Origin: Lineolata rhizophorae
Lineage: Eukaryota > Ascomycota > Dothideomycetes > Lineolatales > Lineolataceae
DNA length: 64,000 nt
Direction: 5' to 3'
Assembly: GCA_010093515.1 (NCBI GenBank)
Contig: MU001673.1
Span: 939,320 to 1,003,319, forward strand
Shown here piece after piece: positions 1-64,000 of the stretch (its first letter is position 1; every line of letters starts with the position of its first letter). Under the pieces are notes generated by a model that saw nothing but the letters and a program-made list of their open reading frames with translations, made no database searches and was not told the DNA's origin. Made by a program: the position numbers and the translations under genes.

Positions 1-1032
1 GGGGAGGCGGAGGGTGAGGGGGTGCGGGAGCCGAAGATGTCGTCGAGGGTGGTGGCGGCGGGGGGCGGCGGGGCAGGGGGCGGGTGCGTTGGTTGTGCGG
101 GCGCTGCGTCCGAGGCGGATGGCGGCGCGGGAGACGGGGCGGGGCGCGGCGGGTTTTCGCGGAGCATGGCTTGGTTTTGGGTTCGGGGGCTCGCGGTGGT
201 GGAGGGAGATATTCGCTCGTCGAAGACTGTCGGCCTCGGAGGAGTGGAGTGGAATGCGCGGCGGAAAGTTTTCGCGACACTTCTAGTCCAAGCCGTGCAT
301 ATCTTCGGGTGCAAGTGACTTTGCCGCCCCTTAGGGATTAGAATTTCATGGGCGTTATGCTGGAATGTATTTTAGTGCGGTGTGAGGACTTTTTTATCTT
401 TGCCGCTGAAGTAAAAAAAGGATGCTTGCCGTGAAGTGAGACATCAAGGCTTATCGATAAGGTAAAGCGCAAAGCTCGCTCGATTTGAATTCACCTAGAA
501 AAGACTATACCCTCTTTGTGCATAATTGACAATAAATGAAAGGGCCAGTCCTAGCGTAATCATTTGCGCGAGAGTATTGTCCGTGAGTCCGCCAGTACCC
601 TAACAACACTCAATCTGTCAACCTCCACTCATTGCTTCCAACTACTAACGCACTTCAAAACCTCCGGAAAACTGAACCAACTCTTGGTATTGACATTTGC
701 GGCGTACAGTGACATAAACAGCATACAAGTGAGGTATATGCGAGTGTATGAATACTCGTAACAAGAAATGAAAAGAAAACGGCAAAGAGCCCATGCAACC
801 CGAACCAACGTCCCGCCACTGGATCTGGCAATCCAAATCTACTAAAACAGTCCCAGAACATGAAACGAACGTTCCAGAAAACATTCCGCCAACACAGCCA
901 ACAGGCAAATTCACCTTTACCCTCACCCCTCCAGCCCGGCATTTTCCCGCCACCCTCTCCGGCCTCTCCTCTCATCTCTCCTCACGTCCACACCACCCCC
1001 CTCTTCTCCTTTCCCCCTACTTAAAAGCCCCC
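1..1032. other. gene-free left edge
   Basis: The first 300 bases are very GC-rich with G-runs and may be the end or leader of a gene outside the window. Bases 320-780 are AT-richer. Reading frames here overlap on both strands, lack recognisable protein features and show no convincing exon joins. The last part is the 3' flank of the SUR7-family gene that ends at 1033. I see no gene. Confidence 0.5.
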
Positions 1033-2241
1033 TCATGTATACTCATCCTTGATAACCCTCCTCTGACTCTCCGAGTCCAAGAAGCTGCCACGACTGTGCG
1101 TCGACCGCGCGCTCTTCTTCCGGAACAAGCCGCCGAAGCGGCCGCGCGCGCCCGACGGCCGCGGCTCGCGCTCGCGGTGCCGGCCCGTCGCGCCCGCGAC
1201 GCAGAAGAGCGCCGTCGCGAGCGCGAAGCACGCCACCGACGTCCACGTGAAGGCCATGGCGTAGACGCCCACCTTGGCGTCCAGGTCGGCGGCGCGGAAG
1301 GCGTCGCGGCCCTTGACGGTCCAGGCGCTAACGCAGAGAAAAAGAGTTAGTTGGGGGATGTTGCGGGCGTGGAAAAGGGTGGGGGGGAAGGATAGACGCA
1401 CGTCATGAGCGAGGCGGCTAGGATTTGGAAGAAGAGGGCGCCCATGCCGCCTAAGCCGGAGACCAGGGCGCCGAGGCGCGACAGCGGCGCCAGGATGGAA
1501 ACGAGCAGAGTCATGCACGAGCAGAAAAGGGCGATGATGTAGAAGGCGAACATGAAGCGCGAGAGGTTGTAGTAGTAGTGGGTGCTAATTGCGGCACACA
1601 TGTTCGTTAGCTAGCGACCCTCGACTATTTTACGTATCTCGACATGGAACGAGGCGCATGTGCGAGAACAGACAGATCCGACGCCGATAAAACCATGGCC
1701 TCTCGCACCCTTCGGATGACACCAAAAGGTAAAAAACAAAACAAAACAATGCAAACAAAAGAAGAAAACTCACTCGATGAACTCGCCCGGAACGCCATCC
1801 TCGGTGTTGAAATTAGTATGATGCGTAGGATCGAAGGGCAGCGCGGGCACTGGGTCGCCGCAATTGACGTTGTGGCCGTCATCGCCGACGCCGCAGACGG
1901 CGAAAAAGGTCCAGCGGCTCGGATTGCGCGGCTGCGGGACGATGTCGTCCGTCGACGCCTGCAAGAAGTAGATGAGGTTCTCCGGGAACGAGTTGATGCC
2001 GCCGGAGAGCACGACGAGGAACTGGAGGAGGATGCCGCCGGCGAGCAGGAAGAGGGCGACGAGCCCTAGTATTGGTCCTGCGAGGCGGCGTTAGAGACCT
2101 TCCGAGTCTTTCTGGGGCATGGAGCGAGGCTGCAGGGAGGACAGTGTGAGGAAGGGAAATGAGTCAATGCCGTGGGTCGGGCTGGGTGTTTCGTGAGGCT
2201 GAAATTGCACGAGGAAGTGTGCGGGACCTACGGGCTGCCAT
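1033..2241 (-). CDS. SUR7/PalI-family plasma-membrane protein
   Basis: Four exons read right to left: 2241-2232, 2077-1774, 1584-1402 and 1327-1033, giving 263 residues. The first exon is only 10 nt (ATG GCA GCC C). Its donor GTAGGT and an acceptor preceded by CTAAC restore the frame as MAARPILGLVALF. Four membrane segments are visible: about residues 5-26, 112-137, 145-168 and 188-212. The large external loop after segment 1 carries a W..FF..C pattern followed by a second Cys (RWTFFAVCG...NVNC), the claudin-like signature of SUR7 proteins. The tail is cytosolic, basic and Ser-rich, ending KDEYT. Family members sit in eisosome/MCC patches of the plasma membrane and affect cell wall and endocytosis; that role is inferred from the family. 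The join order is well supported. The micro-exon start is the weakest part. Confidence 0.85.
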
Positions 2242-4160
2242 GGCTGCGTACGGGGCTGGTGCTGGGCCAGAGCTCCCGGACGATCTGCCTACGAAGTGTT
2301 TGAAGAAGTGTTTGAAGAAGCGAGGAAGGCAGGGGGTGTGGTGGAACGGGTGGATGGGTGAGAGGGCGATCCGAGAGCTGCTGCAGCTTCTTCTCTTCAA
2401 GCCGCCGGCATCAAATAAATCTTGTTCGCTCCAGGCGCGAAGTATTTTAGCAACGGGTAGGGGAAAGGCAAGAGAGGCGTGGAGACCAGGGCCGACGAGG
2501 TGAATTAGTAGCTGTGGTGATGTGATGCCGGGGCTCGGCCAGCGACCAGTGACGTAGGCCGGGCCCGGGGCTCCCCACACGCGGTGGCGCCGTCCCGGGG
2601 CTCGACCCCGCCGGCCGTGGCTCTGCGCCTCACGTCACCGCCAACAGGCAGCTTCCGCCCGGCCCGAGTTTAATCCATGCCGCTACGGCCATCCCCGCCA
2701 GGCCGCTGTGCTCGAGGCTCCCCAGAGCGCGGCAATCAAACAAAGCCCGTGCCTCTCCACACCGGTCTCGCCGGACTGGACAGGCCGCCGAGGCTTGGAG
2801 CGCAACCCAATGCGGCCGCGTGTGCACCCTTCGTACTCCGCGCTCCGGCCTTTCGTGCTGCCTCCCCACCCAAGTCCCCGCCGAGCGCGAACTACCTAGA
2901 GTCCGTCGAACGTCTCACCATCGCCTCCGAGTGCCCAAAGGATCGTCGAACTTTCCGCTCGCGCCGTGGCCTTGCATGGGGCCAGCCCAAGCGCACATAG
3001 CACGGCGAGATCTCGGCTGCATCCGACAAGCCGCAGAGCCACAGGCACTTCGGTGCATAGGTACTACGTGCGTAGTACGGCAGGCGAATGCATCCGGAGA
3101 AACCCGCGCATGTGATACCCCCCCTTTCTGCAAGCGGTCTGTAGCCTTCGCTCATAGCCTTAATCTACCAGGCTACATAGGTAGGCGGCAGCGGCTCGGC
3201 GAGCAAAGCCCTGAAACACATTTTCAAGTTTTTTGCCCTACCGACTAGCCCGCATGCGGAAGCCGGCAATGTTCCATCTCATCTCGTCGGGCCCGTCTGG
3301 TCTCGTCTCTTCCGATCGCGGCCGAATGCGGTCGCTTTCTCGCGCGCCAAGACTTGGCCCGCCGATCGCCCGCCGCCGCCGATCGAGCTTCGTCCTGCCC
3401 TCGCCTACGTCAAAGCATTTAACCTTAAATCCCAAATCAGATGTGGCTTGCTGCGTTCCGAGTAGGTGCCTAGGAACCTGCTCGACCTAGTTCTCGGCTT
3501 CTAGGATCTTCTCGCATGTGCTCTGTATAGCGGATATTCGTGCGCAAGGGATTCCTACTCAGATTCTAGTTGTCCAATTGTCTAGCGATAGGACTCGATC
3601 GAACGTCCAGTTCACGTTGAAACGATCACTTTTATTATCGACACGTCCTTGGAGTTTATTGCGCATGAAAGCATAACAAGTCGTGACACATGTCTTGGGT
3701 AGTGAGCTTGGCGGTCGCCTCTTTAAATTGAATCCTGATACTGCATTCATATTGTGATGTCAACGGGTTGAAAACATCTCATCTGCTCGTCCAGACATCA
3801 CTAATTGTACAAGCCACGATAAACTCACAAGGCATTGAATAGAGAGTAACATGTCTCCGATTATATTACGTTTTCAACGAACGTATACCATGTTTACTAG
3901 CTAAAAAGTAATCCTCCCATTGAGATTGACTAGTGCCTCCTATCGTTGAGGATATAACATACCTCATAAGATCCTCTACATCAATATCCCTAACCAGGAA
4001 AAAAACAGACCCATATCCCAGACCTATCTCTAAATACCCAGGAGTCCTTTAGTCCCAATCGTTCCCGTAGCGACAGACTCACCAAACGCACTCCCACTCC
4101 CTCCTCCTCCTCCTCCTCCTCCTCCTCCTCCTCCACCAGCCCCAACCCAACCCCTCAACC
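2242..4160. other. intergenic region between SUR7-like and MFS genes
   Basis: About 1.9 kb. The right part of the SUR7-like gene's promoter lies near 2242-2600. The remainder holds only overlapping, low-quality frames on both strands. Bases 3480-4000 are AT-richer. A CTC microsatellite lies at 4100-4134, just downstream of the MFS stop codon. No gene or RNA could be recognised. Confidence 0.5.
4100..4134. repeat. (CTC)n microsatellite
   Basis: About eleven uninterrupted CTC/TCC trinucleotide units lie in the 3' flank of the minus-strand MFS gene. On the transcript strand the tract reads as GAG repeats in the likely 3' UTR. Confidence 0.9.
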
Positions 4161-6181
4161 TCAATACCTAAACTCCCTCGCTCCCGTCCCCTCCGCCCTC
4201 GCCCTCGCATTCCTCCGCGCATAATACCGCCACAAGCCCAGACAGCCCGCCGCGACGAAGAACAGCAGCGCGCAATTGGTCCAATGGCCCGTCGGGTAGC
4301 CGCGCGCCTTCTCGTCGGCCTTGTAGATCCACACGCCGGCGATCTGGCCGGGGGCCCCCACCGACACGTTGATGGCGATGGCGAGCCCGACCGAGCCCGT
4401 CGAGTGCAGGTTCGACGAGAGCCAGCCGAGGAGCGGCGGGATGCAGGCGAAGGCGCCCGAGGCGGCGACGATGAGGCAGCCGAAGCGGCGCTGGCGAGAG
4501 GAAGGGAAAGAGGGGAGGGGGAAATGGTTAGTTGGGGTTCGGTGAGGATCGCGGGGCTGGGTAACGTACTTGGTAGGCGTCTGGTGGCAAGACGGCAGAA
4601 GCGAGGAAGCCGATGGCCCCGATGGAGGCGAATATGGCGGAGTGGAGTGCGCGTCTGGGGATTTTGTCAGTGGTTCGGACGGGCCAAGTTTGGGCAAGAG
4701 GAAGCATATGAACATACTTGTTGAAGTGATCGGCCGACCATGATGCGAAGAGCGTGACAACGTAGGCCACGGCGTACGGGGGCACTGTCATCAGCTGGGC
4801 TTTCAGGTCTTCAAAGCCCAGGCCGGACGTAATGGAGGGCGTGAACAGCGAGAGTGAGCTGAATGGAGTCGAGATGCCGAAGTAGATCTAGCCGAATAAT
4901 CAGTACAGCATCAAAACCATGGCACAATGACCAGACAGTCCAAGACAGCGAAGCACAGGAGCCACATACGGCGTAATGAGCATACAACCTCCAATCCATA
5001 AGCGTTGCCTTGGCGTCCGCCCACGTCACCTTGGCATGACCCTTCGAGCCCTCTAATTCCAAACGGCCCGTGGCGAACTCCTTTTCTTCAATTGACAGCC
5101 ACTTGGCCGTCTCCGGATAGTCCGGCAGCAGGAAGAAGACAAAAATCGACGACAGGCAGGACGGCAGGCCTTCGAGAATGAAGAGCCACCTCCAGCCAGA
5201 GAGTCCCTGAGTGCCATTCATGTGTCCGATGGCGTATGCCAGGGCACCACCGAAGGCACCGGCCAGCGTGGCGCTCGCTAGGATGAGGGCAACGCGGATG
5301 CTACGCTCTTCGGTCTTGTACCAGAACGCTAGGAGTTTAAATTAGAAGGAAACGAAGCTGACAGATTACGGACTTGTACTTACTCAAGTAGTAGACAAGG
5401 CCAGGAAACAGACCTGGTAAGACGATTAGCTTCAAAATGCGGTTCGAACAGCTTGGGCAGTGCGTACCAGCTTCGAACGTCCCCAGAAGAAACCGTACTG
5501 CGGTGACGGAGCCATAAGACTGGGTGCCTCCGAGGCCCATAGTGATTGCTCCCCACGCAAACATGAGGAAGGCAACCCAGTTCGATGGCCTGAACTTCTT
5601 CAACATGTAATTGGACGGAACCTCGAAAGTACTGAGTGAAATCGGTTAATTTCGGATCGCCTCGCTCACGACCAGAGTCACGAACCCATATGCTACAAGA
5701 AAGACCATCAGGGCGATTGTAAACTGGTAGTTGGTCATGTTGGTGTCTTGCAACAAGTCATCGTTTGTCGGCTCGTTGAGCACTTTGGCATTGCCAATGT
5801 TGGAACGGTCGAGATAGCAGAGTAAGTAGATGAAGCACGAGAGTGGGATGATGCGGATGTCCTGCTTCCAAAGCAATGCTTTGGTGCGGGCTTGATACTC
5901 TGGCGACCCGGCCTGCGACTGCAAATCCCGTCAACATTCTCACAAATTTACAAAATCGGTTGCAGTAAATCGTGATAATAGCGTCTCTGATAGTTGCCGG
6001 GGCGCGTGCTAGGTAGCCCCGCAATTCTTCGAGTGTGTGCGTCCCCACCGACTCTATGTTGCTGCGAGTCGGCCTCGTAGCAGAATTGACTTACTTCAGC
6101 GTAGGCAGATTCGAGATCCTTCGAGATATCCTCCTTTTCCGCCACCACCTCCACTTTGGACCCCGTCGGCGAAGAGCTCAT
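4161..6181 (-). CDS. MFS transporter, Dal5/allantoate permease type
   Basis: Eight exons: 6181-6095, 5918-5686, 5631-5468, 5413-5384, 5328-4970, 4887-4718, 4654-4570 and 4490-4161. They join in phase to 485 residues, the usual length for anion:cation symporters of the Dal5 family. Visible family landmarks are LLCYLDRSNIGNA in the first membrane segment, GTFEVPSNYMLKKFRPS in segment 2-3, RFLLGTFEAG, GWRWLFILEG, DWRLYAHYA, MTVPPYAVAY and the late helix region GCLGLWRYYARRNARARA. The N-terminus is acidic and cytosolic. Relatives import allantoate, ureidosuccinate, nicotinate or other organic anions. The substrate cannot be told from sequence. Introns are 54-82 nt apart from the first (176 nt). 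One donor (GTTCGT at 5685-5680) is atypical but gives the conserved VAYGTFEVPSN junction. Three GATA motifs upstream would fit nitrogen control. Confidence 0.88.
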
Positions 6182-7285
6182 CGCGGTCGACGTGTTCTGG
6201 GCTGACGGTGCGCGCTTCGGGGCTCGATACCAGGGAGAAGCCACGCCGCAGCAGGGCAGTAAATATCTCGTCTCCGAATCGGTACAAGCTAAGATGCAGG
6301 AGAAGGAGCACGATAAACAGAAAAGGTCAGCCCAACTAGGTTCTTCCCAAGGGCAATATATACTAAAGCCGGTCGCCAGGCCTCTTCTGCACGACATCAG
6401 GTGGGGCGACTGGTAAAGGCAGGTGGCCGGGCTAACCCCAGTTGGGCCAGCTTGCCAGTGTGTCGGGGATAACGGTGAGGGTCGGTAGTGCCCCATGGGG
6501 CCGCCATGGGGCAGATCACCAATTGCCAGCCCAGGCCGCCACGCTGGGGACAGCCGTGCTCGGAGAAGGTCGCCGGGGCGTGGTCCGGCTGCCCACATGA
6601 CGCCGGATCGGCGCGCAGACCTGCCCGAGTCGGTGTATTAGATGCCACCTTGGTGTCGCACTGCAGTTGCGCCAAGTTGCCGGCGACGAGGGCGAGGACC
6701 GTCGCCGTTCGACCGCCGGGCCATTGGAGCTGGTCGAGCTCGAGGTCGGACGCGAGGCACTGGTGCTGACCGACCTCCGCCAAGCAGAGAAAGGCAGATA
6801 AGAGCTTCATGAGCTGGGAAGCTGTCGAAGCAATTCGTAACTCAAGAGGCAAGTCTTGTCCTGCTGAGCCCGGCCTCGTGAGGCACTCCTGCAGGTGTGC
6901 CTGGGCGGCGTATTTCGAGTGAGCAGGGTGGCCAAGTCGGTGCCCATCATGGAGGGATTGACTGACGCTCCGCAATCACCATAGAACGGACGGAAAAGCC
7001 AAGCACTTCAATAGCCTCGCCGGGAGAGTTCGAAGTCAACAACAGGCGTCAAGCACCAAGACTTCCAAGCTCCTAGCGGACGGCCACGGCGCGCCAAAAC
7101 TACGCGATCGGGCTTAGCTGGGGCTCTGGTCTCCCCCGCAATTCGGCTGCGCTGCCCGGCCACCGCGCCCCCGAGCCTAGCCGCCCCCGGGGTCTCTCCA
7201 CCACGAAAGGGCTTGCTTGCGTCGCACCAGCTCCCAAGCCGTTCGCCAATTGCGCCTCGTCATTGCGCCGGAAACCTCCCCCACA
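6182..7285. promoter_or_regulatory. shared divergent promoter region, MFS transporter / HMG-CoA lyase
   Basis: About 1.1 kb separates two head-to-head genes. It contains three GATAA-type motifs (6311-6315, 6468-6472, 6797-6802), the core bound by nitrogen-regulatory GATA factors (AreA/NIT2). They lie on the transporter side. Reading frames here are not convincing. The functional reading of the GATA motifs is inference. Confidence 0.4.
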
Positions 7286-8541
7286 ATGTCGTCGCCGCTC
7301 GGCTCCTCTTGTCTACGCCTTTCACGCCTCGTGGCGCGTCCAAAATGCCCCTTGCACGCGACCGCTGGCCGGCGACGGAGTGCGAGGCCACCCGCCGCCA
7401 CCTTGGCCTCCGCCGCCGCCCGTACCTATTCCGCCCCAGCCTCGTCGGAATCCAACGATATAGTGCGCATTGTGGAGGTTGGCCCTCGAGATGGGTTGCA
7501 GAACGAAAAGGGCACCATACCTCTGAGAACCAAGATTGAGCTGATTGAGCGGCTAGCGGAGACTGGTCTGGATACTATCGAAGCCGGGAGCTTCGTGAGT
7601 CCGAAGTGGGTGCCGCAGGTGCGTATTTTCTCCCATACCACACCCCCTTCCCCGGGGGGGGAACTTAGGTGCCTACAAGATTCTCTCTAGGGTTCTAACG
7701 AGCCGCGTGGATGCAGATGGCAAACTCGTCCGAAATACTAGAGCACATCCTCAAGTCGCCTCCTGCATCCAAAAGCCCGATCCGCTACCAATTCCTCCTG
7801 CCGAACATGAAAGGCATGGAGAACTTCCTCTCCGTCTACTCCTCCCACCAGCCCGCAACCACCGGCGGCTCCTCCGCCGCCCCTGAAATCGAACTCTCCA
7901 TCTTCACCGCCGCCACCGAGTCCTTCACCCGCGCCAACACCAACTGCAGCATCGCCGAGTCCCTCGCCCGCTTCCAGCCCATCATCGCCTCGGCGAAGCA
8001 GCGCTCGCTCCCCGTGCGCGCCTACGTCTCGGTCGCGCTCGGCTGCCCCTACGAGGGCCCCGACGTGGACCCGCAGCGCGTGGCCTCGCTCGCCGTCTCC
8101 TTGCTCGAGATGGGCGCCGACGACATCTCCGTCGGCGACACGACGGGCATGGGCACCGCCCCGCGCACCCGCGCCCTCATGCGCGCCCTCCACGCCGCCG
8201 GCGTCGAGACCCAGGACCTCGCCCTGCACTTCCACGACACCTGGGGCCAGGCCCTCGTCAACGCCCTCGTCGGCCTCGAGTGCGGCGTCCGCGCCTTCGA
8301 CGGCGCCGTCGCCGGCCTCGGCGGCTGCCCCTTCAGCCCCGGCGCCACCGGCAACGTCGCGACCGAGGACTTGGTCTATTTGTTTGAGAGTCTGGGCGCG
8401 AGGACCGGTGTCGATCTCGACAAGCTGGCGGGCGTGGGGGAGTGGGTGAGCGGCGAGGTCGGCCGCAGGAACGAGAGTAGGGCTGGGAAGGCGACTTTGG
8501 CGAAACTAGATAGGGCGAGGAAGAAGGCGGCTGAGTCGTGA
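7286..8541 (+). CDS. hydroxymethylglutaryl-CoA lyase, mitochondrial
   Basis: Two exons, 7286-7618 and 7717-8541, separated by a 98-nt intron (donor GTGCGT, branch TTCTAACG, acceptor GCAG), give 385 residues. The enzyme splits HMG-CoA into acetoacetate and acetyl-CoA, the last step of leucine breakdown. The N-terminal 70 residues are rich in Arg, Ser and Ala with almost no acid, a clear mitochondrial presequence. The TIM-barrel begins [15 protein letters not shown], the metal-site and catalytic Asp/Arg motif of the DRE-TIM family. Other landmarks are the segment after [34 protein letters not shown] and the C-terminal active-site loop [14 protein letters not shown] near residue 313 with the catalytic Cys. 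The start at 7286 is the first ATG in frame and follows a purine-rich context. The alternatives upstream are not ATG. Confidence 0.93.
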
Positions 8542-9036
8542 GCTGCTGGTTAGTACGTGCCGTGGGCTTTGGAGAAGAGAGTAAGGTTGCCGTTTTATGA
8601 GAGCCGCGATGTGAGGAATTTGGATACTTGTATACTAGACGACATTTGCATAAGCTACGGAGCGCCACTTTATGCTTTACTATCGGCCTAGGCCCTTAAA
8701 CTTGGGGATGAAGACCTGAGAGTACAATCAATAGCATAGGATCATCTGGATAAGGGACACTGAAGCAAGTCTTCATAAGCTGCTTAAGCAATTACTCCTC
8801 CTTAGATTGTACATGCCCACCGTATCGGACCTAGAACATCCAGTAGAGATGACATGTTGGCTAATTTGATATACGAGGTTGTAAAGACTACCGGGCCCAA
8901 CTATGGTTCTGCATTCCTATTGCATACTTCAAATGGAAATGATAACAATGACTGTCAGACCAAAAGAATTTTCTAGACTACACATACAACATCTTGATTG
9001 ACGCAGCCACAGCCACTACCAGACCGACTTTGGTAT
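8542..9036. other. 3'-3' intergenic gap
   Basis: Convergent gap between HMG-CoA lyase and the OSCP gene. The sequence is moderately AT-rich and would carry both 3' UTRs. I see nothing else in it. Confidence 0.6.
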
Positions 9037-10118
9037 TTACAAGGTGTCCTTGAGGAGCTTGTTCATCCTGGCCATCTTCGCAGCAACGCTGAGATCGATG
9101 GTTCGGTCGCCAATCTCGACGATAAGACCGCCCCTAATATCTGGGTTGACCTGTAGTAAGAAGACGCTTGTAAGACACTTGGTACCACCATTGGGTTGTA
9201 GTTTGAGTAATGCATACCTTCGGCACGACCTTGAGCTTCTTGCCCTGTCCAACATACTGTGACTTCCCCACCGCCGTCTCAAGCTGGCGGAGAACTTTGT
9301 TGTCCAACGGCTACACACATGAACGTCAGCCAAAAGCCCCCACGACACCAGGACATCGCTTCATATTCGACACCCCTTGCGCCAACCACAAACAAGGCCA
9401 GAAACCTACCGCAGCGCTCGTAATCGTCAACTCGACTTCGCCCTTGTGCGCGCTCATGAGCACGGCGAACTTCTCGCAGACGTCCGCGAGGACTCCCAGG
9501 CGGTTGTTCTCGGCGAGGGTGGCGAGGAAGTTCTTGACGATGTCGCCCTTGTCGGCGCCGGAGATCTGCTTCTGCAGTTCCCCGACGAGCGACTTCTTGT
9601 CGTCGGCCGACAGCGTCGGGGCGCCTAGCACCGATGCCAACTTGGTGTCCTTCTTGAAAACCCCCGCCATCGTCTCGAGCGCCTTGGCTGTGTTGTCAAG
9701 CGCCGACGACTTCGCCGCGGCAGTGTACTATGGCAGGAAAAGACCCAGGTTGTTAGTTCTAGGGCCATGGAGAAAGGTATTGCTACAATGATGGCTAAGC
9801 AAGGGACGGCGCGGAGTGGTGTGCTGCGTCCGCGTCAAGGGCGAGAGGAAGAGCTTCCGCTGCTTATTGCCCTGCTAGTTCCAGCGACCAATTGAGCCGG
9901 AACCAGCCCGTCAATGCACACCCCCATCCCATAACAACACATGAGCCCATTGGCAGACGTACCAGAGCGCTAGCGTACGTGCCGTCGACACCGTATAGGG
10001 CAACGGGCGGCTTGGTCGAGGCGGAGCTGGCTGCTGCGGCATAGGTGCGTACGGCCATTGGAGTGCGGGCGACCGCGGCCGAGCGCGCCGCTTGCGCGGT
10101 TATTCGTGCGGACAGCAT
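9037..10118 (-). CDS. ATP5: ATP synthase subunit 5 (OSCP), mitochondrial
   Basis: Four exons, 10118-9963, 9727-9410, 9310-9218 and 9150-9037, all in phase 0, give 226 residues. OSCP is the peripheral-stalk subunit that caps the F1 alpha3beta3 head and links it to subunits b, d and h in the inner mitochondrial membrane. The first 30 residues (MLSARITAQAARSAAVAR) form an Arg/Ala presequence. The mature protein begins KPPVALYGVDGTYASAL followed by YTAAAKSSALD, the conserved OSCP N-terminal domain. Also visible are FLATLAENNRL..L, the central ELTITSAAPLD region, and the C-terminal signature VNPDIRGGLIVEIGDRTIDL, which is diagnostic of the delta/OSCP family. Length and exon phases match the family well. 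This is one of the safest calls in the window. Confidence 0.95.
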
Positions 10119-11286
10119 GGTGGAGATATCGGCGCAGTGGAGAGAGCGAGCGATGGGGCGGGATGCGGTCGGTTGGTGAGGGAGACAGCTCCGTTCGAGA
10201 GCGGAGTTGTTGCTCGAGGGCCGCTTGAGGTCCGACCGGTTTGATGGAGACCGGGTGACGTAAGCGAGCTTGGCACGACTTGCCCATTTAGGAAATCGTT
10301 GCATCAGTGAAGGAGGAAGCTCCATGATTTCCAAGCGGTTGCCTAGATAGAAACAAATCAAAGGGAGTAGAAACATATTAAAGCAATCTATCTCTAGCGA
10401 TAATTCCATGGATTGCCACAGGTGACAAACAATCGCCTGCCCAGGCTACAGCGAGTTCTAACGCTTACCGACGAGATGCGCATGATGCATTCAAAATCAA
10501 TCGTACAAAAGGATTGGTTTGAATGAGCTGGTAAATCAAGTTTTGAGGAATCAGAAGTGCCGACATTGGACTTAAAAGAGCTTTATAGAGTTAAGTAAGA
10601 AGTGTTTTTACTTTTGATCCGGCCACCAGCCGGGCTTCCGGCTGGCGGAATACCTACCAAAATGTCGGTGTTTTCATCCATTTTTGTTTAAAAGGGGTTA
10701 TATATGAGTCTCTGTACATCCATTTGGAAGGCTCTCTGGATATAAATGGAGGCCGCGCTGGTAGTAAGAGTAACAATCCACTCACGAAGATACGCCATGG
10801 ACAGCATATCTAAATTAAAAGGATCTATCGACGCATTTTCCACTTGACGGAGGCCCATGGACTTGCCTTTTCTATTGCGAATGAGTGATTTGTGGCTTCG
10901 CCATTACAGTTACGTGACATTCTCAGCCAGCCGGCATGCTGGTGCAGCAGGCCTCGACTCGGTGAACGTCAACGTGATGAGAACATTCAAGATTTAGATA
11001 TTAGCCTGTCTCGTCTGTGAGGCGATTGATATTTTCTGTCTAGAACATCTTAGCGGCTCCACGATTAACAGGCGTACTAAGTATAAGGCGCGACCGTAGC
11101 AACCAAAACCACGGCAAAACCAAAATGGCACAAGCCGAGCAGTGAATTCTACCCACCAGCTTGCAATTCCACACCTCCCAAAAGGAACGCCATCCCAAAT
11201 GCACAGCCCCACCATCTATTCTGCACACACTAGTATTCAATCCAAGTCCCCAGCCCCGAATCAACAACCTAGGTAGGTATCTCCCC
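10119..11286. other. intergenic region with hairpin
   Basis: About 1.2 kb upstream of OSCP and downstream of the Pga2-like gene. Bases 10119-10300 are the OSCP promoter. The stretch 10550-10900 is AT-richer and contains a strong short hairpin (10626-10645) and a duplicated CATCCATTT motif at about 10675 and 10717. No coding potential was recognised. Confidence 0.5.
10626..10645. repeat. perfect 8-bp inverted repeat with 4-nt loop
   Basis: CCAGCCGG - GCTT - CCGGCTGG. It is a GC-rich palindrome within an AT-rich stretch, with no adjacent gene end to explain it as a terminator. It could be the tip of a degraded repeat. Confidence 0.6.
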
Positions 11287-11811
11287 TCAATCCACCAAGA
11301 ACTCCTCAATTTCTTTATCGCTCTCCGCCTCCGCCTGCTCCCTCAACTTCGCCTCATGCTCCGCCAACTTCTCCCTTATGAACCTCCTCTGCCTCACCCT
11401 CGCACTCCTCCCCCAATCCATTCCCGGCCCCGCCTCCCCCTCCTCCTCATCCTCCTCGCTCTCGACGCCCGGAATCTCCACCTCTGCCGCCCTTGCCGCC
11501 TTCCTCCCCCCTCTCCTCAGCTCATTAGGGTTCATCTCCGCCGCCGCCGCCACAGCATCAGCGTTCTCACTGCTCTCCTTGTTCTGCCGCTCCATGTCGC
11601 GCCGCTGCAGCTTGGCGCCCAGCTTCATGAGGTACGGCCGCAGCAGCAGATACGCGCCCACGATGGCGACCAGCCGGATGTAGTCGACGGCGCGCAGGCG
11701 CGAGAACGAGGCGAAGGTGTTGCGCTGGAGGTTGGCGGCCCAGGTGGAGAGGGTGCCGGAGAGGTCGGGGACGCCTCCCTCGCGGGCGGGCGAGGGCGCT
11801 GGGTCCGGCAT
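11287..11811 (-). CDS. PGA2: Pga2-type ER protein-trafficking protein
   Basis: Single exon, 174 residues. The protein has a short N-terminal part, one hydrophobic segment (about residues 43-62, YIRLVAIVGAYLLLRPYLMK) and a long charged cytosolic tail with an acidic run (ESEEDEEEGE) followed by the conserved MDWGRSARVRQRRFI and a coiled C-terminus rich in Glu, Lys and Ala. This layout, including the WG..AR.RQR motif, is that of the Pga2 family (processing of Gas1 and ALP), an essential ER membrane protein in yeast involved in trafficking of glycoproteins. Function here is by family only. The ATG at 11811 is the first in frame. It faces the CENP-S gene across about 400 bp. Confidence 0.8.
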   Translation of the reverse strand: MPDPAPSPAREGGVPDLSGTLSTWAANLQRNTFASFSRLRAVDYIRLVAIVGAYLLLRPYLMKLGAKLQRRDMERQNKESSENADAVAAAAEMNPNELRRGGRKAARAAEVEIPGVESEEDEEEGEAGPGMDWGRSARVRQRRFIREKLAEHEAKLREQAEAESDKEIEEFLVD

Positions 11812-12210
11812 CGCGGAGAGGAAGGCCTTCTGGATGTCGCCGTTTGTTTTTCCTATTTTTTTCTGAGGGGAAGGGATCGAATTGGTGGGGTGAAGAGGGA
11901 GGAATTTCGACTGCGAAGGCTGGTGTATTTCTACCGAAGCGATAATGGCATAAATGAGGCCTTTGTTTGCATGGTGCCGTCTGTCAGAGCTACTGCGAGG
12001 GAATTAATTCCCGCAAAATGAAGCGCGCGTGGAACAAAAAGGCGCACTCACCGCCTGGCAAAACTCCACGCTGCGAGCGCTACGCGTCCGAACGCGTCTC
12101 TTGCCGCGGAAACGCAGCGTGCACCCAACCTCTTGTACAAACGATCCTAAAAATTTTCAATAATACCACTCCAACAGAAAGTCTTCACTATAAACCTACA
12201 CAGCAATAAA
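11812..12210. promoter_or_regulatory. bidirectional promoter, Pga2-like / CENP-S
   Basis: A 399-bp head-to-head spacer between two compact genes. No TATA element was recognised. Short AT-rich stretches lie just upstream of the CENP-S start (CTATAAACC at about 12189). The arrangement suggests a shared promoter (inference). Confidence 0.4.
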
Positions 12211-12787
12211 ATGGCCGACGCAACTGAACCATCCGCCAATGAAGAGGTGACCCACTCACTCCATACTTTCCATCAATCTCAGTTGGTTCACAAACCCTCC
12301 TAACAAAACCCCCCTCTTCCCCACAGCGTCTCAAGTCCGCCCTCTGGTACTACGTCAGCCAGAAGCTCGACGACGAGCTCCTGCGCCTCAACCGCAACGC
12401 AACGCCGCAGTTCATCGGCGCCCTGACCGAGCTCGTCTGGACGCAGACCATGTCCGTCGCCCGCGACCTCGAGACCTTCGCAAAGTGCGTTTTCGCGATG
12501 AGCCCCTACTACCCGTTCATTACCGCACAATGGGAAGGTGCTATTGTGAATCGGCCATCCGTGGCCGCGTACCTACTGGGGGCTAACTTACCGGTCGCTG
12601 GCCTAGACATGCGGGCCGTGAGTCGATCAATAGCGCGGATGCGATGCTCTTGGCGAGGCGGAACGAGAGCTTGGAGGAGCTGTTGAGGAAATTCCTGGAG
12701 GAGAAGAGAGCGGCCGAGGGGAGGGTCTCGGCGAGAAGTGGGACGACAGCAGGCCGCGGTAAGGGCAGGGGAAGAGGTAGGAGGTGA
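12211..12787 (+). CDS. MHF1: CENP-S / MHF1 histone-fold protein
   Basis: Three exons, 12211-12246, 12327-12484 and 12607-12787, give 124 residues. CENP-S (MHF1) is a histone-fold subunit that pairs with CENP-X (MHF2). The pair acts at kinetochores and with the FANCM/Mph1 helicase at stalled replication forks. The diagnostic stretch RNATPQFIGALTELVW is followed by VARDLETFAKHAGR and INSADAMLLARRNESLEELL, the alpha2-loop-alpha3 histone fold. The C-terminus is a basic Gly/Arg tail (GRGKGRGRGRR) that would suit DNA binding. The second intron is found because the conserved FAKHAGR sequence is recovered only by joining 12484 to 12607 in phase. Length and order fit the family. The call is firm. Confidence 0.92.
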
Positions 12788-13233
12788 AAATGGACGCCCG
12801 TCCTCCACGATGATGGCTTGATGAGAAACTGGCGTAGGAATGCTTCTTAGCGCAAGTGTAGGTATTTGAAACTAGCCGGCATAACTTAAAGGGGAAAGTG
12901 ATACCCAATGGATTATGAAGTTCAGAATTCTGGACTCAATTACAGTAGAATTCATGTACTAATGATAAAATTATTAGGTACTTGTTTCGTTGATACGGAA
13001 CTATGCAGAATCACACGTTTTCCAGCGGGTGACAGATTTCGTTGAAACGTTAAAACTCCATGCTGATTCCCCAATACTAAGGACCCCAGCTCCGAGCCAT
13101 TTAATCCCTATTCGGTATCATACACAGCAGTTCTCTACCGAATCGCACTCTCGATAATGCGGAAGTCTGCTCCGTTAGAACCTCAACCTAACCCCAAGTT
13201 CTCCTAAAACGCTACCCGCGGCGGACGAAACAA
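12788..13233. other. 3'-3' intergenic gap
   Basis: Convergent gap of about 450 bp between CENP-S and the MARVEL protein gene. It is AT-rich in its middle. No features were seen beyond presumed 3' UTRs. Confidence 0.6.
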
Positions 13234-14053
13234 TTAAAAATTGCTCGCGGTTCCGCGCTCGTAGCCGTACGTGCCGGTAGGCGCGGTGTGGTAGCCGTTG
13301 TGCTGCGGCACCGTTGACGCAGTCTCGTAGCTCGGGCGGTCGTTCTTCATGCCGCCAGCGTGTTCGGGGTCGGTGCGGTTCTTGCGCTGCCAGAAGAAGC
13401 GGCGGCGGCCGGACCCGGACGTATAGTTGTTGGCGGGCGACGGGCCGAAGCGCTTCTCCTTGCGGTGGTGGCGGCCGAGCGCGAGCTGCACAGCGGCGGA
13501 GATTATGAAGAGGACGCTGCGCGGGTACGTCAATAATCCTTTGTCAGGGAGGGGACTGGTTGTGGTCGACTTACACTGCGATGATGGAGACGGCGAAAGC
13601 GGCTTTGTTCAAACGGCACGCGAGGCCGAGATCGACAGCCACCGTGACCGTTTCGTTGTCGTTGACGTTGTACCTAGCGCCGTCGGCGTCCTCGGGCCCA
13701 TCGCCCAAAGGAGTCTCGACGTAACCGCTGCAGCTGCCGGCGCCGTCGCGCGTGAGCACGGCGATGGCGATAAAGACGGCGGCGAAGAGGATGTCGAGTA
13801 CGATGGCCAGGAAGGCGAAGAAGGTCTTGCCGCCCAGGAAGCAGGTGAGCAGCACGGCGAAGATGGTGTAGACGACGGCGATGCCCGACATGCCCTCAAC
13901 GGCCTTCTTCCAGGCCGCGATGGGGATGTCGCGGTCGGCCAGCACCGAGAGGAAGTAACTGTATATGGCGAGCACGATGCCCGCGCAGCAAAACTCGACG
14001 GCGTAGAGGAAGGTCTGGACGGCCTTGAGGAAAAGACCTCCGAATTTCGCCAT
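13234..14053 (-). CDS. MARVEL-domain membrane protein
   Basis: Two exons, 14053-13575 and 13516-13234, with a 58-nt intron (donor GTAAGT, acceptor GCAG) give 253 residues. Four hydrophobic segments are visible: about residues 9-35, 50-72, 76-98 and 150-176. Between segments 3 and 4 is a loop with two Cys and a predicted N-glycosylation site (NET). This is the MARVEL topology common in fungal proteins. The cytosolic tail is basic, then Gly/Ser/Tyr-rich (NNYTSGSGRRRFFW, GTYGYERG). Fungal members are found in the plasma membrane, often in eisosome-like patches, and are rarely characterised. No specific function is claimed. The intron joins IIAV to VLFIISAAVQLALG within membrane segment 4. Confidence 0.8.
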
Positions 14054-16116
14054 GGTGGGCCGTGTGAGCGGGACTCGTTTGCTAAAGGCTTTGCTTGGTG
14101 AAAGAGAGTGTGTGTCTGCGTAGGGATCTCGGGAAGTGGCGGGAGGGCGAAAAAGCGTTCGTCAATGGAGGGGTGCCAGGCCAGAAGTTCGGCACAGGCC
14201 ACGCTTGGTGAAATCGTTGCCGTCGCAGATGGCAGGAAGTCAGGGGCCCAAAAAAAGCGGCTGCATTCGCGTGGACAGCACAGCATCGCATGAGGTCAGC
14301 CTGGCCTTTTAACCTGGACCCGGCGCTCGCCGCTTAATTGAGGCAGCCCGTGGTATGACGCAGGCGCTGCGCGCGCCATGGCACCTGCACGCGCCCGGGT
14401 GCCTCGCAAGCCGTTCGGTGCCATGGCGGGCGCGATCGCCGCCGGGCCGCGCTAGCGCCGAAAGCGGCACTGTGGCTGGCCGCGCCCGGGCCCTGGCCGC
14501 TGCCCACCAAACGTCATTGCGCCAGTGCCGGCGCCGCCCGTCCACTCGAGCCTCCGGAAACTTGCGGGGCGCGCTGCCGAGCAGTCGCACACGGACTGCT
14601 CGAGATCGCAATTTCCCCGGGGCGTGACGGCCCAGGAAGCCTTTTGCCGTCTCCGATTCGTTGTGCTCTCCTGATCGGTTCCACAGTACCATGGATCTGC
14701 CTTGCTTTCCTCGAATTTTTGATTGCGGGCTGCACGGCCGCTCCAGGTATGGCGATCGCGATCGGGGCCGGCCCATGGCGCTTGCACGTGAAAGGAGAAC
14801 CAGACCAAATCCTGGACTGAGCCACACTTTGTGGCGAATCGGCCCGTCTTCACCACGCAGAACTCAGCTTCAGCCCATCGCTTGGTGTCGTGGCGTAGCA
14901 AGGACGCGTAGCCACAGCCACACCCGAGCCCACCCTCATTTCATTTACCTAGGTAACTTTTCAATGAGCAGGACGGTTTAATCAGTTCTATATCACTATG
15001 CTCCAAGAAATATATTGCGTCAAGTCGGGACGCTAGTAAGTAGAATAAGAGAAGGGCCCCCTTACTCCGGTACACAGACGCCTATACGCGTCACATGCTG
15101 TGAGCCTCTAGCCGAGAAAAGCTCACCCACCAGGCCTGTCAGGACAGTACAACATCCCAATCTGCACACTAGCAAACCAGCAATTTTCCATTTCCATTCT
15201 TGGAGCTGAGCTGCTCGTGCTCCAGTCTTAGCTATGGCTAAGTTGAGGTGAGCGGAGCTTGTTTCGGACCCCCTTGAAGGCAGTTATTCTTGCCCGCCTC
15301 GAATTTGCGGATTAGAACCAACCACACCTCATCGGACTACAGAGTATAGAAAACACATGGCTACTATATGTGCACTTGTCGTTCGCCTAGTTTTTCTACT
15401 AACTATCTGATAGTACTGTTTCGTATGCCACCTCCGCACTCCTTGCACCTGCAAAGTACAATGGCTTCGACGCCAGAGTAAACTAGGTGACACCGTGGGT
15501 CAGCGCCGGTGAATACGCCGGCCCTTGCGAGTGACTGAATGGCAAGCTCCTTGACAAAGGAGCCCCGTAGGCCCGCTCTTCTGGTAACCAGAGTTGAGTG
15601 ACAGCCTACGGCAATGCGACGCAGAATTCAGGCGCATATTACTCGTTGAATGTTGTCTTGAATCTAGTCTAGTCTAGTCACGACTCGACTACACTTGCGG
15701 AAATATCTGAAATTTGTGCTGCTTGATTACCCTATCTAGTATAGCGCTCTACGTCGGGCCTAGCGCGCCTGGCTTGGGCCCGTTCAAACATGAGATTTCT
15801 TGGCCCTGTCTGGCTACTAACGTCTAGCGAATTCTCCTGCTCCCGTTCCCTCCGTCCCACACCAAACCGCTTGTCACCTGCCACGGCGTGCCCATAGCGG
15901 CTCGAGGCGCCTTCGGGGCCATTTGACTAGATATTCATTTTCGCCTAACATGCTCTTCGCGACCCCTGCCTTGACGGCGTTCTCATGAAGGTAAATGCCG
16001 CCGGACTCGACGTCCTCCCGTGCTCCGGTGTTCCCTTGCTCATGTCCTCTAGAGCTGGTCTTTGTAGTTGACTTTCCTCCCAAGCCGTCTACCCCGCCCC
16101 TACAAGTTGATCAACG
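14054..16116. other. intergenic region, 2.1 kb
   Basis: Promoter of the MARVEL gene on the left, then GC-rich sequence to about 14900 and AT-mixed sequence to 16116. Overlapping frames near 14300-14900 exist on both strands but have no family features and no coherent exon structure. A short CTAGT repeat (ctagtctagtctagt) lies near 15665. No gene could be supported. Confidence 0.45.
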
Positions 16117-16947
16117 ATGTCCATCCACTCGCCCTCGTTACACTCTACGACTTCGATTGCGCAAACAACCAGCCAACTACCACCTCACATAAACGAAGGC
16201 TGCTATGCTATTAAAAATGTGGGGCTTGGAGCGGTTGGGGTTGGGTTGACTAGTCTTATTCTTCGTCTTGATAAGGGCCGTGTCATTAAGGTTCCTAAGA
16301 CCTTCACGGCGGATGACTTTCCACGGCGCGACGTGGACTACGTTGAATATATGAACGATATCAATCGCGAGGCCTTGGAACTCGAACAAAGGATTTACAA
16401 GCGGTTGGAAGATCATCTAGGGATCATACGTTGCATGAAAATGTCCAGTAATGGGATTGAATTGGCCTTCGCGAAGGAAGGGGACCTAGAAAGCTATATC
16501 AAGACCAATCCCGAGCCACACGATCACCTCAAGATTAAGTGGATTTTGTCCCTCATCACCACGCTGTCCTACATTCACTCGCGAAGGGTTTTTGTCGACG
16601 AAATTGCCCTTCGGAATGTCTTGGTCAACGAAGAGCAACTCTTTTATTCGGACTTTGGCAATTCATGCTTACTACCAGTAACCGCAGACGTGGATACGGC
16701 CTGTGAGAACGGAGTGACTGTAAAGATCGAGATACTTCATCTCGGCTGGATTATTTATTCGATTGCTGTTTGGGCTGTACACAAGTACTACTACTTCGGG
16801 CACGGAGACCCTCAATGGCCAAGATTGCAGGATCTTCCCCCAACAGACCATGTTTACTGTGGTCCTATCATTCAGAAATGCTGGAATGGAGATTACAAGA
16901 ACGTGGAAGCCTTGAACAAGGACATGCTCTCTTTATTGGCAGATTAG
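16117..16947 (+). CDS. kinase-fold protein, probable pseudokinase
   Basis: Single exon, 276 residues. Kinase-like landmarks appear in order: a short Gly-poor beginning, RVIKVPK (Lys58, position of the ATP lysine), Glu-rich helix EALELEQRIYKRL, hinge-like ELAFAKEGDLESYI, LSYIHSRRVFVDEIALRNVLV (catalytic loop) and SDFGNS (DFG motif, Asp179). Aligning YIHS and the loop Asn with the canonical HRDxxxxN places Glu162 where the catalytic Asp belongs (VDE instead of HRD). It is short for a kinase and has no clear activation-loop APE motif. Similar small kinase-like proteins are frequent and expanded in filamentous ascomycetes, but their function is mostly unknown. It could be a pseudokinase or a non-canonical kinase. 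The N-terminus (first 25 residues, Ser/Thr-rich) is the least certain part. Confidence 0.7.
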   Translation: MSIHSPSLHSTTSIAQTTSQLPPHINEGCYAIKNVGLGAVGVGLTSLILRLDKGRVIKVPKTFTADDFPRRDVDYVEYMNDINREALELEQRIYKRLEDHLGIIRCMKMSSNGIELAFAKEGDLESYIKTNPEPHDHLKIKWILSLITTLSYIHSRRVFVDEIALRNVLVNEEQLFYSDFGNSCLLPVTADVDTACENGVTVKIEILHLGWIIYSIAVWAVHKYYYFGHGDPQWPRLQDLPPTDHVYCGPIIQKCWNGDYKNVEALNKDMLSLLAD

Positions 16948-17958
16948 GCTTGTTCCCGGAGTTGGGGAGCTCTTGATATGAGGTCGGCTATTCAATGACT
17001 TAGGAATTAAATTGATGGATCACGCAGAGGCTTCACAGTTTCTCAGGAGTCGTGGTAAATTGGTCTTCTAACGGAAATTCGAATGTTGATGCATTGCTGC
17101 AGATGCAGGTAGAGTTCAAGCCTTCATTCTAAAAGTAGGTGATCGGCGTACTAATCACTCAAAAAGGCCGGCGGAAGAAAACAGGGAACTTGTAAAGCTT
17201 TCTTTTCACAGCACTCATAATCACGGTTGGAGCTGATTTCGCCCAGCTCCTTGTCAGAAATTTAGCTTATGTACACTCCGCCCCGATTATCGTATGATTC
17301 TCAATTCTGAACGTTATATGAGTTTGGCCGAGCATTTGCTGGTGGATCCGCTTACCTAGGCGCCGACTCGGGCTCCTCCGGACTGCACTGGGTAGCTCGA
17401 GCCTGAGCCGCCCGCTCTAGAGCATACGCTGAGCCTATCTGCACGCAGAACTGTTCTGAATGGCGCAGCTAATGTATTATATTTTGGCTATCTAACGACA
17501 TTGGCAGGGTCAGTGTGCCGTCCGCTGGCACTATACAGAGCTAGGCTCTTCTGTATACAAAATGGCGTGCCGGATGAATCTGGCCGACTTATTCTTCGAG
17601 AGATTGTATGGAGAAAGTTTCATGACCTAAACTGGTAACCTAAGGCTAGAAAAGTTCTCTAACATATCCGCTAGCTTCCGTCAATTGCAGCCGTTGATTA
17701 TTGAAACTCTAGTTCGCTTTCTTCCAATGCCGCCATTAAGGCGCAATCACTAAGACGTGAGATATTGGATTGGCCCGAAACAGAAGCGGGTCGGGGTAGC
17801 GCGGCTACAAAACGTTTCGAGTTGTCTTGCGCACGGAAAAGGCCAAAGGACCCAAATAGAAAACATTTTCCGCCTCAAATCAAAGTCTAGGCCTTTTGCC
17901 ATTAGAGCTAGCAAGTCAGCAGCCTTACGCCCACCGACTGGGCCTTCAAGAAATAGAC
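16948..17958. other. intergenic region, 1 kb
   Basis: 3'-3' gap between the kinase-like gene and the dehydrogenase. It has mixed composition with AT-rich patches. No reading frame or RNA was recognised. Confidence 0.55.
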
Positions 17959-19399
17959 TCACAGAGAATCCACTTCCACCAAGACCTTCACTTGGTTCTC
18001 CTTGTCCCTGATCAACGCTTGGAATCCTTCCTCCTCAACCTGGTCCAATCTAATCTTCTTCGTAATCATCCTCTCTGGCGACATTCTTCCCTCCGAAATC
18101 GCGTCTAACACTTGCTGAAAGTCGCCCTCCATGTACGTCGCGACGCCGAGATACTTCCTCTCCTTGAAAACCAAGACGTTCGGGTTAATGGTACACGGCT
18201 TCTCCCAGATGGCGACGTTGACAATCGTACCCCGCGCCCGCACCGCATGCACCGCCTCGTCCAGGCCGGCCTGCACGCCCGCGCAGTCGAAAACGACGTG
18301 CACGCCCTGGCCTTCGCAAAGCTCTTGGCACCGCTGCCGGACGTTCTCCACGAGCGGGTCTATGATGTGCGTCGCGCCGAACTGGCGCGCGTAGGCTTTG
18401 CGCTGCGACGACACCTCGGACACGATGATCTTTTCGGCCTTGCCGCGTGCGACGAGCGCCTGGATCACGGCAAGGCCGATGGGGCCGCCGCCTAAGACCA
18501 GGACGGAGTCGCCGGCCTTGAACGAGGAGAGGTTGACGGCATGCCATCCGACCGAAAGGGGCTCGATAAGAGCTGTGCGACGAGGAGGTATGTGAGAGAG
18601 TTATCCAAGGAACGAAGCTTCCTCTCGAATGACAGCTCACCTCCGACTTCCAATGACACGTTCTCCGGGAGCTTGTACAGCGAGTACTCCGGGACCACGC
18701 AATGCTCAGAGAGGCCGCCGCCCCACCCTATAAAGCGGATTTCCAAATTCAGTACGCCGGCTCTACTCGTACTACTTGTTTTCTGTGCGCTCACCACTCA
18801 GCCCGATGAATCCATTGCTGTAGCAGCAATTGATAAGCCCTTCCTTGCAAGCGCCACATGTGCCGTCGTAGATGATAGGTTGTACGCAAACTCGCTCGCC
18901 AGGCTTGAATTTTGTAATTCCTTCGCCAACTTCCTCGATTACTCCACTGAACTCGTGACCGAAAACTAGCGGGACCTGGTCACCCGTTATTGGATGCGGC
19001 GTCGTGGGAGTGAGAGTGGGACCGCCGAGGTACTCGTGAAGGTCTACGTATTCGAAAAAGAGACGATCAAGACATTAGCATTAAACGTACCGTACTTGGG
19101 GACTGGGTCGAACAGAGAACGGTGAGTTGGTCGGTCATGATGAGAGTCACTTACCGCTTCCACAGATGCCAACCCACGCCGGCCGGACCTACAAAGAGCA
19201 GAACAGAATGAGCTCGATCTCCTGTCCATGAACGGCATGCGCACTGTTACTACAAGCGAGAAGAAATATCAACTTTCTTGCTCGAGCGGCAAGCTCAACG
19301 CACCTTCACGAAGCCTTTCTTCAGCGTAGGGACTGGTATGTCTTCGAGGCGAAGATCTTTTTGCCCGTGGAAGCGGACAGCTTTCATTGTGGATACCAT
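17959..19399 (-). CDS. zinc medium-chain dehydrogenase, (R,R)-butanediol/sorbitol DH type
   Basis: Five exons, 19399-19304, 19188-19155, 19043-18795, 18727-18641 and 18572-17959, join in phase to 359 residues. It is an NAD-dependent MDR enzyme. Visible motifs are KAVRFHGQKDLRLED at the N-terminus, GICGSDLHEY with the catalytic-zinc Cys, VFGHEFSG, the structural zinc Cys cluster CGACKEGLINCC, and the Rossmann segment VLVLGGGPIGLAVIQAL with an acidic residue (SEVSSQRK) after beta2 that suits NAD. WGGGLSEHCVVPEYSLYKLP is typical of butanediol dehydrogenases (Bdh1). Relatives interconvert acetoin/diacetyl and 2,3-butanediol; polyol oxidation remains possible. The second ATG (19387) is an alternative start. 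The 34-nt exon 2 carries the GICGS motif and is needed for the zinc site. Confidence 0.87.
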
Positions 19400-20189
19400 A
19401 GCGAACACGACACAACCGTGGGCCAACCTTGGATCTGGTTTGGCCCCAGTACCGCGATTGCGCAATGGGGAGACGAGACGGCTGGCCAACTACAACGCGC
19501 GAAGCTCTGTTCTTTAGGCACGCTTGAGCATGCAGTCGAGAGAACGACAAGGGCGAACGACCCGGAGCTCACAATACTAAAACGCTAAGAAAGAGGCGCA
19601 AAAATAGACAGCCATCTCAATTGTGCTTCTTCCCCGCGCGGCAGGGTTCCGCCGTTGCTTTTATAGCTCCCACCCCCAGCGCCCGCTCTAGCTCGCGCGA
19701 CGCGTAGCCGTGTTCCGAGGACGCGGGCCTAGAGGGGCAAACCTCTACTGTTTTACGCGCAGCAATTGGGGTAGGGCGTGCGTAGTACGCCGTCGTGGCT
19801 GCGCCGGATTGCCCGTCCTGGCAATCGCGGCGCGTGATCTCGGGGTGGGAGGGGGGGAGGGGCTGCTTGAAAGCTTCTTCCCCACACATCACGAGCTCCC
19901 TGCGCCGCATCATCCCCTCGGGGTGGCGCCTACAAGGGTGGCTGCAGCGCGCGGGGCTGGCCCGGGTCCGCGAAAGAATGCCGAGCATCCACAGAGGGCC
20001 GCTGCTGGCCGGCTCCAGCGCCACCGATGGACTTCCAGCCGCAGCTTGCATCTGGCGCAAAAGTACGGAGTAGGTCATCTCTTCTTTACCAAATCGGCCA
20101 CGACGGAGGTGTCAGCCATATGGACACTGTTGAGTTTTTTGGCGGCGTGTCGGGCCGCCTCGGGAAGGGCACGGCATCGTCGTAGTAGG

Positions 20190-20234
20190 TGTACGCCGTG
20201 TACGCCGTGTCCGCCGTGTCTGCCGTGTACGCAC
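20190..20234. repeat. 9-bp tandem minisatellite
   Basis: Five tandem copies of TGTACGCCG with changes in copies 3, 4 and 5 (TGTCCGCCG, TGTCTGCCG, TGTACGCAC). It lies in the head-to-head spacer, not in a recognised gene. Confidence 0.85.
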
Positions 20235-21441
20235 TGCGGGTAACGCGGCCGGCTCCGCCGAACTAGGACAGTTCCAGCCTTCCGACGGTAACTCGCCCGA
20301 ACGTGGGCATTCCGGGAGTCTAGACCGAGCTTGACATCGCATACTCTCCGTAGACTGGACCCGTTTCTCGCCGGCTGGAAAGCGTTGAGATAGAGAGGTC
20401 TACAAGTCACGTGAACGGGATGCGACGAAACTCTTCAGCATTCGAATCACGTGAACCAGAATCGTCCGGATCTTGCGATTGGTGGAATTGCCTTCCCCTG
20501 TTTGTCAGACCTGCCCCGGAGAAACCCTAACCGCTCGAGAATGGCCAGCTCGATGATGCTTGGGTGATGGCAATGCGCTTGTTCCGATTGCCGCGCCGGA
20601 CGAGGCGTCGGCCTGAAGTCATTTGAAATCGTTGACGGCAAACTTACCTCACGATATAGGTTCGGGTCCGGGCGGTGACACGGGAGGATGCCCGCTGCAC
20701 AACCCGGAACCAAGCCCTCCCTGCCGATCCAATTGCATTTGCCGTTCAAAAGGCAACGGATTAATTGGGTGAACAGAGGTACGTGCTGATTTTGTGAGGA
20801 TTCAAGCGTCAGAATCTGTTCTTGTACGACGTTTGGAGTTCTGCAATCCCCGAGGGTCGGGTCCGAACCACGCATCGAGATGATGCGTTCCTACGAAACA
20901 GAGCTCGGACTTCTCTCCAAGTCACGGAGTATGTGCGCTCGATGGGGACTTGGAGAGGTGAAGGCTGAGGAAGGCCGCCCGATTGCGCCGGAAGCTGCCC
21001 TTTTCATGCAGAAGTGGTCGCAGTGGCGCACCACCTGAGCCACTCAGGACCTTCTTCCGACGACGCCATGGGCCCTTTAGCTTTAGTTCTCAACCCATGT
21101 CGACCCCTCCATGACCTCACTGACGGAAGTACCTACCACTTGCGCGGATGAAGCTCTCCCGCGTCCGCAGCCTTAGCTGCCAACCGCGACCCGTTGCAAC
21201 GTCCCCACGCCGCCATGATCCTATGGATTTGCAGCGGAGTTTTACTAATCGAACCTTTGTGTGGGTCATCGCGCGTCGGCCGCCGTGACTCTGAAGCAGG
21301 CGTCGTGGCGGTCTTTCTTTGAAAAGGCTTGTTCGCGTGCCGGTAACTTCTTCTACCCCTCCGATTCGGCGTTAAAAACCAGCTCTGCTGCCCCTCTTTT
21401 TCCGCTTCCGCCTGAGACCTTGCAGAGCGATTGACCCCTCC

Positions 21442-21448
21442 TATAAAG
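21442..21448 (+). promoter_or_regulatory. TATA-like box
   Basis: TATAAAG about 100 bp upstream of the ATG at 21545, followed by a pyrimidine-rich run (CCTCTTTCCTTGCC...) that resembles the initiation region of highly expressed fungal genes. Assignment as promoter is inference. Confidence 0.45.
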
Positions 21449-21544
21449 TAGTGCGAGCTCGTGACTCCTTCAATCCTTCACCTCTTTCCTTGCCTTTTCT
21501 TCTGTTCTTTGGGTCGTTCAGTTACAGCCTTATCGTGAGTCAAT

Positions 21545-22864
21545 ATGCCGTACCCTGAGACATCCACTGGTTACATGGTCCATGACCAGAAGAATTGGAC
21601 CAAGTTCACAAAGCAAGAAGTACGTCTTTTCACTCGACCGAGTGGCTTGACTCCGCAAATTATCTCCCTCAATCTCGACGACTTGCACACCCTTTCCCTT
21701 TCCAATTTGTCATTTGCTGGCCTTGCGCGTCTCAATCGCTTCCACATCAGAACAGGTCCCTGACCTCCTCTGCAGTTCAAGCTGAAGCCCTTCGGTGACA
21801 ATGACATCGACATCGCCATCGACGCGTGCGGTGTGTGCGGCTCCGACGTGCACACCATCGACGGCGGCTGGGGCGACGCGCCGATGCCCCTGTGCGTCGG
21901 CCACGAGGTGATCGGCCGAGCCGTCAAGGTCGGCCCCTCGGTCAAGACGGTGAGCGTGGGCGACCGCGTCGGCGTCGGCGCCCAGATCGGCGCCGACCTC
22001 ACGTGCGGCAACTGCAAGGCGCATCAGGAGAACTACTGCCCCAGCGCGGTCGATACGTACGGCGGGGCGTACCCGGACGGCACGATCTCGCAGGGCGGCT
22101 ACTCCAGCCATATCCGAGCCCATGAGTACTTCACCTTTAAGATCCCGGACGGGCTCGACTCGGAATTGGCGGCGCCGATGCTGTGCGCCGGTATTACGAC
22201 GTATAGCCCGTTGAAGAGGTTGGGTATTGGGCCGGGGAAGAAGGTGGCTGTCGTTGGAATGTGAGTATATCTGCCAACCGGTGGAATTCGATCAGCCTTG
22301 GAAAGATATAGAAGTTTATGCTAACGCATGACTTCCAGCGGCGGTCTTGGACACTTTGGTATTCTGTTCGCGAAGGCGTTGGGCGCCGAGGTGTACGCTC
22401 TCTCGCACTCACCCTCGAAGAGGAACGACGCGCTCCAGCTAGGGGCCAAGGAGTTCGTGTCGACGCGGGAGAAGGGCTGGAACGAGCCGTACAAGTTCCA
22501 GTTCGACGTGATACTCAACTGCGCCGACGCGACGGACAAGTTCAACATGGGCGACTACTTCTCGACCATCAAGGTCAACGGCGTCTTCCACAACTGCGGC
22601 TTCCCGGACAGGCCCTTGCCGCAGCTGTCGGCCCAGGACTTCGCCCCCAACGGCTGCTACATCGGCGCCAACCACATCGGCAACCGCGAGGAGATGCTCG
22701 AGATGCTCGAGGTGGCGGCGAAGCAGAAGCTGAAGCCGTGGGTCGAGACCATCGACATCAGCGAGGAGGGCTGCGCGCAGGCCGTCCAGCGCGTCTACAA
22801 TAACGACGTCAGGTATCGGTTTACGCTGGTGGGCTACGATAAGGTTTTCGGACAGAGGGCGTAA
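21545..22864 (+). CDS. NADP-dependent alcohol dehydrogenase, cinnamyl-alcohol DH (Adh6/7) type
   Basis: Three exons, 21545-21619, 21776-22260 and 22339-22864, give 361 residues. It is a zinc MDR enzyme. Motifs are ACGVCGSDVHTIDGG (catalytic zinc Cys), GHEVIGRAVKVG, the structural-zinc cluster CGNCKAHQENYC and the cofactor fold VVGIGGLGHFGILFAKA. A following SHSPSKR places Ser and Arg where NADP's phosphate is bound in this subgroup. Relatives reduce aromatic and branched aldehydes such as cinnamaldehyde. The first exon encodes a short N-terminal strip (MPYPETSTGYMVHD). Both introns have clean donors (GTACGT, GTGAGT), and the second has branch GCTAACGC. It is divergently oriented to the butanediol-type enzyme. 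The two belong to different MDR subgroups and are not close duplicates. Confidence 0.9.
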
Positions 22865-24503
22865 GATAGGGATGGTCGGATGTGACGTGGTGAATCTGGC
22901 CTATTTCTCTGCTATGGAACGTTGCAATTAGTGTTTTGTCTGACAAGTATGGCCATGGGCTGAAAAGGTACTTCAGATAGAAAAATTTAAAAGCAACTCT
23001 GTCAGGATGTGTTGAATTTGGGTTGTGGCATGTTTTACGCCACTATATAAGCCTAGCAGCTTGACCACCATGGTACTCACGCTTTTCTATCAAGGGAACG
23101 AAAGGAGAAAGGAACCAACCCCGATTTGATAGTTTCACAACGTCGCTATGCGCAACTAGGTAATTTCGTGTGCCATTGCGGTTAGGTTTTTAGCCATTTT
23201 TTCTTCTTTTCACTAGGCATTTGACTTCTACGGTAGGATAACTGTCACATTAACGTAAGTTTAAACAAGTCTTCGCCTACAATTATGTCGCATCTAGACT
23301 CATCACCATTTGACCGTCTGGACCCGCTTCAGACTTCAGCGCCTTGCAGACGCAGAGGAATACTGCTCTGATCCCCGCCGACAAAATGGATACAGGTTCC
23401 CTTACTTAGAATATGGCGCTAGTGGGAACCACGAGTGCCCGCTTCAGGCGCAAGCATCGTCAAGCATGGCCCCGCGGTTCTCCAATACTACCAAAGAGAT
23501 GACGGCTTCGCCACCACCCGCGGCCGCCGTCGACGCGTCCAGGCCGTGTCTACGAGCTAGAGCGGCCCTCTTGCCCGATGGATACGTAGGCGCCGTAGAC
23601 ACTATTACGTAACCCGGCCCGCAGGCAGTGGGATGCGGAGGAACAGGTCCCAGGACCGTGGCCAACTGGGCGGAACCGCCTCGAACCCCTACCCATGGCG
23701 CGGGCACCCCGGCGACCCACGTAGGTATGTAAGGACAGAACGCCTTCTGTTAGCCTTCCGTCCCGACGGCTGCTGGCGCCAGCATGTCCTGGCCTGCAAC
23801 TAGCCAACTTGGCCGGAAAGACCGGCGGGGTATCGCTCGCGCCTTGGTGCGATGCTGCTGGCTACAGAGGAGCTATACATACGTATAGATGCTAACAACG
23901 GTGTGGAAAACCAGCGCTCGGCGTGCTGTGCTACCCCTAGCGCTCCACCTGTTCTTGTCTCTCCAGGAAGTGGTGCATGCATGCCCCTAGTGAGGTTGCT
24001 GCCCCGGGACGCGAGCCGTGCGAGGAGCCGTGGGAACTTCGAAGACGTTCCCGTCGGTTCCGGGACTCTCGATTTTTTTATTTTTCTTCGGTACCAAACT
24101 TCGCTGCCAGGTTGGATCGGCCGTTCTAGGCACTTGCGGTACCTTCTAGCTCGAAGTCGCCGAAGTGTGGGCGCCGTTTGGGGAGAGCGTAGAGGAAGAT
24201 ACGGAGTTCTCAAATATATTGAAGACTCAAAAATCCAGCCCTGTCAGAAGAGAATAATACTGTGGCCGTTGCCATTTGCTAGCATATGGATCCACCATTT
24301 CTAATATCGACTGATGTAAAAGTATAGAGCTCTCATTATCTATTCTACTACATACGCCGGATAAACATACATCCAAAATAGGGTATCTACGAGGAATTAG
24401 TGGAAAATGCACTCACCACGTCCTCAAAAACTAAAATCAGACACCCCTCATTCCAAACCGTACTTCCCATTCCCCATCCCGCATTCCTCGAGCACCACCC
24501 CCT
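22865..24503. other. intergenic region, 1.6 kb
   Basis: 3'-3' gap between the Adh6-type gene and BTN1. Bases 22880-23300 are AT-richer. Frames at 23310-23612, 23852-24304 and their complements have no domain features. I see no gene. Confidence 0.55.
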
Positions 24504-26355
24504 TCACGTTCTCGTACACCAATCCCTCCCCACCCTCACCTGATACCTACAAATCGCCACCTCGACCGCCATAGCCACGAACCCAGCCACGCAGATGCCC
24601 GCGCTATCGCTCACGCTCGTGGCCGCGAGGCTAAACTCCCTCTCGGCGAGGGGCACCTTCTCGCTGATCTCGGCAAACGTGCTCACGTAGACGAGGCCGC
24701 CGAGCAGGCCCTCCCAGAAGACGACGGCGAAGACGGGCCAGACGGAGGGGATGAAGAAGAAGAGCGCGTGCGCGGCCAGCAGCGCCAGGTTGGCCACCTG
24801 CAGCAGCGCGGGCGCGTACAGCGCGTGCACGCGGACGAAGGGCGTCGACGAGCGCGAGACGAAGACGCCGGCCTGGTAGACGGCCGCGTACGCCGGGTAG
24901 AAGGCCCGGTACGAGCTAAAGGGCGAGGCCGCCAGCGGGAACAGCAGCGTCGGCGCCACGCCCTGGTTGATGGTGTACTCGGCCACGTACACGAGCAGGA
25001 GCGGCAGCATGTAGGGCAGGAAGAGGTGCCGCGCGCGACGCAGGTTGGCCCGGAACCCGGACAGGAGGCCGGCGCCGCCGTCGCCGCCACGGCGCTTGGC
25101 CTTCGCCGTCGCATCGTCGAAGCTACGGCCCGAGGATGAGCGCAGCGACGTGCCGAGCAGCGTGTCGCGCTCGCCTTGGGCCTCGGCGCTCTCCGCCCGG
25201 GCCGACACCTCACCCCCCAGGTCCGACCCGTCCTCGCTCCTGGCGTCGTCGTCTTCGTCGCCCTCCACTCTCTCGTACCCGCCGGGGCGCGCCGCCGGGG
25301 CCGGGCGCTCGAGCCTCAGCGGGCCGCGCGGCAGCACGACGAAGAAGGAGACGAGCATGACGACGGGCAGGAAGGAGAAGGCGAGCAAGGAGGTGCGGAC
25401 GCCGAGGCCGATGGTGGTGGTGGCGAGCACGTAGGCGCCGGCGCCTCCCAGGCCGGCGGCGCCGGTGCCGCTGCCCCACGCCGCCAGGCTGAAGGGCCCG
25501 TAGTAGTGCGTCAGGCCCAGGAAGGAGAGCTCGCCGCCGCCGGAGCTGAGGCTCGCGAGCGCGACGCCGCACATGCGCGACGCGATGGCCGAGCCGGACT
25601 CGGCGACGAGCAGCGTGTGCGTGGCCGTGTCGCCGTCGGCCGCCGGCGGCTGGGAGGACGGTGTGAGCGCGATGAGGAGCATGCCGCAGGTGGAGAGGGC
25701 AACGAAGACGAGGACGCGGACCGAGTACGGGACATGGTGGATGAAGTAGGGGGCGACGAGCTTGGTGGCGAAGGAGGGGACGACGTCGAAGAGGAGGACC
25801 AGGCCCTTGGGGAAGTCGGGCCCGACGAGGTCGAGCGCGGCGGAGAGGATGATGACGTAGAGGACGTTGTTGATGAGGCCTAGGGAATCGTTGGACGGCT
25901 CGAGTTAGAGGCTTGAGAGGGGCTCACGGCGCTCACTCCGAGCACGGCAGCGGACAGCGTATGGGCTCCGGTTTGGGTAGGTGGGGAGGGTAGCGGGGTG
26001 GGCTCGGGCTCGGAGCGGCGCCTTCTCGCGCGATGCCGGGGCCTCGATCGCGAAAGATGGCTTTGCATCCCGTTGTTTGCGTTGCAACGCGGCCCTTTCT
26101 GGCTCGCGGCGGGCCAGCTGCTACATCACCAGCAGCAGCTGCGCGGCCGGGCTTGGCTGCACGAGCGGGAGCACGCACGGCGCGGCGGCATGCACGTCGA
26201 TGAAAGCAGACGAAGGGCCGAGTAGTAAGACTGACAAACGCACCGAAGAACCAAAAGGCGGCGCACACGCGCGGATCAGCGCCCTCGAAGACGGCCTTGA
26301 GCCGCGCGCGGTACAGCGCCCATGTTGCTCCTGGCGAGCCGGGCATGGGCAGCAT
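24504..26355 (-). CDS. BTN1: BTN1 / CLN3 (battenin) vacuolar membrane protein
   Basis: Two exons, 26355-26244 and 25879-24504, with an unusually long intron of 364 nt, give 495 residues. The join rebuilds [19 protein letters not shown], a hallmark of CLN3 proteins. Other landmarks are [63 protein letters not shown] (the G-rich core), FVVLPRG and the C-terminal [17 protein letters not shown] and [20 protein letters not shown] (about residues 424-467). CLN3 proteins reside in the vacuole/lysosome membrane and affect luminal pH and arginine or glycerophosphodiester handling. A charged, flexible insert of roughly 90 residues (Glu/Asp- and Ser-rich) lies between membrane segments 6 and 7. ATG 26355 or 26346 could be used; upstream frame is low-complexity. 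Confidence 0.9.
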
Positions 26356-27405
26356 CGCCGGGAGGCGCGAACTCGAATGCGGCGGATGGGAGGGCACGGC
26401 AAGCGGCGGGGTGGTGGTGGTGGTGGTGGTGATGGCGGCGCTGGCGGCGGAGGCGGTGGTGCCGCGGCTGCTGCGGGAAGAAGCAACAGCGCGGGGCCGA
26501 TAAGGCTGGCCGGGGTGGGAGGGAGGAAGAGGGCAAGCAAGCAACAAGGGACGCGGACGGGCAGGAAACCGTGTGTACTACCTACGCAGGTGCAGGTGTG
26601 CAACGGCTGCGGCCGTCCGGAGGAGCCTACGACGGCTGGCGGCGGCTGACGGGGAGGCGCGCGGTGGCCCGAGCGGCGTATGTATTACCTCACCAGCAAC
26701 GGTGCGTCAGATGCGGCCTGCGCATGCGCGGAAGCGCGCGCGGCAGAAGCAGTCGAGAGCTTCGGGAAGAGGGGGGTGTGTGGGATTGATCGGGGGGTGC
26801 GGGGGGAGTCCGGGCGGTGCGCCGGCGGCCCTAGGCCGGGGGCCTGGGCGCAGCGGCCGAGGGCCAGCGTGTCGACGCGATATTAATTGGGCGCGGCGGG
26901 GGAGGGGGAGGGGGATAGATTTGGCGTGCGCGAGGGAGACAGCCAGCTGCAGGTGGTTGGACGCTGCGCAGGCGGCGCCGGCTGCAGGCGCGTGAGACAA
27001 GCAGACGGCCCAACCCTGGAGGCGGCGGCATCCCGGGGGCATGGGGCCCTCCCGGGTCTTGCATGGTGGGCGGCCGCCGTTGCTGTTAGGCACTTAGGCT
27101 CATACGTCTACATCTGTACGGACAGTGCAGGCCACGTAAACGGCCTTAATGCCGCCGTTCGCGAAGGCCGCCCGAGCGGCAGCAGATCGCCCTGGGTCCC
27201 GGGCTCGAGGCTGCGAGCCCGGCGCCCAATCGAGAGGCCGGAAATGCTGGTGGAACGAAAAGCACAAAAAAAAGGCACGCCCACCGCACGCCTCCCCTCA
27301 GGACCGGGGCAGCAGCCGGTGCAACCACACTGCGCACACACCGACGCTCTGATACACACTTAGGAGCGGTACCAGGGCCGCCCGATATTATATATAATAA
27401 GGCGC

Positions 27406-27419
27406 GCACACACACACAC
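27406..27419. repeat. (CA)n microsatellite
   Basis: Seven CA units in the BTN1/RXT3 spacer, preceded by a TATATAATAA stretch. Confidence 0.8.
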
Positions 27420-27711
27420 GCGCCGAGCACGTACATACCTACACACATAGCAGATGCGTAGGCCCATACTTAGCAGCAGGTCGGTATACATGCACGGGAC
27501 ACCCGGACCAGAACTTCGAAACGATGCCGACGGGCGGCCTGTGCGCGGCGGGCATGCAGCCCTCGAGCACGGCGCATCGTGGCATCTCGCACGGCTGCGC
27601 GGGCGCCGGGACAGCCAGTCCCGCGCGCGGAGAGGCCCAGCCGCTTGCTGTTTGCTGCTCTGCTGCCAGCAGGCCGGCGAGGGAGCTGCGCGGGCGCGGC
27701 GCCGCTGCGGG

Positions 27712-27735
27712 TGCTGCTGCTGCTGCTGCTGCTGC
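27712..27735. repeat. (TGC)n microsatellite
   Basis: Eight uninterrupted TGC units within the GC-rich spacer. It lies outside recognised coding sequence. Confidence 0.9.
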
Positions 27736-27992
27736 GCCCGCCCGCCGGCGGGAGCGCGCAGCGTCGCGTCACATGTGTGGGGATGGAGAGGGAGCAGCGG
27801 GCGCCGGGGGCGGGTGGAGGAGAACTGGCGGCTTGCAGGGATTGGGCGCCGGCGCCGCGCGCGATCCCCCTGCTGCCCCATGTCCCGCCGAGCGCCATGG
27901 GGCAAGCAAGCAACCGGCCCCGGCACCACCCAGAGCTAGCCGCAGCGCCGCGGCTGGCGGTGACTGACCCACGGCTTCCCTACCTTCCGCTG

Positions 27993-28015
27993 CTCTCTCT
28001 CTCTCTCTCTCTCTC
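27993..28015. repeat. (CT)n microsatellite
   Basis: About eleven CT dinucleotides followed by more C/T-rich sequence about 370 bp before the RXT3 start codon. Such tracts are common in fungal promoters and leaders. Confidence 0.9.
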
Positions 28016-28385
28016 GCTCCTCGCCCTCCTCCTTCTCTCGCTCTCCACCTGAGCGCCTGCCCGTGCCAACTGCGCCGGACGCCCCATCTGCCCTTCCACA
28101 TCGAGCCCGTTCACCCTTCCCGCACGTACGCATTCCGCCCTCCTCGCATCGTCCACTGTTTTTCTCACACCCCCTCCCACCGCAGCGCAGGGCCGCGCAG
28201 TTAACCCACACACACCATGCCCTGCCGCACCTGCTCTCGCCGCCGTCCGGTCTAGAAGAGCTTCCAAAACACCTACCAGAGAACCGTTCCCAGAGCATCT
28301 CGCTAGGCCGTTGTCTGGCCCCTTCGGCTCGACGACCCCATCTAGTCTTGCCATCGGGCCGTGACCTGAGCTCAAACGCCCAGTC

Positions 28386-31300
28386 ATGGACCCTCGGGGA
28401 CCGCCCCAGCAGCAATCACCGCAGCACCCGCCGCACCAGCAGCAGCATACTTACTCTAGGCCTCCAGAGCGTCCGCTCATCCACAATCCAAACCACCAGA
28501 CCGCTCCTGGTCCCCCGCCTCCGCCACCGCCGGCAGGCCAGCATCCTGGCTATCCGTACGGGCCTCATGCCTCGCAGCCTCCCGTGCACGTGCCCTTCCA
28601 AGACCCTTTCCCGCCTCGTCGCGACCCGTTTCTCCCCTCGGCGCAGTCCCAGCAAAGGCGCGGCAGCTACAGCCTGTCGAGCCGCGATGCGCCGCCCGGT
28701 ACGCCGCAGGACAGGACACCGTTGGGTGGGGGATGGCACAACGCTTCCGGTACGAGATGCCCGTTAGAACCTCGGGTGTGGCGTCGACGAGACGAGGTTT
28801 CGCTGTGCTTGGGTGGCCTGCGGTAGGTGGGCGTCAACTTCTTTGACGCCTTCCGACGCGCGTTGAGCCCTTTTCGTGCCCGTCTATTCTGCCCTTTTTT
28901 TTGCATTATGCTTTGTAGTGCAAAGTGGCTTTCCGGCGTGTTCAGTTGGCGTTGGTTCTGCACTGGCGCTCTCTGGCGGCACGGTGACGGGCTCGAAGAA
29001 GGCTGCAACAGTGGCTGCAGGCCTTCCCCTTGCATTGAGCGTTACTTTGGTTTCTCGGTCGCACAGTAGCCCGATTTCTCCTCTTTTCTGTACACTTTTC
29101 CTTTGTCCCCTCGCTCTTGTTTTTCGCACATCGCGGTGGAAGCAGATGCAAGCGCGGCGGCCCCATTTTTGCGCCTCCCGGGCCCTCGTCATTTTGCTTT
29201 GCCCGCTCGGGCGGAACGCTAGGGCCGGCCACCCCTGCCCTTGGCGCTAATGCCCGTCTCGGGTACCCAAGCGATCGACCTAGATTTTCTGACGTTTCGC
29301 CCGTTTCAGGCACTCCCAGCAATGCTCAGCAGCAAGCAGCTCATCCGCAGCCGGCATTGCCAACAACCCAGAGCTCCAGCGCCCCAAGCTCCGCCTACGG
29401 CTATGATTCGTCCCGCCGACGCTCGCTAGGCGGCGGAAGCCCGCCTCGCTACTACGGCGGTAAGTTTTTCCGAGCGCGCCACATTGACTGACGCGACCGG
29501 CAACCCCCTTGTGCCCTTGTCCTACCGTCGGCATCCCCTTCCAAGACCTCCCCGGCCGGAAACAAACTAGATGCTCATGTTTGGTTTCAGTGCCTCACGA
29601 ACCTCCGCCACCGCCATCGTTTGGCTCTCGCCATATGCCTCCCCCATCGTCGCCGCAGCAGCAGAGCCCAATGCCTTCCTACGCGTCCGGTCGAGCCGGT
29701 CCCGCCCCTTCACCGGCGCCGCCGTCATTTCCACACTCGCGGGATCTCCCTGGCTTGGGATCGGGACACAGGCCGGGTAGCAGCATGTCCATCTCGTCGC
29801 TCATAGGGTCGGAGCCCCCGAGTGTGCACCAGCCTCCCCAGCACTCGCCCCCGACGTCTTCGACTGCAGTTTCGCCTTCCACAAAGGCAATGCAGCCTCC
29901 CTCGCCGCGCAGAACATATCATGCAGCATCGCGCTCGGAGTACGGGTCCTATCCGAGACCCGAGGCTGCGGACAAATACGCTCCTAGCGCTGGTTCCACA
30001 CCTAGACTTGCGGATATGTCTGCCCAGCTAGCGGGTTCACCGCCGCGAGGTTACGGGAGCGCTCGCGCATCTCCTGAGCGAGGTCGTCCCCCTGTACCTC
30101 AATCCCAACCTCCCTACCAGTCCGGAGCCACAGGTCCATCTAACCCTTATCCCCCGAGGGAGAGTGCCGAGCTGGAGCCGGGTCGGTCGACCGTTCCTGG
30201 CGTCCCTCGTCCGAATAGCCAGCCCACCGGCTCGTTCCCACCGCCTGCTCGTGACGGGGAACCGAGAGACAGATACGATCCAGTTATGAAGACGCAGCCT
30301 AGGCCCCATTACAGGTATGGCCCGGCTCCCGATCGCCGCCCGTATGCAGAGCACCAGCATCACCAGCATCACTCACACCAGCAAAGCCCGCCCACGTCTG
30401 CTCCCGCTGAAAGGCCTCCGCCACCTCCGCAGATCGGTGGAGAGCAAGACCGACCTATTACCGTGCAGCCGGTAGCGCATTCCGCGTACAGTCCGCCACA
30501 GGGTCAGCCACGTAGCGTGCCACATCAACAAGCTCCTCCTCCTCCTCCTCCGCCGCCACAGGCGGGTCCATATTGGCGCGGGGTCCCGAAGGAAGATTCG
30601 AGAGAACAGTCAGGACCTCGAGAGTCAAATTTCTACAGGAATGGCCCAGGAGGATTGCGGCACAATGGAAGCGAGGCGCCAAGCTCAAGCGGGACTCCTA
30701 GCGATGCTAGCAGCCGCCCGTCGCAGGATCACCTAGGGAGACGGGGAGAGCATTTTCATCCCGTCCCTGTAGCTCATGACCACGTTCCGGACCCAAGAAG
30801 GAACGACCATTCTGCAAGCCACACTCCTAGCGGCCCTGGGTATGGCCCGCGACCACCCTACGAAGGAGTTCCGCGGAGGCCGGGTGAGGAGATGCAGCAC
30901 TCCCGGTCGTTCCTGGGTGTGAGTTCGGAGATGAGCCGACGAACGGGCCGCGCGTCGCCTCTTCCGCAAGCCGTGCACGGTGCGCAGGCGAAGCACCAAG
31001 GACCTGGTGAAGATCCAAACATCAAGAGTGAATTCGGCCGTATGTTTTCTGGATTGGGTGCAGGCCTGTCTAGCGTTCCATCGGGGAATGGCGGCACCAA
31101 TACGCCGTCGCGTGGAAGTCCCATGCCGACAGTGAGGCCAATGGAAGGTAGGGAGCCCATCCCGTCACTTGGCGCGGATATGGCGCGAGATGGCTCTCGT
31201 GGTATTAGGAAGGCTCGCCGTATCAAAGAGGAAGACGGCAAGGCTGGAAGTGAGAGTGGGGATGGCCGTGGAACACCGACTCTAGGTGGACCACGGGCCG

Positions 31301-32594
31301 CCAAGCGGCCGAAGCATGCCCACACAGCGCATCATCATCACCACCACCATCCGCATAGTCATCAGTATGTGATATCTTTGCTGTCGTCCTTCCCGTCTAT
31401 TCTACCCGCTAATTCGATGCTAGTCACCACCATCATAAGCCAGAAGACGATGTGTTCAACAACGGTTCGAATGCAAGTCCCGCGGGAGCCATCCTAGGCC
31501 CTTACAACGCGATGAAGATACCTCCTCAACCACCACAGGCAGGCACAACGCCAACCCCGCACCATCACCACCATCATCATCACCATGCTCCGCCTCCTGT
31601 CGCTGGTGGTCCTGTCGGATCTGCCATACACCCACATCAGCCTCACCATCATCATCACCCTCCAAAGCCTTCTCCCGTACCTGGCCCGTCGGCTACGCCG
31701 GCCGCCGCAGCTCCTCCACCGCCACGCGTGGCATCGCCGAGGAGGCCCCCCCCCACGACGACAATTATTAGTCAGCCTGTAATCGATAGCGTAGCCCACT
31801 TGCCGCGCCAACACCTTGGTAGTGGCGTATACAAGGCACGGCCTACGCTGCCTGCATCGGCAACGACTCCTCTTGACGCCAAGAATGGCTATACGTCGCG
31901 TCCGAACCCGATGCCTCGCTTCGACGGGAAGGAGAATTGTACTTTCACCGTCAGAGTGCACAGGTACTATTTGACCGCGGACCAGAGGGAGGTTATCACC
32001 AGCTCGCGCTTCCTGTGGGGAACGGGCATCTACACGGACGACTCGGACGTGGTCGCGATGGCGATTCACGAAGGCTGGATTCGAGGCGAGTGGGGCGCCG
32101 ACGTGGACGTGGGGATGCTAGGCATAAAGGGCGTGGAGAACGGCATCAACGGCGCCGCCAAGGCGGGCAAGGGCGGCGTCAACCACAGCAAGGTCGGGAA
32201 CGGTGACGTGGGAGACGAGTACGGAGAGGACGAGGACGAGGTGCCGACGGTGATGACGGCGCCGCCGGCGACGGGGCCCGTGGTGCCACCGCGCGGCCAC
32301 GAGCTCCACGTGACGCTGCTGATCCTGCCGCCGCTGCAGCGGTACGCGTCGACGACGGCGAACGGGATCCGGTCGCGCGAGTGGGGCCGGTCGCACGACG
32401 GCATGAGCGTCAAGATTGTGCGGATGGAGTGGGTGGACGAGGGGTGGGGCAGCAGGGGCGAGGAGAGGTCCGGGGAGGCTAAGAGGAAGAGGATGGCGGC
32501 GGAGAGCTTGATGGATTTGTTTAAGGGGAAGGATGGGGCGGAGGCCGGGCCGGGTGAGAGAGTGAAGGGCAGGGTGGCGGTTGGGGTTGCGTAA
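28386..32594 (+). CDS. RXT3: Rxt3-domain chromatin protein (histone deacetylase complex subunit)
   Basis: Four exons, 28386-28749, 29310-29459, 29591-31364 and 31424-32594, give 1152 residues. Rxt3 is an accessory subunit of the large Rpd3 histone deacetylase complex in yeast. Residues 1-920 are low-complexity: Pro/Gln/Ser/His-rich, with poly-Pro (PPPPPPPPP), long poly-His and basic KRPKHAHTAHH segments, and repeated PP-rich patches. The conserved Rxt3 domain runs from about residue 928 to 1110: FDGKENCTFTVRVHRYYLT, SSRFLWGTGIYTDDSDVVAM, IHEGWIRGEWGADVDV, HELHVTLLILPPLQRYAS and REWGRSHDGMSVKI. Intron 1 is 560 nt, long for this genome. The last intron (59 nt) interrupts a His tract. The long disordered part is typical of filamentous-fungus orthologues, which are larger than yeast Rxt3. 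Confidence 0.85.
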
Positions 32595-34371
32595 GTTGTT
32601 GCGGCAGGTGGTAAATGAGTGAGTAACTGTGTAGCGCAGAGTAGCCGATTTGGGAATTGGCTGCTAGGTTGTTGAGGACGTGGTATATTTATTTTTGTTT
32701 TTTTATTCTTGTAGGATTGAAGGGGGAAACGGTAAAAGTCATAGGAGGTATGGAGTATCCAAGTACTTTCTGTTCTAGTCATGGATGGGTCGAGGGGTGC
32801 CTATGGATACACACACATACGGAGGCATACTTTTCACGGCCGTTCTTTGATATGATTATGATGATAGCACTAAGAAGTAAGCAGGCAGACAGGCAGGCCG
32901 GCCGGCAAGGAAACGCAGAATTTATACCCTTTAAAGTCAGCAAATCATGTATTTCTCTTCTCTCGCGACCGTTTCTTATGCTTGCTTGGTTATGCTTTCC
33001 ATTCTAAATTCAACTTTTAGTACCTCCAAAAAAAAAAAAAAAAAAAGCTGGCCGTCTGGCTCTGCTGCGAGAAGAAACTTTGGACATATGTATGCTGCCT
33101 GCTGGCCGGCAAGATGGGAGGTTGAGGTTTGTGGCCTCTTTGCAGGGCATCATTATATGACTCGGCATCATTTACCTTTGGTGAGAATGGCAGCCGATTG
33201 GATATTTCTAGATTTGGTGCGTGGCGAGTATGTATTTTAATGACGTTGATTAATTGCGTCGAAGTCTTTCTTCGAGCGGCTTTCGTGTGTGAGGCGCGGG
33301 AGGTGCTGCTAATGAGGCAATTGGTCCAAATGAGCTTGTGATGTACTTCTTACCTGAAGAACAGGGGAAATGATCAAAAATTCCTCCTAGTCATCCACTC
33401 GCTCGAAAAGTTACTTTTTCCTTTGTGTTTTCTTCTTTCTCAACCCGTCGAAGGCACGTCCCCGGCTGTCGGTTCGCCTTGCGGGTATAGCGCAGCTTTG
33501 GCCTGCCCTATCATTTGCGCCGGCGGAGGGCTGGGCATAGATAAGGCGCGCCGACGGGTAGGCTTTTTATAAAGGTTTTAGCTGGCTTTGTCATGCCCCG
33601 CATTCAATTTTTTAATTTTTTAATTTTTTTCATTTTTGGCCGGAGAGGAGGACCCTATCTGTCTGTGCACGAGCCGGTTAGAACGTTTTCTCTTGTGTTC
33701 CTGCTCGAGGCCGTTATATGTACTACCGACGTACTTGTACCCGCCTACCTGCCCCTGTCGGCTACCAACGCCCGCCTTACTACCTCCTACGTGACTCACC
33801 AGGTACGACCTTCCGTTATCTGCCCGAGGGCGGTTGCCTTCTGCTACTCGAGCCCTCCGCCGGCTGCGACGGGCAATCGCCGCCGCACCACTGCGCGTTT
33901 CCTCAGCTATCGGTCCCGGGGTCGAGTGTATCGCGAAAGCCCTGGACGCAGCAAACTGAGCAGTCGTCATCCATCCGCCCCATCCGCCTATATACATCGA
34001 CACACTAAGCGTCTTAAGCCCATCGATCCAATCATATCCGCCCTCCAGCCAGCTCAGAGCTATCTACCACGGCGGGCATTTCGGCAACAGAGGAAAACGA
34101 AAAGAGAGGGGGGAAAGAATTACGATAGGCCAACTCGACGACGTACTCTCCCTCATATCCGACGCGTCTTGTCGCCCTCCGTTTTTCTCGCCTGTAGAGA
34201 TCGTGAAGCGATCCCGACGACGCCGGCTGGCACAATCAACACGGCCTGTCCATCTGCATCGATCGTTCCCGATACCACGCCGCACTCGGAAACCGCGGCC
34301 GTGGAGGCAATCGTCAGCTTACTCGGCAGCCTTGCAGCCGTCCGCTGTTCGAGAGAAGGGAAGGAAGCAAA
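32595..34371. other. intergenic region, RXT3 3' side
   Basis: Contains a poly-A run of 19 at 33028-33046 and an AT-rich block. The open frame 33593-34375 (+) looks non-coding: compositionally mixed, with no motif. 33600-33640 is a T/A-run stretch (tttttaattttttaatttttttc). No gene was recognised. Confidence 0.5.
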
Positions 34372-34996
34372 ATGATGGCATCGTGGGTCAAGAATTACTC
34401 CATCGGCACGGTACGTCAAAGACGTTTTCCTTCTCCTGCTTTCACTTCTCTCCGTCGCGCGTCGCCTTGCTATCCGCGGACCCTGCTCTGCGGCTGGACT
34501 CACCACGGGATCGCCTGGACGCTAGCTACCTACATACAGAGCCCCGCCGTCCCTGGCCCGGAGGAAGGAGCTCCAACTACTCCGTAGAACCGGCCCCGAA
34601 TTGCCCACCGAGGACGCGCGGGACGAGATGCGGAAGCCAATGACGCGACGGAACTTGCTTTCCCCCTTCCGTTTCACGATCTCTTATCCTCAACTTCTCG
34701 CGGCCCCCCCGACCACTTTGCTGCGCCACCGCCGCCCACCGAGTCAACAAAAGTTCCCCGGTGTGGCTGGTGGCGGGGGGGAGGGGGAGGGGGTGTTCGT
34801 GCCAGATCTACCGTGGGATCCGTGCGGCCCTGTCCCGGTCCCTGACGCCCTCGCGACCCGATTTTCGGCGAGCGCTGCCGCCGCCACTGCTAGATCGACC
34901 GGGGCCGGCCGGGGTTGGCGGGGGCGAGGGGCCCGGGGGGGAAGGGGGGCACCGGCCCAAAGCTCCGGCAGAAGCGAGAATCCTTGCTCCCGTTGA
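34372..34996 (+). CDS. possible small two-exon gene, unrecognised
   Basis: A short exon 34372-34410 (MMASWVKNYSIGT) ends exactly at a GTACGT donor. A second exon from 34526 (after CTAG) continues in phase with LPTYRAPPSLARRKELQLLR and then GPELPTEDARDEMRKPMTRR. The combined N-terminal 65 residues look protein-like: mixed charge, no low complexity, good codon variety. After about residue 75 the frame becomes Gly/Arg/Ala-rich, and it stays open to 34996 (169 residues). The true end may be earlier, through another intron. I do not recognise the family. It lies 2.1 kb upstream of the 6-phosphofructo-2-kinase gene on the same strand and could be an upstream gene or part of its leader. Coding status needs transcript evidence. 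Confidence 0.3.
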
Positions 34997-37071
34997 TTGG
35001 TCGGTGGGTGGCACACGACACTGCGCGACGCGGGGTCTCCGCGACGCGGATTGCGGGTTGGGGAACGCGGGAAAAATTTATGCGGAAGAAAGCTGTGGGA
35101 TGGGAATTCGGAGGCGGGTTTGCGCGTGGCTTCTTTTTTATTTTTTTTTGGCGGCTTTTTGCTTCCTGCGAGGAACTTCCCGGAGCCCACTTGTTGGAAA
35201 CGGAGGCGAGGCCAAAAAAAAAAAAAAAGAAAAAAAGATTCTGGAAAGTGACCGCTGCTTTCCCTGCGGTCCTCTCCTTTTATCATCGAGGGGCGGCTGG
35301 GCTAGCTGGTTGTCCCATTCTCTCTTTTATTCGTGCGGTGGCCTGACCGATCGACAAACGCACAGCACCCGGGAGTGCTGCGGATTTCGATGCCTCTACG
35401 CTCTGCTCGGTTTTCGACCCCTTGGTCCGTCCGCGCCATCCCGGCCTTGGCCACTGAGGATAACTGCTTGGACGCGACAAAAAGACACTCGGACTCCGCG
35501 CATACCCGCCCTTCCTTATCCCCGGGCGAGCATTGGGCAACGGGGACGGGCTGTCTCCAACCCTCGCCTTCTTATTTTCTGTTTCTGTGCTCCAATTGAT
35601 CCGTTGCACGACCGGTGTGTACGACAGAACTCTTGGACGGAATTGCGCGCACGAGGCTCTTTGCGAAGCCTCGGCATTTCTCTGCTGCTGGTTAGACGAG
35701 TGAGCGACCGCAGCTTCCAGGCGTGACGTTGAAGCTGATCACGGGCGCGACACTTTACATCGTCATCGTCATTCGTGCTGGGGCTACCTAGCAGAGAACG
35801 GCCAGAGTGAGGTGGAGCGCAGCGGAGTAGAGCGCGTCTTTTAGCATGCGTCGAGCGGGCCAGCGCCCGATCCAACCTGTCCAATTGCGGGGTCTCGGTT
35901 TGGTGCGGACCCCCGGTTCGTGCAGCCACAGAGATACACAACCTTTACCCTTTTGTGCCCTGCCGCACTCTTCGTGTGCGAAAAAAGAGCATAGCTACCT
36001 CTCCTCCGGCACATGGTCTTCGGGGCGACACCTTCTTTCTACCTCCTCTCTTCCTTCCTCCACCCCTCCGGTCTTCTTTCCATGACGGCTGCTGCGGCCA
36101 AACAACTACTACTTCCTGGAACGCTTCCTCGAGTCGTGGCCGTCCATCCCTAGTTGGAGCAGCGCAACTAGCGGTGGACGAGCAGTTGTCTCTCTCGCCC
36201 GCCGCGCCGATTTCCCGTTCGCAATTGCTCTGTTCTCGGGCTGTTCACTTAGCTCTCGCCTTCTCTCTGTCCAGCTCACGAGCTGAGCGTCGCCTACTCC
36301 ATACTTCCTTCGGTCGTTTTGTTCCCCGCACCGTTCGATTGGCACTTTCTTGCCCCGCCGAACGAAACGCCGACGGCCAAACCCGCCCAATTGTGGCGCC
36401 ACCGACGCCATTCGAACTCGACCGGGGGCGCATCTAGACTGTTCGCCCAGGCCTTCCCCTCGTGCCCCTCCCTCCACCAAGAACCCCGCGCCCGCTGAGA
36501 AGCAAAACATCATCGCGCGTTGCGTCCGGCCGTTCGGCGTCGGCCGATCACCTGTCATTTATTTTCTGGGGTCGCGTCCCGCGTCTGCCCGCGTCGCTCG
36601 TCTTTACATAACGGTCGTTGTTCCGAGGCTAGGCGCTCCCTACGCACGCGTTACCTCACTCTCGAATTCTTGCTTCTTTTTCGAGAATTTTCCCATTTCG
36701 CCGAGTACGGGGACATCGCTCATTTAAATTTTTTTTTTTGAGCTTTCCCAAATTCAATCGGTGGTTTCCCTACCGGGCTTGTTGGACCCTTTTTCGTCTT
36801 TTCCATTTTCCGCTCTAGATCCCCAGTCTGGAGAAACAACCGATTGCCTCGGCGCCCCTTGCGAACACGGAGTGGAGCTGCCGGCTGACCTCCAATCGCT
36901 TTACCGAGTGCCAGACAGGGGACTCAGCGCGCAGACCGGCCGCTCGGCCACTTGTTTCCTAAGCTGGCTCCCAGGTTTCCTGGTTTCCTTTGGAGAATTG
37001 TCGCAAAATCAAGCCCCTACTTCGCGGATTTGGAAACCATTTGAGACATCGCCACTGCCACAACCACCACA
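34997..37071. promoter_or_regulatory. long upstream region of PFKFB gene
   Basis: Two kilobases with C/T-rich runs, a poly-A stretch (about 35214-35237) and many short frames but no recognisable coding block. It most likely holds the promoter and a long 5' leader of the glycolytic regulator gene. Leaders this long usually carry upstream start codons, and several ATGs are present. Confidence 0.4.
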
Positions 37072-38776
37072 ATGGCGCCAGAAGCCAATGGAGTGTACAA
37101 GCCGGAGATGCGGCGCGTGCCGACGGGCGAATTCGTGAAGCCGAGCAGGAAGACTAACGGCGTGGGCGTCCAGAGCGAAGATACGCGCATCTGCGTCGTC
37201 ATGGTGGGACTTCCGGCGCGAGGGAAGAGCCTAATCGCACAGAAAGGTGAGTGCGTTCAAATATTTAAAAGAAGCTCCGAAAGGAACACGGAAAAGACTA
37301 AGCGTTCGGCGAGTTGATACCTGCGCTCTCACTTATCCCTTTTTAGCGCTTCTACACACTCCCGAGCTGTCTGTATTTGTAGAAAAGGAAAGGCTTGGCT
37401 GACTGATCGCGCCTTCGTCTTTGCTTGTTGTGTGCGCGCACCCCTAAACAGTCGTCCGCTACCTCCACTGGCTATCCATCGAAGCCAAGACGTTCAACGT
37501 AGGGCAGTACCGGCGCAGCGACACGCCGACGCCGACGGCCGAGTTCTTCGACACCAACAACCCGGAGGGGGAGCGGCTGCGGCGGGCGGCGGCCGAGGCG
37601 GCGGTGCAGGACATGTGCAAGTGGTTCTCGGAGGGCAAGGGCTTGATCGCGGTGCTGGACGCGACCAACAGCACCAAGACGCGGCGGCGGTGGGTGCAGG
37701 AGCGGTGCGCGGCCGAGAACATCGAGACGCTCTTCGTCGAGTCCAAGTGCGACGACGAGGAGCTCATCATGAACAACATACTCGAGGTGAAGACGACGAG
37801 CCCGGACTACGTGGGGCAGGACCCGGAGCTGGCGGCGCAGGACTTCCGCAAGCGCATCCGCAACTACGAGAAGGTGTACGAGACGATCGACGAGGACGAG
37901 GCGGACCTGACGTACGTGAAGCTGATCAACGTCGGCCATCAGGTCGTCATCAACCAGATTCAGGATTATCTGCAGAGCAGGGTCGTGTATTTCCTCATGA
38001 ACCTGCACATCAAGCCGAGGTCCATCTGGCTGTCTAGGGTAAGTCAGAAAGGTCTTGCTCCATTTTTCTTTGTTCGGAGGGGCCCCAGAGGCGCACATTC
38101 TCCCCTTTTCCTAAGTTGTATATTACTTTTACCTGGAAGCTCAGAAATTTCTAACATTCTGCACCAGCACGGCGAGTCCAAGTACAACCTCTCCGGCAAA
38201 ATAGGCGGCGATGCCGACTTGTCGGACCGGGGCGAAGCCTACGCGCGGGCGCTGCCCAGACTAGTGGCGCAGTCGGCGGGCGAGAACCGCAAGTTGACGG
38301 TGTGGACGTCGACACTGAAGCGCACGAACCAGACAGCGCGGTTCCTGCCCTTCGAGAAACTCGAGTGGAAGGCGCTCGACGAGCTCGACTCGGGCGTGTG
38401 CGACGGCCTCACGTACGCCGAGATCGAGGAGCGGTACCCGGACGACTTCCGCCAGCGCGACGAGGACAAGTACAACTACCGGTACCTGGGCGGGGAGAGC
38501 TACCGCGACGTGGTGATCCGGCTCGAGCCCATCATCATGGAGCTCGAGCGCAGCGAGAACATCCTGATCGTCACCCACCAGGCGATCCTGAGGTGCATTT
38601 ATGCGTACTTCATGAACGTGCCCCAGGAGCGGAGTCCCTGGATGGAGGTCCCGCTACACACGCTGATAAAGCTGACGCCGAAGGCGTACTCGACGAACGA
38701 GGAGAGGCTGAGGGCGGATATTCCGGCCGTGAGCACGTTTAGGGAGAAGGGGAGTAGTGCGAGGCATCATGGGTGA
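37072..38776 (+). CDS. 6-phosphofructo-2-kinase / fructose-2,6-bisphosphatase
   Basis: Three exons, 37072-37246, 37452-38038 and 38168-38776, give 456 residues, close to yeast Fbp26. The enzyme makes and breaks fructose 2,6-bisphosphate, the main switch between glycolysis and gluconeogenesis. The N-terminal kinase half has a P-loop (VGLPARGKSL, about residues 45-54), FNVGQYRR and VLDATNSTK. The C-terminal histidine-phosphatase half has SRHGES with the phosphorylated His at about residue 255, ELDSGVCDGLTYAEI, and a second catalytic His in VTHQAIL near residue 391. Both catalytic halves look complete, so either a bifunctional enzyme or a mainly bisphosphatase isoform like Fbp26 is possible. The C-terminal RADIPAVSTFREK is a short regulatory tail. 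Donor and acceptor sites are standard. Confidence 0.9.
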
Positions 38777-39720
38777 AAGCAGGATGGTGGAGGAAAGGAA
38801 GCTGTTGGGGATGCCAAGGGGGGAACCTGGCCGATTGGTGCCTCTGCGCTGATGCGGTTGGTGTGAGACTTTGGTATGCTGCAAGCCCTTGTGCAACCAG
38901 AAAGGATAGTATTTATTTTCTTTCTCCCTTTTGCGCCCGGCGCCCCCCCCTCTCCCCCTCCCACTTTACTCCACCGTCTTGCTCGTTTCTTTTTTCTAGT
39001 TTCCTATTGTCTTTTTGGGCGGTTTCACAAAGGGATATAGAATGGTTTCATGGTCCGGGCATCATTCTCGACGATTGTCACAACTTGGGTGGAGGCTTTT
39101 GGGGGAGGGTTAGGGCAAGGTAGATGGACGGGTCGGATGGATTGACCGTGCACGGACGGATGCATACATGCATTCTGCTAGGCGTATTTCGGGAGGGGAG
39201 GCATACATTTTCGTGTCATTAGCCTTTAGGTATCGAAGAAGTCTTCCTCGTGCCTTTCGGGTTGGTCCAGGTTGGAAGTTACGAAATTCGCAACGTACGT
39301 CGTACTTTGAGAGTGCCATGGATTAGGCTACAAAAAGATGAAATGAAAATTTGGCCATTGAAAGTGTTACTGGTGGTGGTTATGCGGTATCACGCACATA
39401 CATATATATATATATATATATGTGTGTGTGTATGTGTGTGTGTGTGTACTTTGTTTACTACGACGTCCCTTTACGTGGTATCTATACGATGAGTAACAAC
39501 CAACATAGGAAACACCATTGTACCAAGAAGAACGACCAAGACATTCTTAGGGGCACGGAGAATATACTCTTTTAAGAATGGGAAAAGGAGGAAAAGCCCG
39601 AGAAATCAGTTCTCTCAAGACTTGACTAGCCTCTGCCGGATTACCCAAGACTGTACAAAAAAAAAAGAACGGGTGGGTGTTGCGGGGGGTCCACAAAAAA
39701 AAAACCACATCCCAGAATTT
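38777..39720. other. 3'-3' intergenic region with TA/TG microsatellite
   Basis: Convergent gap between the PFKFB gene and the ABC transporter. Contains a TA/TG microsatellite (39402-39447) and short poly-A stretches near 39658-39705. No gene was recognised. Confidence 0.6.
39402..39447. repeat. compound (TA)n(TG)n microsatellite
   Basis: About ten TA units run directly into TG units with one TATG interruption. It lies in a convergent 3' gap. Confidence 0.92.
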
Positions 39721-42700
39721 CTACAGCGCCCGCCCCGTCAGCGCACCCAAACCCTTCTTGATCTCCGCGCCCCACCGCCACCCGCTCCTCGTCCCCTTCC
39801 CCTTCCCCTTCGCCTTCCCCTTGCCGCCGGCGCCCGAGTCCTCCTCCTCGACGTTGTGCCTGCCCACGATGCTCAGGAAGACCTGGTCCAGCGTGCTCTG
39901 GCTGACCGAGTAGTACTCGGACCCGATCTCGTCGCGGCTGGCCTCGAGCAGGGCGAACAGCTCCGCGATGCCCATGCGCGCGTCGCCGTAGCCGCGGCGC
40001 GGCGCCTTCGCCGCCGCCGCCGCCGTCGTCGCCGTCGTGGCGTCGTCGCCGTTGACGTCGCCGTCGCCGCTCCCGCTGCCACTGTTCCTGCTGCCCCCGA
40101 CCGAGAACCGCAGCTGCCCGTGCCACATGCCGCCCTCGATGACGGCGCCGGGCACCTTGCGCTCGACCCAGTCGCGCACGCGCGCCATCTCGTCGGGCGG
40201 GGTGCGCGGCGCGTCGCGGCGCACGACGTGCACGTTGACGCGGTCGCCGTGGCGGTCGCGCAGCTGCTCGCTGGAGCCGAGGGCGAGCATGCGGCCGGCC
40301 ATGATGCCGGCGCGGTGGGCGAGCGCGTCGGCCTCCTCCATGCTGTGCGTCGTGATGAGCAGCGCCCGCCCGGCCGAGACGCGGGCGCTGCGCAGCGTCC
40401 GCCACATGACGCGCTTCGACGCCGCGTCCATGCCCGACGACGGCTCGTCCAGCACCAGCACCGACGGGTTGCCCGCCAGCGCGATGGCGAGCGACAGCTT
40501 GCGGCGGTTGCCGCCCGACAGCGCCGCCGCGGGCCGCTTCTGCTGCGCCGCGAGCCCCACGGCGCGCGCCAGCGTCGCCGCCGCGCGCTTCGGGTCGCGC
40601 ACCCCGCGCGCTCGCGCGTAGAAGGCCAGGTGCTGCGCCACCGTCATGGTGTCGCAGGCGTCGAACTGGGGGCAGACGCCGAGGTGGGCGCGCGCGGCGG
40701 CGCGGTGCCGCGATATGGACGTGTCGTCCACTAGGACATCCGGCCCGGCCGGGTAGGAGCCCGCCGGCACGGGCGAGGGTTTCAAGTCGCCACGTATGAG
40801 CGAGATAGTAGTGCTCTTGCCGGCACCGTTAGGTCCCAGCAAGGCGAAAACGTCGCCGCGTGGAACGCCGAAGGTGATGTCGTCGACAGCGAGCGTGTGT
40901 TTGGTGAAGGCCTTGCTGACATGTAGGACGCGCAGCGGATCGGTCGGGTCGTCGATGACGCGCTGGGCCTCGGCCGTGACGGCTGGATCGATATCCGAGT
41001 GCTTAGACTCGGGGTCGGGCGTGCGGCGTCGGTTGGTAAAGTCTAGGAATGAAGGGACACTTCCAGAGTCCCACCAGATAAGGAAGATGCCGAAGACGAT
41101 GGCTTGGACGATCAGGTAGAGAATAGGACCACCGTAGACCTTAATTGCGCCAGGGTAAGAAGCGAGTTCGCGGTCGCGGCAGAGGATCTGGAATTCGTTG
41201 AGAGTGAGGAGAAGGGAGCGCATCATGTTAGCCGCTGGGGAAATGACTGCAAATACGAAATGGGCGATCGTGAGAGAAGAGTCGATCGCGTCCGGAGACA
41301 CGTAGGTGACAATGCACATGTATCTAAAGATTCTGTTAGTATATCTGATCTACTAATTTCTGATTCAAACGCGAAATAGGGGTGAACTTGCATGACAAAG
41401 TACAGCCCAAAGAGCGAAGCCTGCCCTCCCGCGGCAAACGCGAACGCTGCAAGCTGGGAAATTACGAATAATGATACAATATAAACCATGAGAATGGATG
41501 CTAAGCCGTATAAGAAGAATACTAGGAAAAGGTACCCTGGATAGTACCAAATATCCGATACCTAGGCACCACGTTAGCAATTCCGATACACCCCTTGCTG
41601 ACAATGGAGAAAGGATAGACTTACGCCGATGAAAATGCCGATAGCTACGGCCGAAATTACCATTACAAAAACGAAGTCAAAGCACAGGTACGCGATCCAG
41701 AGTGGTGCAGCTCTAATTCCATTCGAGTAATGCAACGCGCGAACCTTCCGCAGCCGCTCCGTGGTCGGATAGAGCGCGAAGAAGGCAGGGTATGCCGACA
41801 TAGCGAGGCCAAAGTACAAAATCATTTGAAGCGAGTCGCCCGTATCGGGCGAGAATGGCACAGCAAAACGTTGATATTGCGTGGCGATATTGGTATCAGA
41901 AAAAACAGAGTCGAAGACACTCTGTGTGAGGGCGGAGTAGGCTATTTCGCGGTTGCCAACGTAGGCCATGGTGGGGGTGTCGCCGAGAAAGAAGCCTCCA
42001 GGCGTGACGTTGGCGTACCTGTTTCTGATGGAGCTTTGGAACGCGTCGAAGGAATCCACTAGATTGAAGGCGCTGGTGTTGACTTGCAACCTCCGGGCCA
42101 GTTGCTCGACGTCCACGCGGTCGGGAGGACCTACAGTCATTTCGAGCTCGTTGAAAAGTGCGAGGCGTTGCAGACTGAGGGTCCTCGGGTCTGACGCCTG
42201 TGATTCTGGCGAGCAAGATAATCCCTCGAAACCCCGGATGAAGAATGTTACGAGACCTGCGGTAATGATCGGGACGAGGAGAGCGGCCAGATAAGGCAGC
42301 TTGTTGTGCCGCAAAATTGTGATTCTTTTTCTGAAGAGAATCCATGTCTGCCGCGCTAATGTCGTACCCCTCCCGGTTTGAAACTCCTCTTCCGCTTCGT
42401 CGTCGGAGCGCGCCACTTTTTTCTCGGCAGAGGACGAAGATTGAGGAGCAAAACCGTCAGGCGAATCACCTTTGCGCGAAATCTCCTCATCTCCTTCCTG
42501 GGCCTGACCCTCCTCGACATTCTCGTTGACTTCCTGTGCAAGTTTCAGGAAGACATCCTCGATCGTCGGGCCATTTACCTGATATTCCATAATGCCTGCG
42601 CCTTCCAGCTTCTTGACGAACACGGCTGCGGTCGGCGAGTCGGCGAGCTGGTACTCAGTATGATCGTACAACATTCGCTTGGGGTACATATCCAGCTCCT

Positions 42701-45060
42701 CCGGCAGCTTGGTCTTGAGGTTGTTGTATATGATGACGCGGTAGCCGCCGCCGAATTTGTGCTTAAGCTCAACGGCCGAGCCCTCTGCCTTGAGGTCCCC
42801 TTTCGACAAGATTGTGATGTGGTCAGACAACCGGTCAGCTTCGTCCAAGAAGTGCGTCGTGAAGAGCAACGTCCGCTTCCCACGCTGCGCAATCAGAATG
42901 TCCCATATCTTGCGCCGCGAAAGCGGGTCAAGTCCAGAAGACACTTCGTCGATACAGCACACGCGACTACCGCCCGTAAACATGACTGCGAGCTGCAGCT
43001 TTCTCTTCTGGCCGCCGGACAAGGTCTTAGAAGCTGCGTCTATCTTGAGCTCGAGATCGCAGGCGCTGATAAGTTCTTTTAAGTCATGCTTAGATGCTTT
43101 CGTGCCCATGGATTTCAAGCTGTTAAAGATCTTGACGTGTTCGAACACCGTCAGCTCGTCCCAGAGAACATTCTTCTGCGGACAATACCCCAGACCCCCG
43201 ATGCCATCGACCTCGATCGTACCGCCGGAAACCGTATTAAGGCCTGCAACGCAGTCCAGAGTCGTCGATTTACCGGATCCGTTGGCTCCCAACAGCACGA
43301 GGATTTCTCCACGCAATGCCGAGAAGCTGAGATCATTGACAGCACGTACTTCCTCCTTGATAGTAGCACCGAGACGACGCATGACGTTGCGCTGCCACCA
43401 GCTCGGACCATACATCTTTGAGAAGGAATTAAGTTTGACGGCAGTCGAAGAATCAGTGTCCTCAAAATTAATCTTGCGTGCCCTGGAAGCTGTTCCATAG
43501 AGCCCTCTCTCTACGAATGCGCCGAGGACTGGGAAGACCAAGGTCTGAATGATGAGGAAGATCCAAAGAGCAATCCCAGGAAGCTGAAATGGGGCACCTG
43601 GAGCTCCCTCGATAAGATTCCCGGCACGGTTCTCGTGCTCCCAGTATGCCAGGTAGAGGATGAACAGCGTATAGTTCATTGGAGGGAAAAGCAGCGCCAA
43701 GATAGCCGCAGCGCCGGAATTACTCGGGCCAGCTACCTGCGAGATAATAGCCAGGATGAGCGACGCAATTGTAATTGTAATACCAGACAATTGTGCGCGC
43801 TTGAACAGGGCTGCGCCAAGAATCGACCAGCTCGACAATGACAGTCCCGCCAGAATGTGGAAGAATATCAGGATAGCCACCGACGAGGACGGATATACGA
43901 GGCGGGCCACGAACAGGGACATGATGATCCAGCCAGGCAAGTACACGATGTCGAACGCCAGGTGTGAGGCCAAGAGGCGCGCCAGTTGCGTGTGCCAGCG
44001 ATGCTGATTAGGCGTCATTGCCTCTATGAGCTGCGAAATACCAAGCTCGCGTTCGAGCGCCATGTGGCCCGTCAGTTGGTACACGACACCAACCATGCCT
44101 ATGAAGAAAGCAACGCCGACAATGTCGATGATGGAGTTCATATAGGCGCGTTGGATTGCGTCGTCGCGTTCCTCCTGCGTCTGGTCCGTGTATATGTACT
44201 CGTCGACATCGTCAGGCAGTTGGGTGCCCTCGGCGGACGCAATCGCGGCGTCAATGGCATGCTGGAATGGTAGAATGTAAATCTCCTGGTCGTTGTCCGT
44301 CTCGTCCACGAAAACGTTCTCTCCAAACGAGCCGTCCGATCTCAGCGTGTAGTTCCACAAGTCACCCGGACCTTCCTCTGGCGACGAGTGGAAGTTCGCG
44401 GCGCCGAAGCACGTCGACACGCCGCGCAACGAGCTACGGCACGTTGTAAGGAGATCGTTGTCGCTCTCGACGATTTCGACCCTCTTGCCCGCCGCCCGCA
44501 CCGTATCCGCGACGGTGTCGATCACCCCCGAGATCTGTCCTCCCGTGAAGCCGTTATTCACAAAAGCGACCGTGTCTCTGCCGCCAGTGGCCGAACCTAG
44601 CGCATCCTGGAAGCTGCGTAGGCCCGTCGGCGATCCGAAACCGTACGTCGCAGGTGGAATGAAGAAGTTCTTCGAATAGGACATGAAAAACATCTACAAA
44701 GCAGCGCATGTGCACGCATTAGCTTGTTTCTGAGCGTCTACTTTTGCGCCACTCTCATTTCGCATTGGCTCTTTTCACTGCCAGCTGAGCTGGCCCGCGC
44801 TGGCGCGTGCAAGCCACACCCGCGACGAGAACGGCGCCCGCAAAGCCACGCGATCGCGCTACATCGCCATTGCCGGAACGAGGGGGGAGTCGCGTGAGAG
44901 AACTTTGAATTGGAGGGGTCGGCCTCACAAAAATGACAGGTCCAAAGAAGGCCCGGATCAGTGTGGACAGCCAATGCCGCACGAAGACTATCAGTAGGTT
45001 CTTCTTCGTGAGCGTCCACGTTTGGCTCGCGATGCGGCGCATCGTGGCCCTGGCGGCCAT
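39721..45060 (-). CDS. full-size ABCA-type ABC transporter
   Basis: Four exons, 45060-44929, 44693-41625, 41561-41392 and 41323-39721, give 1657 residues. The layout is TMD1-NBD1-TMD2-NBD2. The N-terminal exon supplies MRRIASQTWTLTKKNLL, typical of ABCA starts, and a second ATG at 45042 is possible. NBD1 has Walker A LLGANGSGKSTT (about 505-516), LSGGQKRKLQ (about 598) and Walker B CCIDEVSSGLDP (about 620). NBD2 has LLGPNGAGKSTT (about 1283), LSGGNRRKLS (about 1389) and VLVLDEPSSGMDA (about 1411). Long lumenal/extracellular loops follow TM1 and TM7, as in lipid-transporting ABCA proteins, so lipid movement is likely by family. The intron 41324-41391 starts with GCAAGT instead of GT, giving LYFVIYMCIVTYV in frame. 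The C-terminus is Lys/Gly-rich. Confidence 0.9.
41324..41391 (-). other. probable GC-AG intron in ABC transporter gene
   Basis: Read on the minus strand the intron begins GCAAGT and ends TTTAG, 68 nt long. The only nearby GT donors (GTCATG, GTTCAC) leave the frame wrong. GCAAGT gives an uninterrupted membrane segment (LYFVIYMCIV). GCAAGT is the best form of the minor GC donor class. Confidence 0.7.
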
Positions 45061-45854
45061 GGTGTGTGTTGCTTGCGCCTCCGCTTCGCCGCGGCGCGCG
45101 TGCCTTCAAGCCGGGCGTGCGGTACTGAGGCCGGCCGGACGGATGCAGGTACCGGGCGGTTCTCGTTAGCACGAACGACGGGCGCTTTCGCAGATTGCGA
45201 CGAGGCTAATCATCTGTTATCTAGAAGGTGGAACATAAAACAAACAAGAGGGTAAAGAGACTAAACAAAAAGACGGAATACGGCGGCGGAAAACTTGGGG
45301 ATAAGAGCGGAAGTCGAGCCAAAAATCGCGATGGCTTTAAAACCCGGCACGTTTCATCGGATATGGGGAACGGACGACAGGGCCCCCGGCTTGGTACAGT
45401 ACCTACCTCTCCTAGACGGCGAGCTCGCTGGCTTCATCGAGACATCAAGCGCGGCCCGCGGGCCAGCACCGTGCCCGTATCTCCGCTGCACCAGCCAAAC
45501 AAAGGCCGCCGTCGGGCCCGGATATCATCATAGACTCCGACCTCCCTCTGCTCCGCCACGACGGATTCCTCCTTGGCGGTTGGCGCCAAGCGCGCTCCTA
45601 CAATGCGAAAGAGACCATATCACGGCAGCAGCTTGGAGCAAATACGGCAAACGGGACACAGTTCCCGTCGTCTAGCACCAAAAACAATGCGTGACCTCGC
45701 ATCCTTCTTTGCTTCGAGAAGCCCCTACGAGAGACTCTATGTAGTCCACGTTTCACGCTACCCAATGCGCCGGTCAATCGTCTATTAGAACCCGGTTCGC
45801 CGCATGGTTCAACGTCGCCGATCTCCACGCAAATCACGTGACCTTGACCACAGC
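45061..45854. other. intergenic region, 5' of ABC transporter
   Basis: Promoter of the ABC transporter on the left. The right half is the 3' flank of the next minus-strand gene, whose stop codon is at 45855. Frames here are GC-rich and featureless. Confidence 0.55.
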
Positions 45855-47182
45855 CTACAGTACATAATCTCGCCCCCGCACCCTGAACCCTGCAATATCG
45901 CCGTGCGCGAAACCCTCACCGAGCCCCTCGACGAGCCAAACTAGAATTACCACCCACTTCCAGGGCCACAATTCTCCCTCGGACGTGGCATCCGAAACCC
46001 AGCCCTTCTCGAGCGTGAACATGTCGTACGAGACGTTGTATCCGGAGAGTGTATCGTTGGCCCACGGAACGTACACGTGCAGAGCTAGCGCGTCCACAGC
46101 CGGCACTCGTAGTGAGAGTTGCACTGGCGAACCTGGTTCAAGGTCGGAGAATGACACGTTCCTGTGGGACGGCGGATAAGATGCGTAGACCCTGATCAAC
46201 CGTACGAGAACATCTTTAATAACTTACGCGTAGACCATGCCGTCGGGATCCACGACGCTAGCCCGCTGTGGTCCCTTGACGTCCGGTCCTAGGCGAAGGA
46301 TAACGTCGTACCGGCCTGCGTCGACGGCGCCCATCGGCAAAGTCATGCTTCCAAGCCCGTCATACCGCGCCGTGCCGATGCTTGGCATCCATACGTTTGT
46401 GTCGGCGCTACGGTAGAAGGTTTTTGGGTATTCACGGCCGCCATGCTTCATGTGCCAGAAGTTACCCCTGGTTTGGTTGACGGCAATGTCTGACGGCGCT
46501 TGAAGATCGCCGCAGCCAGGCACAACGCGAATGATGAACGGTGAATTCTGCTCGAGGCCGTAATATTGTGCCCACTCGAAGAGTGCGGCACCGAACTGAC
46601 CCGAGTTGAGGTGCCAAGGGACGCAGTCTTTGAAGGTGCCTATGCCACCTTCCCTAGTGGAGGCTAGAAAACGTAGGTAACATGCAGTTTGCTCTCTGGG
46701 GGATTTCAATCTGTCTGCACTTCTCAAGACCACTTACAGGGAGGGAAGTTGAAACATTCCATCAAATTAGCCGGCTTTTCATCCGCGCTGAAATCGATGT
46801 CTTCCCAAGAATCTAGCAAGATGCCGTGTTAACAAGCTGCTTCTTTCCGGTTCTCGGCACTATTTACCATTGCAGAAGTCGCGGCAACGATTCTGGTAGC
46901 GGCGCATGTACGTTAACACTTCCGTGTTAGCTCCCGCCCACATGAGCACTGTCTGATTGTTGTTCGCACTGCCCGTATGGTGGTGGATGCCTATCCGTTT
47001 CATCAGCACGCGCTGTTCTCATGGGATAAGGGTCCTTTGCTCTGCTTACCGTCACAGAGGCTCTTTATGAGCTCTGTGTTGAGCCCCACAATGTGGTGGA
47101 CATTAATTATCGGGTACAGTTTGTCCTTGGCCCTGTCCCAACAGTACTTGCCGCGAGGGTCCTGCGGCTCGGAAACCTCCAT
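45855..47182 (-). CDS. unrecognised secreted/membrane-anchored fungal protein, 5' end uncertain
   Basis: Five exons in phase: 47182-47050 (start uncertain), 46990-46868, 46812-46738, 46663-46228 and 46191-45855, about 367 residues. I do not recognise the family. Visible features are many Cys in the first 130 residues (YCWDRAKDK, SLCDG, RCRDFCND), N-glycosylation sites (NQT, NVS, NDT) and a beta-rich second half (YGLEQNSPFIIRVVPGCGDL, YDGLGSMTLPMGAVDAGRYD). A membrane-type helix near the C-terminus (WKWVVILVWLVEGLG) is followed by a short tail. Together these suggest a secreted or surface protein anchored at the C-terminus. ATG 47182 gives no signal peptide, yet the frame remains open upstream to about 47296 with protein-like text and no ATG, so the true start and signal exon may be missing. 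Beyond 47300 the DNA turns AT-rich. Confidence 0.55.
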
Positions 47183-49489
47183 TCCGACGACGCAACTCGA
47201 AGCTAGCGACTCCGGAGAGTCGAGATAGCCGGCGCAAAGGTGGGCGCACAGGTGCGATCTATCCGTGTTACTGCTGCTTGGAAACTCCCCTGACAAATGT
47301 ATATAATCCCCTTCTGGCCTGCTCTTCTTCCTTTTCCTTCTCTTTCTTTTCTCTCTTTGCGTAAGCTCTTGTCTAGTAGCTCGAATTCAAGGTTTTCCTT
47401 CGGGAATTTCTGCTTGTCTTCCTGACCGCGACAGAGATAGAGGCTAATCATCAGCGTATATTGTATGCCTGAGAGTTTGACCTTGGCTAGAAATCGGTTG
47501 CGTAGCTGGGTATTATCTGTCCGTATATACAACTCTAGTAATCTTGTAGACAGATCTATACTAGTGCCTTCAAACTTGCATATGGGATTTTATCATCGTC
47601 TAATGGCAATAAGCTGTTCGAGATATTTGAATATAACAATGACGGTCTCGTATATAACCAGCGCGTCGAGTATGTGGATCGATTGTCCTGATAGGTTGGA
47701 TTCCACGTTATTAAGATCTATGGACATGGTCTGTAGAATCAAATTCAGTCGGCCTAGACCTAATAGAGTAGTGCTGAGGGGCTGGACAATAGGACGAGGT
47801 ATTTAATCCACAGACTACAATTACATATCAAACTTCGCATCGGCAGCGCTGCGATGATATGGAAATCTATAAGAGTTTCTATTACTATAAATAGGCATAT
47901 AAATGGCGCTTTTAGTGGAAACTTACTAGAATTTCTATAAGAATCTCATTATACGACGATAGACGAGTTTTCCCGCAATCCAAAGGATAGTTTCTATCCT
48001 CTCAGCAGTATACAAGATTTGTATCTATTTAAGGCGATTTTAAACCCCCCAACGGCGAGGAATCTTCTTGAATTAGGCCACTCTACGTGCCTCACTGCAA
48101 TCCCCGCTATATGCCAAAGTGGATATTCTCTCTTACGAAGCTTACATTAGAAGAGAAACAGCCTTGCTGTGATACAGGTGCTCCATATACCATTAAATAC
48201 GAACGTAACTAGCACTAACATAAAATAATTAAGTTTTACTAGATTTAATACTCAATAGTTGAACAGAGATCTCTGAAGCTTTAGATATGTGCGAGTGATA
48301 AGGTAAAGTTGAAGTCCACTAATTCTAGAACCTCTTGGAGTATATCTTAGATTGGCAAAATCAGCAGATAGCATCCAATTGAATTAGGCCTTAACTACTT
48401 GACACCCTGTATATAACTGAGATACTACCTGCCTATGAAGCACGGGCTATTACAGCATGCCCAGTTTGTTTTCAAGCGTTCTTGACTTGATTGGTTATAT
48501 GTTAATCTCAATCAGTGTCACGTTGCACGAACCCCTGGTTGTCCATTGTCAAAGATTGCCAGGGGAAAGAAGCCTTTCATACACATTTCAACATTAACAT
48601 CCACTGACTCACTAGACCTGTCCACACTGCCTACTATAGCCCTAGCGTGGAATACGGCTTATGGGAGTAGATGCCTAGATTTGTGAGGTGACAGTGGGCA
48701 CAACTAATAGTTTATCGGTTGAATATATGCTTAGCTTGCCTTGTCGTGCATGCAACAACTCGCGACAGGTTCCTATTCGGCCGCCCCATGGCTCGAAACC
48801 TGGGCATGGATCTTAAGACGTTACCTATGGCTGCTTGTCATAGACAACCTTTAGAGGGGTAAGCGCGTACTAAGCAGAGTAGAGGTTGTTCCGCAGTCCC
48901 TGACGACTGAGGATAACTTTGGGTTCCATCGTGCGGCAGGACTGCCGTCATACCAACCTAGGTAGGTAGGCAGCAGTGTACATGTTGCGATAATCTCCGG
49001 ATCCAGAAGCTGCTGTTGAGAGAAAGGGAAGAACCACTCATCGATCCAACCAAACTGCGTCACGGCGTTTGGCGGTTCGGGCAAGTGAACCAAAGTCATG
49101 TGGCGGGACAATCGTCCCCGGCGCCTTCCAGCCCCCGCCTGAATCCCCGCGCAGTTGCCCTCATTTGCTGCACACTTCACTTCACTCCCGTCTGTCTTTG
49201 CCCACCATTACATCGCCGTGACACCGACACTCATTTTTTTTACCATTGTTTGCTTGGCTGCTCCATAGCTCGAAGCCCCTCTCTCTCCGTCCTAGAGCTG
49301 CGCCCTGCTTTCATATCTCTCTGCCCGGTTGCATCTTCGGTTCCTCCACATACCGCTCTGATCTTTGCACTTCTACCTTGGCTTTGCCCGGTCAACCAAC
49401 AAGGTTGGAAGACGGTCCAGCATAGCAATCACCTCCCTGGCTGTCGCACGCCTCAACCGCACGTCAAGTCTACTATTTCTCGCGCCAAG
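47183..49489. other. AT-rich gene-free block, probable decayed repeat plus Stc1 promoter
   Basis: From about 47400 to 48700 the DNA is clearly AT-richer than its surroundings and rich in TA dinucleotides, with no open frame above about 110 codons and no recognised motif. This fits a repeat eroded by repeat-induced point mutation, but no element could be identified. From 48750 the composition returns to normal, leading into the C/T-rich leader of the gene at 49490. Confidence 0.45.
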
Positions 49490-51102
49490 ATGGTCGGAAA
49501 GTCTGGCAAACATGGATACGTTCCAGATTATGCTGCCTATCAGTAAGATCCCTCCACCTGATAGTTTCTTGCGTGTTGCTCCTCGTGACGATGCTAATCC
49601 AAACGATCAATCAGAACCGTCAGGATTCCCGACAAGTGGGTCACAACATATCTCTCTTCTCCCCTCTCCCAACGAAATTATGTACAGCACTGATCGCTTT
49701 CCTCTCAGGGTGAAGTGTGCCCGCTGCGATAAGTGGAAGAACCAACCAAACTTCTCCAAGCGCGAGTTGAGCAAGCTGCAGCAGCGAATCTACGAGACCA
49801 GGCGCAAGGGAAAGCACCCTCCTTTGAGCGCTATTTGCATGCTATGCACTGGTCAGCAGGTCACCGAGCTCAAATGTGTTATGTGCGACCAGTTCAAAGT
49901 ACTCGATGCCTTCGCCAAAACCCAGCGGACCAGGAATGAGGATCCTGTGAGTTCTCGCTGATGGCCTTACGTGAAGTCGTAGGATGTGTCTTTGTGGACG
50001 TTACACTAACTAAATCGCTTCTTAGAAATGCCGTCTTTGCATGAACAAACAGTTGAATGTGGACCCCCGCGCCAACGAGGAGCGCTCCATGCATCATTGG
50101 GATGAGTCGACCCTTGACAAGACTCGGCGCATGGCGGATCATTCTGAGGACATGGGCACGTACGATGTAGGTCGCCTTTAACCTCCATGCCCGTTTGCAC
50201 ACAATGGCCCTACGATCTCTGTTCTGGGAGATATTCTAACTTCATCTACAAAGGATCACGAATCGCTCGACTCTGTTGAGATCAGCCGCCGCCTCCTTCA
50301 GGGCGCCAACCTCTACAAGGAGCCGACCCCCTCGGAGTCCTCCTCCGTCGCTGGCGGCGTCTCTCTCCGCGAAACAGAGAGCCGCGACGATGCCTCTGTA
50401 GTCTCCTCGCACTCGGTCTCCACGGTCCGCGGCGTCAACAGCACCAATCGCGTCTCCAGCCTCGCGAGCTCCTCGGCAGGCTTCAATAGCAGCAATGCCA
50501 AAGAGAATGTGCGCCCCAGCAAAGCCAACGGCTGTGCCGGGCTCCGCTCGGGAGGCAACAGCTATGCCGCCACGGTCCGCAGCGGCACCACCGGCACCGG
50601 TCTTCGTACTAGCACGGCTGGCAACGGTCGCGGCGTGGCCTCTTCCAGCGTCGCTAATAGCGACCAGTGGTCCAGCGTGCCGTACACTAACCGTGACAAA
50701 AAGGAGCCGGCGCCGGCGCTTTTGTTGCCGGATTTGGCGCCGACTGCTACCAAAGAGGAGATGGCGGCCGCGGCGGGAGCTCTCGGTGCGCATAAGGTCG
50801 TGGCTATTGGTTCGGTGAAGAAGAAGAATAGCAAGTGGGCCAAGCCAAATTTGATGGTGAGTCCTTGATTACGTACCGCTCGTTGCCTTGAGTAAGGTCC
50901 TTGGCCCTAGCTCTTTGGGTCCGTCGACATCCAGTTTAGAATCAAATGCTAAAGTCCATAGGTCACGCCCCTCCCCGAGGAGGACTCCCCAGACGAGGAT
51001 GACCGCAAGGGCCGGCCTGCTAAGGGTCCTGACCAGCTCCACGACGACGATGTTTCCGACGAAGAAGAGGAGAATGACGACGAGCTTCTCTATCCTCTGT
51101 GA
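49490..51102 (+). CDS. Stc1-domain protein
   Basis: Five exons, 49490-49542, 49709-49946, 50026-50166, 50254-50856 and 50962-51102, give 391 residues. The domain spans about residues 18-110 and holds four CxxC-type pairs: VKCARCDKWKNQPNFSKREL, AICMLCTGQQ, LKCVMCDQFK and PKCRLCMNKQ. This spacing with W/F after the first pair is the Stc1 LIM-like zinc domain. In fission yeast Stc1 links the Argonaute complex to the CLRC H3K9 methyltransferase; filamentous-fungus members are larger and little studied. The remainder is Ser/Asn/Gly-rich and disordered, with a Lys patch (VKKKNSKWAKPNL) and a strongly acidic C-terminus (SPDEDD, DDDVSDEEEENDDE). The exon joins restore the zinc ligands, which supports the model. 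Heterochromatin function is inferred only from the family. Confidence 0.82.
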
Positions 51103-52945
51103 ATGGGAAGCTATCGTTCTCCCGTCAGCATCAGGCGCGGCGACGGCTACAACACACATCGAGATATCAATATGGTATGCTTGCTCTCTGACTTTCCTAA
51201 GAGACTAGCAACGAGATTAGACGTGGTTGTTCCTTGAAGGGCCTGATGCTATTTTCAGAATGGAAAAGTTTCTTTGCCTTGGTACTCTCAATGAAAATGC
51301 GGTGCGATGGGTAAGCTAAGGGGATGGAATGGAGAGAGGAGTTCATTCCTACACTACCATGGTCGGTTTACAACAAAGGCTGAGAGAGAAACCAAAAAAA
51401 AAAAAAAAAAATTAAAAGAGAAAGAAAGAAAAAAGAAACATCAAAGAAATATCAGATAGGACAGGATGGACTTTCGAGTAGGCAGGCATTCTAGAATAGA
51501 GAAGTCTCTTTTCCACAGTATCACAGCTAGCTTGCTCTAGACCAGGCCAAACCACTCTCATAGATGAAAGGGCCCTGGTTGCTCTTTCGGGCCCTAGCTG
51601 GTACATGTTCTTTAGAGGCTTCATATTCCAAGTAGCAATGGAAAATTAATACCTTCCTCCAACTCATGAATAGCGTTAGCCTAAGCGCTGGAATGTTTTA
51701 CGTGATACAAGCACGAGATAGCGTTATATACACTATTCACTGCCTACGGCTCACAAGGTTTCCCCGCAGACATGGACGCCGCCCTCGGGATCACCACCTC
51801 TGGTGAAGGACCGTCCTTCGGCAATCTGCCCCTACCTTATCCGTAGCTAGCTAGCGCCGTTTCTGCATTCGCACCGTTAAGCTCGGAGCCAGCCGTCCTG
51901 GAGGAGATTCGACATTGTCATGTGGTACAGACGAAGGACAGCGTGCTCTCCTTGCCGCAGAGTGTAAGGCCGCAGAGGACGAGGGACTAAGTCTGTTGCC
52001 AACATATAAGCCGTTGTATGGGACGCTCATGTCCTTGATGTCTCTATCTCCTTAATCTCCGCCATGCCCGTCTCCATGAACATAGTACTCCTCGCCTATT
52101 ACTTTCCTGTGGGGATTTTGTGGTCCTCATAAGGGCATCCTCTGCGTTCGCGCTCTAGAGAGTTGAATGCGGCGAAGGGCCCGGGGGTGGGGGGGGGCAC
52201 GACGAAAGTCGAAGTCACCGAGGTCGGCGGCGAGGTTTGGGGACGAGGGTTAAGGGTTAAGGACAGCGAGACTCTGGTCGAGGGGTCTGCCGTGGGCCGA
52301 GGAGTGGTCTTGAAGGGTTCTCTGATGGTGAGTAGAAGTAGTTAACGGGTTTAATGAACTTTGGGCACATAGCAGGTAACGTAAAGCTCAATTGAGCCTC
52401 AGAAGGGAGAAGCAAATATATAGCTAACACTGAAAGCTAGACGGAGCTCAACTACGCAAGGCACGCATATACGGAAGCTAACGGGAGGTGGGATATAAAG
52501 TACGGAGTATAGAGACAAATTCGCGCCAAGACAGCCAAGACATCGCGAATCCCGCCCGTCTTAGGCACTATCCGTAAGGCTAAACTGGATTTTTCCCTTC
52601 CTCGCGTGATAGACTGCTTTCTTTGGTGTAGTAAATCTTCTGTGCCCTCGATGTAAATATAATATCACGTTTTCATGATTCCCTAGTTTTGATTCGCCTC
52701 CCGCTTTTGCTTGTTCGAAACAGGGATGGGCCGTCGCTCCCGGGACGCGTAACTGCTCGCGCGCCCGGTGGTCAGGGGTGCTGCGTTCAGGGTCCGCTCA
52801 CTTCTTACATCCCCGGTGATTGCTGCCGCCGCGCTCGTCGACCAATTCAACACCATTCTTCTATTACGACTACCGCCCATGAGGTCTTGATTACCGACAT
52901 ACCGGGAGCACTCCTCCGCTCCACCGCCTCCTTAATTCCACAACG
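51103..52945. other. intergenic region, 1.8 kb
   Basis: Same-strand gap between the Stc1-type gene and the type II membrane protein. Contains poly-A (51394-51411), a G-run (52185-52197) and the short doubled GGGTTAAGGGTTAAGG at about 52248-52263. Frames 51412-51624 (-) and 52163-52345 (+) are featureless. The promoter of the next gene should lie at 52500-52945. Confidence 0.5.
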
Positions 52946-54865
52946 ATGCCGCTCTTCCCGACCGCCGGCCCCAACGGCCAGCGCCTCAGCTTCTCGCTCC
53001 TCCCTCGCCGCATCAAGCTCGTGTTGGGCCTCGCCATTTTCTGCACGACGCTTCTCTTCATCTTCGGTGCGCCCTCGAGCCCGGGACACTACCGGGTGCC
53101 CACCTCGGACGACATCATCGACACGATCGCGCACCCGGGCTCGAAGCTGCCGGGCCTGCCCAATCTGCCGCACCGCATCAACCCGTTCGCGCCGCCGGCG
53201 CACAAGCCGCCGCCGGAGCAGGCCAACAGCACCTCGGGCGAGACGCGCTGGTTCTCCGACTGGAAGTGGCGCAACCCGTTCTCGTCGAGCATCACGCTGG
53301 ACGAGAACCGGGCAGTGCTGCCGCCGCTGCGCAAGCGCACCCCTATCTACACGTTTTACGATGCCATGGCGGCGGGCGGCAAGGAGAAGAAGAGCGAGGG
53401 CATGCGTCGGGCGGAGGAGAGGCTGCTGCTGGCTTGGCGGCGCGCCTGGTGGGCGCAGGGTTTCAAGCCGCTGGTGCTTGGCCGGCCAGAGGCGATGAAC
53501 AACCCTTTGTACGAGCGGGTGCAGCGCATGGAGCTCGATCCGGCCATGGAAGTCGAGCTGATGCGCTGGCTGGCCTGGGGGAACATGGGCAGGGGCGTGC
53601 TGGCGAACTACTTGGCGCTGCCAATGGCACACCACGAGGACCACATGCTGAGTTTCTTGCGCAGGGGCGAGTTCCCGAGCGTGACGCGCTTTGAGGGCCT
53701 GGAGAGCAGCGTACTGGCAGGGGAGAAGGCGGCAATCAACGCCGCCATCGTGCTCGCGCTGGACGACCCGGAGATAGTCAACAAGAAATCGATGCTCGAC
53801 GCCGTGCCCAAGGAGACGATCAGCATTGACAAGGACGCTACGGGCGTCGCCTTCTACGACCGCAAGACCATTGCAAAGAAGTATAAGCCCATTTCTACGA
53901 AACTCGACTCGGTCGACACCGCGGCCGATGGCCTGGCTGACCTCGCTGTCCTCGTAAACGCTCACCTTCACAACACCTGGCAAAACACCTTCTCCAACGG
54001 CGTCGCCGTGCTCAACCCCTTACCGGAACGCATGACGACGCTGCTCGACCCGGCCATCGACATTGGTCGCAACCTGACCACCTGTCCCGCCTCGCCGATC
54101 CCATCCTCCTGCCCGCCCAACAAGCCCAAGTGCAAGCCCTGCCCCGCCATGCACCCGCTCCGGCTCGCGGCCCAGAAATCCTTCCGTAACAGCACGACGC
54201 AGTTCACCATCGGCGTGGTGCCGCACCCGTGGACGACGACTGTCATGGCGCACCTGCCGCCGGCGGCCGACGGCGTCTTCGACGCGCGCTTCGTGCGCCG
54301 CAACACGACGCGCGACGCGTGGCTGGCGAGCGCGACCAAGGACCTGCTCGGCACGGGCATCGGCGCGCCCTCGCGCGCGCTCCGCTTCAAGGACGTCGTC
54401 GCCTCGGAGTGGGGCACCGCGCACACGCTCTGGCTCACGGCCGAGCGCCCGTCGGCCCGGGACGTCGAGTGGGTGCTCGGCTTCGCGCTGCCCGGGCTCG
54501 ACCCGCCCGATCGCGGCACCTCGGACACGCCCGTGCCGGGGCCCGAACGCAAGCCGCCGCCGCCGCCGTCGGACCTGCCCGATCCGGTCTCGCCCGAGGA
54601 GGACGCGCGCGAGAGGGCGCTGCTCAGGAAGGCGAGGGACGCTATCAAGAGCAAGGTCAAGGAGGTGGCCAGGCTGAGGGAGGCCGTCGAGGCGTGGAAC
54701 TTGGCGGACACGGAGGCCTGGCGGTTCGCGAGGGCGTTTGGGGCGAGGAGGAGGGTGGAGAGGGAGGTGTGGGAGGAGGAGGAGAGGAAGTTTGCGGGCG
54801 CGGAGGAGAGGGTAGATGGGTGGGGGAGGTGGGTGGGATTGGGCAGGGAGGTTCGGAGTACCTAG
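52946..54865 (+). CDS. unrecognised type II membrane protein, conserved-looking
   Basis: Single exon, 639 residues. A short basic N-terminus (LLPRRIK, residues 19-25) is followed by one membrane helix (LVLGLAIFCTTLLFIFGA, about 26-43) and a long lumenal/extracytosolic part with a Pro-rich stem, the topology of Golgi type II enzymes. The middle holds TPIYTFYDA, LLLAWRRAWWAQGFKPLVLG, LMRWLAWGNMGRGVLANYL, and a Cys-rich patch (CPPNKPKCKPCPA) with N-glycosylation sites (NLT, NST, NTT). The C-terminal 110 residues are Pro-rich then highly charged coiled-coil. It resembles glycosyltransferase-like conserved fungal proteins, but I cannot name a family or reaction. ATG 52946 is the first in frame and lies about 90 bp after a C-rich leader. 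Confidence 0.7.
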   Translation: MPLFPTAGPNGQRLSFSLLPRRIKLVLGLAIFCTTLLFIFGAPSSPGHYRVPTSDDIIDTIAHPGSKLPGLPNLPHRINPFAPPAHKPPPEQANSTSGETRWFSDWKWRNPFSSSITLDENRAVLPPLRKRTPIYTFYDAMAAGGKEKKSEGMRRAEERLLLAWRRAWWAQGFKPLVLGRPEAMNNPLYERVQRMELDPAMEVELMRWLAWGNMGRGVLANYLALPMAHHEDHMLSFLRRGEFPSVTRFEGLESSVLAGEKAAINAAIVLALDDPEIVNKKSMLDAVPKETISIDKDATGVAFYDRKTIAKKYKPISTKLDSVDTAADGLADLAVLVNAHLHNTWQNTFSNGVAVLNPLPERMTTLLDPAIDIGRNLTTCPASPIPSSCPPNKPKCKPCPAMHPLRLAAQKSFRNSTTQFTIGVVPHPWTTTVMAHLPPAADGVFDARFVRRNTTRDAWLASATKDLLGTGIGAPSRALRFKDVVASEWGTAHTLWLTAERPSARDVEWVLGFALPGLDPPDRGTSDTPVPGPERKPPPPPSDLPDPVSPEEDARERALLRKARDAIKSKVKEVARLREAVEAWNLADTEAWRFARAFGARRRVEREVWEEEERKFAGAEERVDGWGRWVGLGREVRST

Positions 54866-57800
54866 ACGTTGCTCGGCGAGCGATAATGAACGTGGACGGT
54901 GCGATTGGGTAGGGAATGTATAGGGCCGCGGTTTGGAATTTGTGGAAAAGTATAGTTTGCTCGGGTTTGGTCTCCCTCTTCTATGTAAAAGAGCGCGCGG
55001 AGCATATCTAGATCTGGGCCTTTTGTTCTGTCTTTTCTTTTGCTGGATATGGCGTTCTCGGAGTTTAGAGGCTCTCAAGACACAGAACGGATCGCAACTG
55101 TACGTTAAGCGTAGCTTTTTTTGTTCTCTGTTTTCACTGTTATTATTAAGTGAACACTTGTAAACTTTGCCATAGGCTTTTTGACCACCGGGCCGCCGAT
55201 AGGTCCCCTGTTGCATGTCTTGCCTTTGTTGAAAATCGCTTCAGCAATTGCTCCGCCTCACTGTCACGTCTGAGTTATTGTCAAAACGATTAGTGCTATA
55301 GGAGCTATAATGCCTAGGGCGGCGCAGTCTGTCGTTGAATGCCCGTCGTTGGAAACTCTGCAGCCACAAATCTTTTAGAACGAGCGACACCACGTTCAAA
55401 GCTTGCGGCATGCGGCACAGCAGTCTAATAGGTTAATAGCTAGCCCACTTAAGCCGCAGCAACAACCACGTAGCTGCCTTAGACTCATATCGATATAGGT
55501 GGTTAGTCCCCGATTTCTCCCGTTCCGTTTAGCTTTCTCTTTGCTCCCTGCAGCCGACTCAGACCTAGACGTCATGCGTTTACAACATACAGAGTGCAGT
55601 TGTTTCAGGAAGCTATTTTCGAACGTATAGCTCTTATAGTTGCGTTTGTTTAGCTTGGAGATTGAGATCTTCCTTTTTGAACTTAACAGCCCATTTTATC
55701 TTACATTCTATCTGAGTGAGCCTGGAGAAGGATTGCATTGTACTCGTCATATTTGCGTTCTATGGCCGCCCTATGATTTCAGAAGTCTTTCATTTAAAGC
55801 GTTGCTCTTGAGTATTAGCTTCTCTAAATACTACTTTAATGAAAAAAGAGAAACAAGAGGTAGAAAGGGGTGAAACAGATGAATAATGATCCGTCAAACG
55901 AGGCCGGTGGACAGGAATTTCCACCCGGGAGAACCTACTACTGGAAAGGAACGGCACGAAGTACCCGCGACAGTCTGGGAACAGTGAGGATGCTACGGAG
56001 CTATATCCGGCCAAGTTACTTAGCTGAAGGTTTTAAGACGCATGTCTCGTTATATAGGTGTTGACGTTGAGCATTTGACCTGGCAGAGACAACCTTGACC
56101 ACCCATACGGGAATCGCGGGTATAGAGGATAATGGTGGAGACAAGGGACGCAGCATGAGCTTGATTTGTTTAGAGCGGTTTGTGGAAAAAAAAAAAAATG
56201 AACAACTTTGTAGGTTCTGTTAAGAGCTGAGTTCTGACATATAGTCGGACGCAACTAAGTGGATAGGCAGAAAGCTATATTACTACAGAGTACAAATTTA
56301 GCCGTACCTGAAGAAAGAACCTCGGAAGGGGCTAAAAAGGCTCTGGATAAAACGATGCAAGATTTTCGGTAGTTGAAAGTGACTTTGCCTCTATTCCGTG
56401 AATTAAGTGGAAATAAAATCTACCTAGCGTCTGCAAAGAGAACTGTCTACATACCAAAGCAAAGCCTCGCTAGGTGTAATTCAAAGCTTGCCAAATGCAA
56501 CCCTGGATATACCGTTTCATTGGGAAGCTGAAACTCAAATAGTAGAATCTCTAGTTGTTGCCTTTATTTAAACTCATATAGATAGTTGATATATTGATGC
56601 TCCTTATCTGTATACCAACTCAATCCTGCCAAATCGTGATGCTAGAACTTATAGTTGCATCATGATTCAGTGATTCAGGAAGATCTTTGTTTGCGGCACC
56701 TGTGCCATATCTGTCCTGGAATACTAGATTTCGCAATTTGCATGGAAGAGAACCTCCAAGCGATTTCTTTTCGATGAGCCGTGCCGAGCTCTTGACCGTC
56801 TACCAAGAATCTCGGCCGCGATACCGCTGGCTCTATGCTCCGTGCTCCAAGTCACCAGTTCTGATCTTCTTTGCTTGTCAAGTATGCACGAACGGTCCCT
56901 AGGACACATAAGATGCAGGGACGAGAGCAAAAAGGCGACAGTGCATCAGACTCAAGTTGTTTCCAGGGGAAGCCCGGAAGCGGGTGCGCACAAAAAGCAC
57001 TAGATATCGGAGCTGCCAAACTCGGTATGAAAGGGAATTGGCTCCTACCGGCCTCGTACACACTTGTCAGGGCAGATCTGTGGCTCCTGTGGCAACGAGG
57101 GCCAAGCGAAGCGGGGATGGAGCGCTGGTCCGGGCCAAACGCCACAACTGGACGCGCGTTTGGCGCGCTAGCGCCACAGCGTCCAGAAGAACGACGCGTA
57201 AACCGAGGGTTTGGATGCACGCTAAGTTTCTCCGGATGGGGCAGGGGCCCACTTCGAACTTGAACGGATTTTTGAACGGATTTTCAGTTCATCATGACGA
57301 CGACGACGGTGATCACGGGAGCGATGGCCGGACTACCCATGGGTCATATATTACGGAGGTGGCGCAGATCTTCTGGGGAGTGACCGGTGCTTGGTCGTGG
57401 TGCGGCTCGCTGGCGGTGGGTTGTCATTGGTGGGTCCCGACGATGCGCAGCGCTAAAGCGGGCCGTCGCGAACGGTCATTGGAAAGCGTCGGGGAACCGC
57501 GGGGCAGTCGAAGGGTCCGGGGGCATGTTGGCAGACGCTTCGCGGCTTCAATTCGAGCCACACTGAGCCACCACGCAAGCAAATAGAAGGCTATAGGAAT
57601 GGCAACGGCTCGTTGTGGCGTGCGAAATGTGGTCGAGGGACACCGGACAGACGAAAAAGCTGTGCAACCCCCAGATGCACCATAATCCGACCAGTCGCAC
57701 CAGACGCACCCGCTAAACGGAATCGAAAGCCCGTAGTCTAGTCGAGTAAGGGAAAGGGCGAGCTGTGGCACATGAGCCGCCCGTCAGCCCCACAAAGCCA

Positions 57801-58570
57801 TTGTCTACCAATGCAGCTTGCATGAAGCGGACTCCCAAACGATCGTTGCGCGATTGAATATCAACGGAAATCTCCACACGCACGGCTAGGAAAGTACCTA
57901 GAATGCTCTTAGAAGGGCAGTTCTAGATTAACATGAAAATGAAGTCTCGAAAAACCTGTCAGACAGGTTTACCTTTTGGTAACATTATAAGCAGGATTCT
58001 GACATGTACGCTACCAGTCTGGCTAGCACTGTCGCTAGAGAATTGTGCGCCCGAAGAAGTGGGTTTTGTCAAGCAGATTGTCGCCGTGTACCACGTTTTC
58101 GAGGCCATAGTGAAAGGCGCGGTTACACCGCATCGGGTCACAGGCTGTGCTTTTGTCTTGACGACATTGATTCAAGACAAACATGCGGATAGGGAAGAGA
58201 GCAAGTCGAGCTGAAGCTTTCCTGTTCTTTTTCATTTTAGGAACTGACCGGGGAGTAGGAGAGTACCTGCGTAGGAGAGTACCTGCGCCGCAAAGTCGTT
58301 GATTTTTTGGGTCGGGTGTGTTGCATGGTTAGTCATGCAAGGCCACTGATGCAAAGCTCGTCACCGGAATCGCCTCATTGGCTGCGCCAGGATGGATTCC
58401 CGTGCAGTTCAGACTGCCTCACGAAAAGCTTCAAACATAAAGGACGTAGGATCTGTGATTCCTCTAGCGTCCGCTTGAACAACTGCAAATTCTTCTATCA
58501 CCTTTCGGGCGTTCCTTGGACCGCAACCTTGTAGTCCAGACCACTGCCTCGTTGTCTCCTCCCGAGAACG
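54866..58570. other. 3.7-kb gene-poor region, AT-rich in the middle
   Basis: From about 55200 to 56700 the DNA is AT-richer with many A/T runs. It contains no open frame that can be supported and may be a decayed repeat. From 56850 to 58000 the DNA is GC-mixed, with open frames on both strands (56871-57263, 56957-57586, 57933-58214) of unrecognised and improbable sequence. The promoter of the arsenite methyltransferase gene and a 16-bp direct repeat lie at its right end. Confidence 0.45.
58255..58286. repeat. 16-bp perfect tandem repeat upstream of arsM-type gene
   Basis: Two adjacent copies of GTAGGAGAGTACCTGC, 285 bp before the methyltransferase start codon. No changes between copies, so it may be recent or a functional site pair. 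Regulatory meaning is speculation. Confidence 0.85.
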
Positions 58571-59749
58571 ATGTCGCTGAAAACCAAGGAATCCACATAC
58601 GAAACCATACGAGGCGTGTATGGGTCGAAGGCGACGGCGGGAGAATCGACTGAAACTAAGTCACGCATCGCTGCTGCTCTTGGATATGACCCCGAGGATG
58701 CAGCGGCGATCCCCGATCAAGCCAACCTCGGCGTCGGATGCGGCAACCCGTTGATGATCGCCAACTTGAGAGAGGTACATATCCACCACTCTATAACACT
58801 TGGCTCACAGAGCCCCAGTAAAGCATTGTTCCGTTCACAGACCCAAACTGTTTGCAGGGCGAAACCGTTCTCGACCTCGGGTCGGGCGGTGGGTTCGATG
58901 TGTTGCTTGCAAGCAAGAAAGTCGGCTCCACAGGAAAAGCCATTGGCGTGGACATGACAGAAGTACGAGCGAGTCCATGCTTGTACAAGTAGGTTTCCAT
59001 CCGCGGGCTGACACCTATATTGCGAATAAGGACATGTTGGAGTTGGCGCGGCGCAACGCGGCAAAAATGAACGTCACGAACGTAGACTTCATCCGCGCCA
59101 ACATAACCAAGATACCGGTCGAGAGCGAGTCCGTCGACTGTGTAATCAGTAACTGCGTGCTCAATTTAGTGCCGCAGGAGGACAAGCCATGCACTTTTGC
59201 CGAGATGTACAGGATCCTGAAGCCCGGTGGTAGGATTGCGGTTAGCGACTTCCTGGCGCTCAAACCTCTACCGCCGAAGTTGAAAGAGGATGCGAAGCTC
59301 TGGACGGAGTGCATTTCTGGAGCCCTAGAAGTCGGCCAAATGGATCAGATGCTTCGAAGCGCCGGTTTCCAAGGTACACCTAACTCGGGCAACTCGACCG
59401 CGAGCTAAGATCGAGAATTTTTGTCGCGACGTGCCACTGATACAATCAGCAGACCTCCTCCTTGTCGACAAGCATCTGGGCCCAAGTCTGTACCAGGACC
59501 AAACATGTTGCTCTACCCAAGAAGGGTCCTCTGAAGCAGGAAACTCGTGCTGCACGTCTGCCGCCGGATCCGTCGATGGGCCCGCCCGTGCCGCAGAGTC
59601 AAAGATGGATTCAGACCTCGACCAATATCTCAGTACGTGAAATCGCTGAATGTAGAACAAACTTCCGGTGTGGAGCAGCACTTCCTAACGGGCCGGACTA
59701 TGTACTAGGTGCGTTCAACATATACGCGCTCAAGGCCAACGGCGCCTAA
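58571..59749 (+). CDS. arsenite methyltransferase (AS3MT/ArsM type)
   Basis: Five exons, 58571-58774, 58858-58962, 59031-59373, 59453-59632 and 59709-59749, give 290 residues. The enzyme methylates trivalent arsenic with S-adenosylmethionine, forming methylated arsenicals for detoxification. The SAM fold is visible as [15 protein letters not shown] (residues 70-84) and [15 protein letters not shown]. The arsenic-binding cysteines are present: Cys56 (GVGCGNP), Cys145 (SNCVLN) and Cys197 (TECISGAL), matching Cys72, Cys156 and Cys206 of ArsM/AS3MT. A Cys-rich tail (QTCCSTQ, NSCCTSA) is typical of fungal and bacterial forms. The last exon is tiny and supplies [13 protein letters not shown]. Its intron (59633-59708) has branch CCTAACGG. 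No arsenic transporter or reductase gene lies beside it in this window. Confidence 0.88.
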
Positions 59750-61048
59750 GCCTGGTCAGGTTTCGCCCGGTCGCGGGAGGGTGGGTGCAGCGAATGCTTT
59801 GAGTCCCTCTCGGCGCCCAAGGTGCGCATAAAGAGGAAGAACTACCACAATATGTCATCGGGCTCAAGTTCAAGTCGTATATAACAATTTTCATGTCGGC
59901 TTGGGTTGGCACTTTAATTCCTCGCCCTATTATTGTAGATGGTGATCGACACAGAGAATGCGCGCAGAAAGGCCTCCTTGGGGGTTGGGGAATTTCGCTG
60001 CGGCCAGGGGAGTGAGCCAACGAAAGTCGAGATTTTGGGCGGCGCGGGACTCCGCACGCCGTGTATTCGAGGGATCGTGGATGACAGCTCCGGGTCCGTT
60101 TGTTAGCGGTGTGCCCGACGGGCCATGCAGTGCGCGCCCGGCTGATTTCCGACTTGTGATAAGGGAACAGGATGCGACATGGCGTGGCGGGGGGGAGGAA
60201 CTGTTTCCGGTCGATATTGCAGGCCGGGCCATGACCCATGCCGCCACTAGGTAATTTAGCTGCGGGTGGACGCTGATTCGCGACAAGGGCCGTGGCCAAC
60301 TTTTTGGCCCGAAATTCGCTCACAGGCCCTCCGCTCCGGATTTAAGGCAAATGATCCCTGCCGAAGATCGACCCTTCCCACCATCACCTGGCGCCGGGGA
60401 CCCGCGCCCCGGCCAATGTCTTGCGTTGCTAGCGCGCAGGGACGCCCTAGTCACTTTGATCCTCGACTAAGCCTACCCAACGTGGACGACGGTCCATCGT
60501 ACCCGCTTCTTAGTTGTTTCATTATGTCGCAGCGAAGATGCAGGCGTGCGCGGCGCCACTCTGCCACCACCCGGCGGGCCTCTCCCTCGCGATCACCGAT
60601 CACAACGGCGGGATGCTGGAGAAAACGGGAAGTGACGACATGGCGCTGTCCATGCCCCCTCACCGCGACCCCGAAAACTGGCTCGACTGGACAGCCACAC
60701 GGCATATTCTAGAACAGCCGCGCTGCCGGGATGGCGCTCGGTCTTCCAGCTGTGATGAGGCTGGTCGCTTGAACGTGGGGAGACAGGTTGCGTCAGAACG
60801 CAGGGGCACTTGACTCGACGGGCCATCACTGTTCGGGACCTTCGTCATACCAAAACCGGTTGCGGGCACCGGAGTACTTTCTTTTCTAGGCCCGGCTCCT
60901 CATTTTCACCTCCACCATCCTCTTTGAATCCCACTCGTGCCGTTCGCCCTGTGCTTTGAAAAGAGATCCTCAACTGCTCTGCCATTCCCCTCATCACTCA
61001 CCAACATCAACACCACCCCTCACACTTCACTCTACCGACACACCAACA
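59750..61048. other. intergenic region, 1.3 kb
   Basis: Same-strand gap. Frames at 59958-60254 (+), 60266-60712 (+) and 60514-60813 (+) have no family features and overlap each other. The stretch 60900-61045 is C/T- and CA-rich, the likely promoter/leader of the next gene. Confidence 0.5.
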
Positions 61049-61805
61049 ATGGCCACTACCGCGGACAGGACTTCTGAGGAGCAGTCTGCGTCCATGGCCG
61101 CCGACGGCCAGGCCTCGGGCAACGCATCCCTCGGCGGCAACCTCGGCGCGCAAAGCTCGAGCAAGAAGACCACCGAGAGGCGCGCTCCGAAGAAGCTGGG
61201 CAGCAAGAAGCAGCAGCAGCAGCAGGCGCAGCAACCCACCCCCGAGCTGTCGCCCGCCGGCGACAACGACTCCGAGGCCGAGCATTCGGAGCCCGTCGAG
61301 AAGGCGTCCTCGCCCGAGCCGTCGCCGGCGCCCGTCGCCCGGCGCCGCCAGTCTCGCGGCCGCGGCCGTCGCGGCGTCGCCGAGAGCGATACCGAGTCGA
61401 TTGCTCGCTCCGATGTTTCCGCCGCGGGTGGGCGCCGCCAACGCCAGCGCCAGCGGGCCCGGGGCAAGCAGGGCGGCGGTGACCCCCTCGGTGGCATCAC
61501 CGAGCAGCTTCCCGGCGGCGAGCTGGTGAACGGTGCCGGCGAGATTGTCCAGAACACTGCCGGCCAGGCAGTCAACACCGTCGGCAACACTGCCGGCAAC
61601 GCCGTGAAGGGTCTTACCGGTGGTGGTGGTCAGAACGACGACGGCGACAAGGATGAACAGCTCAGGCTTCGCCTCGAACTCAACCTCGACATCGAAGTTC
61701 AGCTGAAGGCGAAGATCCACGGCGACTTGACTTTGGGATTGCTGTAAGTTTCTACCTTCACAGCAGTTGCAATTTCTAGTTTGCTAACGGACTTCTAGGA
61801 ACTAG
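61049..61805 (+). CDS. small disordered protein with alternating beta-type C-terminus, paralogue A
   Basis: Starts ATGGCCACTACC at 61049. The unspliced frame stops at 61747 (232 residues). A strong intron 61744-61798 (donor GTAAGT overlapping that stop, branch TGCTAACG, acceptor TTCTAG) instead yields 233 residues ending GLLN, and the coordinates given assume it is used. The first 200 residues are disordered: poly-Gln, Ser/Lys/Ala-rich, RGRGRR and RQRQRQRARGK basic patches, then Asn/Gly-rich repeats (NTAGQAVNTVGNTAGNAV). The C-terminal 28 residues (LRLRLELNLDIEVQLKA..., ending DLTLGLL) show a strict alternation of hydrophobic and polar residues over 17 positions, predicting one long beta strand and then a second. 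Basic patches suggest RNA or acidic-partner binding. I cannot assign a function. Confidence 0.72.
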
Positions 61806-63028
61806 ATAAACCACGATATCTGTACGATATGAAGTTTGGAGGAGGATGGATGTCTCTTGAAGCGGATATAGGAATGCATTGCTGGAGACCCCCTGCACTC
61901 TATTAATGTCGCATAGTCATGAGTTTCAATTGTAAGGGCGTATCTGGATTATCGTAGTGCTTTCTTTCGATGCTGGGTAGCAGACTGTCCGACTAGAAAA
62001 GTCAAACGTCGCAGAAATTCTGTGCGCAGATTGTTTAATAATTGAATCTAAGCCAGTAAAAGCATATATTCTGTTCTGGAGTGCTCAGGTCACTTTTCTA
62101 AGTGCTTTGGTTCCTCGTGTTCGTGAAAAGAGGCCTTTCGCAGCGCTCTCTTGCGCTTGTCTGGACGAGTCTCACGGCCAGTGCTGGAGGTGGTCTCCAT
62201 CATGACGTCGTAGTCTTGCGGGAAAAGGTCCTGCTGCCAGGAGGCGGCCTGATCGCGGGCGTGGGGTTCTTGGCGTAAGTTGAGTGGGCACTCGCTAGTT
62301 TCTGCGCTGCAACGCGTACGCCTGCCTTGATCGACCGGAGGGCCGCCTAAAGCCCAGTCGATCAGGATGTGCCACCCAATCCTGGCGCCCTCATCCGCTA
62401 GCATCTCCGATTTGACAAGTTGCGAGTTGCCGCTCGCGGACTGCCGGCTAAGTTCACTGAATCAGTGTACCCCAGCCTCCCCCCGATCCTAGTGGGCGCT
62501 CAGGCCGCGCATATTCCATCATGCCTAGCAACATGAGCCACACGCAGGGTCCCATCCTTGCCTTTCTAGACTCTTCTCCGGCCTTGATATGCTTCCCAAC
62601 CTATCGGTGGCCCAGGACTGTCTCAGACAGGTCGCTTCCAATGACGTCGAATTTCATAGCCTCAAAAATGGGAAAGCCTAATCGAGAGAAATGACGGCAT
62701 AAGGCAGCTAGACCCTTGATAGCACTGGCGCAGCGGCTGGGTGCATGTGCTTCTTGAGGAACCTGTTTTCTGCGAGTAGTGTGCAACTGAGGCCATACCT
62801 AGACGGTACCCCGGTCATTCCATCATCCAGCTCAGCTCTTCCATACATACCCCCTCTGTGACGTCTTTCTTCCCTTTTACCTTTTCTTCCTCACTTCTTC
62901 GTCTTGCTGTGCTGTACTCCGCATCCACCTCTTCCACACCCTTTACCACATCCTTCAATTCTCACCCAAACTACTCCGAACTACTCCAAACTACCTCTCA
63001 CAAGGTTACATCTTGTCCAGTCTTCATT
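61806..63028. other. intergenic region between the two paralogues
   Basis: 1.2 kb. Probable 3' UTR of paralogue A up to about 62080, then GC-mixed sequence with featureless frames (62090-62404 -, 62601-62786 -). 62860-63020 is C/T-rich and matches the leader of paralogue B. Confidence 0.55.
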
Positions 63029-63606
63029 ATGGCGGACAACGGTTCGGACTCAGAGCCTCAGGCGAGGACCATGGCGCAGCAAGAGAAGCAGCTGAACGCG
63101 AAGAAGCAAGCGAAGCGCGATGCCGGCCTCCAGTCGAACCGCTCTCGTTCGGCATCTCGGCGGGCTCGACGACAGCGCATCCAGCAAGGCCAGCAGGAGG
63201 GCAAGTACATGAAGACTGCAAGCTTGGAAGCACTGGAAGAGGCCGACGCGAACGGGGAACTGCAGCAGATGCAGAACTTCGAACGTATCGGACCCGATAG
63301 CACCTCCATGGACGGACCGGTCACCAAGGCTCGGGCCATGCGAGGCGAAATTCCGATGCGGGGCACGAATCCGAATCAGCCGTACCAAGTCGACCCGTCG
63401 GAGGCGAAGAAGGGCTCGTTGGAAGAGCAGGATGGCTTGAGGTTGAGGCTGGAAGCAAACCTGGACGTGGAGGTTGAGCTCAAGGCTAGCATCCGTGGTG
63501 ACCTGACGCTGTCACTACTGTAAGTTCCCTTTTTTTTTTCTACAGGGAGTCTCCGTGGCCCTTTTCGGACTGATGGGATTAATTCGAAGAGAATAACAGG
63601 GCTTAA
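63029..63606 (+). CDS. small disordered protein with alternating beta-type C-terminus, paralogue B
   Basis: ATG at 63029 (MADNGSDSEP). The unspliced frame stops at 63523 (164 residues). As in paralogue A, a GTAAGT donor overlaps that stop. Using acceptor AACAG at 63599 (80-nt intron) gives SLLA and a stop at 63606; this branch site is weaker than in A. The body is charged, Gln/Lys/Arg-rich and probably disordered (KQLNAKKQAKRDAG, RSRSASRRARRQRIQQG). The C-terminal 28 residues match A at 22 positions (LRLRLEANLDVEVELKA..., ending DLTLSLL). Upstream in-frame ATG at 62858 would add 57 mostly hydrophobic/Ser residues inside the C/T-rich leader and is judged unlikely. Same orientation as A, 1.2 kb apart, so a tandem duplication is likely; the rest of the two proteins has diverged greatly. 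Confidence 0.72.
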
Positions 63607-64000
63607 TGCATTGCTAATAAATCGCTTTTATCGATGTCGCCAGATCATAACTGCGCACTTTACGTACCAACGTCTTTGCCACAAAACTTTCATGTCATCG
63701 ATGAAGTCTAGTATGGGAACATGGGCGTTTCTTTGTGTTTGATATTGTCCTGTAGCATTCCGGAGTAGATGCTCTCTGTACGATTTGGAGTGTGAGAAGA
63801 ACGAGAATGTTAATGACTTGATTTTGGGTGTATTTTTGCGAAAGTTCCTCTTGCTGCGGTAAGCGTGTGACCTATCCCTGCACCTTTTCATGTGATACAA
63901 TCTTGCAGTGCCGATATTCAGCAGAATGCCAACTGTTTACTTTTGCCAAGCCCTATTCACAACTTTAATTCACGGTGAATAATAATTCCGCTTGCGGGTA
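63607..64000. other. right edge of window
   Basis: 3' flank of paralogue B. Mixed composition with a few short frames on the minus strand. I see no supported gene before the window ends. Confidence 0.5.

Follow-up and report, generated by a model that had tools for sequence, protein, structure and literature searches.

The window, a 64-kb stretch of contig C4 in a 31-Mb genome assembly of 48 contigs, contains two adjacent genes arranged in tandem on the + strand. The open reading frame of gene 1 (61049..61747, + strand) encodes 232 amino acids (P0001), with a low-complexity body that includes an Arg/Gly/Gln-rich stretch and a candidate amphipathic-helix segment, followed by a C-terminal tail. 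Gene 2 (63029..63523, + strand) encodes 164 amino acids (P0002) and combines a low-complexity body containing an Arg/Ser stretch with a C-terminal tail. Gene content and the form of the introns suggest a filamentous ascomycete. The genomic surroundings of the tail genes look ordinary. Pfam matches were obtained for 7 of the 10 neighbouring frames scanned in the window, in the 20 kb downstream and near a third, distant copy of the tail. These include a 6-phosphofructo-2-kinase, an ABC transporter and a methyltransferase in the window; a class-III aminotransferase, an SDE2 splicing regulator and a Zn-cluster transcription factor in the downstream 20 kb; and a haem peroxidase/P450 beside the third copy.

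The last 28 residues of gene 1 (61661..61744, + strand) and of gene 2 (63437..63520, + strand) are identical at 22 positions. Over their full length the two proteins align with a Smith-Waterman score of 123 (maximum of 2,000 shuffles, 88), whereas removal of the last 31 residues reduces the score to 65 (shuffle mean, 49), a value equalled or bettered by 4.1% of 2,000 shuffles. This near-random score indicates little similarity between the two proteins outside the tail, in agreement with the preliminary description, which had reported the 22 matches and nearly unalignable remainders. Across the final 29 codons, with the stop counted, nucleotide identity is 58/87, with 10, 4 and 15 differences at the first, second and third codon positions, respectively (15 of 29 differences thus fall at third positions). 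By the Nei-Gojobori method over 28 codons, pS is 0.756, so that dS is saturated, and dN is 0.23. Saturated synonymous change combined with low dN indicates that the protein sequence of the tail is under selection in genes 1 and 2, and retention of the protein while silent sites were randomised argues that the match arose neither by recent copying nor by chance. None of 50,000 shuffles that preserved the two faces of the tail aligned the gene 1 and gene 2 tails as well as the real sequences. We conclude that the tail is a genuine module of these two genes, kept by selection.

Hydrophobic and polar residues alternate strictly over 21 residues in each window tail. The preliminary description had noted this strict alternation and understated its length, giving 17 residues. 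Runs of 21 were equalled in only 1 and 2 of 20,000 shuffles of the two 31-residue tails. A survey of stop-to-stop frames of at least 30 residues, drawn from the window together with four 10-kb stretches (152,912 six-frame residues), ranked the window tails as the two longest alternating runs. Ten runs of 15 or more residues were present: two of 21, one of 19, two of 18 and five of 15. The two 18-residue runs are the tail of a third paralogue and an antisense reading of the gene 1 tail. The latter begins a 237-amino-acid open frame opposite gene 1 (61007-61720, − strand), which most probably arises as a side effect of codon usage. The third longest run, of 19 residues, lies in an open frame just past the stop of the third paralogue (L017 9725-9781, about C4:728868) and is unrelated and probably not translated. 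Consistent with the alternation, the hydrophobic moment, scanned on a 5-degree grid, peaks at 180 degrees in the tails of genes 1 and 2 and of the third paralogue (3.11, 2.98 and 2.67), and 0 of 10,000 shuffles reached the observed value for any of the three. At 100 degrees the moments are ordinary or low (0.12, 0.12 and 0.48; reached by 9,716, 9,705 and 5,787 of 10,000 shuffles). Drawn as a helix, the tail shows no hydrophobic side, whereas in strand form its hydrophobic side is close to perfect.

The third copy of the tail was detected by protein search of the genome at C4:728644-728730, about 270 kb from the pair on the same contig. It closes a 95-amino-acid, three-exon gene (C4:728342-728736; L003 1199-1593) whose introns of 54 and 53 nt have CTAAC- and CTAAT-type branch sites and whose tail ends in Gly-Leu-Tyr. 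The third tail is identical to the window tails at 12/28 and 11/28 positions, and the body of the third protein differs from those of genes 1 and 2. The search values are modest and alone would be weak evidence: E was 0.09 with the gene 1 tail as query and 0.1 with the whole of gene 1, the reverse search with the third tail recovered gene 1 at E 0.004, and in protein searches of the own genome gene 2 queries did not recover the third copy nor did the third tail recover gene 2. Stronger evidence comes from position and from shuffling. The match ends beside the third gene's own stop, in the same register as the window tails, and only 1 of 50,000 face-preserving shuffles (0 of 50,000 free shuffles) matched both window tails as well. 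On the basis of this C-terminal register and the face-preserving test, we accept the third copy as a paralogue. No fourth tail was found in the own genome among the best candidates of single-protein searches with gene 1, gene 2 and the third tail. The count of at least three is a lower bound, as the search scores the best candidates alone. Other matches of P0001 in the own genome, on C15 (E 0.009, with two internal stops), C23 and C6, covered the body and not the tail and were dropped.

Comparison of the three tails reveals constraint on both faces. All odd positions from 1 to 27 are occupied by aliphatic residues, Ala or Gly, and the small residues Ala17 and Gly21 recur at the same sites. Polar or charged residues predominate at the even positions, which start R-R-E-N-D-E in genes 1 and 2; this bias is weakest in the third copy. 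Ten columns are identical in all three sequences (Leu1, Leu3, Leu9, Glu12, Val13, Leu15, Ala17, Gly21, Asp22 and Leu27), of which Glu12 and Asp22 lie on the polar face and the remaining eight on the hydrophobic one. The tails carry a net charge of 0 to −1 and consist of 43 to 50% Val, Ile, Leu, Phe, Met, Tyr and Trp, versus 11 to 15% in the bodies.

The stop codons of both window genes are embedded in a potential splice donor, the sequence reading CTG-TAA-GT in each case, such that TAA lies within GTAAGT. In gene 1, a putative 55-nt intron (61744..61798, + strand) pairs this donor with a GCTAAC branch-like site and a CTAG acceptor; its predicted removal would replace the stop with a single Asn codon followed by TAG (61800-61805), giving an end of ...GLLN. 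In gene 2, a putative 80-nt intron (63520..63599, + strand) has the same donor and a CTGAT branch site, and its predicted removal would add one Ala and shift the stop to a TAA ending at 63606, giving ...SLLA. The preliminary description had placed the end of the pair at 63606, which corresponds to this spliced-model stop; the unspliced stop ends at 63523. In either gene, splicing is predicted to lengthen the protein by one residue and to leave the end of the tail nearly the same. As judged from the bases alone, the putative gene 1 intron is textbook in form, whereas the branch site and acceptor of gene 2 are less certain. A filter for branch plus acceptor was passed by 528 of 5,000 random positions and by 6 of 20 GTAAGT sites, and the hexamer is not enriched (20 occurrences, 22 expected). 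The branch-and-acceptor layout alone is therefore weak evidence, but the occurrence of the donor at the same place in both genes favours putative introns. The third gene ends in TGA and does not have the stop-in-donor arrangement.

The bodies that carry the tails have less in common. With the tail removed, those of genes 1 and 2 have net charges of +1 and +2 and pI values of 8.0 and 9.0, so the preliminary description of them as basic is only weakly true. Its description of the proteins as disordered applies to genes 1 and 2, which charge-hydropathy places on the disordered side, and for gene 1 also to the predicted model: the full-length AlphaFold model, made from a three-sequence alignment, suggests no order (mean pLDDT, 45.8). 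It does not extend to the third paralogue, whose body (net charge 0, pI 5.9) lies marginally within the ordered region of the charge-hydropathy plot (0.000 against 0.055). The gene 1 protein, of which 14% is Gly, contains a 33-residue candidate amphipathic helix rich in Ala, Val, Asn, Thr and Gly (residues 157-189; 61517..61615, + strand). At 98 degrees, 0 of 1,000 whole-body shuffles gave as strong a 33-residue window, and 3 of 1,000 did so for windows of 18 and of 22. In a slightly shifted segment picked by eye (residues 159-191), the moment peaks at 96 degrees, near the 98 degrees of an 11/3 helix. Repetition at lag 11 in the segment is not significant (2,566 of 20,000 shuffles), and lag 8 gives more identities (11 versus 8). 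No outstanding helix was detected in gene 2, where 756, 564 and 577 of 1,000 shuffles did as well at window lengths of 18, 22 and 33, and the signal in the third protein is weak (75, 40 and 570 of 1,000).

No credible match to these proteins was found in Pfam, NCBIfam, PHROGs or the PDB, with the family scans run on a 50-amino-acid frame of the third protein (its last exon plus the four intron-read residues before it) rather than on all 95 residues, and the PDB queried with the tail rather than with full proteins. Pfam returned no family for P0001 at E values up to 10, the perilipin domain included, and no domain in the 50-amino-acid frame of the third protein. The match of P0002 to FUT8_N_cat in Pfam (E 0.19) was below the curated cut-off and was rejected, as were two NCBIfam matches of P0001 (E 0.55 and 5.5), which lay in low-complexity segments and missed the cut-offs by a wide margin. 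A PDB match of a single tail to an engineered protein (E 1.2) was not obtained with the profile and was taken as chance. When tail alignments A2 and A3 were compared with viral and prokaryotic contig collections, 96, 90, 137 and 63 stretches fitted the pattern, none of which was confirmed by tblastn at E 1e-3; absence from these collections says little about fungi. Similar tails may occur in other Pezizomycotina proteins. Six tail fragments were not found in any paper of the text-searched collection, and no paper naming the tail was among the matches listed, as represented by their excerpts, for the literature on septal proteins, amyloids, Pezizomycotina-specific proteins, LxLxL motifs, 11-mers, splice/stop overlaps and alternating strands. 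In principle, there is precedent for low-complexity carriers that end in a short strand. The suggestion in the preliminary description that the block marks an undescribed fungal family is strengthened by the third C-terminal carrier in the same genome and by the lack of a credible match in the four libraries; within the databases and literature searched, the family is undescribed.

Structure prediction did not point to a strand. For the isolated 31-residue tail, AlphaFold2 run with three sequences gave a best model that is a single predicted helix (model means of 91.6, 91.5, 72.3, 57.8 and 42.0). The strand suggested in the preliminary description thus drew no support from the predicted monomer. 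The helical model counts against a strand, with the limited weight appropriate to a 31-residue peptide and three sequences. In the full-length model of gene 1, the tail region appears unordered (10-residue means of 36 to 45). We also examined charge complementarity between paired copies of the tail. Self-pairing looked good by eye and was rejected, since it was no better than shuffles either antiparallel (4,954, 9,113 and 794 of 10,000 shuffles as good for the three tails) or in shifted parallel registers (2,868, 5,758 and 6,801 of 10,000).

Taken together, these results leave us tentatively favouring a reading, plausible if somewhat short of probable, in which the tail is a short amphipathic beta-strand for assembly or docking, placed at the extreme C terminus of at least three paralogues. 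The family itself, its C-terminal position, the alternation, the low-complexity bodies and purifying selection in genes 1 and 2 are direct observations. An extended tail structure is suggested by the pattern, and pairing, a partner and a cellular role may be proposed from it. The assembly or docking module of the preliminary description therefore keeps its selected C-terminal block, gains a third carrier and a 180-degree moment, and is weakened by the helical best model and by the ordinary self-pairing charges. In the proposed mechanism, the tail would take an extended form, possibly kinked at Gly-Asp 21-22; its aliphatic face would be hidden by pairing with its own copies or with paralogues, or by addition to a partner's sheet; and pairing would tether the variable bodies to one assembly. 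A bolder version, which is possible and rather doubtful, is that the 28-residue C-terminal beta-strand alone defines an undescribed fungal family and co-assembles paralogues with unrelated bodies into a single polymer or condensate of mixed composition, a "common plug, variable cable", the window pair having its stop built into a splice donor. Domain databases miss families whose only shared feature is a very short C-terminal module and whose low-complexity bodies change fast. Should the tail prove to be an assembly strand, it would provide a small, genetically encoded tag for self-association or docking and an entry point to the roles of these fungal proteins.

Among the alternatives, an anchor to membrane or lipid surfaces would account for the strongly amphipathic strand pattern of the tail and, in gene 1, for the candidate helix at residues 157-189, which is poor in bulky residues and would stand shortly before the tail in the manner of perilipin and synuclein helices. 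We consider this explanation improbable. The helix is not outstanding in gene 2 and is weak in the third protein, and within gene 1 the lag-11 repetition is not significant and lag 8 gives more identities. According to excerpts of the perilipin 4 study, that protein consists of 33-residue units, each made up of three 11-mers, with very low hydrophobicity, and two such 33-mers remained cytosolic (PMC5889406), so that one unit alone would be a weak anchor. The net charge of the tail, 0 to −1, also argues against attachment to lipid.

A second alternative holds that the tail is a linear peptide docking onto one folded partner, as plant LxLxL (EAR) motifs do, rather than a self-assembling element. 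Plant LxLxL (EAR) repression motifs recruit co-repressors, and Arg/Gly- or Arg/Ser-rich stretches, as found in the bodies here, are frequent in nuclear or RNA-binding proteins. The tails of genes 1 and 2 open with L-x-L-x-L-x-(L/A)-x-L, which fits such a motif. However, conservation extends over 28 residues and both faces, far more than five, and the comparison concerns plant co-repressors. A docking peptide of this type seems unlikely to us.

Much less probable still is an amyloid-signalling motif shared by an NLR and its effector, as in HET-S/NWD2. Signalling of that type requires an effector domain, HeLo or similar, ahead of the motif and a homologous motif at the N terminus of an NLR, as a rule the product of a neighbouring gene. 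The tail is short, C-terminal and strand-like and contains a Gly-Asp pair, as HRAM-type motifs are reported to do in excerpts of PMC9815663. Nevertheless, in the own genome, with the best candidates scored, the tail occurs at three C termini and never before an NLR, and Pfam detected no effector domain in P0001, P0002 or the 50-amino-acid frame of the third protein. Searches confined to the NACHT and HeLo models located 14 NACHT places (12 above the Pfam cut-off) on C18, C20, C3, C4 and other contigs, which need not all be NLRs, since 11 of 14 prokaryotic control genomes gave matches to the NACHT model as well. The lone NACHT place on C4 is separated by about 617 kb from the pair and by 345 kb from the third copy. 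The three HeLo places are on C22, C3 and C10, and none is on C4. With neither an effector domain nor an NLR bearing the same motif found in these searches, a reading of the HET-S/NWD2 type is unsupported. Finally, a duplicate with a decayed body, or chance similarity without function, would suit the tandem, same-strand arrangement but is hardly credible given saturated synonymous change alongside a conserved protein, open frames, the shuffle controls and a distant third copy.

The assembly or docking strand that we favour can be set beside four known systems. Like perilipin and synuclein 11-mer helices, the gene 1 segment is a 33-residue amphipathic stretch without bulky residues; unlike them, it is a single unit, its repetition is not significant and it is not seen in gene 2. 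Alternating leucines are common to the tail and to plant LxLxL (EAR) motifs, whereas the tail is much longer and fungal. With the fungal amyloid motifs (HRAM, PP and sigma; HET-S/NWD2), as excerpted in PMC5485727 and PMC9815663, the tail shares a short, C-terminal, strand-like form separable from the body and a Gly-Asp pair. It differs in occurring once per protein, with a period of two over 27 residues, and in that neither a HeLo or other effector domain nor a motif-bearing NLR was found. The SPA/SPP septal pore proteins of Pezizomycotina resemble the present proteins in being disordered proteins of filamentous fungi, several of them without domains (PMC10023807, in part). The two groups part in composition when compared by description: the disordered regions of SPA/SPP proteins are biased against Gly and Lys in the same partial account (PMC10023807), versus the Gly content of 14% in gene 1.
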